A model generated the notes under the pieces. It did not search any database. It was not told the origin of the DNA and worked only from the letters and a program-made list of their open reading frames with translations. A stretch of DNA of 64,000 nt. It comes from Thermoflavimicrobium daqui. GTDB taxonomy: Bacteria; Bacillota; Bacilli; Thermoactinomycetales; Thermoactinomycetaceae. Shown in pieces: positions 1-64,000 of the stretch; within the stretch, counting starts at the first letter, position 1, and every line of letters begins with the position of its first letter. The stretch spans positions 124,001 through 188,000 of the forward strand of contig NZ_KZ845667.1 in assembly GCF_003313465.1 (NCBI RefSeq), in the 5' to 3' direction. The translations under genes and the position numbers were made by a program.

Positions 1-1
1 G

Positions 2-583
2 GTTTTTGAAAAAGATATGTTGTTTGCAACCCTTGAAACATCAGTCAGAAACATTAAATTGCCTGACAATAAATCGTTCTTGCTAACAGATACAGTAGGC
101 TTTATAAACAAATTACCTCACCATCTGATTAAAGCATTTCGTTCAACCTTGGAAGAAGTTGCAGAAGCGGATTTACTCATTCATGTAGTTGACTACTCAA
201 TTCCTGAATATCACCAACACATTTCGGTTACAAATGAAACCTTAAAAGAATTAGGTGCTGATCATATTCCTACTATATATGCTTACAATAAAGCTGATTT
301 GGTAGATGGAGAATTTCCCAAGATACAAAGCGATAGTGTATACCTTTCTGCCAAACAAAAAATGGGAATGGATGAGCTGATCCACCTAATTCGCAATCAT
401 ATTTTCCAAGATTTTACCCAATGTGAAATGTTAATCCCATTTGATCAAGGACAGTTGGTTACCTATTTCAATGAAAATGCCCATATTTTATCCACGGATT
501 ATGAAGATCGAGGCACAAAGTTAACATTGGAATGTAAAATTGCTGACTTTGAAAAATATCAACAATATGTCATTCAATCATAA
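2..583 (+). CDS. hflX: GTPase HflX, C-terminal part (runs off the left edge)
   Basis: Ribosome-associated GTPase of the HflX family, which splits stalled or hibernating ribosomes under stress. The frame is already open at base 2, ahead of the first internal ATG at 17, so the true start lies outside the window. Visible are the end of the G2 region (LFATLET), the G3 motif DTVGF, the G4 motif NKAD and the C-terminal domain. The N-terminal ribosome-binding domain and the G1 P-loop are missing only because of the window edge. The frame ends normally at a TAA. Confidence 0.9.
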   Translation, partial: VFEKDMLFATLETSVRNIKLPDNKSFLLTDTVGFINKLPHHLIKAFRSTLEEVAEADLLIHVVDYSIPEYHQHISVTNETLKELGADHIPTIYAYNKADLVDGEFPKIQSDSVYLSAKQKMGMDELIHLIRNHIFQDFTQCEMLIPFDQGQLVTYFNENAHILSTDYEDRGTKLTLECKIADFEKYQQYVIQS

Positions 584-601
584 TGAAAAGGACGTGCATC
601 A

Positions 602-721
602 ATGACTTTATCCAATGAACAAATAATAGAGAAAGCCAAGCGACATGGCCTTATCGTAAAAGCTGTGGCACCGCTGGCAGAAGAGGTGATAAAAACAAAT
701 GGAGATTCGTGCTTTGCGTAG
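602..721 (+). CDS. 39-codon ORF between hflX and the GNAT gene, unassigned
   Basis: A short ORF (starts MTLSNEQIIEK, ends DSCFA) begins 18 bases after the hflX stop behind a plausible ribosome binding site AAAGGAC. It overlaps the first 23 bases of the downstream acetyltransferase in another frame. It could be a real small protein translationally coupled to that gene, or the N-terminal remnant of a lost gene. I do not recognise the sequence. Confidence 0.3.
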   Translation: MTLSNEQIIEKAKRHGLIVKAVAPLAEEVIKTNGDSCFA

Positions 722-1157
722 TGATGAGAAACCACCGTTAGATTTACTCTTACTTGCTGATCCTTCTTTAGAAGTGATTCATAGCTATATGAATCGAGGA
801 TATTGTTACGTTATGGAAAGCGACGGACAAATCATCGGAGTATATGTGTTAATTGATACCCGACCTCAAACTGTAGAACTTGTTAACGTTGCTGTATTAG
901 AGCAAGAACAAGGAAAAGGGATTGGAAAAAAGCTAGTTCTTCATGCGATTGAAACAGCACGATTCATGGGATACAAAACGATAGAGATTGGAACTGGTAA
1001 TTCGAGTATCGCTCAACTAGCTCTATATCAAAAATGTGGTTTTCGTATCGTTGGTGTTGATAGGGATTTTTTCATTATTCATTACCCGCATGCGATTTAC
1101 GAAAATGGAATTAGGTGTCAAGATATGATCCGGCTGTCACAGAATCTTTCTGACTAA
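699..1157 (+). CDS. GNAT-family N-acetyltransferase
   Basis: A 152-residue protein with the GNAT fold, which transfers an acetyl group from acetyl-CoA to an amine. Motif A, the acetyl-CoA pyrophosphate loop, is visible as QGKGIGKKLV around residues 70-79, after the strand TVELVNVAV. The C-terminal LALYQKCGF segment is the usual motif B helix and turn. The ATG lies inside the upstream 39-codon ORF, which suggests coupling with hflX. The substrate cannot be told from sequence. A hairpin terminator follows at 1289. Confidence 0.85.
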   Translation: MEIRALRSDEKPPLDLLLLADPSLEVIHSYMNRGYCYVMESDGQIIGVYVLIDTRPQTVELVNVAVLEQEQGKGIGKKLVLHAIETARFMGYKTIEIGTGNSSIAQLALYQKCGFRIVGVDRDFFIIHYPHAIYENGIRCQDMIRLSQNLSD

Positions 1158-1288
1158 GGGCAAAAAGTGATCAATCATTTTACTTCCTATACCTACCTGA
1201 CGACTTTTTCTATGTGTAGCAATATGTTTCATTTCAAATACATTTGTAGTGATCTCTTTAACTCCCATTACACCAACCACTTTATTTA

Positions 1289-1320
1289 CCTCTACCCAAA
1301 CGGTGGTAGAGGTTTTTCTT
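1289..1320 (+). terminator. Rho-independent terminator after the GNAT gene
   Basis: An 8-bp perfect stem CCTCTACC/GGTAGAGG with an 8-base loop is followed at once by TTTTTCTT. It sits about 130 bases after the GNAT stop, and the stretch between them holds no credible gene. Confidence 0.8.
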
Positions 1321-1448
1321 CATATATAACAACTATTTGTAGAGAAAGTGACTAACATTTAAGTTCCTCCGATGCCATATGCAAATTCCCAAAATTCACT
1401 ATTTAACATATTATAATAGAGATACGATTCGAAAGGATGGAGATCATA

Positions 1449-2645
1449 TTGAAATTATCAAAAGAACATCTTTGGAAACAGGTAGAGGAAATTTATCTTT
1501 GGCTGGTTGAGATGCGAAGAAATTTTCATGCTGAGCCAGAGTTTGGCATGGAAGAGTTCTTAACGAGACAAAAAATTATTTCTAAGTTGGAAGAGATGGA
1601 TATTCCTTACGAATGCGTGGCAAACACAGGTGTGGTAGGGATCATTCGTGGTGCCAAAGAGGGGAAAACAGTGGCTCTTCGTGCTGATATGGATGCTTTA
1701 CCCATCCATGAAGAGAATGATCTTTCCTATCAGTCCAAATTTCCTGGTAAAATGCACGCTTGTGGACATGATGCCCATATGACCATCTTGTTAGGAGCAG
1801 CTAAGCTCTTACAAGAATATAGACATTTTTTCTCCGGTAATGTCAAGCTCTTTTTTCAACCGGCAGAAGAAACAGTTGGGGGGGCAAAACCGATGATAGA
1901 AGAAGGTGTTTTAGAAAATCCAAAAGTAGATGCCATCTTTGGAGTCCATGTAGCCCCTCATATTCCTGTAGGGCAAATTGCTGTGAAATACGGACAAATG
2001 TATGCTTCTTCAGATACGATCCATATCCAAATCGTTGGAGAAAATGGCCATGGTGCCTATCCACATACAGGAAAAGATGCGATTGTGATTGCAGCACAGG
2101 TGATTCAATCTTTACAAACCATCGTTAGTCGTAATGTGGACCCCAGGCAATCTGCTGTTCTGTCGATCGGTGTTATCCAAGGAGGGACACAAGCAAATAT
2201 TATTGCGAATAAAGTAGAATTAACAGGAACTGTACGTACTCTGAATCAACAGATTCGAAAAACAGTGCTTCAACGTATTGAAGAAATGGTATCTTTGGTA
2301 GCACGTAGCATGGGAGGGGAATCTAATCTCCGAGTCGTGGAAGGATACTGCTCTTTACATAATGATAAGGATATGGTTGACTTGGTAAAACAAACAGGTC
2401 AATTTCTACTTGGAGAGCATCAAGTGCAAGTGGAAGAGTTGCCTAGTTTAGGAGTCGAAGATTTTGCTTTCTTTCTAAAAGATGTCCCTGGTGCTTTTTA
2501 TCGCATAGGTTGCAGAAATGAAGAGATGGGATGTGTCTATGACTTACATCATCCACGATTTAATCTGGATGAAAAATGTCTTAAAATTGGCACAGCGATG
2601 CAGGTAGCTAATGCTCTTCGATTTTTAGGTGTGTCGATTCAATAG
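1449..2645 (+). CDS. M20-family amidohydrolase (N-acyl amino acid / hippurate hydrolase type)
   Basis: A metal-dependent amidohydrolase of peptidase family M20D, which removes an acyl group from an N-acylated amino acid or amide. RADMDALP, HACGHDAHM and PAEE supply the usual metal ligands and catalytic Glu, and a His/Gly-rich dimerisation domain (NGHGAYPHTGKDA) follows. I chose the TTG at 1449 because AAGGATGG (1433-1440) is then 8 bases upstream. The in-frame ATG at 1437 falls inside that site. A TATAAT box is visible at 1412-1417. The length (about 398 residues) is normal for the family; the acyl substrate is unknown. Confidence 0.88.
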   Translation: MKLSKEHLWKQVEEIYLWLVEMRRNFHAEPEFGMEEFLTRQKIISKLEEMDIPYECVANTGVVGIIRGAKEGKTVALRADMDALPIHEENDLSYQSKFPGKMHACGHDAHMTILLGAAKLLQEYRHFFSGNVKLFFQPAEETVGGAKPMIEEGVLENPKVDAIFGVHVAPHIPVGQIAVKYGQMYASSDTIHIQIVGENGHGAYPHTGKDAIVIAAQVIQSLQTIVSRNVDPRQSAVLSIGVIQGGTQANIIANKVELTGTVRTLNQQIRKTVLQRIEEMVSLVARSMGGESNLRVVEGYCSLHNDKDMVDLVKQTGQFLLGEHQVQVEELPSLGVEDFAFFLKDVPGAFYRIGCRNEEMGCVYDLHHPRFNLDEKCLKIGTAMQVANALRFLGVSIQ

Positions 2646-2724
2646 TTATAGATATTTCATTTATTTTGTGTACGGAAACGATTCGTGCTTTTTTGGGATA
2701 TTAAGTTGATTGGAGTGAGGTAGT

Positions 2725-3270
2725 TTGTCTGACCCCGTCATTGTTGTTCCGTATGACCCTCAGTGGATTAAATTATTTCATGAAACTGCACATCAGCTTC
2801 GAACGATTTTAGGAGATAGAGCAGTAAGGATTGATCATATTGGCTCGACATCGATACCCGGTTTAGATGCTAAGCCAATCATTGACATTCAAATCTCCGT
2901 GCCTTCTTTAGATCATCCTCATGAATTGATAGATCCTCTTGAAAAAGAGGGCTTTAGATTCCGCCAGCATAATCCAGATCGTTCCAAATGTTTTTTTAGA
3001 GAGCCATTAGGAAACAGAAGAACTCATATTCATGTTAGGCAAGAAGGCAGTTGGTCTCAACAGCTAACATTATTGTTCCGAGACTATTTGCGCAACCATC
3101 CTAAAGATTGCAAAGCATACGCAGAATTAAAATATCAGCTAGCCAAACTTTATATGTATGATCGTCCAAAATATACAGAATCCAAGGCACCATTTATTTG
3201 GACTATATTGCAAAAAGCTGACTTATGGAGCCGTGAAATTGGATGGAAACCAAAGGATACGGATGCTTAG
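2725..3270 (+). CDS. GrpB-family protein (nucleotidyltransferase-like fold)
   Basis: A 181-residue member of the GrpB/UPF0157 family. The conserved start VVPYDPQW and the motif HIGSTSIPGLDAKPIID are clear; the latter resembles the GS...D core of minimal nucleotidyltransferases. No member reaction is firmly known to me. The start is TTG behind GGAGTGAGG. A weak hairpin at 3277 ends the unit. Confidence 0.85.
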   Translation: MSDPVIVVPYDPQWIKLFHETAHQLRTILGDRAVRIDHIGSTSIPGLDAKPIIDIQISVPSLDHPHELIDPLEKEGFRFRQHNPDRSKCFFREPLGNRRTHIHVRQEGSWSQQLTLLFRDYLRNHPKDCKAYAELKYQLAKLYMYDRPKYTESKAPFIWTILQKADLWSREIGWKPKDTDA

Positions 3271-3276
3271 TCTATT

Positions 3277-3310
3277 AACCCGTATTCTACGGATATGGGT
3301 TATATTCTAT
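3277..3310 (+). terminator. Probable terminator after the GrpB-family gene
   Basis: Stem AACCCGTAT / ATATGGGTT (one G-U pair) with a short loop, followed by a T-rich but interrupted tail. It lies 7 bases after the stop codon. Confidence 0.5.
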
Positions 3311-3491
3311 TTATTACGACTAGAGAAAAGCAAGCATAAAGTAGAAGAGACAATCCCATTGATAATGCCAAACCAATGTGAGAAGAAATTAAAAACGAAT
3401 GGAAGTGGTACTCCTCAGATTGAATTAGTTGGTGCTAGTAGTATAATGACTTGTATTAACTAAGGATTTAATAGTTGAAAGGAAGATACCC

Positions 3492-4112
3492 ATGCATTTG
3501 TTATTATTAGGGGCAACAGGGCGAGTTGGTAACCTAGTATTACGAAAAGCTTTACAAGATGGACATCAAGTAACTGTTTTGGTTCGCAACCCAGATCGTT
3601 TAAATATCAATGATTCAAATCTTACGGTATATCAAGGGAATGTCAGAAACAAAAACGACCTAAAAGCCGTAATGAAGGGAAAAGATGTCGTGTTAAGTGC
3701 ACTTAGTACAGATGGAACGACAACATTATCTGATAGTATCCCTTTCATTATCGAAGCGATGGAGGAAGAAAAAGTAAAACGGATTATTACAATAGGGACA
3801 GCTGGCATTTTGCAAAGTCGGAGCGAACCCAATCTACTCCGTTATCAATCAAGTGAATCGAAGCGAAAATTAACACGGGCAGCTGGGGAACATCATCAAG
3901 TTTTTATTAAGTTAGCTCAGTCGAATCTAGACTGGACGATCATATGTCCTACCTATCTACCCGATGGAGAAGAGATGGGTCATTATCGAGTTGAGCGAAA
4001 CTTTCTACCTGAAGGAGGAGCAAGTATATCCGTCTCAGATACGGCCTCATTTATGTATCAACAAATAACCAGCGATCAATATGTTGGCGTAAGAGTAGGG
4101 ATTGCATACTGA
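3492..4112 (+). CDS. NAD(P)-binding oxidoreductase, atypical SDR (NmrA/flavin reductase-like)
   Basis: A 206-residue single Rossmann-fold protein. The N-terminus carries the dinucleotide motif GATGRVG at residues 7-13 and the NADP-favouring VRNP after strand 2. The later segment LDWTIICPTYL is typical of the biliverdin-reductase-B/NmrA-like group. It lacks the YxxxK pair of classical SDRs, so it is an atypical SDR acting as a small NAD(P)H-dependent reductase or a redox sensor. The ribosome binding site is GAAAGGAAG. It stands alone, with no co-transcribed partner. Confidence 0.8.
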   Translation: MHLLLLGATGRVGNLVLRKALQDGHQVTVLVRNPDRLNINDSNLTVYQGNVRNKNDLKAVMKGKDVVLSALSTDGTTTLSDSIPFIIEAMEEEKVKRIITIGTAGILQSRSEPNLLRYQSSESKRKLTRAAGEHHQVFIKLAQSNLDWTIICPTYLPDGEEMGHYRVERNFLPEGGASISVSDTASFMYQQITSDQYVGVRVGIAY

Positions 4113-4200
4113 TGGTTAGAAGTTTTTACTATGGGTAAAGAGCTAGTACAGGTATGTGTATACTCTTTAAATAAAAAGGATAGAGAGGGTAACTGTCTAT

Positions 4201-5124
4201 ATGACCCAGCTAAGAGAAAATAAACCATTTGAACAATTGGTTCAACGGATTAACCCACAATACAAGTTACGCCGTGCATGGAAGTTAAATGGAGGGGTCT
4301 CAGCGCAAGTAACAGCACTAGAGGTTGAATATCCGAATGGTCAAATGAAGAAGTTGATTGTACGTCAGCATGGTACTGTAGATCTTAAACAAAATCCGTA
4401 CGTGGCAGCAGATGAGTTCAAACTCTTGCAAATACTGCAGCATGAGGGTCTTCCTATACCAACTCCTTATTATCTTGACCAATCGAAAGACATTTTCTCT
4501 ACACCATACATCGTGATTGAATTTATTGAAGGTCGGACAGAGCTTACACCTTCTAATTTGACTTATTTTATCTCCCAGCTAGCGTCAAATTTAGCTCAAA
4601 TTCATCATTTAGATAGCTCAAGTCTTGATTTATCCTTTCTACCAAAACAAGAAAAAATATACGCCAAAAAACTAAGCGAACGTCCTAGTATTCTTGATGA
4701 ATCGTTAAATGAAGGGCTCATCCGAGATGCATTGGAATCGGTTTGGCCACCACCTCAACTAAATCAATCTGTACTGCTTCACGGAGATTTTTGGCCTGGC
4801 AATATCTTATGGAAAGATGGTCAAATTGTCGGGATCATCGACTGGGAGGACGCAGCATTCGGAGATCCATTAGCCGATGTTGCTAATAGTAGACTGGAAA
4901 TCTTATGGGCATTTGGTGTTGATGCTATGAATGACTTTACATATAAGTATAAATCGATAATGAAAACAATAGACTTTACCAATCTCCCTTACTGGGACCT
5001 ATGTGCTGCTTTACGTCCGGCTTCTAAAATTTCTGAATGGGGATTGGACGAAAAAACGGAAAGAACCATGCGAGAAAAACATAAATTTTTCGTAAATCAG
5101 GCATTTGAAAAGTTATCTAGTTAG
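4201..5124 (+). CDS. Phosphotransferase of the APH/choline-kinase fold
   Basis: A 307-residue protein with the aminoglycoside phosphotransferase fold. The Brenner motif HGDFWPGNIL (about residue 193) supplies the catalytic Asp, and IIDWEDAAFGDP supplies the metal-binding Asp. The N-lobe has the Val/Lys strand (LIVRQHG) and VIEFIEG hinge. Such proteins phosphorylate antibiotics, sugars, homoserine or other small hydroxyl compounds; nothing here fixes the substrate. It is the first of three unrelated kinase-fold genes in the window. A terminator follows at 5141. Confidence 0.85.
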   Translation: MTQLRENKPFEQLVQRINPQYKLRRAWKLNGGVSAQVTALEVEYPNGQMKKLIVRQHGTVDLKQNPYVAADEFKLLQILQHEGLPIPTPYYLDQSKDIFSTPYIVIEFIEGRTELTPSNLTYFISQLASNLAQIHHLDSSSLDLSFLPKQEKIYAKKLSERPSILDESLNEGLIRDALESVWPPPQLNQSVLLHGDFWPGNILWKDGQIVGIIDWEDAAFGDPLADVANSRLEILWAFGVDAMNDFTYKYKSIMKTIDFTNLPYWDLCAALRPASKISEWGLDEKTERTMREKHKFFVNQAFEKLSS

Positions 5125-5140
5125 GCTATTATGATATTTC

Positions 5141-5172
5141 AAAGCTACTTGCCTTCATGGAAGTGGCTTTTT
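5141..5172 (+). terminator. Rho-independent terminator
   Basis: Stem AAAGCTACTT / AAGTGGCTTT with one G-U pair and a 10-base loop, running into TTTTTA. It is 16 bases after the kinase-fold gene. Confidence 0.7.
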
Positions 5173-5286
5173 ACTTATGATAAAAACGTAAAACAAAACT
5201 TAACATCTAAGGAAATCTACATGGAGAGTTCTCATGAATATACTTAGATGAGAACCATTTATTAATATAGATACGGGGTGTATATA

Positions 5287-6216
5287 TTGAAGATCATAAA
5301 GCCGAGAGGATTGAAACTAGGAGATACGGTAGGAATAATAGCACCCGCAAGTCCAACACCACATGAAGCAATCAACCAGTCTATTGCCATTTTTCAGCGA
5401 TTTGGTTATGAAGTCAGGCTTGGCAAAACTGTAGGGCAAGAATTTGGTTACTTATCAGGAAGTGATTGGTGTCGTGTACAAGATATTCACGATATGTTTT
5501 CTGATCCTGAAATTACAGCCATTTTTTGTTTGAGAGGTGGATATGGAACTCCACGAATTCTCGATTTAATCGATTATGACTTAATCCGGGAAAATCCCAA
5601 AATTTTTGTTGGGTATAGTGATATTACGGGATTACTTACAGCTATTCATCAATGTACGGGTCTTGTCACATTTCACGGACCGATGATTGCAGAGCTAGCA
5701 AATAAGAAAGATCCACCATCATGGTCAACACTTTTTCGACATCTTACCAATCCCATTACAGTAGAACCTTATTTTTCTGATACAAAAGATGCTTATACGA
5801 TCGTTCCAGGTATAGCTGAAGGAGAAATAGTAGGAGGAAATCTTTCACTTTTGGTTTCTACATTAGGTACGCCTTATGAAATCGATACAGAGGATAAGAT
5901 CTTATTTATCGAAGATGTGGGAGAAGAGACTTATTCGGTAGATCGGATGCTCACTCAATTAAGACTGGCGGGAAAATTAGAATCAGCCAACGGGATTGTA
6001 GTAACTAATATGAGTGAAATGATTAAAAATACCAATAAGCCTAACTTTACTATCAAGCAAGTTTTAACAGATATTTTACACCCCCTCGGCATTCCTTGCT
6101 TTTATGGTCTCCAGATAGGACATTGTCAGCCTAATCTTACCGTACCCATAGGAGTTCAAGTTCAACTGGATGCGACCAAAAGGATACTAGCATTTTTAGA
6201 GAGGGGGATTATATAA
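5287..6216 (+). CDS. S66 family LD-carboxypeptidase / MccF-like serine peptidase
   Basis: A 309-residue S66 peptidase, a family that trims the D-Ala from tetrapeptide muropeptides (LdcA) or inactivates microcin C (MccF). The Ser of FVGYSDITG, the Glu of LFIEDVGEE and the His of IGHCQPN form the Ser-Glu-His triad. There is no signal peptide, so it acts in the cytoplasm, consistent with peptidoglycan recycling. I prefer the TTG at 5287 because GGGGTG then sits at good spacing. The in-frame GTG at 5278 is part of that site. Confidence 0.87.
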   Translation: MKIIKPRGLKLGDTVGIIAPASPTPHEAINQSIAIFQRFGYEVRLGKTVGQEFGYLSGSDWCRVQDIHDMFSDPEITAIFCLRGGYGTPRILDLIDYDLIRENPKIFVGYSDITGLLTAIHQCTGLVTFHGPMIAELANKKDPPSWSTLFRHLTNPITVEPYFSDTKDAYTIVPGIAEGEIVGGNLSLLVSTLGTPYEIDTEDKILFIEDVGEETYSVDRMLTQLRLAGKLESANGIVVTNMSEMIKNTNKPNFTIKQVLTDILHPLGIPCFYGLQIGHCQPNLTVPIGVQVQLDATKRILAFLERGII

Positions 6217-6538
6217 ATTTCCTCCTGTCCAGTAGCTTCCCTCTCAACCATACCTCACAATTAAATAACCTGAATATCAGATCTCACAGTCTAGGTATAG
6301 CTTAGGATTAATTTCCTGCTATGCTTAGGTTGTTTATACATAAAAGGATTTTAAAAGGAGAAGATTTCATGGGATTACAGTGTTTGAGTTACTCAGAAGA
6401 TGGATAACCAGATATAAAGCCCAATTAAAGTGATCAAAAAGGTAGGAACCGTTTAATTCCCATTCTAAAATAAGCTCCTTGACTTACTTAAACCGTCTTC
6501 ATCTTATGAAAATAGATAGTATCCTTTATCAAACTATA
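6217..6538. other. Intergenic stretch with coding debris
   Basis: No intact gene. A strong site AAAAGGAGAAG leads into an ATG at 6369 that opens only 12 codons. In the next frame, an uninterrupted peptide (ITVFELLRRWITRYKAQLK) ends at a TGA near 6433. This looks like the worn start or end of a lost gene. The rest is AT-rich with no feature I can name. Confidence 0.35.
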
Positions 6539-6567
6539 TTGACCACTAGGTCAATGAGGTTTATAAT
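6539..6567 (+). promoter_or_regulatory. Promoter with TetR-type palindromic operator
   Basis: TTGACC (6539-6544), a 17-base spacer and TATAAT (6562-6567) form a near-consensus sigma-A promoter. The sequence TTGACCACTAGGTCAA (6539-6554) is a perfect 6-4-6 inverted repeat covering the -35 box and spacer. This is the geometry of a TetR-family operator. It lies 100 bases upstream of the rifampin phosphotransferase gene. Confidence 0.7.
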
Positions 6568-6663
6568 ATGACAAAAGAACAGGAAAAATCTAAATTCATT
6601 ATTTGCCATTACAGAACATACGTTTATGCATCCAACCTCATACTTGATAAAAAAGGGAAGTGA
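6568..6663 (+). pseudogene. Probable collapsed tetR-family gene (31 codons left)
   Basis: The ORF starts MTKEQEKSK behind GAGGT, a typical TetR N-terminus, and stops after 31 codons just before the next gene. One base out of frame, the DNA reads SLFAITEHTFMHPTSYLI, resembling the helix 1 pattern of a TetR DNA-binding domain (AxxLF...G...TS). I infer a frameshift plus a large internal deletion that removed the rest of the regulator. Its likely operator and the neighbouring phosphotransferase remain. Similarity was judged by eye. Confidence 0.4.
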
Positions 6664-6669
6664 AAGGTT

Positions 6670-9378
6670 ATGAAATATGTTGTTCATTTTAGTGAGATCG
6701 ATAGGCAAAGTTTACCCATAGTAGGTGGAAAGGGAGCTAACCTAGGAGAGATGACTCGCGCAGGATTTCCTGTTCCTAGTGGTTTTTGTGTTACAACTTC
6801 AGCTTACCGTCATTTCATCGAATCAAGTAATGAGATGGATAAATGGCTAGACTTACTTCATCAGTTAAAATCGGAGCAACTTGATGAAATCCGTAAGTTA
6901 GGACAAAGAATACGGGATCATCTGCTTACACTTAGGCTTTCCGAACAAATTCAATCAGCTATTATCAATGAATGGACTCAGTTAGGACAATCACATGCCT
7001 ATGCTGTTCGTTCAAGTGCAACAGCTGAGGATTTACCAACAGCTTCATTTGCTGGTCAACAAGAAACATATCTAAATGTAAAAGGAGCCGATCAGCTGAT
7101 TGCAGCAGTTAAAAAATGCTGGGCTTCTTTATTTACAGATCGAGCGATTGTTTATCGAATCAAAAATGGATTTGATCATCGTTCGGTATTCTTATCCGTA
7201 GTAGTTCAAAAGATGGTATTTCCTGATGTATCTGGAATTATGTTCACAGCAGACCCCATAAACGGAAATAGACGTATTGTTTCGATTGATGCTGGATTTG
7301 GATTAGGCGAGGCACTTGTATCTGGAATGGTGACAGCAGATTTATATCAAGTACGCGATAATCAGATCATTCTAAAGCAAATTGCCAAGAAAGAAAAAGG
7401 AGTATTTGCACTTCCTCAAGGAGGAACAGAAGTCAAAGAGCTACCACCAGAAATCCAAAGTAAACAAACATTATCTGATCAGAAGATCATAGAGCTTGCT
7501 GCACTCGGTCGCAAAATCGAAAAACATTATGGTTCGGAGCAGGATATTGAATGGTGTATAGCAGAAGATCAGATTTATATTGTACAAAGTCGCCCTATCA
7601 CTTCATTATATCCAGTTCCAAAGGCAATCGATAATAATTATCGGATATATCTTTCTTTTGGTCATAAACAAATGATGACAGATTATATTAAGCCTCTTGG
7701 GATATCAATACTAAGAACTCTTTTTCCATATGATAAGGATTCGATACGAGATGAAAGTCGAAGCTTTGTGGAAGCAGGAGGCAGACTGTTCGTAGATTGT
7801 TCGGATTTGATGTATCCCCCATTTGTACAGCGTAAATTAAAAGAGATATTTGAAATGGAGGATCAATCTCGTAAGATTAGTAAATTATCTGAGACTGAAG
7901 ATGATCTACTGGCTCTTAAAAAAGCCGTATTACGAGATGAATTCAAACAACGTGCTCCTAAGCGTGGAATTAATAGAAAAATTATTCGTTTAATTAAACC
8001 ACTATTTGGGTTCGTGAGTAAAATATGTCTAAAAATATTAAAGATTATCTTCTGGGAGGATCCATTTCAAGCTATACAGCGAACCAATGCTTCTTATGAG
8101 AAAAATATATGCGAATGTAAACAAGCTGTTATTCAGAGCTCTGGAGTAGAAAGAATCAAATCAATACAAGAGTTTGCAGGAGGTAAATTGTTTTTCTCAT
8201 TATTTGATTCCTTATCTTATTCTATGGCTGGATTTATCGCATTATCTATGATTGAGAACAACGTAAAAAAATGGTTAGGTGAAGAATTAAGCGGATCGAT
8301 ACACAAGTCCCCACCAGGTAATGTAACCAGTGAAATGGGACTTATGATTGGTGACCTAGCCGATATTTTAAGAGATTACCCTCGTGTAGTAGAATATTTG
8401 CAACATGCTAAGGATAATACATTTTATGAAGGATTAAAGGGTATTGAAGGTGGAAATGTATTTAAAGCGGAATTAGATCGATTTATGGAAAAATACGGAA
8501 TGCGAGCTCAGGGAGAGATTGATATAACGAGGACGAGGTGGAAGGAAGCGCCGACTATGCTTATTCCATCCATTCTTAGTCATATGAGAAGCAATGCTCC
8601 GAAAGAGCATCGGGAAAAATTTGAACAAGGACAACAAGAAGCAAATAAAGAGATTCAATCCTTATTAGAGCGAGTTAAAGCAACACATTATGGCTCAAAG
8701 AAAGCCAAAAAATTATCCCGACTTTTTACTATCTACCGGAATACAATAGGAATTCGTGAATTCCCTAAATATATTATCATTCAATATTTTGGTATTTTCA
8801 GAGAAGGAATTTTAGAAGAAGCCAAGATTCTTTATGGAAAAGGAGTGATTGATCATCCAGAAGATGTTTTTTATTTAACATTAGATGAGCTCGTTGCCTT
8901 ATTGGAAAATCGCTTAAAAAAAGTTAGAAGTTTGATTAATTCCCGGAAGAAGTTAGAAACGCAGTATCAAAAACTTAACCCCCCACGTGTAATTACAAGT
9001 GATGGAGAAATATTCTCAGCTGACAGAAAGAATGAACAAGCTCCTCCAGGTTCTTTAATCGGTATTCCTGTATCAGCTGGTGTTGTAGAAGGATATGTCA
9101 AAGTAGTACGTCGTTTAGAAGATGGACTATTAACTAAAGGTGATATTTTAGTTGCGCCATATACTGATCCTGGTTGGACCCCTTTATTTCATTCAGCTAA
9201 AGCGCTTGTAACAGAAATTGGTGGAATGATGACGCATGGTTCTGTCGTAGCAAGGGAATATGGAATTCCTGCCGTTGTTGGTGTTGAGAATGCGACGAAA
9301 TTATTAAAAGATGGACAATATATCCGTGTTGATGGAAGCAAAGGCTATGTACAGATCTTGGATTTAGAGCAGGAATGA
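6670..9378 (+). CDS. rph: Rifamycin-inactivating phosphotransferase (Rph-like dikinase)
   Basis: A 902-residue protein with Rph domain order. An N-terminal ATP-grasp domain (about 1-315: VGGKGANLGE, AVRSSATAEDLP, DIEWC, VQSRPIT) is followed by a long substrate-binding region (GHKQMMTDYIKPLG, AGGRLFVD) and a C-terminal swivelling His domain. The phosphocarrier His lies in GGMMTHGSVVAREYG near residue 856. PEP synthase has a C-terminal PEP barrel after the His domain; this protein does not. Rph transfers the beta-phosphate of ATP to the C21 hydroxyl of rifamycins. Slightly longer than usual: a basic, hydrophobic stretch near residues 435-460 may be an insertion. Confidence 0.85.
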   Translation: MKYVVHFSEIDRQSLPIVGGKGANLGEMTRAGFPVPSGFCVTTSAYRHFIESSNEMDKWLDLLHQLKSEQLDEIRKLGQRIRDHLLTLRLSEQIQSAIINEWTQLGQSHAYAVRSSATAEDLPTASFAGQQETYLNVKGADQLIAAVKKCWASLFTDRAIVYRIKNGFDHRSVFLSVVVQKMVFPDVSGIMFTADPINGNRRIVSIDAGFGLGEALVSGMVTADLYQVRDNQIILKQIAKKEKGVFALPQGGTEVKELPPEIQSKQTLSDQKIIELAALGRKIEKHYGSEQDIEWCIAEDQIYIVQSRPITSLYPVPKAIDNNYRIYLSFGHKQMMTDYIKPLGISILRTLFPYDKDSIRDESRSFVEAGGRLFVDCSDLMYPPFVQRKLKEIFEMEDQSRKISKLSETEDDLLALKKAVLRDEFKQRAPKRGINRKIIRLIKPLFGFVSKICLKILKIIFWEDPFQAIQRTNASYEKNICECKQAVIQSSGVERIKSIQEFAGGKLFFSLFDSLSYSMAGFIALSMIENNVKKWLGEELSGSIHKSPPGNVTSEMGLMIGDLADILRDYPRVVEYLQHAKDNTFYEGLKGIEGGNVFKAELDRFMEKYGMRAQGEIDITRTRWKEAPTMLIPSILSHMRSNAPKEHREKFEQGQQEANKEIQSLLERVKATHYGSKKAKKLSRLFTIYRNTIGIREFPKYIIIQYFGIFREGILEEAKILYGKGVIDHPEDVFYLTLDELVALLENRLKKVRSLINSRKKLETQYQKLNPPRVITSDGEIFSADRKNEQAPPGSLIGIPVSAGVVEGYVKVVRRLEDGLLTKGDILVAPYTDPGWTPLFHSAKALVTEIGGMMTHGSVVAREYGIPAVVGVENATKLLKDGQYIRVDGSKGYVQILDLEQE

Positions 9379-9437
9379 TTAGTTTTATTTTCTAAAAGGA
9401 TATAGGTGAATTTGTAAGTTTTGATAGAATACTTACT

Positions 9438-9486
9438 AAAAAATAGATGAAGGGGATAGAAACTTATATCCCTTCTCATCTATTTT
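9438..9486 (+). terminator. Terminator after rph
   Basis: A long near-perfect stem, AAAATAGATGA with AGGGGATA pairing TATCCCTT with TCATCTATTTT, about 60 bases after the rph stop. Flanking A and T runs make it potentially bidirectional. Confidence 0.7.
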
Positions 9487-9555
9487 AACGTTACAAAAAT
9501 ATAAGCGAAACAAGATTTGTTTTGGGATTTATGAAAAAAATGCGAACTATTATTT

Positions 9556-9612
9556 GATATAAAAAGATCCTCTAAACTCATCTGTGAAAACCGGACAATT
9601 AGCTTAGAGGAT
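9556..9612 (-). terminator. Terminator of the minus-strand kinase-fold gene
   Basis: Inverted repeat ATCCTCTAA (9567-9575) / TTAGAGGAT (9604-9612) with a 28-base loop. Read on the minus strand it runs into CTTTTTAT. It lies just past the stop of the gene at 9631. Confidence 0.6.
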
Positions 9613-9630
9613 ATACTTAAAAATCACAGA

Positions 9631-10638
9631 CTAGTATTTCTTAGTGTTAGCATAGGTATCAGGGATATTTAAAATTTCTACTTCATTCTCAATTTCATAG
9701 CGCAGTTTCTCTATACGATGTTTTTGAGCTTTTGTTAATTTTTCCATATCTAAGGATTGATAACAAATCACATATTGAATCACATGATTTAAGCGGAGAA
9801 AGTCTGGTAGATATTTAAACCATATCGGATCAAGTTGGTTCTCTCTACAGTAACCTATAAGGAATGGGTCCAAGAAACAGCGTGGGAACTCTTTTACCCA
9901 AGGCTTAAGCGGGTGCATATTGACAAAGTAGAGAATCGTAGCAATATCATTGATATACCAATTATAAGTCACATCGTCAAAGTCAAACACAGTGATAATC
10001 CCATTTTCTACAAAAAAGTTTTTATGATGAAAATCACCATGAATTAATCCATATGAATTACGATCTTTTGGTAATGAAGCAATACGATCCATCAACTTTT
10101 CTACCTGTTCAAACACCTTGGTCTGGGAGTTTGGGACATATTTTGCAATATCAAGCTGGTCTTCTTCATTCCATTCCTGGCGCTTGAATGCGGAGTTAGG
10201 TAATTTATACTCTTTGGATATAGCGTGGATTTTACCTAATGTTTGTCCCCAAGTTTCGAATAAGTGATGATTCCATTCAGCTTCTGTCGGAAGTTTTCCT
10301 TTGGCTTTCTCATAAACGATTACAAGAAAATAGGAGTCAGTTTGACCAGTTGGGATGATCTCGACCCAATTACCGTAACTGGAAGGAAGTGCCCTCGCTA
10401 CGTTAGCACCTCGATCAATTAAGAAGTTCAGAAAATCTAATTCGCCCATAATATAGTCTTTCGTTCTACGTAAGCTATGAGTAATCTTCATTATGCAAGG
10501 TTTTTGTTGGTAGACAAATTCATAGACATGACTTTCGAAGCCACCTAAGCTTATCAAATCCTTAGGTTGAACTCCATAACATTGAGCAGCCATTTGTAAA
10601 ATGTTCTCATTAAACTGCTTTTGTATTTCTAATATCAT
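9631..10638 (-). CDS. Phosphotransferase of the APH / CotS-like kinase fold
   Basis: About 335 residues with the kinase-fold C-lobe motifs LIHGDFHHKNFFV (catalytic Asp) and VFDFDDVTYNWYIND (metal Asp). The N-lobe has CIMKITHS with the ATP-contacting Lys. The layout is close to homoserine-kinase-type and spore-coat CotS-type members rather than known resistance enzymes. I took the ATG at 10638, 6 bases after GGAGG; a longer frame would begin at a TTG inside that site. A Nudix gene ends only 23 bases upstream, so the two are probably one transcript. Confidence 0.85.
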   Translation of the reverse strand: MILEIQKQFNENILQMAAQCYGVQPKDLISLGGFESHVYEFVYQQKPCIMKITHSLRRTKDYIMGELDFLNFLIDRGANVARALPSSYGNWVEIIPTGQTDSYFLVIVYEKAKGKLPTEAEWNHHLFETWGQTLGKIHAISKEYKLPNSAFKRQEWNEEDQLDIAKYVPNSQTKVFEQVEKLMDRIASLPKDRNSYGLIHGDFHHKNFFVENGIITVFDFDDVTYNWYINDIATILYFVNMHPLKPWVKEFPRCFLDPFLIGYCRENQLDPIWFKYLPDFLRLNHVIQYVICYQSLDMEKLTKAQKHRIEKLRYEIENEVEILNIPDTYANTKKY

Positions 10639-10661
10639 GATATCCTCCAAGTAGGAAATAA

Positions 10662-11114
10662 CTATTCATTTTTTTCTAAAAAATTTAAGACGTGTTTAAT
10701 TGCAATATGTTGATCACCTGCTAATTGGGATACAGTATGAAGCTCTTCCCAATAATAATTGAATTTAAGATCACTGTCTTTTCCAGATGATTTAACGGTA
10801 TATAACCATTCATCTTCTTTTGTGCTAGTTGTAACAATAAAAAAATGTCTCTCTTGAAATTCTTTTTTTATATCATGATAATATATTTCGGATAAGATTT
10901 CTGTTAATACGGTTACATCTTCTAAACCTGTTTCTTCCTTGATTTCACGTAATAAAGCAGCAGATAAATCATAATCATAATCCTCGACTGTTCCACCAGG
11001 TATTTGGATACCTGCATCAGGAATATCCTGGTGTTCGAATACTAATAATTCCCATTTTCGAATGTTTTTTCTCACTATATAACCTAAAACCTTTTTTGAA
11101 AAATGGTTATCTAT
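10662..11114 (-). CDS. Nudix hydrolase with probable AUA start codon
   Basis: A Nudix hydrolase; these cleave nucleoside-diphosphate-linked substrates. The Nudix box reads GGTVEDYDYDLSAALLREIK and continues EETGL. The REIKEETG core that binds metal is intact, while the usual Glu of the GX5E part is Asp. The first ordinary start is a GTG at 11075, but the frame is open further upstream. It adds KKVLGYIV, the expected first strand of the fold. A perfect AGGAGG (11123-11128) lies 8 bases before an ATA at 11112-11114, and no ATG/GTG/TTG occurs between it and the GTG. I therefore place the start at ATA, or read it as a mutated ATG. Confidence 0.75.
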   Translation of the reverse strand: MDNHFSKKVLGYIVRKNIRKWELLVFEHQDIPDAGIQIPGGTVEDYDYDLSAALLREIKEETGLEDVTVLTEILSEIYYHDIKKEFQERHFFIVTTSTKEDEWLYTVKSSGKDSDLKFNYYWEELHTVSQLAGDQHIAIKHVLNFLEKNE

Positions 11115-11158
11115 ATTCTATTCCTCCTAAATGTGAATGTATCATATATCCATTAAGA

Positions 11159-11398
11159 TTAATCCATTTTATCATACCAGCTTTTTAAATTGCTATTCCA
11201 TACAAAACGGAGATCATGTAATAAAACATCAAAATCAAGGACGATATTATAAAATGATATCAAAGGGTCTATTTCTTTAATAAAAAATAGTAAGAACTCT
11301 TTGATATAATTATTGATAGAGGTTGCCTTCTTAATCAGCCCCTCATTGTTTTTGAACTCACTCTCGTTGTAGTTTGGCGCAAAAGCCGTTCGCTTCAA
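11159..11398 (-). CDS. Hypothetical 79-residue ORF, possibly a gene remnant
   Basis: The frame encodes a mostly helical peptide (starts MKRTAFAPNYNE, ends KSWYDKMD) with a TTG start and no ribosome binding site. The open frame continues about six codons upstream to a stop without giving a better start. The absence of translation signals suggests the C-terminal remainder of a degraded gene. I do not recognise the family. It lies upstream of the Nudix gene on the same strand. Confidence 0.3.
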   Translation of the reverse strand: MKRTAFAPNYNESEFKNNEGLIKKATSINNYIKEFLLFFIKEIDPLISFYNIVLDFDVLLHDLRFVWNSNLKSWYDKMD

Positions 11399-11504
11399 AA
11401 ACGATTTGCTCTCGTTCTAAAAATGATCTAAGTTTTGGCTCGGGTTATGCAACATGTTGTAATAAATATAAAACTTATATAACAACAAACAAAAGGAGAA
11501 ACGT

Positions 11505-12932
11505 ATGGAAAGCATTCTTTCGATGAGTGCAACAATTTTAGCTCAAAAAATCGCCTCGCAAGAAGTTACCTCGTTACAGGCAACGGAAACCTATATTGCA
11601 CATATTCAGCGCTTTAATCCTAAATTAAACTTAATGGTAGAAGAACGTTTTCATAGTGCAAGAGAAGAAGCAAAAGAGAAAGATCAGATGATCCAAAACG
11701 GTCGAGCAAAGGGGAAGTTATTTGGTGTTCCCGTTAGTGTAAAAGAATCATTTTTTGTTAAAGGAATGAAGACGACAAGCGGATTACCTTCTCGGAAAAA
11801 CTGTATTGATTCAGAAGATGCTCAGGTGATTAAGTATTTAAAAGAAGAGGGAGCCATAATTTTAGGCAAGACAAATACACCTACTTTCTGTTTTTGCCAA
11901 GAGACAGATAATACAGTTTATGGTCGAAGTAACAATCCTTGGGATATAACGAGAACGGTAGGAGGTTCTAGCGGTGGGGAGGCAGCATTAATCGCTGTTG
12001 GTGGAGCAGCTGTGGGGATAGGTCAGGATATTGGCGGTTCCATTCGTTTTCCGGCGCATTTTAATGGGGTCATTGGTTTTAAGTCTGGAGATAAACAAGT
12101 TTCAGATCACGGGTGCTATCCTCCCTTTACTCATCCGTTTCAAATAAGAATGCTTGGTATTGGTGCATTCGCCAAAAGTGTAGCGGATGCTCAGCTCATC
12201 CATGAAATTATCAGTGAACTACCGATGAATGCACAAGACTTATCTCGATTTACCTATATTATTCCAAAGCCTCATTCAGCTTTACCCATTCAACATAAAA
12301 CAGCTGAAACGATTGAAAATATTTTTCAATTTTTTTCCAAACAGGGAACTGTTATTAGAGAACAACCTCCATTCTTACTAGAGTCTGCGCTCTGGTGGCA
12401 GCTAATTATGTCCGTAGATGGCGCACAAGGCTTAATCGACATTGCTGCTAATAGCAAAATAAGCGTGATTATTAAGGAATTTTTACGAGCTCAATTGGGA
12501 ATGAACCATACACTCCATCCATTTCTCACTTGGGCTATTTTAGGAGCACGAATGTTCCAGCCAAGTCCTAAGCAGTGGAAGGAACTAGAGAAAGAATTAG
12601 CCCAAGCGAGTGCAGAAGTAGATGTATTTCTTAGGAAGCGTATTTTAATATTACCTGTATACCATAGCCCAGCTGGGCACCACGGAAAAGTATATCAGGA
12701 AATTTTCTCTATCCGTAAAACATTTCGTAGATATATGCCATATATTTCTTATGCTAACACTTTTGGTCTTCCTTCGCTGTCTATACCCGTTAGCGAAGAT
12801 CCCAATGGGATGCCGATTGGTGTTCAACTTATTACATCCGCTGGTCAAGAGCACGCTTTATTTATAGCAGGAGAACAGCTTGAAAAGAGTTTCCGGGGAT
12901 ATCAACGATGTACGTATTATGACCATGAATAA
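11505..12932 (+). CDS. Amidase-signature family amidase
   Basis: A 475-residue amidase of the GatA/FAAH signature family, which hydrolyses a carboxamide. The Ser-cisSer-Lys triad is visible: Lys in PVSVKESF, cis-Ser in VGGSSGGEAA and the nucleophile in GQDIGGSIRFPA. The C-terminal LPSLSIPV...GMPIGVQL is standard. No gatB or gatC is nearby and the sequence is divergent, so it is a stand-alone amidase rather than the tRNA amidotransferase subunit. The ribosome binding site is AAAGGAG. An oxidoreductase gene starts 42 bases after it and is probably co-transcribed. Confidence 0.85.
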   Translation: MESILSMSATILAQKIASQEVTSLQATETYIAHIQRFNPKLNLMVEERFHSAREEAKEKDQMIQNGRAKGKLFGVPVSVKESFFVKGMKTTSGLPSRKNCIDSEDAQVIKYLKEEGAIILGKTNTPTFCFCQETDNTVYGRSNNPWDITRTVGGSSGGEAALIAVGGAAVGIGQDIGGSIRFPAHFNGVIGFKSGDKQVSDHGCYPPFTHPFQIRMLGIGAFAKSVADAQLIHEIISELPMNAQDLSRFTYIIPKPHSALPIQHKTAETIENIFQFFSKQGTVIREQPPFLLESALWWQLIMSVDGAQGLIDIAANSKISVIIKEFLRAQLGMNHTLHPFLTWAILGARMFQPSPKQWKELEKELAQASAEVDVFLRKRILILPVYHSPAGHHGKVYQEIFSIRKTFRRYMPYISYANTFGLPSLSIPVSEDPNGMPIGVQLITSAGQEHALFIAGEQLEKSFRGYQRCTYYDHE

Positions 12933-12974
12933 TTTGTAGCTACAAACCATACCCCTGCAAAAGGATGATCTAAC

Positions 12975-13901
12975 ATGAGAAAGCCTCGTATTGGCATGAT
13001 AGGCTTAGGAAACATAGCGCAAAAAGCATATTTACCAATCCTAACCAAAGAAACAGATTGGACATTGGTAGGAGCTTTTTCACCAAGTAAAGAAAAGCGA
13101 AAAATAATATGCAATCAATATCGCATCCAAGACTTTCATAGTTTAGAAAACCTATCTCAAGCATGTGATGCTATTTTTGTACATAGTTCTACAAGTTCAC
13201 ACTATGAAGTTGTTTCTTCGCTTCTAACCAAAGGATTAGATGTTTATGTAGATAAACCACTTGCAGCAACTATACACGAAGCTGAGAAATTAGTTGAGTT
13301 AAGTGAAAAAGCTGGAAGAAAACTGATGGTTGGATTTAATCGGCGTTTTGCACCGTTGTATGTACGTGTAAAAGAACAGGCTCATAACATTGCATCTGTT
13401 CGTTTTGAAAAACATAGAACTGATAGTTTAGGACCATATTCCTATGAATTTAGAATGTTAGATGATTATTTGCATCTAGTTGATACAATCAGATGGTTGG
13501 CAGATGGTGATTTAAATGTATTACATGGAACAATCCATAAAAGTTTAGAAGAATACCTTGTATATGCTGGGCATATTTATCAGTCCAATCAAGGAACTCT
13601 TTTCTTTACTGAAATGCATCGAAAAGCAGGTACGAACCTTGAAAAGCTTGAATTGCTAACAGAGGGAGCTATTTTAAGGGTTAAGAATATGAATACGTTA
13701 GAAATCGAATCGAATAATACGACCGTTACCTCTGTTTCTCCTTCCTGGGATACAACACTAAAACAACGAGGCTTTGAAGACGCGATACAACATTTTATAG
13801 GCTGTATTCAAAATGACCAAAAACCACTTGTTGATGGACTAGAAGGTTTAAAATCTCAACGATTAGTTGAACAGTTAATAAAAAAACAACTAGATAAGTA
13901 A
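12975..13901 (+). CDS. Gfo/Idh/MocA-family oxidoreductase
   Basis: A 308-residue NAD(P)-dependent sugar- or inositol-type dehydrogenase. The N-terminal Rossmann domain starts MIGLGNIAQKAYLP. The family signature VDKPLAAT supplies the conserved Lys in EKP-like position, followed by MVGFNRRF. The second domain lacks strong substrate clues. It is about 30 residues shorter than many members, but both ends look intact. It follows the amidase closely and ends at a strong bidirectional terminator. Confidence 0.85.
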   Translation: MRKPRIGMIGLGNIAQKAYLPILTKETDWTLVGAFSPSKEKRKIICNQYRIQDFHSLENLSQACDAIFVHSSTSSHYEVVSSLLTKGLDVYVDKPLAATIHEAEKLVELSEKAGRKLMVGFNRRFAPLYVRVKEQAHNIASVRFEKHRTDSLGPYSYEFRMLDDYLHLVDTIRWLADGDLNVLHGTIHKSLEEYLVYAGHIYQSNQGTLFFTEMHRKAGTNLEKLELLTEGAILRVKNMNTLEIESNNTTVTSVSPSWDTTLKQRGFEDAIQHFIGCIQNDQKPLVDGLEGLKSQRLVEQLIKKQLDK

Positions 13902-13949
13902 AAAATAAGGATTTGATTTTTAGAGTATAAAAATCAAATCCTTATTTTT
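13901..13949. terminator. Bidirectional terminator between the oxidoreductase and gltC
   Basis: A perfect 21-bp stem with an 8-base loop; the arms read AAAAATAAGGATTTGATTTTT and its complement. A and T runs on both sides let it serve the converging gene and gltC. Confidence 0.9.
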
Positions 13950-13976
13950 CGCCTGTAAACAAATATGACTCTTCAG

Positions 13977-14882
13977 TTACAAACGATACTGATTAAGCCG
14001 ATAGAAGAAGTCTGTAATAAAACTATAAAACAGTTGCTCTGATGGTGGAAGTTTTCGTTTTTTTGGGATAATGATACCGACGGTACGTGTTATTTCTGGT
14101 TCAGCAATGGGCATTTTTACAGCTCCGCGCGGGATGCTATCGGTTAGTGTGACTTCGGGTAGGAGAGTGACAGCGAGCCCTGAAGCAACTAATCCTTTAA
14201 TGGCATCGATATCTTCCCCTTCGAAAGCAATTTTGGGTTTAAAACCCATCTGTTTACAAGCATTGGTAACTAATTCTTCGAGTACGAATCCTTTTGGGAA
14301 GACAACAAAGGGTTCATCTTTTAGTTGATTTAAAGTGATTTGTGGTTGTTTTACCAGATCATGATTGGCTGGTAATAAGGAAACAATCTTGTCTAAGAAA
14401 AAAATATGTCCTTGAACTTCTTCATTTTTTAAAGGAACAGGTGCAATAAAAGCCAAGTCAATTTCACCATTAATTACTGCATCAATCAGAAAAAGATAAG
14501 AACCTTGTCGGAGTTGAAAGCGAACAGCCGGATATTTTGTTCGAAATTCGGAAATGACAGAAGGTAACACATGAGAGGCTAAGCTACTAGGAAATCCAAG
14601 TCGGATAATACCTCTTTGAGGATCTAAAAATTCTTCGATTTTTTGTTTAGCTTTTTCAATTTCTCGTAGTGCTAGTTCTGAATGATCTAAAAAAACTTTC
14701 CCCATGGATGTCAAACGAACATTACGTCCTTCACGTGCAAATAACTGAACACCCAGTTCCGCTTCTAGATTAGCAATTTGTCGACTGACAGCTGATTGGG
14801 CAACATGGAGTGAATGGGCAGCTTCTGTTACATGCTCACGTTTAGCTACCTCAATAAAATATTGAATTTGTCTAAGTTCCAT
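13977..14882 (-). CDS. gltC: LysR-type regulator, GltC-like activator of glutamate synthase
   Basis: A 301-residue LysR-family regulator with an N-terminal winged helix-turn-helix (MELRQIQYFIEVAKREH, AQSAVSRQIANLE) and a periplasmic-binding-like effector domain. Length, opening residues and position, divergent from glutamate synthase, match GltC of Bacillus subtilis. There it activates the synthase genes and is controlled by glutamate dehydrogenase and metabolite state. The 180-base gap holds a LysR-type inverted repeat at 14908. The gltC name rests on context and overall resemblance. Confidence 0.85.
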   Translation of the reverse strand: MELRQIQYFIEVAKREHVTEAAHSLHVAQSAVSRQIANLEAELGVQLFAREGRNVRLTSMGKVFLDHSELALREIEKAKQKIEEFLDPQRGIIRLGFPSSLASHVLPSVISEFRTKYPAVRFQLRQGSYLFLIDAVINGEIDLAFIAPVPLKNEEVQGHIFFLDKIVSLLPANHDLVKQPQITLNQLKDEPFVVFPKGFVLEELVTNACKQMGFKPKIAFEGEDIDAIKGLVASGLAVTLLPEVTLTDSIPRGAVKMPIAEPEITRTVGIIIPKKRKLPPSEQLFYSFITDFFYRLNQYRL

Positions 14883-14907
14883 TTTATTTCTCCTCTAATC
14901 TATCTAT

Positions 14908-14929
14908 ATTAAAATGAGATTATTTTAAT
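14908..14929. promoter_or_regulatory. LysR-type operator between gltC and glutamate synthase
   Basis: A perfect inverted repeat ATTAAAAT / ATTTTAAT with a 6-base GAGATT centre, 26 bases before the gltC start. It contains the T-N11-A core expected of LysR sites. A weak promoter toward the synthase (TTGTTT at 14942, TATAAA at 14963, 15-base spacer) lies just downstream, so GltC bound here could both repress itself and activate the operon. Confidence 0.55.
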
Positions 14930-15062
14930 CAATTATATATATTGTTTGTATTAATGATTAACTATAAAATAACAATAAATGTAAGGTCAAGACAAATCGA
15001 AAAATAATTAGATAAGGAAGATTCATACTAAATGATTGATCTTCACAAAGGGGTGAAGTATA

Positions 15063-18000
15063 TTGACAGCGATAAAACAGCCAATGAAACAAGGGTTATA
15101 TAATCCAACATATGAACACGATGCTTGTGGCGTTGGCTTTGTAGCAAATAAAAAAGGTAAAGCAAAACATGAGATAGTAGAGATGGGACTTCATATATTA
15201 TGCCAATTAGTGCATCGTGGTGGAGAGAATGATGGAACTGGTGATGGTTCAGGAATTATGATTCAAATACCACATCGCTTCTTCCATAAAATTTGTCAAA
15301 CAGAAGGGATGAATCTACCTTCACCAGGAAAATACGGAGTTGGTATGCTTTTTTTACCCCAAGATCCCATCAAGCGTAACGAATATGAAAGGAAATTAGA
15401 GCATTTTATTCAGATAGAGGGACAAAAATTATTAGGTTGGCGAACAGCTCCTATTAATAGTGGGAATATTAGTAATATTTCAAGAGAATCTCAACCAGTA
15501 ATTCGGCAGGTGTTTATTGGAGCTAATCCTAATATAGAAAATCAACAAGCTTTTGAGCGGAAATTATATATCATTCGTAAACAGTTAGAAAAAGAGATTG
15601 ATGATGACTTATATGTTGTCTCCTTATCAAGTCGTACACTTGTTTATAAGGGATTATTAACCCCAAGCCAGCTAAGAGATTTCTATATAGATTTCCAAGA
15701 TCCTACATTTGCTTCTGCTTTCGCGATGGTTCACAACCGCTTTAGTACAAATACGTTTCCCAGTTGGAAACGAGCTCATCCCAATCGATATATACTCCAT
15801 AATGGTGAAATAAACACCTTACGAGGTAATGTTAATTGGATGTTAGCTCGCGAGAAAATGTTTCAATCCGATGTATTTCAAGATGAATTAGAAAAAGTAT
15901 TTCCTATATTGGATGTAGATGGAAGTGACTCCGCTATTTTGGACAATTGTTTTGAATTTTTAGCCTTATCTGGACGATCCCTTCCTCATGTAGCTATGAT
16001 GATGATTCCGGAACCATGGGAGCATGATCAGCAAATGTCAGCGGGTAAAAAAGCTTTCTATGAATATCATAGTTGTTTGATGGAACCATGGGATGGTCCA
16101 ACTGCAATTGCCTTTTCGGATGGCAAACAAATAGGGGCTATTCTTGATAGAAATGGTCTTCGTCCTGCTCGTTATTATATAACTTCCAATGATCTTATTA
16201 TCTTTTCTTCAGAAGTAGGTGTGATCGATGTCCCAGAAGAAATGGTAATTAAAAAAGAAAGGCTTCAACCTGGACAGATGCTACTGGTCGATTTAGAAAA
16301 AGGAAGAATCATTGCAGATGATGAACTAAAAGAGCAAATCGCTCAAGAATCTCCTTACCGCTCTTGGATTGATCAAAATTTAATTGATTTGGAATCAATA
16401 TCTCTCCCTCAGCCAGCACCAAAGTCTGACTTAAATAACCTTGTGCAGTTGCAAAAAGCGTTTGGCTACACCTACGAGGAAATTCATAAGCAACTGCTTC
16501 CTATGGTAACTGAAGGAAAAGATCCCATCGGATCAATGGGAAGTGATACTCCACTAGCTGTTTTATCCGATCGACCACAGCTATTATACAATTACTTTAA
16601 ACAATCATTTGCTCAAGTAACAAATCCACCTATTGATGCATTACGAGAGAAATGTGTAACTTCAACCATGACGTTGTTGGGATCTGAAGGCAACTTATTA
16701 AAGCCAGCAGCTACACATTGCCGAAGAATCCGATTATCAACACCTATCATTTCGGATTTAGATTTGGTAACGCTAAGAAAAATAAATCAGCCATCCTTTA
16801 AGGCTAAAACATTTCCTATTTTATTTTCTGCTTCACAAGAAACAGAGCTTGAAACTGCTTTGGAGAAACTGTTCTCTGATGTAGATCAGGCTATTTCCGA
16901 AGAATATAATTTACTGATCTTATCGGATCGTGGGATAAGTAGAGATCAAGCTGCTATTCCGGCTCTTTTGGCGGTGAGTGGTCTTCATCACTATTTAGTT
17001 CGTCAAGGTACTCGTACAAAGGTAAGCATTCTAGTTGAATCGGGTGAGCCACGAGATGTCCATCATCTTTCACTACTAATAGGATATGGGGCGGATGCCA
17101 TTAACCCATATTTAGCTTTTGCTACCATACAGGAATTGATCGAGACAAATATCTTGAACTCCTTCTCATATACCGAAGCCATCGAACGATATATCCAGAC
17201 AGCCACAGAAGGAATTGTAAAAGTCATGTCGAAAATGGGGATTTCGACTATCCAAAGTTATCGTGGTGCGCAGATCTTCGAAGCTATTGGAATCGATGAA
17301 AATGTGATAGAAAAATATTTTACAAGGACATCATCACCAATCGGTGGAATTCCATTAGAAATGATCGCCAAAGAAGTACAATTACGTCATCAACTAGCTT
17401 TTGATGTGCGTAGTCATGTAGCAAAAGGATTAGAATCGGGTAGCGAACTTCAATGGCGGAGAAATGGTGAACATCATGCTTTTAATCCACATACAATCCA
17501 TACATTACAACAAGCTTGTCGTCGAAATAATTATTCTTTATTTAAAAAGTTTTCTGGGATGGTAAACAATGAACAAACTATTTTTATTCGTAACTTATTT
17601 GACTTTAAGTCCGATCGACAGCCTATCCCTCTTGAAGAGGTTGAACCAGTTGAATCGATTGTTCGCCGTTTTAAAAGCGGAGCTATGTCTTATGGTTCAT
17701 TAAGTAAGGAAGCACACGAAACCCTCGCAATTGCAATGAATCGATTGGGAGGTAAAAGTAACAGCGGTGAAGGCGGTGAAGACCCTATCCGCTTTGCGCC
17801 AGATGAAAATGGCGATCTCCGCCGTAGTGCCATTAAACAAGTGGCTTCGGGGAGATTTGGTGTTAATAGTCATTACTTACTTCATGCAGATGAGATTCAA
17901 ATTAAAATGGCCCAAGGAGCAAAACCTGGTGAAGGAGGACAATTACCTGGAAATAAGGTGTATCCATGGATTGCTGAAGTACGTGGTTCAACAGCAGGGG

Positions 18001-19652
18001 TTGGCTTGATTTCTCCACCTCCTCATCATGATATCTATTCAATTGAAGATTTAGCACAACTTATTCATGATTTAAAGAATGCCAATCCGAGTGCACGGAT
18101 TAGTGTAAAGCTTGTTTCTAAATTAGGAGTAGGAACCATTGCAGCAGGAGTTGCAAAAGGCTTGGCTGATGTCATTGTGATTAGTGGTCATGATGGAGGA
18201 ACAGGTGCCTCACCAAGGACTAGTATTAAACATGCAGGAATGCCTTGGGAATTAGGATTAGCCGAAACACATCAGACCTTACTTCTCAATAACTTACGTG
18301 ATCGAGTTGTCTTAGAAGCAGACGGAAAGATGATGACGGGGCGAGATGTTGTATTTGCTACTCTCTTTGGTGCAGAGGAATATGGATTTGCAACAGCACC
18401 ATTGATTGTTCTAGGTTGTATTATGATGCGTGCGTGTCATTTAGATACTTGTCCAGTAGGAGTTGCGACACAAAATCCGGTACTTCGGAAAAAATTTATG
18501 GGTAAACCTGAGCATGTCATCAACTATATGCGGTTTATCGCTCAAGAAGTACGTGAAATAATGGCTCATCTAGGATTTAAAAGTATAGATGAAATGATCG
18601 GAAGGACAGATATATTAAAGGTTAGTGAACGTACTAAGACGCATTGGAAGACGAGATATTTGGATCTATCTTCTCTCCTTTATCAGCCTGATCTACCTAA
18701 AGAGATAGGAAAATATCATCAAAAAAAGCAAGACCATCAGTTGGAAAAATCATTCGATTACCAAAAACTCTTACCACTTTCTCAACCTGCTTTGGATAAA
18801 GGGGATAAGGTAGAAGCTACTTTAACTATTCGCAATACGGATCGTGTTGTCGGTACAATCTTGGGTAGTCAGGTCACTAAACAATATGGTACACAGGGAC
18901 TACCAGAAGATACGATTCATATAAAATTCAAAGGATCTGCTGGTCAAAGCTTTGGTGCTTTTATACCCAAAGGGATGACATTAGATCTCGAAGGGGACGC
19001 CAATGATTACATTGGAAAAGGTTTATCTGGTGGAAAGATTATTGTCTCACCTTCTCACTCCTCTCCAATTGTCCCCGAGAAAAATGTGGTTATCGGCAAT
19101 GTTGCCTTCTATGGAGCGACTGCAGGAGAAGCATTTATCCACGGACTAGCGGGAGAACGATTTGCTGTTCGTAATAGCGGAGTGCAGGCAGTCGTTGAGG
19201 GTGTTGGAGATCATGGTTGTGAATATATGACAGGAGGACGTGTTGTCATCCTAGGATCTGTTGGCAAAAACTTTGCTGCAGGAATGTCTGGAGGAATCGC
19301 TTATGTATTAGTAGAAGACGAAATTCAGTTTATCAAGCGGTGTAACCAAGAAATGGTTTCATTGGAAAGACTAGTAGAGAAAGATGAGATTGAGCAAGTA
19401 AGACAGTTAATTGAAAAACATGTGAAATACACATCAAGTCGGACGGGACAAACTGTATTGGAGCAATGGTCTGAGAAAGTAAAACAATTTGTCAAAGTAA
19501 TTCCAAAAGACTTTAAAATAATGTGGGAATTACTTAATGACTTACGGGAAGCGGGCTATTCCAGTGAAGAAGCTGCTACTATCGCTTTTGAACAATATCA
19601 AAAGAGACAACAAAAAGCAAATGAGAAAGTAAAAGAAGCTATTTTTGCCTAA
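15063..19652 (+). CDS. gltB: Glutamate synthase (NADPH) large subunit
   Basis: A 1529-residue large subunit (named gltA in Bacillus subtilis). It takes the amide nitrogen of glutamine and transfers it to 2-oxoglutarate, giving two glutamates. After a short propeptide comes the catalytic N-terminal Cys22 in HDACGVGF, starting the class II glutaminase domain. The central and FMN-binding domains follow (GEGGEDP, KPGEGGQLPG, GHDGGTGASP), then the 3Fe-4S cysteines in CIMMRACHLDTCPVG and the C-terminal beta-helix. The start is TTG behind AAAGGGGTGA. The small subunit follows by 16 bases. Confidence 0.97.
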   Translation: MTAIKQPMKQGLYNPTYEHDACGVGFVANKKGKAKHEIVEMGLHILCQLVHRGGENDGTGDGSGIMIQIPHRFFHKICQTEGMNLPSPGKYGVGMLFLPQDPIKRNEYERKLEHFIQIEGQKLLGWRTAPINSGNISNISRESQPVIRQVFIGANPNIENQQAFERKLYIIRKQLEKEIDDDLYVVSLSSRTLVYKGLLTPSQLRDFYIDFQDPTFASAFAMVHNRFSTNTFPSWKRAHPNRYILHNGEINTLRGNVNWMLAREKMFQSDVFQDELEKVFPILDVDGSDSAILDNCFEFLALSGRSLPHVAMMMIPEPWEHDQQMSAGKKAFYEYHSCLMEPWDGPTAIAFSDGKQIGAILDRNGLRPARYYITSNDLIIFSSEVGVIDVPEEMVIKKERLQPGQMLLVDLEKGRIIADDELKEQIAQESPYRSWIDQNLIDLESISLPQPAPKSDLNNLVQLQKAFGYTYEEIHKQLLPMVTEGKDPIGSMGSDTPLAVLSDRPQLLYNYFKQSFAQVTNPPIDALREKCVTSTMTLLGSEGNLLKPAATHCRRIRLSTPIISDLDLVTLRKINQPSFKAKTFPILFSASQETELETALEKLFSDVDQAISEEYNLLILSDRGISRDQAAIPALLAVSGLHHYLVRQGTRTKVSILVESGEPRDVHHLSLLIGYGADAINPYLAFATIQELIETNILNSFSYTEAIERYIQTATEGIVKVMSKMGISTIQSYRGAQIFEAIGIDENVIEKYFTRTSSPIGGIPLEMIAKEVQLRHQLAFDVRSHVAKGLESGSELQWRRNGEHHAFNPHTIHTLQQACRRNNYSLFKKFSGMVNNEQTIFIRNLFDFKSDRQPIPLEEVEPVESIVRRFKSGAMSYGSLSKEAHETLAIAMNRLGGKSNSGEGGEDPIRFAPDENGDLRRSAIKQVASGRFGVNSHYLLHADEIQIKMAQGAKPGEGGQLPGNKVYPWIAEVRGSTAGVGLISPPPHHDIYSIEDLAQLIHDLKNANPSARISVKLVSKLGVGTIAAGVAKGLADVIVISGHDGGTGASPRTSIKHAGMPWELGLAETHQTLLLNNLRDRVVLEADGKMMTGRDVVFATLFGAEEYGFATAPLIVLGCIMMRACHLDTCPVGVATQNPVLRKKFMGKPEHVINYMRFIAQEVREIMAHLGFKSIDEMIGRTDILKVSERTKTHWKTRYLDLSSLLYQPDLPKEIGKYHQKKQDHQLEKSFDYQKLLPLSQPALDKGDKVEATLTIRNTDRVVGTILGSQVTKQYGTQGLPEDTIHIKFKGSAGQSFGAFIPKGMTLDLEGDANDYIGKGLSGGKIIVSPSHSSPIVPEKNVVIGNVAFYGATAGEAFIHGLAGERFAVRNSGVQAVVEGVGDHGCEYMTGGRVVILGSVGKNFAAGMSGGIAYVLVEDEIQFIKRCNQEMVSLERLVEKDEIEQVRQLIEKHVKYTSSRTGQTVLEQWSEKVKQFVKVIPKDFKIMWELLNDLREAGYSSEEAATIAFEQYQKRQQKANEKVKEAIFA

Positions 19653-19668
19653 GGAGGGAGAGAGGAAA

Positions 19669-21141
19669 TTGGGCAAACCAACTGGTTTTTTGGAATATCA
19701 ACGAGAGAAAGCGAAAGAGCGAAAACCGCTTTTCCGCCTTCAGGACTGGAAGGAATATCAGCTGCCTTTAACAGAGACTAAATTAAAACAACAAGGGGCA
19801 CGCTGTATGGATTGCGGAACTCCTTTCTGCCATACGGGAATCAAATTAAACGGGACGGATTCCGGATGTCCGCTATACAACCTGATCCCTGAATGGAATG
19901 ATTGGGTATACCGGGGGCAGTGGAAAGAAGCATTGAAACGACTATTAAAAACAAACAACTTTCCAGAGTTTACTGGAAGAGTATGTCCTGCACCTTGTGA
20001 AGGGGCATGTACGGTAGCGATTCATGATGAAGCTGTGGCAATTAAAAGTATTGAACAAGCTATTATTGAAAAAGGATTTCTAGAAGGTTGGATTGTTCCA
20101 GAACCCCCCTATAAACGGACAGGAAAAAAAGTAGCTATTGTCGGTTCAGGACCAGCCGGTCTGGCTTGTGCAGATCAACTTAATAAAGCTGGCCACCTTG
20201 TTACCGTATATGAACGCGCAGATCGCATCGGTGGATTATTAATGTACGGAATTCCCAATATGAAGCTAGATAAAAAATTAGTAGAGAGGCGTATTCAATT
20301 ACTACAGCAAGAAGGAATTATATTTATTACGAATACAGAAATAGGTCGAGATATTTCTTTAGAGCAACTAAAAAAAGAACATCATGCAGTAATCTTATGT
20401 GCAGGTGCTCAAAAACAGCGTGAGCTTCAAATTCATGGAAGAGAACTTTCGGGAATAGAGCTGGCGATGGACTACTTGACCGATTCGACGAAAGCCTTAC
20501 TCGATTCCCGACAACCCAAGATTTCTGCCGAAGGCAAAAATGTCATTGTGATTGGTGGTGGAGATACAGGTGCGGACTGTGTAGCTACTGCATTACGGCA
20601 AAAATGTAAAAGTGTGGTTCAATTTGGTAAACATCCACGATTACCAGATACACGAACAAAGGATAATCCTTGGCCGGAATACCCATATGTATTTACCCTC
20701 GATTATGCTTATGAAGAAGCTGCTGCAAAGTTTGGTAAAGACCCTCGCCAATTCTGTATTGCTACCAAAAAAATGGTAGGAGATAAAAATGGTCAGGTTA
20801 AAGAGTTGCATACGATACAAATGGAAAAAATCAGCGATGTAAATGGTCATTATACATTTAAAGAAATACTTGGTACGGAAAAAGTATGGCCAGCTCAACT
20901 GGTATTAATCGCGATTGGATTTGAGGGGACAGATGAAACATTACTTAAACATTCCGGATTAGAACACACCAATCTAAAAGTAAAGGCGGAATATGGGAAG
21001 TATCAAACGAACCTAGAAGGTGTCTTTGTAGCAGGAGATATGCGAAGAGGCCAAAGTTTAATAGTCTGGGCTATCCATGAAGGAAGAGAAGCAGCGCGTG
21101 AATGTGATCGATATTTAATGGGATATACTAATTTACCTTAA
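19669..21141 (+). CDS. gltD: Glutamate synthase (NADPH) small subunit
   Basis: About 490 residues (gltB in Bacillus subtilis). It passes electrons from NADPH through FAD and iron-sulphur clusters to the large subunit. The N-terminal cysteine sets [11 protein letters not shown] and [12 protein letters not shown] hold the 4Fe-4S clusters. FAD ([17 protein letters not shown]) and NADPH ([18 protein letters not shown]) Rossmann motifs follow, then [14 protein letters not shown] chose TTG at 19669 ([10 protein letters not shown], the family N-terminus) because AAGGAGG lies 8-10 bases before it. A frame start at 19645 would lie within the upstream stop and ribosome binding site. Terminator at 21146. 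Confidence 0.96.
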
Positions 21142-21145
21142 GTAA

Positions 21146-21192
21146 ATATAAACGCCAGCTTCATATATTGGATGCCGGCGTTTATATGTTTT
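21146..21192 (+). terminator. Terminator of the glutamate synthase operon
   Basis: Stem ATATAAACGCC / GGCGTTTATAT, with extra pairing inside, followed by GTTTTA. It begins 4 bases after the gltD stop. Confidence 0.85.
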
Positions 21193-21376
21193 AGATAGAT
21201 AGTGCCTGCTTTTTTATTTTTTTCGGAAGAGATAAGTGATAATGAAAGAAAATATAGTACTAATCATAAGAAGGATTAACAAAAACATTAGAGACCAAAA
21301 TAGTTAAAGACTTTAATTCTCTCAAATAGCAAGTATATTTATATTACTTGTGCCCTCTCTTTGTTATTATAAACTT

Positions 21377-21420
21377 TATAGACTAAAGTTCAGGAAAATA
21401 ATCCCAGCCTTTAGTCTATA
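21377..21420 (-). terminator. Inverted repeat at the end of pepF, probable terminator
   Basis: A perfect 12-bp repeat TATAGACTAAAG / CTTTAGTCTATA with a 20-base loop, directly next to the pepF stop. The minus-strand T tract after it is short, so termination is likely but not certain. Bases 21193-21376 hold nothing else I can name. Confidence 0.55.
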
Positions 21421-21422
21421 AG

Positions 21423-23213
21423 TTATTCTGTTAACCGTAAAAATTCATCTACATCTGCTAATGATAAGCGAACGGCACTTTGCCAGAAATCTGGCTGTGT
21501 TAAATCGACTCCTAAGTGTCGAGCTGCCAGATCTTCTACTGTCATACGTCCCGTATCACAAAGCAATTCGACATATTTGGACGCAAATGAAGCTCCTTCT
21601 TCTAATGCTCTTGCATAGATTCCCATACTAAATAAATAGCCAAAAGTATACGGGAAGTTGTAGAAAGGTACATCTGTACCGTAAAAATGCAGCTTTGAAG
21701 CCCAAAAGTAAGGATGATATTGTGAAAGTGAATGGGCAAAACCTTCTTTTTGTGCTCCTTCCATCAACTCACATAACTGTGAGATTCCAAGAGATCCTTG
21801 TTTTCTTTGTTCATAAAAGCGCTTTTCAAATAAAAAGCGAGAGTGTATATCCATAAAATAAGCGGTCGTTGCTTGGAGTTTATCATCCAGAAGGGCGATT
21901 TTTTCTTCTTTTGTTTTAGCTTGCTTAATTGATGCATCAATTACGATTAATTCAGCAAAGGTAGACGCTGTTTCAGCGACATTCATCGCATAATTTTGGA
22001 CCAATGGTGGTAGGTCTTTCATGACGTAAGAGTGATAAGCATGTCCTAATTCATGTGCGAGTGTAAATAAGTTTTGGGTCGTTCCTGAGTAGGTCATAAA
22101 GATACGAGACTCTTTACTAATTGGAAAGCTTGTACAAAATCCACCTGGGTTTTTTCCTGAACGATTTTCAGCTTCGATCCAACGTTGCTCAAATGCATGT
22201 TGAGCAAATTCCGCCAAATCTGTACTAAATAGCCCAAATTGTTTCACGATAAAATCCGCTGCTTCATCATATGTAATTTGTTTAGCATTCTCAGATAAAG
22301 GAGCAGAAACATCGTACCAACTTAATTGATTAAGACCTAACAACTTTGCTTTTCGCTTAAGATATTGGGATAGATGACCTTTTCCACTTTCGACTGCGTT
22401 CCACATCGCATCTAATGTCTTTTCCTGCATCCGATTATAGGCAAGTGGTTCTTTTAATATATGATCCCATTTTCGATGCTTATATAGTTGAAGTCGATAG
22501 CCTGCTAAATGATTGATTGTTTCTACAAAAAGATGAGCTTGACTTTCCCAAGCTTCTTCCCATTTGGCAAAGACTTTCTGACGTACAGATCGATTAGGAT
22601 TTACTAGTTTATTGGCAGCTTGTCCGACTGACAAATATGTAGTCTTTCCGTTTTCGTCGTAAGGAATTTTCATTCCACTTACAATAGCGTAGTACATTTG
22701 CTCCCAAGCATGATACCCATCAACACTTAAATCGCTGACCAGCTCTTCCTGACTAGGCGATAGCTTTTCAAAAGCTTGTTGTCTTTTTTCGATGAGATAA
22801 AAGGAAATCGGTTTAATTTGAGGATCCGCTAGCAACTGTTCCCAATACTTATTAGACACTTTGGTTACTTGGCTTTCTAGTGCAGTAATTACAGATTGAA
22901 AAGATGCTGATAATTGATTGGCATGGTTTCTTAACGCTTTAGCCTTTTCATCATTCATATTTTGTGCTTCTAAACAATAGATAAATGAATTAGCTTCAAA
23001 CAATTGAATGTCTAATTGTTGCAATTGTTCTAAAACCCGATTCCAATCCTTTAGTGGAGGAACATCTGTGGTCGTATCCAATGCTAAGATCTGTTTTTTA
23101 AGAAGCGGAAGTTGTTTCTCTAGATTTACTAAAGTCTCTTTTAAAGTGGTTGATTCACTTTCACCTCTAAAAATTGGATCGAGATCCCATGTCTGAGCAT
23201 ATTTTGTCGTCAT
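21423..23213 (-). CDS. pepF: Oligoendopeptidase, PepF/M3 family
   Basis: A 596-residue zinc metallopeptidase of family M3 that degrades short peptides in the cytoplasm. The zinc site LAHELGHAYHS sits near residue 388, with the downstream Glu ligand in VAETASTFAEL. The N-terminal helical cap domain characteristic of the family precedes it. There is no signal peptide. The start ATG has AAAGGAG upstream. It is transcribed alone, converging on the glutamate synthase operon. Confidence 0.93.
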   Translation of the reverse strand: MTTKYAQTWDLDPIFRGESESTTLKETLVNLEKQLPLLKKQILALDTTTDVPPLKDWNRVLEQLQQLDIQLFEANSFIYCLEAQNMNDEKAKALRNHANQLSASFQSVITALESQVTKVSNKYWEQLLADPQIKPISFYLIEKRQQAFEKLSPSQEELVSDLSVDGYHAWEQMYYAIVSGMKIPYDENGKTTYLSVGQAANKLVNPNRSVRQKVFAKWEEAWESQAHLFVETINHLAGYRLQLYKHRKWDHILKEPLAYNRMQEKTLDAMWNAVESGKGHLSQYLKRKAKLLGLNQLSWYDVSAPLSENAKQITYDEAADFIVKQFGLFSTDLAEFAQHAFEQRWIEAENRSGKNPGGFCTSFPISKESRIFMTYSGTTQNLFTLAHELGHAYHSYVMKDLPPLVQNYAMNVAETASTFAELIVIDASIKQAKTKEEKIALLDDKLQATTAYFMDIHSRFLFEKRFYEQRKQGSLGISQLCELMEGAQKEGFAHSLSQYHPYFWASKLHFYGTDVPFYNFPYTFGYLFSMGIYARALEEGASFASKYVELLCDTGRMTVEDLAARHLGVDLTQPDFWQSAVRLSLADVDEFLRLTE

Positions 23214-23344
23214 AAATTTTACTCCTTTTCTAATGAAGTCGCTCCTTTCTCTATTTTACCTTTTATTCCTCTATATTGACTAGAAAAAGAAATAGTGGAG
23301 TATAATTTGGTTAAATAGTCAACCTATTAACTAAAGATGATTAT

Positions 23345-23539
23345 ATGAATAACAAATCTCCACCATTATCTATGCATCTTTTTCTTAGTCTAATACAAGC
23401 TTCTTGGATCACTTATGAACTTACAGAAACTGAGTTCAGAAAAGGAGGGAGCACCAGAAACTCGATTAGGCTGCTAATGAAGAAGTTCTTAAAAGGTACA
23501 TGCGATTCAAGTTACTTTTCTTGTGGATTGTATTTATAA
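23345..23539 (+). pseudogene. Possible truncated MarR-family gene
   Basis: The first 35 residues (MNNKSPPLSMHLFLSLIQAS, then ITYELTETEFRKGG) read like helix 1 of a MarR-family regulator. The frame then loses sense and ends without a DNA-binding wing. No clear ribosome binding site is seen. Just upstream, TAGTCAACCTATTAACTA is a loose dyad of the kind MarR proteins bind. From 23540 to 23657 there is only further debris ahead of the next gene. The assignment is by eye. Confidence 0.3.
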
Positions 23540-23657
23540 GTGTAAGATGCATTTAGAAAATCATTTCGGCTCCTGGCAAAGTTCCAACTTGGCAGGAACA
23601 TGATCGTTAGGCATCCAGATGGGATAGTTACTGAATAGATAGGAGGACTTTGACCTT

Positions 23658-24602
23658 ATGAACAACATAAAAACCATTTTGAAAGATCATTATGATATAG
23701 ATATTATAAACGCTTTATCACAACAAGGCGGCTGGTCTGCACTCGCATATAAAGTATTTAACAACCAACATACTTACTTCTTGAAGGCTTATGAAAAAAG
23801 TAGAGCGTCCACTCCAAAATGGACGGCTCTTATAGATAAATATGTACCTATCATGATTTGGCTTCTGCATCATAGCGATTTGAAAGGTAAAATTCCTTTA
23901 CCTTTATTAACCAAGAATGGTGATTACAAATGTGAAGATGATGATAGAATTTATCTGCTTTATGAATATATTGATGGAGAGACCATTGGTGATAAAGATT
24001 TAACGAAGGAGCAAGCTTGCCAACTTTCAGAAATAATAACCGAGCTTCATTTATATGGAGAAGAAATACCGATTGAAACCGATGCTATAAAGGAAGATTT
24101 TACTGTGCCTTTTTTGCAACAACTGAGAAACTTTTTGGATGAAGAGATTACTCATTTTTCAAGTGATGTACGAGAAGTGATAAATCCTCACATAGAGCAA
24201 TTGAATAATCTGATTGATACTACTGAAAAGCTGTCTAAAAGCTTAAAATATAGCAATTTAAGAATGTCCCTGTGCCATACAGATATTCATCATTGGAATC
24301 TAATGCAATGCGAACAACAACTCATGTTGATCGATTGGGAAGGATTGAAACTAGCACCTGTTGAGGCTGATATTATGTTTTTAATCGACAAGCCGTACTA
24401 TGATGAATTTATGAGAATCTATCAGAAATTCCACAAAAACTTTACAATCAATACCGATGCTCTACAGTTTTATCAAGGCAGACGTAAATTAGAGGATATC
24501 TGGGAACTGATTGAACAGCTTTTATTTGATGATCAAGATGTGCAAGAAAGAGTTAAAACCATAAACTATCTAACAGGGTCACTCAAAGATATAAGGAAAT
24601 GA
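23658..24602 (+). CDS. Phosphotransferase of the APH fold (third copy-type, divergent)
   Basis: A 314-residue kinase-fold protein with CHTDIHHWNLM as Brenner motif (catalytic Asp) and LIDWEGLKLAPVEAD as metal-binding segment. N-lobe: TYFLKAYEK with the ATP Lys and LLYEYIDGETI hinge. The overall layout recalls APH(9)-type spectinomycin kinases, but the resemblance is loose and the substrate is open. The ribosome binding site is ATAGGAGG. It is monocistronic by spacing, with no resistance or transposon genes beside it. Confidence 0.8.
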   Translation: MNNIKTILKDHYDIDIINALSQQGGWSALAYKVFNNQHTYFLKAYEKSRASTPKWTALIDKYVPIMIWLLHHSDLKGKIPLPLLTKNGDYKCEDDDRIYLLYEYIDGETIGDKDLTKEQACQLSEIITELHLYGEEIPIETDAIKEDFTVPFLQQLRNFLDEEITHFSSDVREVINPHIEQLNNLIDTTEKLSKSLKYSNLRMSLCHTDIHHWNLMQCEQQLMLIDWEGLKLAPVEADIMFLIDKPYYDEFMRIYQKFHKNFTINTDALQFYQGRRKLEDIWELIEQLLFDDQDVQERVKTINYLTGSLKDIRK

Positions 24603-24791
24603 TTTTTTAGTCTGAACATTTTATTATCTATCATTTAGAGCGGAATATTTTACAATATAAATATAATAAAATATAATTGTATTAATGATGACTAATTCGG
24701 AATATTCCTTATGATCTAGGGTCGCTATGTACATTTTAGGTCGATAGGACGAATCACGGAATTACTTGAAACCCTCTGGGGGTGGATTCTT

Positions 24792-26303
24792 ATGTATTTC
24801 AATTTAACCGATTTTATAACTAAACAGGCACTTCAAATTCCGGAACATATTGCAGTGTGTGATCAGAAAGAGCAATTTACTTATTACTCTTTTAACTATC
24901 GTGTCAATCAGACGGTTACTTGGCTACAAAGCAGAGAGGTTCAATACGGTGATCGAGTTGCATTTTTATGTGAGAATCATGTACAAGCATTGGTATTATT
25001 CATCGCGATTATTCGTCTTGGAGCCATCGCTATCCCCTTACGTACCTTTTTAAAAAGCGATGAAATAGACTATATGCTAAGTGACAGTGGTGCAAAAATT
25101 TTGTTATATGATCCCCATTTTACTAATCAAGTTAAACCACTTTATTTCCATTATGATTCCAATGTATTGGTACCTCTTGATGCACATTTTCAATCTTCAG
25201 TATCCGACCTACATGCCTTTGAGCCATCTGACTTAACTACAAAAATCACGGATCCTTTAATGATCAGTTATACATCAGGAACCACTGGCAAGCCAAAAGG
25301 AGCCATTATTACCCATCAAAATCTATGGGCAGCACTTACTTATCAAAATCTATTTTCAACCTTTTCTGACTCTCCACAACAACAAATCCGTTTACTAACA
25401 TTAAAACCTCTTTCGCATATGACAGGTGTTCTTTTATGTTTATCTAGTCTTTACACAGGCTCTATGAACATTATCCGCTCCAAACTATCGCCATCCGAAG
25501 TATGGGAACTAGTAGATAAGGAATCCATTCACTTTTTTATTGCTGTCCCTTCTGAGCTACGTATACTACTACAAGATCCCACACTACCAAGTCGAAATCT
25601 TACCTCACTCCGTACCATTACAACAGGAGGAGCACCTATTCCATCTGACTTATTTACTTTGTGCCAAGAAAAAGGGATTTTATTAACACATGGATATGCC
25701 TCGACAGAGACTGGTCAGCTTAGTATTTGGCATCCTAAAATGGGCCTCGATAAAAGGCAGACTGATGGACTTATATTTTCACATGTCCGCGTAAAAATCA
25801 TTGATCCAGTAACAAAACAAACACTTTCTACTGGGGAAATAGGTGAAATCATAATCAAAAGCCCCACCGTATTTGCAGGTTACTGGAATAGCCCAAGCCT
25901 TACAGAAAGTAGTTTCCTCCAAGGTTGGTATCGAACCGGTGACTTTGGCAAGCTGGACTCTGAAGGCTTCGTGACTATCATGGGTAGACTTAAGGATATG
26001 ATCATTCGTGATGGGGTTAATATCTATCCAGCCGAAGTGGAAAGTGTAGTCCAAGAGTTAGATGAGGTACAAGATGTTGCTGTCGTCGGATGCACAGATT
26101 TAATAGAAGGTGAAATTCCTTGGATTATAGTAGTAAAAAAAGAAAATTCAAAACTAACTGAGGAGCAAATCCTCAACTATGCTCGTTCCAAACTTGCTGA
26201 TCATAAATGTGGAAATCACGTTCGCTTTGTTAATACCTTGCCATATAACGAAATAGGTAAGGTAATGAAACATAAGCTTAAACAGCAATTAGGATTAAAT
26301 TAA
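24792..26303 (+). CDS. Acyl-CoA synthetase / AMP-forming ligase
   Basis: A 503-residue class I adenylate-forming enzyme that activates a carboxylic acid to acyl-AMP and then acyl-CoA. The P-loop YTSGTTGKPKG lies near residue 160. The motif GYASTETG, the YRTGDFG hinge region and a C-terminal catalytic Lys in NEIGKVMK are present. The acid substrate is unknown. It is similar in layout to, but clearly not a copy of, the ligase at 43790. A strong terminator follows. Confidence 0.87.
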   Translation: MYFNLTDFITKQALQIPEHIAVCDQKEQFTYYSFNYRVNQTVTWLQSREVQYGDRVAFLCENHVQALVLFIAIIRLGAIAIPLRTFLKSDEIDYMLSDSGAKILLYDPHFTNQVKPLYFHYDSNVLVPLDAHFQSSVSDLHAFEPSDLTTKITDPLMISYTSGTTGKPKGAIITHQNLWAALTYQNLFSTFSDSPQQQIRLLTLKPLSHMTGVLLCLSSLYTGSMNIIRSKLSPSEVWELVDKESIHFFIAVPSELRILLQDPTLPSRNLTSLRTITTGGAPIPSDLFTLCQEKGILLTHGYASTETGQLSIWHPKMGLDKRQTDGLIFSHVRVKIIDPVTKQTLSTGEIGEIIIKSPTVFAGYWNSPSLTESSFLQGWYRTGDFGKLDSEGFVTIMGRLKDMIIRDGVNIYPAEVESVVQELDEVQDVAVVGCTDLIEGEIPWIIVVKKENSKLTEEQILNYARSKLADHKCGNHVRFVNTLPYNEIGKVMKHKLKQQLGLN

Positions 26304-26334
26304 AAAACATACTAATTTACGGATGATAAAATTT

Positions 26335-26379
26335 AAAAAGCTGACACCTCTTTAGTGTAAGAGATGTCAGCTTTTTATT
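26335..26379 (+). terminator. Rho-independent terminator
   Basis: Stem AAAAAGCTGACA(C)CTCTT pairs with AAGAG(A)TGTCAGCTTTTT around a short loop, 30 bases after the acyl-CoA synthetase stop. Confidence 0.85.
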
Positions 26380-26427
26380 ATTTAAGTTTTTCTGAGTGAA
26401 AAAGAAAAGGTTTGCTAAGAAAACTAT

Positions 26428-26598
26428 TTATGAATCTCTTCCTAAAATAATATCTAAATAGTACTGAAATCTTTGCGCAAGGCGGCGTATCAACTTTAAT
26501 CCAATAATCCATAAAACAAAGACATACCAAGCACTATGACCTAATAAGAAAGCCAAAGCTACCATGAGAGGCTGTTCTGATATAAATATACTCAGCAT
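26428..26598 (-). CDS. 56-residue membrane protein, unknown function
   Basis: An ORF too short for usual gene callers: it begins MLSIFISEQPLMVALAFLLG and ends IILGRDS. A perfect AGGAGGT sits 6-7 bases before its ATG. Residues 11-37 are strongly hydrophobic (one long or two short membrane spans), followed by the basic KLIRRLAQRF and an amphipathic tail. It lies just downstream of the PatB/MalY gene on the same strand, 55 bases past its stop, so it may share that transcript. I do not recognise a family. Confidence 0.6.
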   Translation of the reverse strand: MLSIFISEQPLMVALAFLLGHSAWYVFVLWIIGLKLIRRLAQRFQYYLDIILGRDS

Positions 26599-26653
26599 AG
26601 ATACCTCCTACATGACTAAAAGCTACATAATAAGTAAAGTACAGGGAGTAGAC

Positions 26654-27832
26654 TTATGCATGATTGTCTTGTAGTGCATTCTTCATTCTATTTAGTCCTT
26701 CTTCTAATAAAGCTCGTGGACAAGCAATGTTCATTCTCGTAAATCCTTCTCCTTCTTGACCAAATATATATCCCTCATGAAATGCAACTTTAGCTTTCTC
26801 TAGCATCAATTTTTCAAAGCTTTTTGCATCTATTCCTAACTCACGGAAATCCAACCAAACAAGGTAAGTAGCTTCTGGCTTCACTACTTTGATTTTCGGG
26901 ATATGCTGATTCAAATAGGATGTTAGAAAGTAGCAGTTTTCCTCTATATATTTCATACATTGGTCTAGCCATGCTTCACCAAACTGATAGGCTTTTTCTG
27001 TTGCTATTACACCAAACGTATTGGTAAAATCTAAAAAATGATCTTCCAGTATTTTCTTAAACTGTTCCCGTAACTCAGGATTTGGAATAATCATATTAGC
27101 AGTTTGTAGTCCGGCTAAATTAAAACTTTTGCTAGGGCTTGTGCATACAATCGTATGCTGTGCAATTTCATGAGATAGAGATGCATAAGGAGTATGATTA
27201 AAGTCTTTATAAATAAGATCATGATGAATCTCATCTGCAATGACTAATACATTTCGTTCTAAACACATTTCACCTAATTTTGTAAGCTCTTCTTTTGTCC
27301 AAACACGACCAACTGGATTATGTGGATTACAAAGAATAAAAATTTTTACTCCACTATCTAATTTTTCTCGTAGATCATCAAAATCAATCGAATACTTCCC
27401 ATTCTCATATCGGAGTGGGTTATTTATTACTTTTCTTCCACTTTTCGTGATAGCCTGTGCAAATGGATAATAAACAGGTGGCTGAATTAATATTTTATCA
27501 TCTAAATTTGAGAAAGAACGAATTATAAAACTAATTGCAGGCATAACCCCAGGACTATAGCAGATCCACTCCTTTTTTATATGCCAATGATGTCTTCTAG
27601 ACATCCAATTAATAATAGCATCATAATAGGAATCGGATCTGATGGTATACCCAAATACTCCATGTTCAGCTCTCTCTTTAAAGGCATTTATTACAGGTAG
27701 CGGAGATCTAAAATCCATATCTGCCACCCACATGGGAAGAATCTCTGGATTGCCAAAAAGATTTTCCACCGCGTCCCATTTTTCTGAAGCACTATGATAT
27801 CTTTCGATTTTTTCATCAAAGTTGTATTGCAT
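26654..27832 (-). CDS. PatB/MalY-family C-S lyase (cystathionine beta-lyase type)
   Basis: A 392-residue PLP enzyme of fold type I. The opening LPMWVADMDF is the hallmark of the MalY/PatB group. NPHNPVGR binds PLP, DEIHHDLIY carries the cofactor-contacting Asp, and SPSKSFNLAG contains the Schiff-base Lys. Such enzymes cleave the C-S bond of cystathionine or other cysteine conjugates to give a thiol, pyruvate and ammonia. The ribosome binding site is AAGGAGGATATC. The natural substrate and regulation are not evident. Confidence 0.88.
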   Translation of the reverse strand: MQYNFDEKIERYHSASEKWDAVENLFGNPEILPMWVADMDFRSPLPVINAFKERAEHGVFGYTIRSDSYYDAIINWMSRRHHWHIKKEWICYSPGVMPAISFIIRSFSNLDDKILIQPPVYYPFAQAITKSGRKVINNPLRYENGKYSIDFDDLREKLDSGVKIFILCNPHNPVGRVWTKEELTKLGEMCLERNVLVIADEIHHDLIYKDFNHTPYASLSHEIAQHTIVCTSPSKSFNLAGLQTANMIIPNPELREQFKKILEDHFLDFTNTFGVIATEKAYQFGEAWLDQCMKYIEENCYFLTSYLNQHIPKIKVVKPEATYLVWLDFRELGIDAKSFEKLMLEKAKVAFHEGYIFGQEGEGFTRMNIACPRALLEEGLNRMKNALQDNHA

Positions 27833-27839
27833 GATATCC

Positions 27840-28255
27840 TCCTTTTAAGCGTACCACTCAGTAATTACATAGAGATTTTTTGTTCTATAGAATTCTTTTG
27901 ATTTATAGTATTATTCGAACTAGAGAAAATCAAGAATTTTCTCACTAAGGGTAAAGGTATCTTCAACGAAAATCAAAACGATGTAAAATGGTACAATTTG
28001 TTTTTAAATAGATAATTTTAGACAGTTCTCTATAATGGTGATCAATGCTTATTTAAGATCTTTCGTATTTACATTGTGAAATAAATAGATTTTAAGGTAG
28101 TCTTGAAGATCATTATTTTAAGTTCCAAAAACGATTGAATAAAGATTATTTCTTGAAATGGTAATAGTCATTTAGAAATATTAAACATAAGAGACATAAA
28201 TAAAGAATCATAATATTCCTTGTATGGTATATTTGTATGGAAAGGAGAAAGATAT
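27840..28255. other. AT-rich intergenic stretch without a recognisable gene
   Basis: About 415 bases between two divergently oriented genes. It holds the upstream regions of both, and a ribosome binding site AAAGGAG for the arsR remnant, but I see no gene, RNA or repeat in it. Confidence 0.5.
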
Positions 28256-28467
28256 ATGGGTGTAAAGAGTGCACTTGATGAGCACAACTGGCTTACGCAT
28301 GGTTGAACTCTTACGAGATGGACCGCACAGTGTCGGAAATCACAAATCACTTGGTATACGCCAACCACAAGCTTCCCAAACACCTCCGAGTGCTTAGTGA
28401 TAAGGGACTCGTCGAGGTGCGTGCGATCACCAATCGGAGAATCTACAAGCTACGGACCGAACCATAA
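28256..28467 (+). pseudogene. Frameshifted arsR-family regulator
   Basis: The start has a good site (AAAGGAG). Pieces of an ArsR winged helix appear in more than one frame: LRMVELLRDGPHSVG, then LGIRQPQAS, then KHLRVLSDKGLVEVR followed by ITNRRIYKLRTEP and a stop. At least two or three single-base lesions break the frame. The intact original would be a short ArsR repressor with its recognition helix at RQPQASKHLRVL. The DNA is visibly more GC-rich than its surroundings. It sits 61 bases before a hydrolase with the same bias, so the pair probably came in together and the regulator decayed. Confidence 0.75.
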
Positions 28468-28528
28468 GAAGTAACCTTGTCAAAGACAAGATACCAAAGA
28501 AATAAAAAAACACAGAGGAGAGATTTTT

Positions 28529-29329
28529 ATGAATAAAGTAATTTCGAAAGACGGAACTACCATTGCGTTCGACCAATCAGGAGAAGGGCAAGTAGTCATT
28601 ATGGTAGCTGGTGCACTAGGTACCCGATCCCATCCACAATGGGTCAAGCTGGCAGCGCTCTTAGCTAAACACTTTACCGTCATTAGCTATGACCGCAGAG
28701 GACGGGGTGATAGTGGAGATACCCAGCCCTATACGGTGCAGCGCGAGATTGAAGATATCGAAGCTCTAATCGATAGAGTGGGCGGAACTGCATATGTATA
28801 CGGTATATCCTCTGGTGCTATCCTTGCTCTTGAGGCTGCCGACAAGCTTTCAAATAAAATCAAAAAACTAGCGTTGTATGAGCCACCGCTTATTCTGGAT
28901 AGCAGCCGTCCTCCTCTGCCTAAAAATTATGTAGAACAAATCAATGACGCGATCGCTTCAGGTGACCGCAGAAAAGCAGTCGAGATCTTCATGACGCAAG
29001 CACTTCTCCTTCCTGTAGAGTACCTTGCTCCAATGCAGGCCGAGCCAATGTGGAAAGATTTAGAAGAGGTGGCACACACACTAGCTTATGACGGCACTAT
29101 CTCAAAAGAAGTGATGGCAGGCAAGCCGTTACCGTCTAATAAGTGGACATCGATAACCTCCACAACGCTCGTAATAAGCGGTGAGAACAGCGAGCCTTTT
29201 TTCCACAACGCTGCAAAAGCGATCACGGGTAACCTTCTCAATGCAGAATATTGTGTCCTAGACGGCCAGCACCACGACGTCTCTCCCGAATCTATCACCC
29301 CTGTATTAGTCGAGTTCTTCAAGGGATAA
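28529..29329 (+). CDS. Alpha/beta-fold hydrolase
   Basis: A 266-residue alpha/beta hydrolase. The nucleophile elbow is YGISSGA (Ser near residue 94), the catalytic His is in DGQHHDV, and the acid is probably in the ISGENSEP loop. The oxyanion-side motif YDRRGRGDSG is standard. The gene is richer in G and C than its neighbours and follows a decayed arsR gene, which points to horizontal transfer of a regulator-hydrolase pair. The ribosome binding site is AGAGGAGAG. The ester or other substrate is unknown. Confidence 0.85.
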   Translation: MNKVISKDGTTIAFDQSGEGQVVIMVAGALGTRSHPQWVKLAALLAKHFTVISYDRRGRGDSGDTQPYTVQREIEDIEALIDRVGGTAYVYGISSGAILALEAADKLSNKIKKLALYEPPLILDSSRPPLPKNYVEQINDAIASGDRRKAVEIFMTQALLLPVEYLAPMQAEPMWKDLEEVAHTLAYDGTISKEVMAGKPLPSNKWTSITSTTLVISGENSEPFFHNAAKAITGNLLNAEYCVLDGQHHDVSPESITPVLVEFFKG

Positions 29330-29462
29330 GGCTGTATAGAAACTATGTAGCAACGACAACAAAAAAGGTTAATGGAGAAAAACAGCCTACTTCTGGAGCT
29401 CGATAAGTTTAAAAAATAATACAATGAGTTTTACATAACCTATCTTTTTTGAATATTACAAC

Positions 29463-29528
29463 GGAAATGGACTGCGAACGCTAACTACCCAAGAATACCA
29501 TCGGCTTCAGCCGTGGGAGTGTCAATTA
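29463..29528 (+). mobile_element. Possible right-end remnant of an IS200/IS605-type element
   Basis: The frame GNGLRTLTTQE followed by a CGGCT/AGCCG hairpin and GTGGGAGTGTCAA resembles the tail of TnpB-type genes and the terminal hairpin of IS200/IS605 elements. Nothing of the rest of the element is left. It lies next to the GC-richer hydrolase cassette. From memory and by eye only. Confidence 0.35.
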
Positions 29529-29661
29529 AGTAGATAAGACTCTTAAAAAATGGATTTCTAATGTACAGGAAATCGATTTTTTAATAAAAATGACTTGGGC
29601 TGTGTTGGAGAACCCAAATTCCATACTTTCTTTCATGTAAAATAGAGGTTTAATAAATAAG

Positions 29662-29704
29662 AAAAAGAATCCCATAACAAGTATTTCTTTGGGATTCTTT
29701 TTTA
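29662..29704. terminator. Bidirectional terminator
   Basis: A perfect stem AAAAAGAATCCCA / TGGGATTCTTTTT with a 15-base loop and a further T run, located between the hydrolase and the minus-strand mqnD. Confidence 0.85.
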
Positions 29705-29771
29705 TCGTAATTACTGTCTTTTATCCCACGGTTTTTGTGTGGAGTGGTCAATTAATAGCTATTTACTGTTT

Positions 29772-30602
29772 TTATCGTAGTGTTGCTAAATCCACTTTGG
29801 GTACTAATCCTTCTTCTGCGGCTCTACTTAGCAAAGCATCGATCGCTGCATAACCTTCTACACCTAAACTCGCCGTAAACTGGTTTACATATAGATCAAT
29901 ATGAGCTTGTGCTACTTGGGGGTCCATCTCTTGGGCGTGTTGTAAGACATACTTTCGTGATGCTTCGGGATGTGCCCAAGCGTATTCAACCGAGGCTCGA
30001 GTCCAACTGGCAATGCGATCTATATCGAGGGAACGACGGGCAATGATAGCTCCTAGTGGAATGGGTAAAGCAGTTTCATTCTCCCACCATTCTCCTAAAT
30101 CAGCTAATAGAGTTAATCCATAGGTAGGATAGGTAAACCGGGCTTCATGGATCACTAATCCAGCATCAATGTGTCCATCACGTACTGCTGGCATGATTTC
30201 ATGGAAAGGCAAGATGAGGATCTTGCCAACCCCTCCGGGTACATTTTGTGCCATCCATAACCGGAACAATAGGTAAGCTGTTGATCTCTCACTAGGTACT
30301 GCGACTCGCTTACCAGATAGAACGGAAGGGTCGTTAGATGAATTTTTTGTTAGTACTAAAGGACCACACCCCCTACCTAGTGCACCTCCACAAGGTAGTA
30401 ATGCATACTCAGATAGCACCCAAGGTAAAGCCGCAAATGAAACTTTAAGTATTTCCGGACCATTGGATTGAGTTGCTAAATAGTTTGTAATATCAATATC
30501 AGCGTAAGTAACATCTAGCTTAGGTGCATCTGATATTAAACCATGTACCCAAGCATGAAACACAAAAGTATCATTAGGACAAGGAGAAAAAGCAATTCTC
30601 AT
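29772..30602 (-). CDS. mqnD: 1,4-dihydroxy-6-naphthoate synthase (futalosine pathway)
   Basis: A 276-residue periplasmic-binding-protein-fold enzyme that converts cyclic dehypoxanthine futalosine to 1,4-dihydroxy-6-naphthoate in the alternative menaquinone pathway. The start FSPCPNDTFVFHAWV, the KVSFAALPWVL segment and GGALGRGCGPLVL are characteristic of MqnD. It overlaps the stop of mqnB by 4 bases (ATGA), so translation is coupled. The other futalosine genes (mqnA, mqnC) are not in the window. Confidence 0.93.
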   Translation of the reverse strand: MRIAFSPCPNDTFVFHAWVHGLISDAPKLDVTYADIDITNYLATQSNGPEILKVSFAALPWVLSEYALLPCGGALGRGCGPLVLTKNSSNDPSVLSGKRVAVPSERSTAYLLFRLWMAQNVPGGVGKILILPFHEIMPAVRDGHIDAGLVIHEARFTYPTYGLTLLADLGEWWENETALPIPLGAIIARRSLDIDRIASWTRASVEYAWAHPEASRKYVLQHAQEMDPQVAQAHIDLYVNQFTASLGVEGYAAIDALLSRAAEEGLVPKVDLATLR

Positions 30603-31270
30603 TTAAATACCTCCCTTAGTACAGAGCTGGCTGCTTCTAATGCTTCAAGTGCTTTATCGATACGCCATGCTGCCCGATTTCGTGGACCAACAGGGTTAGA
30701 GATTGTACGAATTTCTAAGAAAGGAATTTGATAGTGTTGAGCGGCTGATGCGATACCAAATCCTTCCATAGCTTCTGCTACTGCTCCTTGTACTCGTGAA
30801 GCTAAGGCTGTAGCGGTAGCAGCTGTACCTGTCACAGTCGATAAGGTAAGAATTGAACCCGTTGCAACAGGGAGACCAGCAGCCTGCAATGCTTCCGCTA
30901 CTTGACGTACCTTGTTTTGGTCAAGGTGAATAGTGCTAGAACCAAAACCTAACTCGTCTAAACTAAGAAATCCTTCAGGGGTCTGTGCCCCTAAATCAGC
31001 AGCAACGACCTTATCTGCTACTACAACGGATCCCACTTCCGCCTGATCCATAAAACCTCCAGCAATACCTGCGTTAATTACTAAATCATACTGACTTGTA
31101 TGTAAGACAGATACCGTACTAATTGCTGCTGCAACTGAGCCAACACCCGCCACCATGACATCAAATTGATCCTCATTACAAAGCCCACGTAATACAGCTT
31201 CCTTCTCAGCTTGAACGGATGTCATCACGAGTATACGCATTCCCTTATATGTATCTAGGTCAGAACCCAT
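30599..31270 (-). CDS. mqnB: Futalosine hydrolase
   Basis: A 223-residue nucleosidase of the MTA/SAH nucleosidase superfamily. MqnB removes hypoxanthine from futalosine. Visible are VINAGIAGGF (purine pocket), the AEAMEGFGIASAA catalytic and ribose region, and EIRTISNPVGPRN. These distinguish it from MTA/SAH nucleosidases. The ATG at 31270 has GGGAG at good spacing. It is first in a two-gene unit with mqnD. The pair shows that the organism, or its ancestor, makes menaquinone through futalosine. Confidence 0.92.
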   Translation of the reverse strand: MGSDLDTYKGMRILVMTSVQAEKEAVLRGLCNEDQFDVMVAGVGSVAAAISTVSVLHTSQYDLVINAGIAGGFMDQAEVGSVVVADKVVAADLGAQTPEGFLSLDELGFGSSTIHLDQNKVRQVAEALQAAGLPVATGSILTLSTVTGTAATATALASRVQGAVAEAMEGFGIASAAQHYQIPFLEIRTISNPVGPRNRAAWRIDKALEALEAASSVLREVFK

Positions 31271-31557
31271 AATATAATCTCCCTTTATGTTTTTAAACTA
31301 ATATTTTTATATAAACTGGCATAATATTAGTGTATCGAAATACATTCTTCCTGTCTATTTAGGATAGTGGATTGTTAAAGAAGGAAGGGGGGATTAATTT
31401 AAAAATTTCTTAAGCTACCCCTTTATAGGTGTACCATCACAGTAAATACGCGAAAGGCTTAACAGAGTACTAGATCTAAATTTTGTTATATGATAATTTA
31501 TTTTTATACAGCAAATTTAGATTGACAAAATATATTCTCAATAGATTGGATGATAGC

Positions 31558-32649
31558 ATGAATTCAAGGATTGAAAAGCTATATACATATATGGAAGAGA
31601 ATGCACTTGATGCCCTATTAATTACGCTTCCAAAACATATTTATTACCTTACTGGCTTCCTAACAGAGCCACATGAACGGTTTATGGGCTTAATTTTGAC
31701 TAGAGGAGAAGAGCCATTCCTTTTGGTTCCCATGCTAGATGCAGAAAAAGCACAACAGGTCTCGACTGTTCAGAAAATTTACACCCATACTGATACTGAA
31801 AATGCTTATGAAGTATTAAAAGGACATCTTCCATCAACAATTTCACGTCTTGGTTTAGAAAAGAGTCATCTTACAGTAAAAATATATGAAGCAATACTTA
31901 CGACCATTAAAACAGAAGAAGTTGTTGATATTGAGGAGCCTTTACAGAAAATGCGCCTAATTAAAAGCTCTGAGGAAATAACAACGATCAAACGTGCTAT
32001 TGCTATTATGGAAGACTCTCTCCGTCTAACTTTGACAAAAATAATCCCAGGGATCACTGAGTTAGATATTGTTGCTGAACTGGAATTTCAAATGAAAAAG
32101 CTTGGTGCCGAAGGGCCTTCGTTTTCCACGATGGTTTTAGCAGGTCAAAATGCTGCTTTACCTCATGGTGTGCCAGGAAAAAGAAAGGTTCAAATCGGTG
32201 AAGTATTATTAATCGATGCTGGGGTTTTCGTCGATGGCTATGTTTCTGATCTGACCAGAACTTTTGCGATAGGCGAATTGAATGATACCTTACTCGATAT
32301 ATATGATACTGTATTGAAAGCCAATCTAAGTGGTATTGAAGCAGTACGTCCTGGTGCTGCCATTCGAAGTGTAGATCAAGCAGCCCGTACAGTGATTGAA
32401 AACAAAGGATATGGTGAGTTTTTTATGACTCGTGTAGGCCATGGTATCGGTTTAGAAATTCATGAATTCCCGTCTCTTCATGGCCAAGCAATAGGAGAGC
32501 TTCAAGAAGGAATGACTTTTACCATTGAACCCGGGATCTACAACTCAAGCGTCGGTGGAGTTCGTATCGAGGATAATGTTTTGGTCACAAAAGATGGTGC
32601 TGAGGTCTTAACATCTTTCCCTAAAGAATTAATGACCATTGGAGTATAA
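31558..32649 (+). CDS. M24-family aminopeptidase P / Xaa-Pro peptidase
   Basis: A metallopeptidase of the pita-bread fold, about 363 residues. The creatinase-like N-terminal domain is followed by the catalytic domain. Its metal ligands are visible: two Asp in IDAGVFVDGYVSDLTRTF, His in GHGIGLEIHE, Glu in FTIEPGIY and Glu in GGVRIEDNV. I start at ATG 31558 (MNSRIEKLYTYM), the family N-terminus. The longer frame to 31483 adds a low-quality leader with no support. It removes N-terminal residues ahead of proline or cleaves Xaa-Pro dipeptides. It is monocistronic by spacing. Confidence 0.88.
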   Translation: MNSRIEKLYTYMEENALDALLITLPKHIYYLTGFLTEPHERFMGLILTRGEEPFLLVPMLDAEKAQQVSTVQKIYTHTDTENAYEVLKGHLPSTISRLGLEKSHLTVKIYEAILTTIKTEEVVDIEEPLQKMRLIKSSEEITTIKRAIAIMEDSLRLTLTKIIPGITELDIVAELEFQMKKLGAEGPSFSTMVLAGQNAALPHGVPGKRKVQIGEVLLIDAGVFVDGYVSDLTRTFAIGELNDTLLDIYDTVLKANLSGIEAVRPGAAIRSVDQAARTVIENKGYGEFFMTRVGHGIGLEIHEFPSLHGQAIGELQEGMTFTIEPGIYNSSVGGVRIEDNVLVTKDGAEVLTSFPKELMTIGV

Positions 32650-33103
32650 AAAAATACAGTTTAACTAGTAGTTTATCCGTTCATTTCGGAAACATTAGGC
32701 TAATCTATTTTTCTGAGATGAACGTCGTGAATAAATTGCGGAATATTGGGTACAATAATAATATTAGATTATATTTTTATTAGGTATTTTTGTCATATTT
32801 TTGTATTATTTATCCTCTGATTCATAAACAGAATATAAGTTTTCTTCCTCTTTATTTATTTCTCTTATCAAGTATATTCATTTCTCCCATTTGCCGCTTT
32901 TTTTTACTCCATTTTATTAAATGTTTGATTTTATTTCTCTATTTTCTGTATAGTGTAATGAGGGAAATATCACGACACTTATATTATACTTTTATTTAAT
33001 AATATTTCTGAATGGGTAATTATTTAAAAGATAGATTGTTAGTATGACTCCAAATATATGGAGAAAAAAGATCGGGCTAGATTGAGCAGAAAGGTAGGTT
33101 TTC
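32650..33103. other. AT-rich intergenic stretch ahead of the GntR gene
   Basis: Roughly 450 bases of very AT-rich DNA. Open frames here are low-complexity and lack ribosome binding sites. I see no RNA or repeat. It presumably holds the promoter of the GntR gene, but no box stands out. Confidence 0.5.
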
Positions 33104-33814
33104 ATGAAACTTGGAAGAAAGAAAGGTCCCTTATATTTACAAATCAAAGAGATTTTAAAAGAACGGATTTTAAATGGTATCTATCCAAAACATACAAATA
33201 TCCCACCAGAACAAGAGTTAGAAGTAGAGTTTGGTGTAAGTAAAATTACGATTCGTAATGCAGTTGAACAATTAGTGAATGAAGGATATGTGGAGAAACG
33301 AAGTGGTGTAGGAACCACTGTACTAGACAATAGCCCAGTATCCAAATTATCTAAAGGACAAAACTTCTCCGAGTTCCTCGTATCACAAGGACATCAGATT
33401 ACTAAGAAACAAGCAATGATTACCATAGAAGATGTGACTTCGCACCCCGTTTTAGCATCTCATTATGGTGAAAAATGTTTTCGAATCTCACGACTCTATT
33501 ACTTAGATAACCAACCTTATATTTATTATCTACACTATATACCACTTACATTGTCATTGCCACTAGAGGCAGAAGTATATCAATCATCACTCTATGATTT
33601 GCTCTATCAAAAAGGAGTTACATTTCAACGCTTTAAGGATGAATTTTCAGTCGTTATTCCTAGTCAAGATGTTTGGGAACAATTACAAATTGAGCAACAG
33701 CCACTGTTACAGCGTACACGATTTGCTTATGATAATGATGATCAATTAATTGAGTATTCCGTTGGCTATTACAATACAAACATTCATAAGTATGTTGTAA
33801 ACTTCGAAGTATAA
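33104..33814 (+). CDS. GntR-family regulator (HutC/UTRA type) of the sugar-acid operon
   Basis: A 236-residue transcription factor. The N-terminal winged helix (PLYLQIKEILKERILNG, FGVSKITIRNAVEQLVNEG, GVGTTV) is followed by a UTRA effector domain from about residue 85, a fold that in this family binds sugar phosphates or similar ligands. The ribosome binding site is AAAGGTAGG. Its own terminator separates it from the PTS operon. A 20-bp palindrome at that operon promoter is its natural target, so it is most likely a repressor released by a phosphorylated pathway intermediate. Confidence 0.9.
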   Translation: MKLGRKKGPLYLQIKEILKERILNGIYPKHTNIPPEQELEVEFGVSKITIRNAVEQLVNEGYVEKRSGVGTTVLDNSPVSKLSKGQNFSEFLVSQGHQITKKQAMITIEDVTSHPVLASHYGEKCFRISRLYYLDNQPYIYYLHYIPLTLSLPLEAEVYQSSLYDLLYQKGVTFQRFKDEFSVVIPSQDVWEQLQIEQQPLLQRTRFAYDNDDQLIEYSVGYYNTNIHKYVVNFEV

Positions 33815-33822
33815 TTGAAAGG

Positions 33823-33862
33823 ATAAGAGGTATTTTGGTACATCAGAATGCCTCTTATTTTA
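33823..33862 (+). terminator. Terminator after the GntR gene
   Basis: Stem ATAAGAGGTATT / AATGCCTCTTAT (one G-U pair) followed by TTTATA, 8 bases past the stop. Confidence 0.75.
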
Positions 33863-33928
33863 TAGGATTAAGAGTAAATAGTATCTCTGGTATCATTATT
33901 CACTCTATTATGTATTTTCTTTTTATAT

Positions 33929-33977
33929 TATAACATTATAATGTTATATTGATTTAGATAAATGTCCATGCTATGAT
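33929..33977 (+). promoter_or_regulatory. Promoter and GntR operator of the PTS/sugar-acid operon
   Basis: TATAACATTATAATGTTATA (33929-33948) is a perfect 20-bp palindrome. It abuts TTGATT (33949-33954), which with a 17-base spacer and TATGAT (33972-33977) forms a good sigma-A promoter. The palindrome has the symmetry of GntR/HutC sites and sits where a bound dimer would block polymerase. No convincing cre (catabolite) site is visible nearby. Confidence 0.75.
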
Positions 33978-34018
33978 GAATCTAAATACAACAGATTATT
34001 AAAAGGAGGAGAAAAAAT

Positions 34019-35314
34019 ATGAATAATTTTATGAACACTTTAGAGAGTAAAATTCTTCCTGTTGCAAACAAAATTGGTTCTCAACGACACTTACTCGCAA
34101 TTCGTCATGGAATTTTGGCAACGCTTCCACTTACAATTATTGGTTCCTTTTTCGTCATTTTGCTTAATTTCCCTGTTGAAGGATATGATCAGTGGATTGC
34201 CCCATATCGTCAAGCTTTAGACATCCCTTTCCGATTTACTGTAGGTGCAATGGCCTTATATGCTTCATTTGGAGTTGGTTATGCACTGGCAGGACATTAT
34301 AAGCTAGATCAACTTAGTGCTGGTTTCTTATCTGTACTCTCTTTCTTCATTACTTGCGTTATCCCCGTACAAGTAGCAGAGCCTGTCAAAGGGGTTATAG
34401 ATGCGGGACGTTGGTTATCTATTAGTAGTTTAAGTGCACAGTCACTATTTGGTGCTATTGTGACCGCTTTAATTTCAGTAGAAATCTTCCGCTTTTTTAT
34501 CAAAAGGGATATTCGTATTAAATTGCCAGAAAGTGTTCCACCTATGGTGGCTAACTCTTTTACTGCTTTAGTACCAACCCTTGTTGTCATTCTATTATTC
34601 TGGGGAATTCGTCATGGATTAGGATTTGACATTAACTCGGTAATTACTAATTTAGTTTCACCACTAAAAGATTTATTGGTCGGTAATAGTTTAATCGGCG
34701 GGATGCTAACGGTCTTCTTAATTGTATTTTTTTGGACACTCGGTATTCATGGCCCTGCTATTCTAGGCCCTATTATTCGACCTATGTGGGATTCAGCTAT
34801 TCTTGAAAATATGGAGGTATTTGCTGAAACTGGAAAGGCAGCTCAATTACCAAATCTATTTACCGAACAGTTTATTCAATGGTTTGTATGGATCGGAGGT
34901 GCAGGCTCTACCCTTGCGCTTGTTGTACTATTCTTATTCTCAAAGGCAAAATACTTAAAAGAGTTAGGAAAGCTTTCGATTGTGCCAGGTATCTTTAACA
35001 TTAATGAACCCATTATCTTCGGTGCACCTATTGTCATGAATCCTATTCTTATGATTCCGTTTATCTTGGCTCCACTTTGTAATGTCATTGTGGCATATAC
35101 CTTTTTCAAACTAGGATTCATTCCGATGATTATGGCTAAACTACCTTTCACAGTACCAGCACCACTTGCAGCAGTGATAAGCACCGATTGGACGATCATG
35201 GCAGGGGTACTAGTTATCTTAAACTTTATCATATCTCTTTGCATCTACTTCCCATTTTTCAAGATGTTTGAAAGACAACATTTACGTGATGAGAGTGTGG
35301 AATCTAATTCATAG
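34019..35314 (+). CDS. PTS EIIC, lactose/cellobiose family
   Basis: A 431-residue polytopic membrane permease of the lactose/N,N'-diacetylchitobiose/cellobiose PTS family. The opening FMNTLESKILPVANKIGSQR and the motif GIFNINEPIIFGAPIVMNP (sugar-binding loop with the key Glu) are diagnostic. About ten membrane segments. It carries only domain C: no EIIB or EIIA domain is fused, and neither is encoded in the operon, so the phosphate must be delivered by partners made elsewhere. The ribosome binding site is AAAAGGAGGAG. First gene of a seven-gene operon. Confidence 0.93.
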   Translation: MNNFMNTLESKILPVANKIGSQRHLLAIRHGILATLPLTIIGSFFVILLNFPVEGYDQWIAPYRQALDIPFRFTVGAMALYASFGVGYALAGHYKLDQLSAGFLSVLSFFITCVIPVQVAEPVKGVIDAGRWLSISSLSAQSLFGAIVTALISVEIFRFFIKRDIRIKLPESVPPMVANSFTALVPTLVVILLFWGIRHGLGFDINSVITNLVSPLKDLLVGNSLIGGMLTVFLIVFFWTLGIHGPAILGPIIRPMWDSAILENMEVFAETGKAAQLPNLFTEQFIQWFVWIGGAGSTLALVVLFLFSKAKYLKELGKLSIVPGIFNINEPIIFGAPIVMNPILMIPFILAPLCNVIVAYTFFKLGFIPMIMAKLPFTVPAPLAAVISTDWTIMAGVLVILNFIISLCIYFPFFKMFERQHLRDESVESNS

Positions 35315-35326
35315 AGGGGGATAAAT

Positions 35327-35605
35327 ATGTTTGAGTTGATTTGTACATGTCTCTCTTTTATCATTGCCAATGTTCTTTTCAATCGCACCCACTTTTGTAG
35401 GAAGTTAACCACATGGAAGTCATTATTGGTATCCATCTTAGTTATTAGTGCTTCTATCTTTTTATTTCAATGGGTAGGATCAACTCACTACTTAATCATT
35501 ATCATTCCGACTGTCTTTTGTTCTGTACTTGTGTTTACACGCTACCACGAGTATCTAGTTGCAGTACAAGAAAAATTTCAAGCAAAATACCAGAAAGAAG
35601 GATAA
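35327..35605 (+). CDS. Small membrane protein within the PTS operon, unknown function
   Basis: A 92-residue protein (starts MFELICTCLSFIIANVLF) with about three hydrophobic segments: residues 3-20, 32-50 and 53-70. A short charged C-terminal tail (YHEYLVAVQEKFQAKYQKEG) probably lies in the cytoplasm. It is real by context: GAGGGGG lies 7 bases before its ATG, the EIIC stop is 12 bases upstream, and the next gene starts 3 bases after its stop. It may be an accessory subunit of the EIIC. I do not recognise a family. Confidence 0.7.
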   Translation: MFELICTCLSFIIANVLFNRTHFCRKLTTWKSLLVSILVISASIFLFQWVGSTHYLIIIIPTVFCSVLVFTRYHEYLVAVQEKFQAKYQKEG

Positions 35606-35608
35606 TTT

Positions 35609-36715
35609 ATGCGTAAATTGGGTGTATCTATCTATCCAGAGCATTCTACAATTAATCGAGATAAAGAATACTTAGATCTTGCTCACCGTTACGGATTTGA
35701 ACGTGTTTTTACATGTTTGTTATCAGTACAGAGACCAAAAGAAGAATTGATGCAAGAATTTAAAGAGATCATCGGTCATGCCAAGTCTCTCCAGATGGAA
35801 TTTATTTTAGATGTGGCTCCAGCTATCTTTCAACAACTGAACATTAGTTATGATGACCTTAGTTTCTTTGCCGAATTAGGAGCAGATGGAGTTCGCTTAG
35901 ATCTTGGATTTGATGGTTTAAAAGAATCAAAGATGACTTATAACCCTTACGGATTAAAAATTGAGTTAAATATGAGTAATGATGTTGACTATCTTCCCAA
36001 TATTTTAACTCATCAAGCAAACAAGGATTTATTATTAGGTTGCCACAATTTTTACCCTCAAAAATTTACGGGATTACCTTATCATTTCTTTATTTCTTGT
36101 AGTAAACGTTTCAAGGAGCAAGGAATTCGTACAGCTGCTTTTGTCACCTCCCAGCATGGAAAGATAGGACCATGGGATATTAATGATGGTTTATGCACAT
36201 TAGAACAACATCGTTATCTACCCATTGATGTACAAGCAAAGCATCTATGGGCAACCCATGTCATTGATGATGTGATTATCGGAAATGCATACGCAAGTGC
36301 TGAGGAGTTAGCTCGATTAGGCTCCCTTCGGAGAAATGCTCTTGAATTAAAAGTTGAGTTTTTACCAAATACCACTTTACTAGAAAAAACAGTTGCTTTG
36401 CAGGAAGCTCATCTACGGCGTGGCGATATCAGTGAATATATGATTCGTTCGGTTGAAGTGCGAAAAAAGTATGCGCAACACTCTTTCCCTAGAAGGAAAA
36501 GTACTTCACAGGCAAGGGGAGATATATTTATTGGAAATGATACCTTTGGAAAATATAAAGGAGAGTTACAAGTTATTCTACAGGAGATGCCACCTGATGA
36601 GCGGAAAAATCTAATCGCCCGTGTAGTAGAAGAAGAACACTTTTTATTAGATTATATTCAACCATGGGGGACATTCTTTTTGGTCGCTGTGGAAGGGAAG
36701 GTAACACAGTGTTAG
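35609..36715 (+). CDS. MupG-family (DUF871) 6-phosphoglycosidase
   Basis: A 368-residue two-domain protein. An N-terminal TIM barrel (LGVSIYPEHST, FILDVAP, ELGADGVRLDLGFDG, IELNMSN, GCHNFYPQKFTGL) is followed by a C-terminal cyclophilin-like domain from about residue 245. The family includes MupG of Staphylococcus aureus, which splits the PTS-imported MurNAc-6-phosphate-GlcNAc disaccharide. Here it follows a disaccharide-type EIIC, so the likely job is cutting an imported disaccharide 6-phosphate into a sugar 6-phosphate and an unphosphorylated reducing-end residue. The exact substrate is inferred. Its stop overlaps the next start by 7 bases. Confidence 0.85.
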   Translation: MRKLGVSIYPEHSTINRDKEYLDLAHRYGFERVFTCLLSVQRPKEELMQEFKEIIGHAKSLQMEFILDVAPAIFQQLNISYDDLSFFAELGADGVRLDLGFDGLKESKMTYNPYGLKIELNMSNDVDYLPNILTHQANKDLLLGCHNFYPQKFTGLPYHFFISCSKRFKEQGIRTAAFVTSQHGKIGPWDINDGLCTLEQHRYLPIDVQAKHLWATHVIDDVIIGNAYASAEELARLGSLRRNALELKVEFLPNTTLLEKTVALQEAHLRRGDISEYMIRSVEVRKKYAQHSFPRRKSTSQARGDIFIGNDTFGKYKGELQVILQEMPPDERKNLIARVVEEEHFLLDYIQPWGTFFLVAVEGKVTQC

Positions 36716-37818
36716 TTATAAAAAATGCACGTTTTGTTGACGAATCGATCAAAGATATCTTGATTGAAGATAATCGTATCCATGCGGTAGTCGAACAGTA
36801 CCAAGGTGATGGAGAAATTATCGATTTAGAAGGTAAATCTTATATTTCAAGTGGGTGGATCGATCTTCACACACATGCTTTTCCAAAATATGCCCCATAC
36901 TGTTCCCATCCTGACCTAATTGGATATTCAACGGGTGTGACTACCGTTGTTGATGCTGGAAGTACTGGCGCTAATGACATTGCTGAATTTTATGAACTAT
37001 CCCGGAATTGCAAAACACGTGTCTTTGCTTTCTGTAATGTTTCAAAGATTGGTCTCAAACGTATTGATGAGTTAGCGGATTTAACAAATCTGGAATTGGA
37101 GCCCATTCGTAAATTATATGAAAAGCATCCCGACTTTATTGTTGGATTAAAAGCTCGGATGAGTGCAAGTGTAATCGGTGAGAATGGTATCACTCCCTTA
37201 AAAATAGCGAAGTCGTTTACAAAGCAACTCAAGCTTCCTCTCATGGTTCATATTGGGAGTGAACCTCCCAAAATTGAAGAAATCTTAGCAGAGTTAGAGT
37301 CTGGGGATATCTTAACTCACTGTTTTAATGGGAAAGACAATAATATTTTTCGCGATCAGGATTTTCCTCTTTCTGAATTGATAAGAGCTATAGAACGAGG
37401 AATCATTCTAGATATTGGTCATGGTACAGCTAGTTTTTCATTTCATATAGCTAAAAAAGCCATTACGGCAGGTGTTTTATTTGATACGATAAGTACAGAT
37501 ATTTATATGCGTAATAAAGAAAATGGTCCAGTCTATGATATGGCAACCACTTTAACTAAATTCTTAGCACTAGGTTATAGACTTGATAAAGTGATTCATG
37601 CAGTCACAGAGAAACCAGCACAGATACTTAAACAACCCCTACTGGGAAGAATTAGGCCTGGAAACTACGCTGATTTGACCATTTTTCAATTACAGGAAAA
37701 ACCAATTAAATTGGTTGATTCGCACGGAGTCACGATGGAAGCAACACAAAGGGTTGTACCAACAGCTGTTGTACTAGGGGGTAAACATATTGAACTCACA
37801 AATAATCGGCCTTCGTAA
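36709..37818 (+). CDS. Amidohydrolase/deacetylase-family metalloenzyme
   Basis: About 369 residues of the amidohydrolase superfamily, of the group found beside DgaE/DgaF-type genes (for example in Enterococcus). The metal-binding DLHTHAF, the Lys in VGLKARMSASV, MVHIGSEPP, LTHCFNG and TISTDIY give the ordered His/Lys/His/His/Asp ligands. The likely reaction is removal of an N-acyl group from an amino-sugar acid. I start at GTG 36709 (MLVIKNARFVDE), 6-7 bases after GGAAGGGAAGGT. The frame start at 36664 lies well inside the upstream gene. Confidence 0.85.
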   Translation: MLVIKNARFVDESIKDILIEDNRIHAVVEQYQGDGEIIDLEGKSYISSGWIDLHTHAFPKYAPYCSHPDLIGYSTGVTTVVDAGSTGANDIAEFYELSRNCKTRVFAFCNVSKIGLKRIDELADLTNLELEPIRKLYEKHPDFIVGLKARMSASVIGENGITPLKIAKSFTKQLKLPLMVHIGSEPPKIEEILAELESGDILTHCFNGKDNNIFRDQDFPLSELIRAIERGIILDIGHGTASFSFHIAKKAITAGVLFDTISTDIYMRNKENGPVYDMATTLTKFLALGYRLDKVIHAVTEKPAQILKQPLLGRIRPGNYADLTIFQLQEKPIKLVDSHGVTMEATQRVVPTAVVLGGKHIELTNNRPS

Positions 37819-38887
37819 AGTAATCAACGCAAGCGGACGAATGAGTATTTTAGGAGTATCTACCCTACATGATTCAGTTGTGGATGCAATTAGAGTAGGG
37901 GGACAGAGTTATGTAGAAATGGATGACCTGATTGAGAAATCAGGTCAAATCGTATCTAGCTATATCCAATCTGAAAGTGCGCTTGTTGTTAATTCAGCCT
38001 CAGCAGGGATTGCTTTAAGCGTTGCTGGATTGATCACGAAAAATAACCACTATTTGATACCCAAATTACATCAAGTTGCCCCTTTACTTAGTAATGAAGT
38101 TTTGATCTTAAAAGGTCACCATGTTGACTACGGAGCTCCTATTGAAACTATGGTGAATTTGGGAGGTGGACAGCTTAAAGAGGTGGGATATGCTAATGGT
38201 TGTTCGATACAGCAGCTAGAAGCCGCTATCCATAAACAAACCGTTGCCTTTTTATTTGTTCAATCTCATCATTGTGTACAGAAAAATATGCCTTCATTAG
38301 TAGAAGTTAGCGAGATTTGTCAGAAGAAATCGATCCCACTAATTGTTGATGCAGCAGCAGAAGAAGATTTTACCAGCTTTTCACATCTTGCAGATCTTGT
38401 GATTTTTAGTGGCTCCAAAGCATTAGAAGGTCCTACTTCTGGTATTATTGCAGGCAAGAATGAATACATCCAGTACATCAAATATCACTTAAAAGGCATT
38501 GGACGAGCGATGAAAGTAGGGAAAGAGTCGATTTTCGGCTTGATTCAAGCAATCGCAAATTATCAAACAAATAGGAATAATATAGATTCCCAACTTGCCC
38601 AACTCAAACAACTCGAAGTACTATCACAATTTGATGGGATTCAGGTAAGTATTCAATCCGATGAAGCTGGCAGAGAAATCTACCGTGCTCGCATTCATAT
38701 TGATCCGAAAAAATCTCGTCTATCTGCTTTGCAAGTGGTTAAAAAGTTACGAGAGGGAGAGCCAGCAATCTATACTCGTGACTATCATGCCAATACAGGG
38801 CATTTTGACATTGATCCCCGCCCTTTGTTAAGTGGAGATATGGAAATGATTGTGGAAAAACTACAACAAATTTTAGGAGGGAAATAG
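37790..38887 (+). CDS. DgaE-like PLP-dependent ammonia-lyase (SelA-related)
   Basis: A 365-residue fold-type I PLP enzyme related to selenocysteine synthase. GLRKVINASGRMSILGVS opens the family, and LVIFSGSKALEGPTSG contains the Schiff-base Lys. The family includes D-glucosaminate-6-phosphate ammonia-lyase, which removes ammonia from a 2-amino-2-deoxy-aldonate to leave a 2-keto-3-deoxy acid. The start is TTG with GGGGG 8 bases upstream, giving a 29-base overlap with the deacetylase gene. In this operon the product would be 2-keto-3-deoxygluconate or its phosphate. Confidence 0.87.
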   Translation: MNSQIIGLRKVINASGRMSILGVSTLHDSVVDAIRVGGQSYVEMDDLIEKSGQIVSSYIQSESALVVNSASAGIALSVAGLITKNNHYLIPKLHQVAPLLSNEVLILKGHHVDYGAPIETMVNLGGGQLKEVGYANGCSIQQLEAAIHKQTVAFLFVQSHHCVQKNMPSLVEVSEICQKKSIPLIVDAAAEEDFTSFSHLADLVIFSGSKALEGPTSGIIAGKNEYIQYIKYHLKGIGRAMKVGKESIFGLIQAIANYQTNRNNIDSQLAQLKQLEVLSQFDGIQVSIQSDEAGREIYRARIHIDPKKSRLSALQVVKKLREGEPAIYTRDYHANTGHFDIDPRPLLSGDMEMIVEKLQQILGGK

Positions 38888-38888
38888 A

Positions 38889-39638
38889 ATGTCATTACAT
38901 CCTAATTTTTATCGAGGGCGTGTTTGCCTTAATGTTTTGGCTAAGGATATTGAAAATGCTAAAGAGATCGTAGAGGTAACAGAGGGACATGTTGTTATTG
39001 GAGTATTATCCAAAAATTATGCAACTGTCGAAGAAGCAATTGAAGGAATGAACGCTTATGCAGTAGAGATTGATAATGCCGTTTCTATTGGCTTGGGGTC
39101 AGGAGATCCAAATCAATGGAAAATGGTTGCTGAAATTTGTAAAAAATTTAAACCTCAACACGTCAATCAGGTATTCACTGGAGTCGGATATACCAGAGCC
39201 CTTGTCAGTAATGATGAAACCTTTATCAATGGCCTCGTCTCACCAACAGGTCAAATCGGCTGTGTGAACATTGCTACAGGTCCAATTAGTTCGCAACAAG
39301 AGTCTGCAACAGTTCCAATTGAAACAGCAATTGCCATGCTCAAAGATATGGGTGGAAACTCCATTAAGTATTTTCCAATGAGAGGGTTAGAAACAAAAGA
39401 GGAGTATCAAGCAGTTGCAAAAGTCTGTGCAGCGGAGGATTTTTATTTGGAACCCACTGGTGGACTAGACCTAGCCAACTTTGCAGAAATTCTTGAAATT
39501 CCCCTGCGAGCTGGAGTCAAAAAAGTGATTCCACATGTCTATTCATCGATTATCAATAAAGCTACAGGTAAAACAAAAATCGAAGATGTACAAAAGCTAT
39601 ATAAAACCATCAAAAGATTGGTCGATCAATATGCGTAA
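38889..39638 (+). CDS. DgaF-like KDPG aldolase
   Basis: A 249-residue aldolase of the DgaF/KDGP-aldolase family. It cleaves 2-keto-3-deoxy-6-phosphogluconate to pyruvate and glyceraldehyde 3-phosphate. The family opening FYRGRVCLNVLAKD, the IGVLSKNYAT strand and the Lys-bearing GGNSIKYFPMRGL segment are present. It starts one base after the lyase stop, behind AGGAGGG, and its last 8 bases overlap the kinase gene. Confidence 0.87.
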   Translation: MSLHPNFYRGRVCLNVLAKDIENAKEIVEVTEGHVVIGVLSKNYATVEEAIEGMNAYAVEIDNAVSIGLGSGDPNQWKMVAEICKKFKPQHVNQVFTGVGYTRALVSNDETFINGLVSPTGQIGCVNIATGPISSQQESATVPIETAIAMLKDMGGNSIKYFPMRGLETKEEYQAVAKVCAAEDFYLEPTGGLDLANFAEILEIPLRAGVKKVIPHVYSSIINKATGKTKIEDVQKLYKTIKRLVDQYA

Positions 39639-40641
39639 TCAAATCTTAGCACTTGGCGAAGTAATGATGAGATTAGAAGTCCCCCATTTTCAAAAGCTAA
39701 AGCAAAGTCGAACCTTAGCATATTCTTTTTCTGGAACAGGCGTCAATGTATTAAGTGGATTAAGCCATTTGGGTCATGAGGTCGCACTTGTCTCATCACT
39801 ACCAAATAATCCCTTAGGTGATGCAGCTATTTCGTATATACAATCTCTCGGGATTTCAACCTCCTATGTCATCCAACAAGGGAATTACATAGGTATGTAT
39901 TTTTTAGAGAAAGGATATGGACTTCGCCCTTCAACAGTCACTTATACGAATCGACTGGAGAGTTCTTTTTGTCAGTCCGTTATCACAGACTATGATTTGG
40001 ATGACATTTTCACCCATGCTAAAGCAATCCACATTTGTGGCATTAGTTTAGCAATCTCATCATCTGTACGAAATCTAGTCTTTTCATTTGCCGAGGAAGC
40101 AAAGCGTAGAGGAGTACAGATTGTATTTGATTGTAATTATCGACCGAAGTTATGGAAAAATGGTGAGTTAGCAAAACCTTGGTATGAACGGATGTTATCA
40201 CTGGCAGATATTTGTTTTATGACAGAAAAAGATGCCATCGGAATTTTAGAAATGCAGACAACAGGTACAACACGCCAAGAACAAATTGAAGACTTAATCC
40301 CACGTGTGATACAACAATATCAAATCCAAACTATTGCTGGTACCATACGTACAGTCATGTCCATTGAAGAGCATCAGCTTCAAGGGTTTTTGTGGCAAAA
40401 TAACTCGATCACTTATTCAAAGCCTTATTATTTCAAAGTATTGGAACGGATTGGTGGAGGAGATGGTTTTGCCAGTGGTCTCCTACATGGAATTCTTAGT
40501 CAATATCCTCCTCATAAAATGATTGAATTCGCAACAGCAGCAGGAGTCTACGCACATACTACGTGTGGTGATTCTCCGATTGCTACCATCGATGATATTT
40601 ATATGTTAATGAATAATGAATCGGTAGAGTTAGATCGGTAG
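39631..40641 (+). CDS. PfkB-family sugar kinase, 2-keto-3-deoxygluconate kinase type
   Basis: A 336-residue ribokinase-fold kinase. ALGEVMMRLEVP opens the KDG-kinase subgroup, FSGTGVNVLSGLSHLG forms the substrate lid and cofactor strand, and GGGDGFASGLLHG carries the catalytic Asp and the anion hole. In this operon it would phosphorylate KDG to KDPG for the aldolase. I start at ATG 39631; a frame start at 39535 lies deep inside the aldolase gene. It is the last gene, with a terminator 9 bases after the stop. Confidence 0.88.
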   Translation: MRNQILALGEVMMRLEVPHFQKLKQSRTLAYSFSGTGVNVLSGLSHLGHEVALVSSLPNNPLGDAAISYIQSLGISTSYVIQQGNYIGMYFLEKGYGLRPSTVTYTNRLESSFCQSVITDYDLDDIFTHAKAIHICGISLAISSSVRNLVFSFAEEAKRRGVQIVFDCNYRPKLWKNGELAKPWYERMLSLADICFMTEKDAIGILEMQTTGTTRQEQIEDLIPRVIQQYQIQTIAGTIRTVMSIEEHQLQGFLWQNNSITYSKPYYFKVLERIGGGDGFASGLLHGILSQYPPHKMIEFATAAGVYAHTTCGDSPIATIDDIYMLMNNESVELDR

Positions 40642-40649
40642 TTTTAGAT

Positions 40650-40692
40650 CAAGAAGGGGGTTGTCTTAGAAGGCAAACCCCCTTCTTGTTTT
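40650..40692 (+). terminator. Terminator of the PTS/sugar-acid operon
   Basis: A perfect 13-bp stem CAAGAAGGGGGTT / AACCCCCTTCTTG followed by TTTTC, directly after the kinase gene. Confidence 0.88.
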
Positions 40693-40809
40693 CTCATTAA
40701 AACTGACGAAAATTTAATATAAATTGAGACCATTTGGTTGCTTGTCATTTCCTTTTAAGGTTACAAAAAAATACTGGATTACCTCAGTCCTTAGAAAAAA
40801 AGTCAATAA

Positions 40810-41082
40810 AGCATTTTTATTTATTCATCTTGCAGTCATTGCAAGAGTTGCCTCACAGGTCATCCATATGCATGTGAGAATTTTTTTGAATTGAATTTCA
40901 TTGGAGATAGTCCCAATCCACCTCAACGAATCCGGAAGAATGGGAAATACCTTACCACTTTTTTTGGGCAATCTTCCTTTGGAACATATGCACTGACTGG
41001 TGAACGTAACGTGGTAAAAGTGGACAAAGATGTAGATCTAAGCATCCTTGGTCCTTTGGGGTGTGGTATTCAGACTACTTGA
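40810..41082 (+). pseudogene. Fragment of a zinc alcohol dehydrogenase
   Basis: An open stretch without a start reads SCSHCKSCLTGHPYACENFF, the structural-zinc Cys cluster, then GQSSFGTYALTGERNVVKVD and LGPLGCGIQT. This is the typical run of an aryl-alcohol-type NAD-dependent dehydrogenase up to the cofactor domain. Both the N-terminal catalytic-zinc part and the Rossmann domain are gone. A stop lies just upstream and another right after GIQTT. Confidence 0.75.
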
Positions 41083-41772
41083 TATCCGCGATAAGAATGG
41101 GGAGATGGTCACGGATCATCTTTAGTTTATACAAAAGGCTTTCAGGCGTTACATTTACAAAAAGGAGCTATGGGCTGGAGAGTCAATGTGTTTAAACCAA
41201 TAGAAAAAGACTATAAACTAAGCCATCCAACTAAACTTAGGAAAATACAATTATCTGACTTGGTCGACTAGTATGTATCCACTGATTGCTTTTGATTGAT
41301 TTCTCAAAACTATAGTTAACTTCTCTTATAGAGACACAAAAACAAAAGGATAAAATGACATTTTTAGGTAAAAACACACCTAAAAACCGCTTCAAACCCC
41401 TCGAAAAGGGTTACAAAACAAATATTTTGTAACCTAATATGATAAACAGACATTTATGGCATAAAAAAACAACCGTTCAATCAATTTTAGAAAGTATGTT
41501 CGTAAGATATTGAATGATGATTACGAAAATTAAATGCAAAAAACTACTAAGATACATTCGAAAATTCGGTTGGACAAAAAAGTGTTGTTTACTCTTCATC
41601 TTAATAAATTACAAATATTGAATAAATTATTTTTTTGTAACGTTATTTTTTGATTGACTGAATAAAATGATATACTCTTTATTCTTGAATATTGAAGAGA
41701 ATTATTCAAACAAATACCCTGTTGCCGAAGTAATCATAAAATAGCCAATTATTAATAGGATCATAATCATAA
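41083..41772. other. Degenerate, gene-poor stretch
   Basis: No intact gene. Between 41110 and 41270 one frame reads LVYTKGFQALHLQKGAMGWR and continues without stop for some 40 residues, probably coding debris I cannot place. At 41409-41434 there is a perfect 10-bp inverted repeat GGTTACAAAA / TTTTGTAACC. GTTACAAAA or its complement also occurs near 40760 and 41637. Confidence 0.4.
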
Positions 41773-42447
41773 GTTGCATTTATAAATGCAATCCATAATC
41801 CCTATCAAGAAGTACCTTCGGGACCATTATCAATCGGGGCAACAGATATCACAACTGCAGTCCGGTTGCCCTCTGTACTTTCTTATTTTCATAGCTTATA
41901 TCCTAAAGTTAACCTATCCTTAATGACTGGATCAACCGAAGAGCTTGTAAACGATGTATTAAAATATAATTTAGATGGTGCATTTATCACTGATCCTATT
42001 GACCATCCTAAAATTATTCAAGAGCCCTTAATAGAGGAGGAATTAGTTTTAATTATTGGAGCTTCGCATCCTCCAATTCAAACATTAAAGGATTTGAAGA
42101 GGCGTACCATTCTTATATTTCGATCAGGATGTACATATCGCACTAAGTTAGAACAATGGCTACGTGAAGAAGGAATCTTTCCATTGAAGAAAGTGGAATT
42201 TGGTACCATTGAAGGGATGTTAGGATGTGTTAAAGCAGGATTAGGAGTGGCTCTTGTTTCAAAAAGTATTGCAACACAACTAGAGAAAAGCGAATTTATA
42301 ACCTGTTACTCTGTACCTGAAAAGTATAAACATGTTACAACTATCTTTATTAGACGGGATGATATTCCAGTATCGAATGCTCTGAATAAGTTTTTGAAAG
42401 CTACAAAAGAGTGCTTTAAAGACTTAGATATGACCAACAGCCTTTAA
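41773..42447 (+). pseudogene. LysR-family regulator lacking its DNA-binding domain
   Basis: The frame encodes only the effector-binding half of a LysR regulator: PSGPLSIGATDITTAVRLPS, then HSLYPKVNLSLMTGSTEELV, DGAFITDP, ELVLIIGASHPP and GMLGCVKAGLGVALVSKS. The helix-turn-helix and linker that should precede it are replaced by AT-rich non-coding DNA. No ATG or ribosome binding site precedes the open frame (a TTG at 41866 is the first candidate). The C-terminus ends naturally just before a terminator. It is most likely a 5'-truncated relic. Confidence 0.75.
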
Positions 42448-42451
42448 ATAT

Positions 42452-42493
42452 AAAAAGTGGAGTGAAAACGTTAGGAGTTCACTCCACTTTTTT
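42452..42493. terminator. Strong terminator after the lysR relic
   Basis: A perfect 15-bp stem AAAAAGTGGAGTGAA / TTCACTCCACTTTTT with further T. It is still intact although its gene is broken, and is symmetric enough to work both ways. Confidence 0.85.
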
Positions 42494-42549
42494 AGCATAT
42501 CTATGAATATTTCGTATTTAAACCCATCTGGTATCTAATCAAAAATTAG

Positions 42550-42579
42550 ATAAAAAATAAGACGCCATTCAGCGTCTTA
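42550..42579 (-). terminator. Terminator of the EamA transporter gene
   Basis: A perfect stem TAAGACGC / GCGTCTTA with a 6-base loop; on the minus strand it runs into TTATTTTTTATC. It lies about 70 bases past the transporter stop. Confidence 0.8.
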
Positions 42580-42646
42580 AATATAAGTCCTACATATCAC
42601 GGAGCCCAGAGCTTTAACAGCTTTACCTAATTTCACATAATATTTC

Positions 42647-43564
42647 TTAATTGCTCTGTTTAACCCCTTTTTTCACCTTTGCAGAAGATTTAGGATGATA
42701 CATAAATAACCAAACTCCGAGAATTGATAAAATGCCACCTATTAGATGAAAGGGTGTAATTGCTTCATTGAGTAGGAAGTACGCCAAAATTGTAGATCCA
42801 ACTGGTTCTCCTAATATACTCACAGAAATTGTGGTTGCATTTACATACTGCATTAACCAATTAAATAAACCATGCCCGAAAATTGTAGGAACTAGTGCAA
42901 GTAAGAGAAAAATTCCCCATTCTCTTTCTGGATAGTCAGTCATATCGGTTCCAGTACATAAGTTGTAGCTCATTAATACTATACCTGCAATAGAAAAGAC
43001 AATCACATTGTATATAAGTGGTGATATCTTTTTATTTAGGTCTTGTCCAGCCAAAACATAAACAGAGACGGCGAGAGTTCCAAGTATTGATAAAACATCT
43101 CCATATAAAGCTGTTGAGGAAAGCTCAATATCTCCTAACCCAATACAGAAAGTACCGAGAATTGCGACTCCCATACTAACTAACCCTTTGAAACCGGTAC
43201 GCTCTTTATAAATAAAATACGCACCAATCATCACAAAAATAGGTTGTAATACTAATAAAATAGTAGAACTAGCCACGGATGTATATTTAAGTGAACTAAT
43301 CCAAAACAAAAAATGTAAGCCAAGAAAAATCCCAGCCCAAAGGATCGCCCAACCCTCACGCCTCGTAATCAAGCGAAGCTGTATCCAATGTTTTTTACGC
43401 AAAAATGGAAGCATAACCAATGTAGAGAAAAATAAGCGATACATCCCCATCACTGCTGCAGGAGCCTTAGACCATTTAATAAAAATAGCAGAAAATGAAA
43501 CTGCAAGAATCCCTATCCATAATATCAAACTAGGTGGTACTGGACATTGTTTTTCTGTGTTCAT
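42647..43564 (-). CDS. EamA-family (DMT) transporter
   Basis: A 305-residue membrane protein of the drug/metabolite transporter superfamily. It has about ten hydrophobic segments arranged as two EamA repeats; the first includes WIGILAVSFSAIFIKWSKAP and the second FSIAGIVLMSYNL. The glycine-rich SILGEPVGSTILAYFLLNEA near the end of repeat two is a family hallmark. It probably exports amino acids or small metabolites; the substrate is unknown. The adjacent lysR relic may once have controlled it. Confidence 0.88.
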   Translation of the reverse strand: MNTEKQCPVPPSLILWIGILAVSFSAIFIKWSKAPAAVMGMYRLFFSTLVMLPFLRKKHWIQLRLITRREGWAILWAGIFLGLHFLFWISSLKYTSVASSTILLVLQPIFVMIGAYFIYKERTGFKGLVSMGVAILGTFCIGLGDIELSSTALYGDVLSILGTLAVSVYVLAGQDLNKKISPLIYNVIVFSIAGIVLMSYNLCTGTDMTDYPEREWGIFLLLALVPTIFGHGLFNWLMQYVNATTISVSILGEPVGSTILAYFLLNEAITPFHLIGGILSILGVWLFMYHPKSSAKVKKGVKQSN

Positions 43565-43746
43565 GTTTTATTCCGCCATTACCTATTTTTGAAATTAGAC
43601 TATGATGTTTATTAGATTTTTACTGTATTCATTTTGCCACCTAATACAATGAAGTGTCAATTAATTCTATATTCTAACTCATATAGAGAGTGCTCCTTGC
43701 AATTTTTAAATAAATATTTCAGAAGCAACAAATTATATTTAAAGTC

Positions 43747-43786
43747 GAAAAAATGGAGCAAACCTACCAGAGTTTACTCCATTTTT
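43747..43786 (-). terminator. Terminator of the minus-strand acyl-CoA synthetase
   Basis: Stem AAAAATGGAGTAAAC / GTTTGCTCCATTTTT (minus-strand reading, one mismatch-type pair), lying directly after the synthetase stop at 43790. Confidence 0.8.
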
Positions 43787-43789
43787 GAG

Positions 43790-45304
43790 CTAAGAGGATA
43801 AATATTTTTCTCTAAGTATTTTTTTATCTACTTTTCCAATTGTGTTTCTAGGCATTTGATCGATGAATTGAACTTCTTCTCCACACTTAAAGAGTGCTAA
43901 TCGGCCATAGCAATATTTGAGAATATCTTCTTTCCGTAGATCAGAGTTTGGCTCTTTTACAATAAAAACACGTGGTGCTTCACCTAGCTTATCATCTGGA
44001 ACACCAACAACAGCAACCTCTTTAACTCCTTTTAGTGCTAGTAAAATAGCTTCTACTTCTGCAGGATAAACGTTTTCCCCACCACATACAAACATATCTT
44101 TCAGTCGATCAACAACAGTCAAATAACCATCTTTGTCTATTTTCCCAAGGTCACCTGTGTATAACCATCCATCTTTTAGAGCCTTAGCTGTTTCCTCTGG
44201 ATTATCCCAATAACCTATAATACTATGTGATCCCTTTAGCGCGATTTCCCCTACTTTTCCAGGTGGTAAGACTTCCCCAGTGATTGGACTTACAATTTTA
44301 GCTTTTGTGAAGTGGATTTCTCTGCCCATGGTATGACATTTATCCATTCCCATTCGGTCTGATCGATAGGCTGTAGCAATTCCATGTTCTGTGCAACCAT
44401 AAACTTGAAGAATTGAAATTCCAAACTCATGATATGCACGAATCAGCTCCTCAGGAACAAACGTTCCTCCACTACTAATAAAACGAAGCGAACTAATATC
44501 CCGTTCTATCCACCCAGGCACTTGATACATGACTTTTAACATAATCGGAACAGCTGTCATCATTGTTATTCGCTCTTTTTCAATAATCTCCCAAGTATAG
44601 ACTGGATTAAATTCCGACATTGTAAGCATAGTCATTCCATGAAGCACGCTCATTAATGTAATTATTAAACCACTTATATGAAACAATGGGAGCGGAACTA
44701 AATATCGATCACCCTCACGATATGATCCACTTAATAATGACCCTAATGCATTTTCAAATAAACTAACATGACTATGCACGACTCCTTTTGGTCTACCTGT
44801 TGTTCCAGATGTATAAATAATAACAGCTGGGTCAATCGGTTGTATATCACAGAAGGGCTCTTCGGAACTTCCTTGATCTATAATTGTATGTAAATGAAAA
44901 TCGTCTAAATTATTTTCGTTTCCCATATTGATCATAAAATGAATAGAAGAAATTTCTCTTAGTCTATCACAACACTCTTTATAATCTTCATCATAAATCA
45001 CTACCTTTGCTTGACAGTTTTCAAGCATATAACATAGCTCTTCTACATTTAAGCGAGTGTTTAAAGGCACTAAAATAGCTCCTATTTTCCATAATGCATA
45101 ATAAACTATCAGCATATCCTGGCAATTTTTACTTAAGATGGCTACACGATCTCCAGATTGAACTCCTAGGTTAATTAGTCCATTGGCTAACTGATTAACA
45201 CGAGTATTCAGCTCTTCATAAGTACTACGATTCTGTGGATCTACAATTGCTTCTAAATTAGGAGTTACCCTTACACGGTCTACTAATAAGTTTCCTAACA
45301 ACAT
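43790..45304 (-). CDS. Acyl-CoA synthetase / AMP-forming ligase
   Basis: A 504-residue class I adenylate-forming enzyme. The P-loop reads IYTSGTTGRPKGVV (about residue 160). The remaining signatures are VYGCTEHG, LYTGDLGKIDKDGYL, DRLKDMFVCGGENVYPAEVE and the catalytic Lys in NTIGKVDKK. It is close in type to medium- or long-chain fatty-acyl-CoA ligases and to the gene at 24792, but the acid substrate is not determined. The ribosome binding site is AGGGGG. It is not followed by other fatty-acid genes. Confidence 0.88.
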   Translation of the reverse strand: MLLGNLLVDRVRVTPNLEAIVDPQNRSTYEELNTRVNQLANGLINLGVQSGDRVAILSKNCQDMLIVYYALWKIGAILVPLNTRLNVEELCYMLENCQAKVVIYDEDYKECCDRLREISSIHFMINMGNENNLDDFHLHTIIDQGSSEEPFCDIQPIDPAVIIYTSGTTGRPKGVVHSHVSLFENALGSLLSGSYREGDRYLVPLPLFHISGLIITLMSVLHGMTMLTMSEFNPVYTWEIIEKERITMMTAVPIMLKVMYQVPGWIERDISSLRFISSGGTFVPEELIRAYHEFGISILQVYGCTEHGIATAYRSDRMGMDKCHTMGREIHFTKAKIVSPITGEVLPPGKVGEIALKGSHSIIGYWDNPEETAKALKDGWLYTGDLGKIDKDGYLTVVDRLKDMFVCGGENVYPAEVEAILLALKGVKEVAVVGVPDDKLGEAPRVFIVKEPNSDLRKEDILKYCYGRLALFKCGEEVQFIDQMPRNTIGKVDKKILREKYLSS

Positions 45305-45742
45305 ACAAAAAACCCCCTATTTTATATTATCAAATAATAATTATCCATATATAAAATCTGTTTATAGGGCATATAAATAAAAAACCATTAAATATAAAAA
45401 TTCGTTAATCTAAATGAACTTAGGAATTAAGCTGATTTTCCTCAAGCATTTGATCTGAATAAATTGGTTATTAATGTACATTGACTATTACCAAATATAA
45501 ACCCATAATATTATTTATAAATTAACTATTATGAATATATTGGAAATATTATTATTTTATTAGAAAATAATGTAGTATAATGATTAAATAATTCTAAATA
45601 CTCCTACCGCCAGGGGATATTTTGTAACTTTAATTTTTAGAGTTTATAAGGTTTTTATATGGATTCCTTTTTCTTAATAGTCGATCCCCATTCGATCGAA
45701 TAGGGATCAGCTCTAATTGAAATATGGTATTGTTCTAAATAT
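45305..45742. other. AT-rich intergenic stretch with a 26-base palindrome
   Basis: About 440 bases without a gene. Near its left end lies the upstream region of the acyl-CoA synthetase. At 45683-45708, GATCCCCATTCGAT with its complement forms a near-perfect palindrome just past the protease stop, probably the protease terminator although the minus-strand T tract is poor. Confidence 0.5.
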
Positions 45743-47305
45743 TCAATGGATACCAACAGCTGCAAATGCATTGGTTACTGTTTGTACTTCTTGTGATCCT
45801 GCTCCATATAATGCTGTAGCTGCTTGAATACATGCACTACGGGCTGCTGAAAAATCGGAATTCGAGTATAAATAATCTAGATTTGCTTTATGGAAAATTT
45901 TCGCCATTTTTGCCCGCCCTATACCTTGTACAGTTACATTATAATGACTACCGCCATCAGCCATTAAATATGCTGCTTTATTGATAATCCCACTATTGAT
46001 ATGGACACCGCCATTGTCTTGTGTAGTATTAACATACTTGCTCATATGATCTGGTTGGTTATAGCGTGTTGGATTAGCTAAATCACGGATTACATAGTTG
46101 ATATCTTCCCCCATTAACCAATCATTTGAATCTACATCAGATGCAATAATATCAGATATAGCCTCGTTGAGTGCACCTGACTGATTCCGGTAGATTAGTT
46201 GTGAGGCATCAGAACTTGATGTTACACCATGTGTCATTTCATGAGCGATTACATCCAAGCCAGCAGAAAATGGTGTATATCCATTTTGTGATCCTCCATC
46301 TCCATATACCATCTGTCTACCATTCCAAAAAGCATTCATATAGTTTCGTCCATAATGGACAGTAGAGACGAGTGAAGTGCCACGACCATCATAACTATTT
46401 CGATTGTGTACATTTTTATAGTAATCATATACTTTCGCTGCATAGTAGTGAGCATCTACTGCTGCCGGATCATTAAAAGTCGTCGTACGACTTGCAACTA
46501 AATAACCGGGGATCGAAGAACCATTATTTGCCGTATAGGTTTGGATACCTCCTCCACGTGTTTGATCCCATAACACATATTGTCCTTGATATGAGGAGAC
46601 CTCAAAAGTTTTGGTATCACCATGGACCCCTCTCCCCGTACCAGTTACATGATGAGCGGAGTTAAATTTATCCACAACTTGACCTGTAGTTGCATCTACA
46701 AAGTAATGCCAGAATCCTGGCTCTGGATATAAGGTAGATGCTTTAACAATATAGACTAAATGGTATTTATTATCGGAAAAGTATATATAAAGATTGGCTT
46801 CTGGAGTTCCATCAAATTTATCCACTTTTAAGTCCTTTTTAACTACTTCAATTGCCTTATCTTTTTTAATAGAAGCTTTGGTCGGGATATTTTGCGTGGA
46901 GAGATCACTAATAACTTGTCCAAAATAAGAAGTAACTTGATTATCTTTATCTACATGAACGGTTTGATCAGCACCATAAACAGGGATACCTTGGTATGTT
47001 TGCTGAACACGATAGTGCGTAATACCTTTCTCATCTTTTTTCTTTGTTTTAATTTTAAATTGGTTTTTAGCATCACCTTTTAACTTGAAAAGATCTTTCT
47101 TCGTATTAAAGTAAGACCATACCACTTCTTCATTTTTTACATTCTTTGGGGCTCTCCATACTTCACCAATGTACTTTGGTGTCTTATATTTTGCATTATA
47201 TTGGATCTTCTCATCCTTTGGGGCAGCTGATACCGAAGTAGTGAAAGCGGTAGCTCCAAGTAACACAAATGATAGAGTTGCATGAACTATTAAACGCTTT
47301 TTCAA
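45743..47305 (-). CDS. M4 neutral metalloprotease precursor (thermolysin/bacillolysin type)
   Basis: A 520-residue secreted zinc protease. Signal peptide MKKRLIVHATLSFVLLGATA with probable cleavage after VSA near residue 27, then the FTP and PepSY propeptide domains (to about residue 215). The mature enzyme has HEMTHGVTS with the zinc ligands and catalytic Glu near residue 355, the third ligand in GALNEAISD, and the catalytic His in NGGVHINSGI. The start is TTG behind AGGAGGAG. It degrades extracellular protein after autoprocessing. An unusual inverted repeat lies in its upstream region. Confidence 0.95.
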   Translation of the reverse strand: MKKRLIVHATLSFVLLGATAFTTSVSAAPKDEKIQYNAKYKTPKYIGEVWRAPKNVKNEEVVWSYFNTKKDLFKLKGDAKNQFKIKTKKKDEKGITHYRVQQTYQGIPVYGADQTVHVDKDNQVTSYFGQVISDLSTQNIPTKASIKKDKAIEVVKKDLKVDKFDGTPEANLYIYFSDNKYHLVYIVKASTLYPEPGFWHYFVDATTGQVVDKFNSAHHVTGTGRGVHGDTKTFEVSSYQGQYVLWDQTRGGGIQTYTANNGSSIPGYLVASRTTTFNDPAAVDAHYYAAKVYDYYKNVHNRNSYDGRGTSLVSTVHYGRNYMNAFWNGRQMVYGDGGSQNGYTPFSAGLDVIAHEMTHGVTSSSDASQLIYRNQSGALNEAISDIIASDVDSNDWLMGEDINYVIRDLANPTRYNQPDHMSKYVNTTQDNGGVHINSGIINKAAYLMADGGSHYNVTVQGIGRAKMAKIFHKANLDYLYSNSDFSAARSACIQAATALYGAGSQEVQTVTNAFAAVGIH

Positions 47306-47322
47306 CTTAACTCCTCCTAATA

Positions 47323-47377
47323 ATTAATTTATTATTAAATTTAATTATATTTTCATTTAATAATAAATTAATGTCAA
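47323..47377 (-). promoter_or_regulatory. Upstream region of the protease gene with 18-bp inverted repeat
   Basis: ATTAATTTATTATTAAAT (47323-47340) and its exact complement (47355-47372) flank a 14-base spacer. On the minus strand, TTGACA (47372-47377) overlaps the outer arm. The best TATAAT (47344-47349) lies in the spacer, 22 bases away, longer than the usual 17. The repeat could be an operator or a stabilising 5' mRNA hairpin. Confidence 0.5.
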
Positions 47378-47630
47378 TGTATATTTATAGGATTAATAGG
47401 ATTATATGTTAATCTTATTAATAAGAATGTATTTTAATTAATTGAATAATTCAATAATTAAATAGAATAATAAAATATATGAGATAATTTCGAATCACTT
47501 TATAAATTAATCTCCTAATTTTTAATAATTCGCATAAAGGGCGGGCATAAAAATAAATATATTATGAAAATTATGAAGTAAATTTGATTTTAAGCGTTTA
47601 TGCGTTAAATCAGAAAAATATAAATAGAAT

Positions 47631-47677
47631 AAAGAAAAGACGAGAATCAATAGAATTAAGAATCTCGTCTTTTCTTT
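47631..47677. terminator. Perfect 15-bp hairpin, bidirectional terminator
   Basis: Arms AAAGAAAAGACGAGA / TCTCGTCTTTTCTTT around a 17-base loop. It lies between the protease promoter region and a gene relic, so its original client gene is unclear. Confidence 0.7.
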
Positions 47678-47693
47678 AAGGCTTCATTGATCT

Positions 47694-48040
47694 CCATTAG
47701 TTAAAACAGAGCTTATCTTATCAGGCAAGGTTCATGAAATTGTTTCCCAAAAGAAACAACTTGCACAGTTAGCAAATGATATTTATTCAGAGTATTTTCC
47801 TCTTAAAGAGCCTGTTGGCCATCCTCTGAGTTATTATCGTTGGCTTTCTATCAAGAGAATCATGATGCCTTACAGTTGGAAACGGATTTGAAAATGCACG
47901 GGATTCGAGCTTTTCATTCTGATCGTTTTCTTAGCGGGCAGACTACACCTAATCAGTATTTGCGTATTGCGCTATCTTCTACACACTCATTAGATGAGTT
48001 GAAAATAGGGTTAGAAATACTAAAACAGTATCTTGGCTAA
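47694..48040 (+). pseudogene. C-terminal relic of a MocR/PdxR-like aminotransferase-domain protein
   Basis: One frame reads SGKVHEIVSQKKQLAQLAND, then PLKEPVGHPLSYYRW. A single frameshift near 47845 moves to FYQENHDALQLE, then RAFHSDRFLSGQTTPNQYLR and IALSSTHSLDELKIGLEIL, which ends at a stop. Together this looks like the last hundred or so residues of a fold-type I PLP aminotransferase domain, as in MocR-type GntR regulators. The rest of the gene is absent. Confidence 0.6.
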
Positions 48041-48065
48041 TTCAAGAAGTACAAGGGTATGTGAT

Positions 48066-48860
48066 CTACGGTGATAAAATTTTCGATTCAAAAGTGATCC
48101 AGTAGCGATGATGTTTCTTTTCCACTTCTATAGGTAAATCAAAAAAAGCACTTAATGTTTTTGAGTCCATTACATGTTCAGTCTTTTCTTGTAGAAAAGT
48201 TTTACCTTCTTTTAGTAAAAATGTGTGTGAAAAACAAGGTAGCAGCTCTTCAATATGGTGAGTAACATAAATAAGAGTTGGCATATCTTTCTGAGAAGCA
48301 ATTTGTTCAATGGTATATAATACTTGTTCGCGTGCAATGATATCAAGCCCTGTGCAAGGCTCGTCTAATATAAGCAGTTTTGGTTTGGCCATTAAAGCGC
48401 GCGCAATCACAACACGTTGTTTTTCACCTTGAGATAATGTTTGAAAAGCTCGATTAACTAAATGTCTACATCCTAAAAATGACATCAAGTCTTTCGCCTC
48501 TTCCATATCTTCAAACGTAAAAGGTTCATATATCCCGATTGATGCAAACTTTCCACTTAATACTACCTTCTCTGCTACTTCAGATTTAGGTATTCTTTCT
48601 TGAAAAGACGAACTAACCCAACCAATTTGCTTTCGTAATTCTCGTAAATCAACGGTACCATAGCGATGTCCTAACACAGAGATAGTCCCTTTACTTGGCC
48701 ATAAATAGCCGCAAATCAAATTTAGAAGGGTTGTTTTTCCTGAGCCATTTAATCCTAGAAGACACCAATGTTCCCCAGACCGGACTGACCAATGAATATT
48801 AGATAGAATCTTCAATCCACTTCGTATATAGGACGCATTTGAAACAGAGATGACCATCAT
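48066..48860 (-). CDS. ABC transporter ATP-binding protein (YlmA-like, orphan)
   Basis: A 264-residue ABC ATPase with Walker A GLNGSGKTT (residues about 36-44), Q-loop region VSSSFQE, signature LSQGEKQR, Walker B LLILDEPCTG and H-loop YVTHHIEE. Sequence type and length resemble YlmA of Bacillus. No membrane or substrate-binding subunit is encoded nearby, so it either pairs with a permease from elsewhere or acts in the cytoplasm. The ribosome binding site is AAGGGGG. Confidence 0.88.
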   Translation of the reverse strand: MMVISVSNASYIRSGLKILSNIHWSVRSGEHWCLLGLNGSGKTTLLNLICGYLWPSKGTISVLGHRYGTVDLRELRKQIGWVSSSFQERIPKSEVAEKVVLSGKFASIGIYEPFTFEDMEEAKDLMSFLGCRHLVNRAFQTLSQGEKQRVVIARALMAKPKLLILDEPCTGLDIIAREQVLYTIEQIASQKDMPTLIYVTHHIEELLPCFSHTFLLKEGKTFLQEKTEHVMDSKTLSAFFDLPIEVEKKHHRYWITFESKILSP

Positions 48861-48997
48861 GTTCAGCCCCCTTAGCTACTTTTGAAAGTGATTGATATGA
48901 GTTTATCAAGAAAGGGAATATTTTACTAGATCTCATAATTACGACTTATTGCTAAAAAACAAAAGCATATATGTTCCCTAGAACTTTTTTATAATTC

Positions 48998-49022
48998 CCC
49001 ACGGCTTATGCCGTGGGATTTT
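48998..49022. repeat. CCCACGGC hairpin, IS200/IS605-like end or terminator
   Basis: A perfect stem CCCACGGC / GCCGTGGG with a 4-base loop, followed on the plus strand by ATTTTT. This hairpin is common at the ends of IS200/IS605-type elements, and it is GC-rich against an AT-rich background. No transposase is near. It also sits where a terminator for the minus-strand gene at 49029 would be expected. Confidence 0.4.
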
Positions 49023-49028
49023 TGGTAC

Positions 49029-49859
49029 TTAGTACCCATATTTTTTTCGCTGTTCATCTCTTATTTTCTTAATTTTTGCATGTTTAATCAGATAAGGAAT
49101 GGCTGTTTCAATCAGGCTTTCAGTACTATCAAAAAACCTTCCTTCTCCTAGTCGAAAGGGACATATAAACCTTCCATCTTCTGTTTTCTCAATGGTAGCA
49201 AATGATTCATTATCCTTAAATAATGTAGAGAATAAAAGAGCTTTAGAGATTTCTAATATATCGTCATCTTCTTCAATTTCCTTGAGGATTTGCTGCCAAA
49301 GAGCAGAAACTTGTGTTCTTGTTAGTCTATCTTGATCTAGATGTTCCTGAATGATTTTTTCTTTTAGTTCACCTATATGTTCTTCGTTTTTATTATTGAT
49401 CAATTCTTCTACTTCCGATACAGTCTCAATGGTTGAAACTGCACCTTCAATATTCACTTCTGAGGAAGGAGTCGATTCAATATCCGTCTTACTTGGCTGT
49501 TCTATTCTAACAATCTCTACTTCTTCTGAGTTTAATTGTTCTATTTTAGTTATAAGACGTTGTTTTTCTACGAGAAGTAGCTGATTTTTTTCGTGTAGTT
49601 GTTGATTTTCAGTTAATACAGATTCATATTCCATTTTTAACGCTTCATGATTTTTCTTTAACACTTCATATGCTTCACGTATTGTCTTAATGGCTTTCGT
49701 AAGTTCCATTGCTATATCCAATTGTATTTGTTTTTCTTCAACCAAAGATTTAGAATTAATTCGTTCATCATTTTTTATCCGTTGAATTACTTCTTTACTG
49801 CGTATTATTCCTTTATCTTTTATTCTTTCCAGTGCTTTTACTATTTCGGTCCACGTCAT
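49029..49859 (-). CDS. Coiled-coil protein of unknown function
   Basis: A 276-residue soluble protein with three parts. An N-terminal basic region (MTWTEIVKALERIKDKGIIR) resembles a small helical DNA- or protein-binding motif. A long coiled coil (about 45-115, rich in Glu, Lys, Gln, Leu) and an acidic linker lead to a C-terminal globular domain from about 165 with FSTLFKDNESFATIEKTEDG and RFICPFRLGEGRFFDSTE. No signal peptide. The ribosome binding site GGGGG precedes the ATG. I do not recognise the family. Confidence 0.65.
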   Translation of the reverse strand: MTWTEIVKALERIKDKGIIRSKEVIQRIKNDERINSKSLVEEKQIQLDIAMELTKAIKTIREAYEVLKKNHEALKMEYESVLTENQQLHEKNQLLLVEKQRLITKIEQLNSEEVEIVRIEQPSKTDIESTPSSEVNIEGAVSTIETVSEVEELINNKNEEHIGELKEKIIQEHLDQDRLTRTQVSALWQQILKEIEEDDDILEISKALLFSTLFKDNESFATIEKTEDGRFICPFRLGEGRFFDSTESLIETAIPYLIKHAKIKKIRDEQRKKYGY

Positions 49860-50102
49860 AAGGATACCCCCACTATTTAAATGCTTTTACATATTTACTT
49901 GATTAGCTATTAATAAAAAAGATAAACAAGTATTAAATAATTAAATCAAATAAATAATAATAAAGCCAGATCCATAGATAGACCATTCCCTCAATTCCAA
50001 CCTATTTATAAATCCTAAATATGCTGTTTCTATGTGGAAATGGTATATGAAAAAAACCTAATAATCAATGGTACTAAACAGTCGGGACAGACGAGACATT
50101 AA
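49860..50102. other. Intergenic stretch, nothing recognised
   Basis: AT-rich DNA between divergent genes, holding the upstream region of the coiled-coil gene. No gene, RNA or clear repeat. Confidence 0.5.
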
Positions 50103-50132
50103 TTGACAGCTATACTTACTAGACGGTATAGT
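50103..50132 (+). promoter_or_regulatory. Promoter and self-operator of the tetR gene
   Basis: TTGACA (50103-50108), an 18-base spacer and TATAGT (50127-50132) make a good promoter. The spacer carries a dyad, CTATAC (50110-50115) / GTATAG (50126-50131), that also enters the -10 box. This is the usual autoregulatory layout for a TetR repressor whose start codon is 28 bases downstream. Confidence 0.65.
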
Positions 50133-50159
50133 TGATTGAAAAGATGAAAGGAGAGTCAA

Positions 50160-50714
50160 ATGAATTCTAAAGAGTCTCATTCGACACGTTCACTGATCCT
50201 TAAATCAGCAAATCGCCTTGTTTTAGAGGAAGGGGTTTCAAAATTAACTCTTGATAATGTAGCGCGTTTAGCAGGAGTTAGTAAAGGAGGCCTACTTTAT
50301 CATTTTCCCAGTAAAAAGGCATTAATATTGGGAATGATAGAAAATCTAATTAGTAAATTTAATGATAACGTGAAAGTAAATATAGATGATCAGGATAATA
50401 AATCGGGCCAGTTTCTCCGTTCATATCTTAAATCTACTTTTACTGATAGCAACCTCTCTAAAGAAATGAACACAAGTCTACTGGCAGCTGTAGCTAATAA
50501 TCCGGCGTTACTTGAACCTATTCGTCAGCACTATTATCAATGGCAACAGCAAATCGAAAAGGACGGGATTGATCCTATTTTAGCAACGATTATTCGATTA
50601 GCTGCTGATGGATTATGGTATGCAGAGTTTTTTGATCTTGCACCTCCAAATAATCAATTACGTTCTCATATTTTAGAACGACTGCTGCAAATGACCAAGA
50701 AAGAGACAATGTAA
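50160..50714 (+). CDS. TetR-family regulator
   Basis: A 184-residue TetR repressor. The DNA-binding domain is clear: ILKSANRLVLEEGVSKLTLD, then VARLAGVSKGGLLYHFPSKK. The ligand domain follows and has a TetR_C-type ending (IRLAADGLWYAEFF). The ribosome binding site is AAAGGAG. No efflux or enzyme gene follows, and the next plus-strand gene is 1.7 kb away, so apart from itself its target must be elsewhere or has been lost. Confidence 0.9.
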   Translation: MNSKESHSTRSLILKSANRLVLEEGVSKLTLDNVARLAGVSKGGLLYHFPSKKALILGMIENLISKFNDNVKVNIDDQDNKSGQFLRSYLKSTFTDSNLSKEMNTSLLAAVANNPALLEPIRQHYYQWQQQIEKDGIDPILATIIRLAADGLWYAEFFDLAPPNNQLRSHILERLLQMTKKETM

Positions 50715-50796
50715 TAAGAACAGTTGTTTATTTTTTTCTGTAATTTACTAGAAAGTATATACAATTAGCATTTTAAACCTCAAGCTAAAAAACTAA

Positions 50797-50819
50797 AAAC
50801 AGCCTTTTTATAGGCTGTT
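50797..50819 (-). terminator. Terminator after the isochorismatase relic
   Basis: Stem AACAGCC / GGCTGTT with an 8-base loop; read on the minus strand it continues TTTTAGTTTTTT. It is oriented for the broken minus-strand gene at 50820. Confidence 0.75.
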
Positions 50820-51028
50820 ACTGATTTATTTCTAATTATACTTAGCACACTATCAGAATTAGGGTCAGTATACTGTATATAGATAACAGGTATATTTGAT
50901 TGACGTGCTTTTGTGAACAGAGAAGAAATGTTGTGGAGTATTTCTTGCTCGTTCTATAAAGATCCACCTTCATAAGAAAACATGATGTTTTGGACATCTA
51001 TAAGTAATAATGCAATTTTCTTATTCAT
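50820..51028 (-). pseudogene. Truncated isochorismatase/cysteine-hydrolase gene
   Basis: From an ATG at 51026-51028 the minus strand reads MNKKIALLLIDVQNIMFSYE, an isochorismatase-family N-terminus with the catalytic Asp of DVQ. An in-frame TAG follows GGSL, after which the same frame resumes as NEQEILHNISSLFTKARQSN, then IPVIYIQYTDPNSDS. The catalytic Lys and Cys regions are missing, because the frame runs straight into the old terminator. It is a nonsense mutation plus a large C-terminal deletion. Confidence 0.75.
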
Positions 51029-51170
51029 CTTGTTATATTCCCTTATTTCATTATGATATTTTATAAAATATATAAAATTATTATATGAATGAACTCACGA
51101 GATTGAAAGAAGATTCGGATTAAAATACTAACACTTACCTTAAAATAATCTATTAATGTCTTTGCAAGAT

Positions 51171-51215
51171 AAAAAAATCCGCACTTCTTTAGATACATCA
51201 TCAGAAGCGCGGATT
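51171..51215 (-). terminator. Terminator of the 51-residue ORF
   Basis: Minus-strand stem AATCCGCGCTTCT / AGAAGTGCGGATT (one G-U type pair) followed by seven T. It lies 14 bases after the small ORF stop. Confidence 0.85.
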
Positions 51216-51228
51216 ATATCTCTCTTAG

Positions 51229-51384
51229 TTATTCTTCCGATTTACTTAAGAACTCGCTAGGATATGGTTCTCCTTCAAATGAATGATTTTTAAATTGGCT
51301 TAATCTACCATTCCGATGTTCTCCACCATGAACCTTTTCCTTACTTTGTTTAGGATGATTCTTTTTTTGGTGCTTTTGAGTCAT
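51229..51384 (-). CDS. 51-residue hydrophilic protein, unknown function
   Basis: A gene below usual length cut-offs: it begins MTQKHQKKNHPKQSKEKVHG and ends YPSEFLSKSEE. A strong GGGGAGG lies 8 bases before the ATG and a strong terminator just after the stop, so it is a complete one-gene unit. It is highly charged, rich in Lys, His and Glu, with a basic N-terminal half and an acidic end. No membrane segment or Cys. Its size and composition recall small basic spore or stress proteins, but I do not recognise it. Confidence 0.65.
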   Translation of the reverse strand: MTQKHQKKNHPKQSKEKVHGGEHRNGRLSQFKNHSFEGEPYPSEFLSKSEE

Positions 51385-51539
51385 ATTTTATTTTCCTCCC
51401 CAATGATCTTTATGGCTTTATTTTTCCCAAAGAATCTTTTATCAACCATTATTCATTTAGATATGAGAAGGAAGTAGTTAAACAAGATAGATGATGTTAA
51501 AATAATTCCATAAAAAAACTCATCAATAATTTGGATTAC

Positions 51540-52094
51540 TTAATTGTCATTCGAACTTTTTAATTCACGATACTTTTCGCCTAAAATACTCATTATAACT
51601 GAATTACGATAGCGCTGGCTATTGTGTACTTCTTCTTTTTGAAAACCAATTTTCTTGAATACATGTAACACCTTTTCATTATAAGAAAACACATTTAATT
51701 CCATACGATGTAATTTTAAAATGCCAAATCCGTATTCCAGAACAAGATTTAATACTTCATATTCATAGCCTTTTTCTTGATTTTGTTCATCACTAATAAA
51801 AACACGAATGTTTGCACTGCGATTTACAGTGTCAATATTATGTAAGGCAATATCTCCAATAACCGTATTCGATCCTTTTTGGGCTATTAATAAAAGTAGG
51901 CTAGTCGTATCCTTCGTTTTAGATCGGATATATTGACGAACTTGTTCTCTGGTAAATGTATTAGGAATTCCAGTAAGTTTCCTTACTTCGGGATCAAATA
52001 AAAACTGAAAATATAGGTCAGTGTCTTCTATACTAACCTGATGTAAATAGATTTTTTTTCCTTCTAAAAAACTAACTGGAGCTTGTATTTTCAT
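51540..52094 (-). CDS. GNAT-family N-acetyltransferase (RimJ/RimL-like)
   Basis: A 184-residue acetyltransferase of the RimJ/RimL/SpeG-like branch. The early motif IYLHQVSIEDTDLYFQFLFD is typical. VIGDIALHNID is the central strand, and QEKGYEYEVLNLVLEYGFG takes the place of motif A. LHRMELNVFSYNEKVLHVFK and IGFQKE end the fold. It could act on a ribosomal protein N-terminus, a polyamine or an antibiotic. The ribosome binding site is AAAGGAGG. Confidence 0.85.
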   Translation of the reverse strand: MKIQAPVSFLEGKKIYLHQVSIEDTDLYFQFLFDPEVRKLTGIPNTFTREQVRQYIRSKTKDTTSLLLLIAQKGSNTVIGDIALHNIDTVNRSANIRVFISDEQNQEKGYEYEVLNLVLEYGFGILKLHRMELNVFSYNEKVLHVFKKIGFQKEEVHNSQRYRNSVIMSILGEKYRELKSSNDN

Positions 52095-52481
52095 AGATCA
52101 GCCTCCTTTCATTGTAATCATATTCTATTGAAATTCACAAAAACCAGTATAATTTATAACAAAAAATGATAATATATATAAAACTTTCAGTTTATATTAT
52201 ATACTGTAAACTTCTTCTAAGTCTATATCTGTGATCTTTATTTAATGATTAAAATGATTGATAATGGTTATTCATTTTAAAGAGAAAATATTTCTATAAA
52301 ATGAATTTAGAATGGGAGTTAAAAATTTAATAAAAAAATAATACTTTAATTCCAAAGAATATATCCTTATTGAATCGTTCAAAATTATAAAAAGTAATAG
52401 ATTGTTAACCTTGTATATTTTTTATGAAACATATATAGTATATCATGTTCGTATGAATAAAAACACATATAGGTGATTAGG
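52095..52481. other. Very AT-rich intergenic stretch
   Basis: About 390 bases between divergent genes, with A/T runs and no gene. It holds the upstream regions of the GNAT gene and the lysozyme; I see no clear operator or RNA. Confidence 0.5.
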
Positions 52482-53180
52482 ATGAAGCGAATTATTTTAT
52501 TGATTGTTTCTATTTTATTACTACTAGGAACTTTAGAATATACAGGGGTTATATGGCATAATGGTTTGTTTGCTTTCAGGTATGAAGTCAAAGGATTAGA
52601 TGTATCTCATCATCAGGGCAAAATTAATTGGAACCAAATCCAAGAAAATAATAATTATCGATTTGTATTCATAAAAGCAACAGAAGGTCATGATTTTATC
52701 GATAAAAAATTCTCTTATAATTGGCAACAAGCTCAAAAGTATGGATTCTTAACTGGAGCTTATCATTTCTTTTCTATGCGGAGCTCTGGTGAAGACCAAG
52801 CCAAAAAGTTTATTAGTATAGTCCCAAAAGAGAAAAATAGTTTACCGCCTGTGATTGATGTTGAGATTCATCTACAACATGATAAAAATAAAGTAAGAAA
52901 AGAGCTAAGGAATCTTGCAGGTAAACTCCAACAACAATATGAAAAAAAGCCGATTCTATATGTAACATATGATACTTACAATCAGTATATCAAAGGTGAC
53001 TTTCATGAGTTTGATATATGGATAAGAGATATTCTAAAATTTCCTACCCTTGATAACCGCAAGTGGTTATTTTGGCAATACAGTAACCGTGGTAGGGTTG
53101 ATGGTATTGATACCTATGTAGATATCAATGTTTTTAATGGAGATTATAATGAGTTTAAGAAAAAATTTAGTTTAAAGTAA
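52482..53180 (+). CDS. GH25 lysozyme-like muramidase, membrane-anchored or secreted
   Basis: About 232 residues of glycoside hydrolase family 25, which cuts the MurNAc-GlcNAc bond of peptidoglycan. An N-terminal hydrophobic segment (RIILLIVSILLLLGTLEYTG) acts as signal anchor. GLDVSHHQGKINW carries the first catalytic-site Asp and PPVIDVEIH the DxE acid pair; WLFWQYSNRG is the conserved end. I use ATG 52482 with AGGTGA upstream; an in-frame GTG at 52473 is less well placed. Confidence 0.9.
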   Translation: MKRIILLIVSILLLLGTLEYTGVIWHNGLFAFRYEVKGLDVSHHQGKINWNQIQENNNYRFVFIKATEGHDFIDKKFSYNWQQAQKYGFLTGAYHFFSMRSSGEDQAKKFISIVPKEKNSLPPVIDVEIHLQHDKNKVRKELRNLAGKLQQQYEKKPILYVTYDTYNQYIKGDFHEFDIWIRDILKFPTLDNRKWLFWQYSNRGRVDGIDTYVDINVFNGDYNEFKKKFSLK

Positions 53181-53339
53181 GAGATTATGTTAATAAGTAT
53201 AAGTTGCTAAGAAAGGCTCCCCTAAATAAACTTGGGATCCCTTTAGCGCATTAGCCTTTGCTATGAAATCCAGTTAATGTGTTATAGAGCACCAACCATG
53301 ATAGTGATGATTCTATTTTACGTGTAAAAGGGGAGATCG

Positions 53340-53390
53340 TTGACATTATAAATTAAATACACTACAATACCCTTTTAGTTAGCCGACTAA
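53340..53390 (+). promoter_or_regulatory. marR promoter with operator
   Basis: TTGACA (53340-53345), a 17-base spacer and TACAAT (53363-53368) form a strong promoter. TTAGTTAGCCGACTAA (53375-53390) covers the start region and has TTAGT/ACTAA dyad symmetry. The same 12-base core, inverted, recurs before the efflux gene at 53850. Confidence 0.8.
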
Positions 53391-53406
53391 TCAAGGAGGT
53401 TCGGTG

Positions 53407-53853
53407 ATGGAGTTTGATTATTCTAATGCTTTAACTCATCTTATGAGTCATGTACTAAAATTGTATCGACACAATGTGGATATGCTGATCGGGGAGTATG
53501 ATGTTTCTCCAGGACAACCTCCTCTTCTTATGAGACTTGCAGAAAAAGATGGACAAATTCAAAAGGAACTGGCTCGACAAATCCATGTAAAACCTGCTAC
53601 ACTCACCGTTATGATTAATCGAATGCAAAAGGCAGGTCTCGTAGAAAGAAAGCCTGATCAAATTGATCAAAGAGTGTCTAGGGTTTATCTTACAGAGAAA
53701 GGTCGTTTGGCCACAGAGGCAGTGAAAAATGCCCTATACACCATTGAGCAAAAATGTTTTGAACATTTTAGTTCAGAGGAGAAGATCTTGTTTCGTCGAT
53801 TATTACAGCAGATGCATGACGACCTTGAAGTTTTACGAATGACAAATAGTTAG
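53407..53853 (+). CDS. MarR-family regulator of the adjacent efflux pump
   Basis: A 148-residue MarR winged-helix repressor. The recognition helix region LARQIHVKPATLTVMINRMQ and the wing KPDQIDQRVSRVYLTEKG are clear. I choose ATG 53407, 7 bases after AGGAGG, over the GTG at 53404. It is followed by a Bcr/CflA-type efflux gene 70 bases on. Matching operators sit before both genes, so it most likely represses itself and the pump until a toxic ligand binds. Confidence 0.92.
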   Translation: MEFDYSNALTHLMSHVLKLYRHNVDMLIGEYDVSPGQPPLLMRLAEKDGQIQKELARQIHVKPATLTVMINRMQKAGLVERKPDQIDQRVSRVYLTEKGRLATEAVKNALYTIEQKCFEHFSSEEKILFRRLLQQMHDDLEVLRMTNS

Positions 53854-53868
53854 TCGGCTAATTACTAA
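53850..53868 (+). promoter_or_regulatory. Second MarR operator, overlapping the marR stop codon
   Basis: TTAGTCGGCTAA (53850-53861) is the exact reverse complement of the core TTAGCCGACTAA at 53379-53390. It is followed by TTACTAA, extending the dyad. It lies 56 bases before the efflux-gene ATG/TTG region. Confidence 0.75.
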
Positions 53869-53923
53869 TCCCCTGCTTTATCCGGTTGGGGTTCATATTC
53901 AGTTTATTTATATCCAGAGAGGT

Positions 53924-55165
53924 TTGACATTTTCCATGAAAAACATAGTACAGGATGCTAATGTAAATTCTCAATCATTAGCTCGATCACGCCGTTTATG
54001 GACAGCTTTCATCTTAGGGTCTTTAGCCGCTTTTGGCCCACTATCTATCGATATGTATCTTCCTGCTTTACCGATGATTACCAAAGACCTTCATACTAGT
54101 ACGTCATTAACTCAACTTAGTTTAACTTTTTTCCTTTTAGGACTTTCCTTAGGACAGTTACTAGTTGGCCCTCTTAGTGACATCCGAGGTAGACGCACTC
54201 CACTTCTTGTTGGCGTTATGATTTATGGAATTTCTTCATTATTATGTGCACTAAGCCCTTCCATCTGGGTATTGATTATTTTGCGGTTTATCCAAGGATT
54301 ATCAGGGGCAGCAGGTATTGTTATTTCTCGGGCTATTGCTAGAGATTTATACTCAGGTACTGAACTGACGAAGTTTTTTGCTTTGCTAATGTTGATTAAT
54401 GGGGCTGCTCCTATACTCTCTCCAATTGTTGGGGCCCAATTATTAAAAATGACCTCTTGGGTTGGTGTATTTATAATCTTAAGTGCGATAGGTGTATTCT
54501 TATTTCTGGCTGTCTTTTTTGGCTTACCTGAAACATTGCCTATACAAAACCGTTCAAAGGGTGGTATCAAAAATACGTTATTAACATTTCGTAAATTAAT
54601 TAATGATCGCCTATTCATTGGATATGCATTATCTCAAGGACTAGTCATGGCAGGCATGTTTGCATATATTTCAGGATCCCCATTCGTTATTCAAAATGTC
54701 TTCAAAGCTTCGCCACAAATGTTTAGCTTATTTTTTGCAATTAATGGCATCGGAATTGTGATTGCTAGTCAAGTAACAGGTAAATTGGCTGGGCGTATTA
54801 AAGAAAGCAGGCTTCTAATTATTGGCCTTACCCTAGCAGCGATTGGAAGTATAACATTACTAGCTATGATTCTAGTTGGAGCAGGCTTATATGCCATTTT
54901 ACTTCCTTTATTCATTGTTGTTTCAAGCGTGGGAATTGTAAGTACAACGACAGCCTCATTAGCTATGCAAAACCAAGGTCAATCGGCTGGGAGTGCCTCA
55001 GCGTTACTTGGCGTCTTGTCTTTTATCTTTGGTGGCCTTGTGGCTCCTTTAGTTGGTCTTGGTGGCAGTGACAAAGCTGTACCGATGGGAATGGTTATTG
55101 CAGCGGCTGACATAGCTGCCTTGCTTTGTTATTTTATTTTTATTCATAGAAAAGCCAAAGCCTAA
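53924..55165 (+). CDS. Bcr/CflA-family multidrug efflux MFS transporter
   Basis: A 413-residue major facilitator with twelve membrane segments. GPLSIDMYLPALP in the first loop is the hallmark of the Bcr/CflA drug:proton antiporters. MFS motif A follows as GPLSDIRGRRTPLLVG and the second-half repeat is present. It exports toxic compounds using the proton gradient. The start is uncertain: TTG 53924 is only 1-2 bases after GAGAGG, while ATG 53936 is 13 bases after it; family N-termini vary. It is paired with the marR gene and its operators. Confidence 0.92.
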   Translation: MTFSMKNIVQDANVNSQSLARSRRLWTAFILGSLAAFGPLSIDMYLPALPMITKDLHTSTSLTQLSLTFFLLGLSLGQLLVGPLSDIRGRRTPLLVGVMIYGISSLLCALSPSIWVLIILRFIQGLSGAAGIVISRAIARDLYSGTELTKFFALLMLINGAAPILSPIVGAQLLKMTSWVGVFIILSAIGVFLFLAVFFGLPETLPIQNRSKGGIKNTLLTFRKLINDRLFIGYALSQGLVMAGMFAYISGSPFVIQNVFKASPQMFSLFFAINGIGIVIASQVTGKLAGRIKESRLLIIGLTLAAIGSITLLAMILVGAGLYAILLPLFIVVSSVGIVSTTTASLAMQNQGQSAGSASALLGVLSFIFGGLVAPLVGLGGSDKAVPMGMVIAAADIAALLCYFIFIHRKAKA

Positions 55166-55202
55166 TGTATTTTTTAGTAATATCATATATTAGAGAAATA
55201 AT

Positions 55203-55239
55203 CTTACCTGTTACCTATAGAGTTTAGGTAACAGGTAAG
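55203..55239 (+). terminator. Strong hairpin after the efflux gene
   Basis: A perfect 15-bp stem CTTACCTGTTACCTA and its complement with a 7-base loop. The following T run is short (TTCGTCTTT), so terminator function is likely but not ideal. Confidence 0.6.
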
Positions 55240-55283
55240 TTCGTCTTTCGAACAAAATGTCTAATTAGAAGTAATAATTACCT

Positions 55284-55318
55284 TTGACATATCTATAAAT
55301 ATCGATATAATAATCCCT
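55284..55318 (+). promoter_or_regulatory. arsR promoter and operator, apparently leaderless
   Basis: TTGACA (55284-55289), a 16-base spacer and TATAAT (55306-55311). The start codon ATG is at 55319, where transcription itself should begin. No ribosome binding site is present. The spacer and -10 contain ATATCTATA...CGATATA, an ArsR-like AT-rich dyad that recurs before the next gene. Confidence 0.7.
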
Positions 55319-55630
55319 ATGGATACCTTACTTATTTTTAAAGCTTTATCGAATGAAAAAAGACTATTAATATTACAATGGCTAAAAAATCCTAAAGAAA
55401 ATTTCATTCAGCCCCAGCATCTAACTCAACATGAGCATTTTGATGGAGGAGTTTGCGTAGGAAATATACAGAAAAAAGCTGGTCTAGCACAATCCGTCAT
55501 TTCTGGTTATCTGGATATGATGCAAAAGGCTGGTCTTTTAGAATCGAAACGAATTGGCAAATGGACTTACTACCGTCGAAATGAAAAAGTTATTCAGGAA
55601 TTTGCTAATTTTATCAAAAAGGAGCTATAG
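55319..55630 (+). CDS. ArsR-family regulator
   Basis: A 103-residue ArsR winged-helix repressor. It opens FKALSNEKRLLILQWLKNP, has the recognition region AGLAQSVISGYLDMMQKAGL and the wing RIGKWTYYRRNEK. There is one Cys (GGVCVGN) and no paired metal-binding Cys motif, so a metal sensor of the classic type is unlikely; it may sense a small molecule. The ATG lies 8 bases after the -10 box, so the mRNA is probably leaderless. It appears to control itself and the monooxygenase gene that follows. Confidence 0.9.
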   Translation: MDTLLIFKALSNEKRLLILQWLKNPKENFIQPQHLTQHEHFDGGVCVGNIQKKAGLAQSVISGYLDMMQKAGLLESKRIGKWTYYRRNEKVIQEFANFIKKEL

Positions 55631-55662
55631 GTAGATCGATGAAAGACATCTACCTATTTTTT
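55628..55662 (+). terminator. Terminator overlapping the arsR stop
   Basis: A perfect stem TAGGTAGAT / ATCTACCTA followed by TTTTTT. Its left arm starts in the arsR stop codon, so the next gene needs its own promoter. Confidence 0.85.
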
Positions 55663-55694
55663 GTTCTATATATATCCATATATATAGATATAAA
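55661..55694 (+). promoter_or_regulatory. Promoter and ArsR operator of the monooxygenase gene
   Basis: TTGTTC (55661-55666) with a 16-base spacer to TATAGA (55683-55688) is a plausible promoter. TATATATATCCATATATATA with GATATA shares, in inverted form, the TATATCTATA motif of the arsR promoter. Confidence 0.55.
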
Positions 55695-55727
55695 GAAATA
55701 AATGCGAAGCGAAAGGATAAATAACAC

Positions 55728-56759
55728 ATGACAAACAATAAATATACGAAGCAAAATCTCCAAGATACTCCCTTGTCAGTATTAGATTTAGTGACTGTTT
55801 CCCAAGGAAAATCGCCTGCTAACTCCTTTCATAACAGCCTCGATTTAGCAAGGCATGTAGAGAACTTCGGCTACAAGCGATATTGGTTGGCCGAACATCA
55901 TAATAGTCCTAGTGTAGCCAGTTCGGCTACTTCTATATTAATTGGTTATATTGCAGAAGGCACTTCAACAATTCGAGTTGGTTCTGGTGGGATCATGTTA
56001 CCTAATCATGTCCCATTGGTTGTCGCTGAGCAATTTGGGACATTAGAATCATTGTATCCTGGTAGAATTGATTTGGGATTGGGGCGAGCACCAGGTACTG
56101 ATCCAATAACGGCTAGAGCATTAAGACGAAATGTGTTAGGAACTGAAGAGGATTTTGAAGAAAATATTATGGAACTACAAAATTATTTGGGTTCACCAAA
56201 TGAAGATGCATCCGTTCGAGCAATCCCCGGAGAAGGTACAAATGTTCCTATATGGATTCTTGGCTCTAGTCTTTATAGTGCAAGGCTTGCAGGCAAACTA
56301 GGCTTGCCATATGCATTTGCTAGTCACTTTGCTCCAAACTATCTTCAAAAAGCATTGAAACTCTATAAAGAATCATTCCAGCCTTCAAAAACATTACAAG
56401 AACCTTATTCCATGGCTTGTGTCAATGTGATTGCAGCAGATACAAATGAGGAAGCTCAACTCTTAGCCTCATCTTTATATTTATTTTTCCTGAACATCAT
56501 TCGTAGACAAAAAGATTTATTAAAACCACCTGTTGAAAATATGAATAGTTACTGGAATGCTTTTGAAAGACAAACTGTACTTCAACAGCTTTATTATACT
56601 TTTATTGGCGATTCCTCTACAATCCAAAAAGAATTACAAGCATTTCTGAATGACACCCCAGTAGATGAAATCATGGTATGTTCCCATATTTATGATCATA
56701 CAGCTCGAGTCCGTTCATATGAGATATTGTCAAACTTGGTTAAAGGAAATAAAAGCTGA
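55728..56759 (+). CDS. Luciferase-like (LLM) flavin-dependent monooxygenase
   Basis: A 343-residue TIM-barrel oxidoreductase of the bacterial luciferase-like group, using reduced FMN or F420. The start LSVLDLVTVSQGKSPANSF and RYWLAEHHNSPSVASSATS define the MsnO8-type subgroup. IRVGSGGIMLPNHVPLVVAE, YPGRIDLGLGRAPGTD and VPIWILGSSLYSARLAG follow in order. The substrate is unknown. Its own promoter carries an ArsR-type operator. The ribosome binding site is AAAGGAT. Terminator at 56768. Confidence 0.9.
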   Translation: MTNNKYTKQNLQDTPLSVLDLVTVSQGKSPANSFHNSLDLARHVENFGYKRYWLAEHHNSPSVASSATSILIGYIAEGTSTIRVGSGGIMLPNHVPLVVAEQFGTLESLYPGRIDLGLGRAPGTDPITARALRRNVLGTEEDFEENIMELQNYLGSPNEDASVRAIPGEGTNVPIWILGSSLYSARLAGKLGLPYAFASHFAPNYLQKALKLYKESFQPSKTLQEPYSMACVNVIAADTNEEAQLLASSLYLFFLNIIRRQKDLLKPPVENMNSYWNAFERQTVLQQLYYTFIGDSSTIQKELQAFLNDTPVDEIMVCSHIYDHTARVRSYEILSNLVKGNKS

Positions 56760-56767
56760 CCAATAGT

Positions 56768-56822
56768 AAAAAGGGGATGAGCCAAAAAATTTTTGCTTCC
56801 TTGAGTTTCATCCCCTTTTTAT
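56768..56822 (+). terminator. Terminator of the monooxygenase gene
   Basis: A perfect 13-bp stem AAAAAGGGGATGA / TCATCCCCTTTTT, 8 bases after the stop. Confidence 0.88.
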
Positions 56823-56948
56823 AAATAAGACCCAATTTAATGATCATAAGTATTATCCCAGACTAATACCAAATTGTTGTAATTATGGATCAGGTGAAAT
56901 TCTTCTCGTCCTGTTCCAATCACTTTACGACTCAATCCGGGCGAACAG

Positions 56949-56980
56949 CAAAAAAACGCTAGACTTTTAAAAGTCTAGCG
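56949..56980 (-). terminator. Terminator of htrA
   Basis: A perfect palindrome centred on CGCTAGACTT/AAGTCTAGCG, followed on the minus strand by TTTTTTT. It is 28 bases after the htrA stop. Confidence 0.88.
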
Positions 56981-57008
56981 TACAGTTTATCAGATAATGC
57001 TAGAAGCA

Positions 57009-58232
57009 TTATCGTCTTAATAGATTTGAGGGAGTCTCTATTAAAGTTAAGCTAGCTTGTTGCTTCTTCCCTTCACGATAAAAAGTCAGATTTATTTTTG
57101 AACCAATCTTGGTTTGATTATATAAATAACTTCGTAAATCGACCATCGTTTTTACGGGCTTCCCATTAATCTCTACAATTACATCGAGTCTTTTTAAATT
57201 AGCTTTTGCGGCTGGAGAGTTCGTTTCTACTGTATCAATAACAACTCCATCTGTTACATTCTTAGGTAATTTAAGTAGTGCTCGTTCTACATTGGAAAAC
57301 TGATTTAAATCATCTAGAAACGATACGCCTATATAAGGACGAGGTACTTGTCCTTTAGAAATTAAATTTTCAATAATCGGACGGGCATGGTTGATCGGTA
57401 TGGCAAATCCAAGCCCTTCGACACCTTTTTCTGCAATCTTAAGGGTATTGATCCCAATTACTTGTCCTGCAGTATTAACAAGTGCTCCCCCACTATTTCC
57501 GGGATTAATCGCAGCATCAGTTTGAATAACATCCATAGAGATATAATCATTTACTTGGAAAGTCCGTTTCGGTGAACTTACTACACCAACCGTAACCGAT
57601 TGTGAAAAGGTCTGTCCAAGTGGATTTCCTATAGCAATAGCCGGTTCTCCTGCTTTTAGATTGTTAGAATTACCTAACTCAGCAACATGAGTTACATATT
57701 TATCATCAATCTCTAACACTGCAAGATCAGATATGGGATCTTTACCTAAAACTTTTGCAGAGATGGTTTTTGGCTGGTCAATAGCTGTAAATACAACTTT
57801 GACTTCATCACTGTTATCAATAACATGATTGTTTGTCACGATAATGGCTTTACCATTGCTTTTTTGAATCACAATTCCGGAACCAGATCCAGTTGCTTCG
57901 GACTTCTCAGAGAATGGATTATTTGTTTTTTGTATACTTTCAATTCCAACTACAGCTGAACGGATCTTTTCTACTGTTTTTGTGATTTCAGAATTAACTT
58001 GAACGCTGGTACTTACCTGTTGTGAGATATTCGACGACTGGGGCGGGACCTTAATCACTCCACTTTGAATCATGAGTGGAGCCGCCATCAAAACCAATAA
58101 ACCTCCTGTAATTCCAGATATAATTGGGATTACAAACTTCTTATAACTTTTCTTATGCGTTGGTGGCTCAGGTTGAATCTCCTGAATGTTATTCATTTGA
58201 TTTTCAGACGACATATTATTTTGCACATCCAT
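57009..58232 (-). CDS. htrA: HtrA/DegP-type membrane-anchored serine protease (S1C)
   Basis: A 407-residue quality-control protease. A cytoplasmic N-tail (about 1-30) is followed by one membrane anchor (FVIPIISGITGGLLVLMAAP). The trypsin-like domain has His in TNNHVID, Asp in DPISDLAVLEID and Ser in NPGNSGGALVN. One C-terminal PDZ domain (PYIGVSFLDD..., LKRLDVIVEINGKPV) completes it. It clears misfolded exported proteins at the outer membrane face. A two-component system lies directly upstream on the same strand, the arrangement seen for secretion-stress control. A direct repeat shared with that system lies in its upstream region. Confidence 0.92.
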   Translation of the reverse strand: MDVQNNMSSENQMNNIQEIQPEPPTHKKSYKKFVIPIISGITGGLLVLMAAPLMIQSGVIKVPPQSSNISQQVSTSVQVNSEITKTVEKIRSAVVGIESIQKTNNPFSEKSEATGSGSGIVIQKSNGKAIIVTNNHVIDNSDEVKVVFTAIDQPKTISAKVLGKDPISDLAVLEIDDKYVTHVAELGNSNNLKAGEPAIAIGNPLGQTFSQSVTVGVVSSPKRTFQVNDYISMDVIQTDAAINPGNSGGALVNTAGQVIGINTLKIAEKGVEGLGFAIPINHARPIIENLISKGQVPRPYIGVSFLDDLNQFSNVERALLKLPKNVTDGVVIDTVETNSPAAKANLKRLDVIVEINGKPVKTMVDLRSYLYNQTKIGSKINLTFYREGKKQQASLTLIETPSNLLRR

Positions 58233-58343
58233 TATAGCGCATCCCCCTTTCTCCGGGAGATCAAGGACACTGTTTTAAGACCATGATTGGATAGTCAGAA
58301 TCAGATGTCCTTGCCTTTCCTTTCTTCAATCGTAGTTTGTCAA

Positions 58344-58360
58344 TGTGTAGTTTATGTGAA
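58344..58360 (-). promoter_or_regulatory. Direct repeat upstream of htrA, candidate response-regulator site
   Basis: Minus-strand reading TTCACATAAACTACACA: two T(T/A)CACA units 11 bases apart, the spacing of OmpR-family half-sites. TTGACA follows 1-2 bases later, but no clear -10 box is seen. A related pair lies before the response-regulator gene. Confidence 0.45.
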
Positions 58361-58399
58361 GAAAAGTTGAGATTTATATGGATAATAAAACTTTATTGT

Positions 58400-59818
58400 T
58401 TAGGCTTCTTTATTAAACTTCATGGTAAATTGTACCCCATCTTCCGTATTAGTTAAGGCATAATCTACACCGTGAATCTCCATCACCCGTTTCACAATAA
58501 ACAATCCTAAACCACTTCCACCTGTACTTCGACTACGCGATTTTTCGATTCGATAAAATGGTTGAAAAATCTTTGTCAACTCTGCTTCACCGATATGGGC
58601 ACCTGTATTTAGAACTTTTAGAATGATTATGTGATTATCATGTGATAGCTTGGTAATCACTTGCTCTTTATCTTTTGAATATTTAATTGCATTATTAACA
58701 ATATTGGATAAGGCTTTTTGTAACAAATCTTTATCTGCACGAATGTATAGATCTGGTTCAATCTCTTTTTTCATCTCTAACTGTTTTTCCCTACTAAAAT
58801 ATTCATGATTGTTAAGGATGCTCTGTAACAGTTGAGAAAGATTAATTCGTTGTAGCTGCGGTAAGAAATCATAGGTTTCTAATTTGGATATCTCTAGTAT
58901 TTCATTTACCAATCTTTGCATATTTTGCATGATTGAAAAGGAACGTTTTAAGTATTTATCGCGATCCTTATATACGCCGATACGATAAATCATCGCTTCT
59001 AATTGTCCCATAACAGCTGTAATTGGTGATTTCAATTCATGTGAAATGGTAGCGAGAAATTCCCTACGCTTTACTTCCAGTTCGCGCTCTTTTTGGATAT
59101 CATCTTTTAGTTGTTCGTTTGCTTTCTGAAGATCAAACATCGTCTTCTCTAGATTAGAAGATAATTCGTTTAGGCTATTGGAGAGCTCACCAATTTCATC
59201 TTTTGAATCTGTTTTACATCGGTGTGTGAAATCTAGTTCTGCCATTCGTTTCGCAACATGATTTATCTTTAACAATGGATTGGTAATTAGTTTGGCATAT
59301 AGAAAGGCTCCAACCAATGAAATTAGCAAAACAATCAAAGCGATATAGGGCATTAACTTAAATATAACATCAGATGCTTCATCGATTGGTTGTAAAGTAG
59401 CATAAACGGTTGCAATATAAGATCCATCAAGAAAGTTAATGTTTTTTTCGAGAGTATAAACCGACGTATTCTGTTTTATACTCAATTGATCATCAGTCAT
59501 TGTAATTTTCTGTACAATTCGTGCTGGGACAGGGGGGATATAAATAATATTCCCATGCGAATCGTGGATAACAATACTTGCGTTGTTATTATAGTTAAAT
59601 TCATCCAATATCTCTTTTGCTTGATAAAATGGTAAGGAATCAACAGTTTGAACCAGCTCATTAATCTCCTCATTTAACGTATCAGTTTTATATTTGTAAT
59701 AGTAAGAAGGGAGAAGGAAGTAAAAAATGAGATAAATTAATAGGGCAGAAATACACAACAACGCAGTCGTAATGAGGAAAATTTTATAGGTGATACTCTT
59801 TTTAAAATTACGTATCAA
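58400..59818 (-). CDS. Sensor histidine kinase (CssS-like by context)
   Basis: A 472-residue membrane kinase. TM1 (ITTALLCISALLIYLIFYFL) precedes an extracellular sensor domain (about 35-155), TM2 (IALIVLLISLVGAFLYAKLI) and a HAMP domain. The HisKA box ISHELKSPITAVM has the phospho-acceptor His near residue 258. The ATPase domain has N-box NIVNNAIKYS, KIFQPFYRIE and GGSGLGLFIVKR. The start is TTG, overlapping the response-regulator stop by 11 bases, with GATGGGG as ribosome binding site. Neighbouring htrA suggests a role in sensing secretion stress. Confidence 0.9.
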   Translation of the reverse strand: MIRNFKKSITYKIFLITTALLCISALLIYLIFYFLLPSYYYKYKTDTLNEEINELVQTVDSLPFYQAKEILDEFNYNNNASIVIHDSHGNIIYIPPVPARIVQKITMTDDQLSIKQNTSVYTLEKNINFLDGSYIATVYATLQPIDEASDVIFKLMPYIALIVLLISLVGAFLYAKLITNPLLKINHVAKRMAELDFTHRCKTDSKDEIGELSNSLNELSSNLEKTMFDLQKANEQLKDDIQKERELEVKRREFLATISHELKSPITAVMGQLEAMIYRIGVYKDRDKYLKRSFSIMQNMQRLVNEILEISKLETYDFLPQLQRINLSQLLQSILNNHEYFSREKQLEMKKEIEPDLYIRADKDLLQKALSNIVNNAIKYSKDKEQVITKLSHDNHIIILKVLNTGAHIGEAELTKIFQPFYRIEKSRSRSTGGSGLGLFIVKRVMEIHGVDYALTNTEDGVQFTMKFNKEA

Positions 59819-60467
59819 GTTTATACCCCATCCCCTTCACAGTTTTAATATATGGGACTTTTAACTTTTTTCTAAGGTTCTTAATATGTGTATCAACCAC
59901 GCGTGAATCCCCATAAAAGTCAAAGCCCCATACTTTATCCAATAGTATTTCTCGCGTTACTACTTTACCTTGGTTTTCAATTAAAGTACTTAATATCTCA
60001 AATTCCTTTGCTGTTAAGTCGATCTTTTCTTCGTTAACATGAACGGTATATGCTTCAATATCAATATGAATTTCCTTGAATTTAAGTATATGAGCTGGGG
60101 AAGAACAAGTTCTCCTCAATACTGCTTCAACCCTTTTGATAAGGATATGAAAAGAGAATGGTTTTGTAATATAATCATCCACGCCAAGATCAAAACCTTT
60201 AATTTGATCCTTTTCTTCTCCAAGCGCTGTTAACATGATGATAGGAACAGAAGATTTATTTCTGATTATCTGACAAACATGATATCCATCCATATTCGGT
60301 AGCATTACGTCTAAAATAACTAGATCGTAAGAAGAGCGTTGGAAAAGTTGTATTCCCTCTATTCCATCACTGGCCACATCGACACTCATATTCTGTGTAG
60401 TTAAGAATTCTTGAATTAGTTCTTGAATATCCAAATCATCTTCTATCACCAGAATCTTATAACACAT
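59808..60467 (-). CDS. OmpR/PhoB-family response regulator (CssR-like by context)
   Basis: About 219 residues. The receiver domain has the acidic pair in VIEDDLDI, the phosphorylated Asp near residue 53 in VILDVMLPN, and the Lys in TKPFSFHIL. The winged-helix output domain ends VTREILLDKVWGFDFYGDSR, then VVDTHIKNLRKKL and GMGYKL. I choose ATG 60467 because GAGGTG lies 8 bases upstream; a GTG at 60479 is within that site. It forms a coupled pair with the kinase gene, followed by htrA. The CssR assignment rests on context only. Confidence 0.9.
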   Translation of the reverse strand: MCYKILVIEDDLDIQELIQEFLTTQNMSVDVASDGIEGIQLFQRSSYDLVILDVMLPNMDGYHVCQIIRNKSSVPIIMLTALGEEKDQIKGFDLGVDDYITKPFSFHILIKRVEAVLRRTCSSPAHILKFKEIHIDIEAYTVHVNEEKIDLTAKEFEILSTLIENQGKVVTREILLDKVWGFDFYGDSRVVDTHIKNLRKKLKVPYIKTVKGMGYKLDT

Positions 60468-60494
60468 ACATATATTCACCTCTTCATCTTAATT

Positions 60495-60526
60495 ATTATA
60501 TCAATGCGATATGTTATTTGTGTGAA
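60495..60526 (-). promoter_or_regulatory. Promoter region of the two-component operon with direct repeat
   Basis: Minus-strand TATAAT at 60495-60500. Where a -35 box should be lies TTCACACAAATAACATA (60510-60526), two related hexamers 11 bases apart, like the pair before htrA. This suggests activator-dependent autoregulation. Confidence 0.45.
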
Positions 60527-60651
60527 GAGATACCTTATCCATCAAAAGAAGTCTTTTCCAGCTATATTTAAAGAGAGTCTTTTTGTATAATTCAATCAAA
60601 AATTATACTTATAAAAAATAATATAATAATAATGAAAAGGAAAATCATCAA

Positions 60652-60698
60652 AGAAAAAGCCTAAACTACTTATTTCTTAAATAGTTTAGGCTTTTTCT
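60652..60698 (-). terminator. Terminator of the phenylalanine hydroxylase gene
   Basis: A perfect 17-bp stem AGAAAAAGCCTAAACTA and its complement, directly next to the stop at 60703. Confidence 0.88.
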
Positions 60699-60702
60699 AG
60701 GA

Positions 60703-62391
60703 TTAATTGATTAATTTTACTCCATTTTCGATTAAAAAAGATAAAGATGAATTCTTCTGTTTTAGCTTGGTTAAATCCGCTTTCAGTTTCTCTGCTAAAC
60801 TAACAAACTCTTCCTGTTCAATACACAATTCTAAGATTTCTAATCGAAGTAGCCAATCATTAGGATATAAATCATCTAAAGAACGAATGATAGATGGGAG
60901 ATCTTTAGATGATTGTCGTTTTTCTCGAATATCCCTTACTTTTTGATAAAGATGATCTAAGGAGGAAAAGGTAACTGTGTTTACATATTCACTTTCCAAT
61001 TCTACATTCTCATCCGCGAAAAATTTCTCTGGATCCGCAGCTCCAGCAAAAACAGAGACGACTTTTTCACCGATAATTAAATCATATTCTCCCCAGTCGG
61101 GATGGAAAAGAACTTGATCTTGATAGGTTACAGTACAATTGATCAATGTTAACAAGACCGGTTGAAAGTTAACATTGACCCACTCTTTTAGGATCCCTTT
61201 TAGACGAATCCCACTATCATATTCCAAATCGATAAGTGCCCCTTTTTGTATACTAGATAACCCATCTATTCCCCTAATACTCCCGATTGGAGCACCAAAA
61301 CCGTGGGTATGTCTTAAAATTCCATGTCCCTGCAATTCTTTATATGAGTAAGCCAATGCTGTCGGTCCTGCTGTTCTCATATAAATGGCTTTTCCGTTCT
61401 GATCCTTAACCAACTGAGTAAAAACCCCACTTATTTGTACACCAGTATCATACTCGGCCGTTGCGACATCCCCCGATTGGACCGCTTTTTCTAAACCTTC
61501 GTTACCACCAATACGGAAGGCCATTCTCTCTGAAAACTGTTCAACTGCTGTAATTAGTTCAGAAAAGTCATGACAGACAAACAATTGAGGTTGTGGTTTG
61601 GTCACATCATAATCAGTCGTAATGCAAGCTTCTAAATCAAAAGGAAGTTTTTTAACCTCATCGCTTAAACAATGCTGTCCCTCACCAATAGAAGAAAGAA
61701 GACCTGCACCATAGATTTTGGGGTGATCTAAGTCTCCAATCAATCCATACTCTACAGTCCACCAATAAAGCCTAGAGATTTGAGTGGCTTCAGAAACTTC
61801 AGTAGCCTTAGCAACTTTTTCTTCTAGCTCTTTTTCTGCTTGCTTAATCTCATCTAAAGTAGAATGAGGATCCTCCATTACTAGTGTAAGTCGGCGAGTA
61901 GCCTGAAAAACTTCATTTTCTTGTTTACTAGCTAATGCTTTGGCACCAATTTTACCAAATATTTTTACATATTCTGCATATTGGTGATCACAGAGAATAG
62001 GAGCATGCCCTGCAGCTTCATGAATAATATCAGGAGCTGGAGTATATGCGATATGCTCTAAAGTACGAATATCTGTAGCGATTGGAAGTAATCCACGAGC
62101 CTGAAAATCAAAAAAGGCAACACCTGGGATTAAACCATCAATCGGGACAGCTCCCCAGCCAAATGGTTGAAGACACTGGTCCATTTCCTCAATTCGAGGA
62201 ATACGTTCAATAGAAATACCTGATTGGGTAAGTCCATCCCGATAAGCAATATGAGCTCTCTCTTTAAAGAAATGAAAGTTTTGTCTCATTACATAACGCC
62301 ATACTGCCTGATTTATTGGGGTATATTGTTCATACCTCTGTTTAGAAATATAGCGTTTTAAATGTGCCGGAATTTGGACTTGATTAAGCAT
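60703..62391 (-). CDS. phhA: Phenylalanine 4-monooxygenase with long C-terminal extension
   Basis: A 562-residue aromatic amino acid hydroxylase that makes tyrosine from phenylalanine using tetrahydrobiopterin, iron and oxygen. The catalytic core is in the first 290 residues: iron ligands His/His in DIIHEAAGHAP (about residue 123), the Glu in the YWWTVEYGL segment, and GAGLLSSIGE. The remaining 270 residues (two short beta-rich halves and an acidic helical end) are absent from the compact Gram-negative enzymes, but occur in longer Bacillus-type relatives. It is controlled by a T-box leader. No pterin recycling gene is adjacent. Confidence 0.92.
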   Translation of the reverse strand: MLNQVQIPAHLKRYISKQRYEQYTPINQAVWRYVMRQNFHFFKERAHIAYRDGLTQSGISIERIPRIEEMDQCLQPFGWGAVPIDGLIPGVAFFDFQARGLLPIATDIRTLEHIAYTPAPDIIHEAAGHAPILCDHQYAEYVKIFGKIGAKALASKQENEVFQATRRLTLVMEDPHSTLDEIKQAEKELEEKVAKATEVSEATQISRLYWWTVEYGLIGDLDHPKIYGAGLLSSIGEGQHCLSDEVKKLPFDLEACITTDYDVTKPQPQLFVCHDFSELITAVEQFSERMAFRIGGNEGLEKAVQSGDVATAEYDTGVQISGVFTQLVKDQNGKAIYMRTAGPTALAYSYKELQGHGILRHTHGFGAPIGSIRGIDGLSSIQKGALIDLEYDSGIRLKGILKEWVNVNFQPVLLTLINCTVTYQDQVLFHPDWGEYDLIIGEKVVSVFAGAADPEKFFADENVELESEYVNTVTFSSLDHLYQKVRDIREKRQSSKDLPSIIRSLDDLYPNDWLLRLEILELCIEQEEFVSLAEKLKADLTKLKQKNSSLSFLIENGVKLIN

Positions 62392-62420
62392 GGTTCTTGT
62401 TACACTCCTTTACAAAAATA

Positions 62421-62687
62421 AAAGAGCCTCCTTCCCTTATATAGGGACGAAAGCTCCGCGGTACCACCCTACTTGACAAATTGCATATCTTACAAAATTT
62501 GTCCACTTTATTGATCTCATCCTTTTAAGCCAGTTGTAATTCATTGTACGATGTACCCAGATTTGCACCAACCATCTGGTCTTTGTTTGCTGTACAGTTC
62601 GCCAACTACTTCTTCTAGCGGATGAAGTCATATGCTTTTTTTACGAAAAAACTTTATCGCATTTTTGCTTATATGCTTTTAAGTGAT
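62421..62687 (-). ncRNA. T-box leader, tyrosine specifier (UAC), upstream of phhA
   Basis: On the minus strand the transcript starts near 62687. It contains Stem I (CATCC pairing GGATG at its base), the specifier region GAATTACAAC, the T-box AGGGTGGTACCGCGG (62457-62471) and a terminator hairpin GAGC...GCTC followed by TTTTATTTTT. The codon before the conserved A reads UAC (62536-62538), a Tyr codon. The leader would let transcription continue when uncharged tRNA-Tyr accumulates, which suits an enzyme that makes tyrosine. The specifier reading is mine by eye. Confidence 0.88.
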
Positions 62688-62693
62688 AAAGCA

Positions 62694-62722
62694 ATTGTAA
62701 TGAAAGCTTCTCTAGCTGTCAA
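62694..62722 (-). promoter_or_regulatory. Promoter of the T-box/phhA unit
   Basis: Minus-strand TTGACA (62717-62722), a 17-base spacer and TACAAT (62694-62699), close to consensus and placed just ahead of the leader. Confidence 0.8.
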
Positions 62723-62766
62723 CCAAAAAATATTCCTAAATTAATATAAAAATTTTTCAAGTTTCA

Positions 62767-63471
62767 TTACGGTAAATCAATTAACATAAAAAATGCCCCA
62801 CTATCTGTTTGTATTTCTAAATTGGATAATTCTGTGATTCTAGCTGAATCTCGTTGTTTTAACTTATGAGCTTGGTTAAGAGTGAGATCCCCTTCGATTA
62901 CAAAAAGAAAGATTCTTCGATTCACTTCTTGTATAAACGAGATCTTTTGATTCTCTTCAAGTTTAGAGAGATAGATCGTCATATCCTGATGGATAAAGGC
63001 TATTTCCTCTGATTGATGAACATTTGAAACCACTGGCAATAAATGATTTCTTAGTGCTTTTGGATTATATGCTTTTTGTTCATAGGAAGGAGTTAATCCT
63101 CTTACGCTTGGCATAAACCAAAGTTGCAAAAGATTTACTTCCTCTGTAGAAGAAGGATTTATTTCGGAATGCAATATTCCCGTTCCAGCTGTCATTCGTT
63201 GAACTTCTCCAGGATAGATAATTTCGGAGTTTCCAGCACTATCCTCGTGTTTCAACTGCCCTTTTAGAACGATTGATACGATCTCCATTTCTTGATGTGG
63301 ATGCATGCCAAACCCTGTTTGAGGTTTAATAAAATCGTCATTAAGCACACGCATAGGTCCGAAACTTAAATTGTTGGGATCATAGTATTCGGCAAATGAA
63401 AAACTAAAATTACTTTTTAACCATCCATGGTCTGTTGTATAGCGGGATTCCGCTGGATATATTTTAATCAT
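62767..63471 (-). CDS. Pirin-family protein (YhhW-like bicupin)
   Basis: A 234-residue pirin. The first cupin has GFGMHPHQEMEIVSIVLKGQ with the metal-binding His-X-His and Glu, plus the later His of GTGILHSE. LLQLWFMPSVRGLTPSYEQK and a degenerate second cupin follow. Relatives are metal-bound and some act as quercetin dioxygenases or stress proteins. It is divergent from an HxlR-type regulator gene, and its promoter carries a repeated octamer, so it is probably the regulated target. Confidence 0.9.
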   Translation of the reverse strand: MIKIYPAESRYTTDHGWLKSNFSFSFAEYYDPNNLSFGPMRVLNDDFIKPQTGFGMHPHQEMEIVSIVLKGQLKHEDSAGNSEIIYPGEVQRMTAGTGILHSEINPSSTEEVNLLQLWFMPSVRGLTPSYEQKAYNPKALRNHLLPVVSNVHQSEEIAFIHQDMTIYLSKLEENQKISFIQEVNRRIFLFVIEGDLTLNQAHKLKQRDSARITELSNLEIQTDSGAFFMLIDLP

Positions 63472-63541
63472 GTTATCTCTCCTAATTATAATAAACTCCT
63501 CTTTTTACTTTTATATATTTATCTACTTATTTTATTAAAGT

Positions 63542-63576
63542 ATAATAACTAAGCAGCTTACTTTTGTCAAGCAGCT
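63542..63576 (-). promoter_or_regulatory. Pirin promoter with AAGCAGCT direct repeats
   Basis: Minus-strand TTGACA (63565-63570), 17-base spacer, TATTAT (63542-63547). AAGCAGCT occurs twice on the plus strand at 63551-63558 and 63569-63576, 18 bases apart; one copy covers the -35 box and one lies in the spacer. It is a likely binding site for the divergent HxlR regulator. Confidence 0.65.
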
Positions 63577-63624
63577 ATGATAAAATAATTTATAGGAGTT
63601 AAGAATAGTAGATGAAATGAAGAT

Positions 63625-63712
63625 AAAAGGAGGAAAACTGCTATAGATTAAGCATTTCAGAGTACAAGAACGCTCAATATCACGCTTTTGTTTATGTATC
63701 TAATAGCAGTTT
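63625..63712 (+). repeat. Inverted repeat between a strong ribosome binding site and the hxlR start
   Basis: AAAAGGAGG (63625-63633) has no start codon at normal spacing. AAACTGCTAT (63635-63644) follows it directly, and its exact complement ATAGCAGTTT lies at 63703-63712, 9 bases before the ATG of the HxlR gene. Folding would bring the ribosome binding site near that ATG; alternatively the 58-base interior is an insertion. Confidence 0.45.
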
Positions 63713-63721
63713 ATGATGTAA

Positions 63722-64000
63722 ATGAGTGATCTACATTTGTGCCCTAAATTTGAAGCTGCCTTTTCTTTACTTGGTAAACGTTGGACTGGGTTAATTATTC
63801 GCGTCTTAATGGATGGAACTAAAAGATTTAAAGAAATCAAAGATCTAATTCCTGAAATGAGTGATCGGATGTTGACAGAACGTCTGAAAGAATTAGAAAA
63901 TGTCGGAATCCTTACTCGTCATGTTTATCCTGAAATTCCCGTTCGAATTGAATATGAGCTAACTGAAAAAGGACGAGCCTTAGAGGCATCGATGAACGAA
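63722..64000 (+). CDS. HxlR-family regulator, N-terminal part (runs off the right edge)
   Basis: A MarR-like winged-helix regulator of the HxlR/DUF24 group, 93 residues visible and no stop before the window end. The conserved Cys near the N-terminus (LHLCPKFEAAFSLLGKRW) is the redox- or aldehyde-reactive residue of the family. RFKEIKDLIPEMSDRMLTER and LKELENVGIL form the helix-turn-helix, followed by the wing VRIEYELTEKGRAL. An in-frame stop lies just before the ATG, so the start is fixed at or after 63722. The usual nearby ribosome binding site is missing; see the repeat at 63625. Confidence 0.88.
   Translation, partial: MSDLHLCPKFEAAFSLLGKRWTGLIIRVLMDGTKRFKEIKDLIPEMSDRMLTERLKELENVGILTRHVYPEIPVRIEYELTEKGRALEASMNE

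Follow-up and report, generated by a model that had tools for sequence, protein, structure and literature searches.

A Nudix hydrolase gene of Thermoflavimicrobium daqui has a perfect Shine-Dalgarno (SD) sequence followed, in the position of the start codon, by ATA, which raises the question of where, and whether, its translation begins. The gene lies in the window, by which we mean the whole stretch of 64,000 nucleotides that was analysed, and runs on its minus strand (left unstated in the earlier note on this DNA). The features discussed below are:

11123..11128, minus strand: Shine-Dalgarno sequence AGGAGG (from the sequence; it lies at the same distance before the ATG of the nearest relative, L023)
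11112..11114, minus strand: ATA codon in the start-codon position (from the sequence; it aligns without a gap over the ATG of L023)
10662..11114, minus strand: Nudix hydrolase coding frame, 150 codons plus stop (PF00293, a match in its own genome and a predicted model)
11073..11075, minus strand: GTG, with no other canonical in-frame start among codons 1–60; it cuts predicted strand 1 (alignment, model and sequence)
11107..11145, minus strand: 12-codon out-of-frame ORF (MIHSHLGGIEYR) through the SD and the ATA (sequence only)
9631..10638, minus strand: APH-fold phosphotransferase gene with its own GGAGG, a possible co-transcribed partner (sequence and domain match)

Read from 11128, the minus strand runs AGGAGG AATAGAAT ATA GAT AAC CAT TTT TCA AAA AAG GTT TTA GGT TAT ATA GTG. 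The SD (11128–11123) is thus separated from the ATA (11114–11112) by the 8-nt spacer AATAGAAT, exactly as the earlier note had described, and the Nudix codons counted from the ATA are IDNHFSKKVLGYIVRKN. An in-frame TAG just before the ATA (11120–11118) limits the start of the frame to codons after it; from the ATA, 150 residues follow up to the stop, TAG at 10664–10662. With an anti-SD tail that we take to be of the Bacillus type, the predicted duplex energy was -10.2 kcal/mol for the ATA context and -6.9 kcal/mol for that of the GTG. We saw no RNA structure hiding the SD (the fold z-score was 0.35, nothing unusual). Promoter-like sites were about as frequent as expected (9 versus 9.4), the same sequence search found no terminators, and Rfam gave one sub-threshold match only, which we took as chance.

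The protein belongs to the Nudix hydrolases: it matched the Pfam NUDIX model PF00293 at 49.1 bits (cut-off 21.1), and one match in its own genome was found at E <= 0.001. Within the Nudix box, whose motif we take to be GX5EX7REUXEEXGU, the core REIKEETGL (residues 56–64) is intact, and R56, E57, E60, E61 and G63 are invariant in our alignment A2. The earlier Glu of the box (column 48, nearly invariant) is Tyr in this protein and Cys in L023, and one extra residue follows GGTVE compared with most relatives. An AF2 model built on a shallow six-row alignment, the other five rows being 20–31% identical, reached a mean pLDDT of 70 and a pTM of 0.68; its top Foldseek matches were RppH and Ap4A hydrolases (E about 1e-6, TM about 0.6–0.7), and the Nudix fold is present in this predicted structure. 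Searching PDB sequences with the protein alone gave no match at 0.001, and the profile of A2 gave general Nudix matches. The NCBIfam equivalog models of the RppH and YtkD subfamilies scored far below their cut-offs (27.2 versus 116, 25.2 versus 118 and 20.5 versus 154.4 bits), so we do not name a substrate. Fold, REUXEEXGU core and length are alike in the protein and in the PF00293 hydrolases, L023 being the nearest found; the difference lies in the start codon.

Where the N-terminus belongs can be judged from conservation. An alignment of 32 sequences shows K8, V9, Y12 and I13 as near-invariant, and each of them lies before the GTG, which is codon 14 counted from the ATA, and the AF2 model places a strand at residues 6–17, of which a GTG start would drop residues 6–13. 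This bears out the claim that the first beta strand goes with the ATA start and is cut by the GTG, and supports placing the N-terminus at the ATA.

The earlier note had proposed comparing the same codon in close relatives. The nearest one, L023, comes from a different family of the same class and is 70% identical over residues 5–149 (68% in the 32-sequence alignment). It reads AGGAGG, exactly 8 nt, and then ATG, and this ATG falls over the ATA without a gap both in MAFFT and in the protein alignment. A canonical start lies upstream of the conserved strand in all 49 tallied relatives; the tally sought ATG, GTG and TTG only, finding one each time, and left out two of the 51 relatives listed, a broken copy (L060) and L003, which has TTG. 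None of the compared relatives (51 listed) showed ATA at the start position; with ATG in L023 and a canonical start available in 49 of 49, a near-cognate start is not kept among them. Closer relatives were sought in 61 relatives, 398 genomes of the class, 7 of the genus and 397 of the order of genome G236, 42 of T. daqui's own order, 41 from the family of G236, 12 from that of G608 and 398 from the phylum, in searches that overlap and are in part even draws from larger groups; none of them held a relative closer than L023. A scan of genome contigs found 12 loci, none above 44% in its best segment, 28 plasmid records were all below 60% identity, and phages and viral contigs had no matches to the Nudix gene.

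The broken copy, L060 (about 1490–2120), is a pseudogene from the same genus as L023. It has two in-frame TGA codons, its later parts lie in other frames and are separated by unrelated-looking sequence, and MAFFT aligns an ATC on the ATG of L023. Given this pseudogene, the family is dispensable in some genomes.

Because L023 has ATG and all 49 tallied relatives have a canonical start, ATA is best taken as the derived state, the ATG having most likely been lost in this lineage, as judged from the aligned sequences. The spacing, still 8 nt, agrees with a G-to-A change. Loss of a single G, which aligns ATAGAT-AACCAT of the window with ATAGATGAATCAT of L023 and implies a longer spacer, fits about equally well. 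In shuffling tests against L023 the ungapped match had P of about 0.11 and the gapped match about 0.10; both alignments are weak, and neither establishes a single DNA history for the ATA. Between the SD and the conserved AAGGTT the DNA has diverged too far for ATA and ATG to be proven homologous base for base. The earlier note had offered a choice between non-canonical initiation and a recent ATG-to-ATA mutation. Loss of ATG stands as the likely origin in view of L023, but the two options are not exclusive, since a mutated start may still be weakly translated, and a lost G fits the DNA about as well as the substitution does.

We then asked how exceptional the arrangement is within the genome, using the window and a further 20 segments of 20 kb each, together 464 kb of the 3.87 Mb genome, or about 12%. 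In this sample 23 open stretches of 100 or more codons have their upstream stop beside an AGGAGG. ATG, GTG or TTG follows the AGGAGG at 4–13 nt in 20 of the 23 and at 14 or 18 nt in two more; the Nudix gene is the only one without a canonical start until 47 nt. Comparison samples were uniformly canonical (22/22 in 400 kb of G236, 6/6 in 179 kb of G002). The ATA behind AGGAGG is therefore more than chance. On both strands of the 464 kb AGGAGG occurs 217 times: 73 copies are followed at 4–12 nt by a canonical start opening an ORF of 50 codons or more, 22 by a near-cognate codon only, and 122 by neither. Eight of the 22, besides or overlapping the Nudix gene, were inspected: in six of them (four ATA, two ATC) the codon belonged to the interior of a longer frame, and in the remaining pair, L099 and L091, TTG/GTG or ATG followed a few codons on.

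General use of near-cognate starts in this genome was considered and rejected. Of 178 filtered genes of the 464 kb, 64 were without a canonical start having an SD of at least 5 bases, and within these 64 a strong SD preceded 3 of 249 near-cognate codons versus 34 of 2132 other codons, which is no excess; the corresponding counts were 2/171 versus 26/2012 in G236 and 2/93 versus 12/718 in G002. The Nudix gene itself is absent from this survey and from a preceding one, an overlap or codon-usage filter being suspected, and is included in the AGGAGG-centred counts. Its ATA is an isolated case in this sample. Two other open frames of the same genome, L083 3426–4041 (+), methyltransferase-like by eye, and L097 5769–6294 (+), membrane-protein-like by eye, also have no canonical start preceded by a good SD ahead of where their N-terminus seems to lie.

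Near-cognate initiation very likely operates in this organism, as its infC suggests. In that gene (L113) ATC occupies the start position; a strong SD precedes it and no canonical codon intervenes, which makes the use of AUN starts in this organism very likely. The infC of four relatives of the family has the same arrangement with ATC; in these and in T. daqui the SD is of the GGAGGT type, or of the AGAGGT type in G001. In G236 the codon behind the strong SD is ATT (L112 and L114–L117 are the further infC loci compared). The near-cognate start of infC is tied to IF3 autoregulation. The Nudix gene resembles these genes in having an AUN codon behind a strong SD, at a good distance and without a better start. 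It differs in that the infC start is conserved across genera while the Nudix ATA is seen in one genome only.

Examples of AUA starts and of natural ATG-to-ATA changes have already been described in the related Staphylococcus and Listeria. According to PMC13009471, S. aureus infC, ccpN and citZ use AUA starts; AUA and AUU starts work at about 10% of AUG, and the ccpN AUA at up to 30% in rich medium. These are Firmicutes genes like ours, and for infC and ccpN that paper describes an extended Shine-Dalgarno; they differ in that their starts come from Ribo-Ret mapping or reporter tests, whereas the Nudix start is a predicted one. In Listeria, natural ATG-to-ATA changes in rsbW leave an ATA translated at a reduced but real level, as PMC13068326 reports. 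The likeness is that ATA stands in place of ATG (in rsbW, in a few strains) in a gene otherwise kept; the difference is that the rsbW change raised SigB activity and that reporters gave reduced translation (PMC13068326). The earlier note called non-canonical initiation normally rare and tightly discriminated; on the evidence of these genes, AUA initiation is less exceptional than that implied.

We favour, with a probability of roughly 0.55, that the ancestral ATG was lost and that ribosomes still initiate at the AUA to give the full-length Nudix protein. With the ATG lost in this lineage, ATA would have come to occupy the start position; the perfect AGGAGG would still bring in ribosomes, which would initiate there with initiator tRNA, by analogy perhaps at a tenth of the ATG rate, and the product would be a full-length protein beginning with Met. 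Initiation at the AUA, its rate and the importance of the protein to the cell are what we infer here. Low-level initiation on the strong SD is favoured because the frame looks constrained: it is intact, and its pN/pS versus L023 is 0.31, a value that averages both lineages and is insensitive to recent loss of function. Departures from conserved columns are equal in the window protein and L023 (15 and 15 of 54 columns at 70% conservation, 10 and 10 of 44 at 80%, 4 and 4 of 31 at 90%). This comparison suggests that the gene was functional through most of its history, and a recent loss would still be compatible with it.

Such a loss is the reading to be weighed most seriously against weak initiation. 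The gene may be an early pseudogene whose start was lost recently, giving no useful translation, with the frame intact through little elapsed time; we consider this possible but doubtful. In its favour, ATA is present in no compared relative, and the copy in the genus of L023 is itself broken, with its ATC in the same place. The gene also fits an accessory, perhaps acquired, one: of two further congeneric species examined, one lacks it and the other has only a 45% match over residues 6–76. Against silencing, the strong SD is kept, the constrained frame has no other defect, and AUA is measurably active in related Firmicutes. On this analysis weak AUA initiation appears more likely than full silencing.

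An assembly or base-calling error, the true genome having ATG, either where ATA is read or through a G dropped from ATAGATGAACC, is unlikely. The assembly is a draft of 40 contigs, a single base would account for everything, and the gapped alignment to L023 described above is a natural, though not significant, fit; yet the gene bears no other sign of error, and the lost-G version would put the start 12 nt from the SD, versus 8 in L023. We think it quite improbable that the AUA is instead a selected, working throttle on a horizontally acquired Nudix enzyme, and perhaps on the downstream kinase too. The ATG would then have been exchanged for ATA and the perfect SD kept, holding expression at a low, IF3- or growth-dependent level, as a recent, lineage-specific counterpart of infC and ccpN. 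The non-canonical start of ccpN is described as strongly conserved (PMC13009471), whereas L023, nearest to the Nudix gene, has ATG.

Translation from the GTG at 11075, giving a 137-residue protein, is very unlikely. This codon is the sole canonical in-frame start near the 5' end, is reported by a mechanical ORF list and has a counterpart in the TTG of L061, L062 and L002, but starting there would forfeit the near-invariant residues and most of the predicted strand described above, and the tallied relatives, these three included (each with an ATG upstream of its TTG), have a canonical start further upstream. The statement that the GTG has no ribosome binding site was nearly right: only a weak, vestigial AGGT lies about 7 nt upstream. 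Finally, coupled initiation, in which ribosomes on the short ORF at 11145–11107 would stop just past the ATA and re-initiate there, is barely credible: that ORF does span the SD and the ATA, its TAA (11109–11107) beginning two bases beyond the ATA, but no SD is visible upstream of its ATG, and at 12 codons it may be chance.

Around the gene, the phosphotransferase ATG (10638) lies 23 bases after the Nudix stop, and because this gene has its own GGAGG, the kinase need not suffer if the Nudix frame is poorly translated. On the upstream side, a divergent gene, which we take to be amidase-like from its sequence, starts at 11505. Between the two, window positions 11304–11478 hold one copy of a dispersed repeat of roughly 150 bp with 39 further matches in the same genome (70–87% identity, some partial; 40 of 115 candidates scored) and three in the sister species G002; it has no Rfam family and a predicted long imperfect fold on either strand.

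Neither a weak AUA start nor silencing alters the understanding of initiation. In practice, a gene caller limited to ATG, GTG and TTG would start this gene wrongly at the GTG and cut strand 1. If the gene is silenced, it would offer a snapshot of start-codon loss, a first step of decay. Comparing the ATG and the ATA that relatives carry naturally could serve to measure how far a strong SD rescues initiation.
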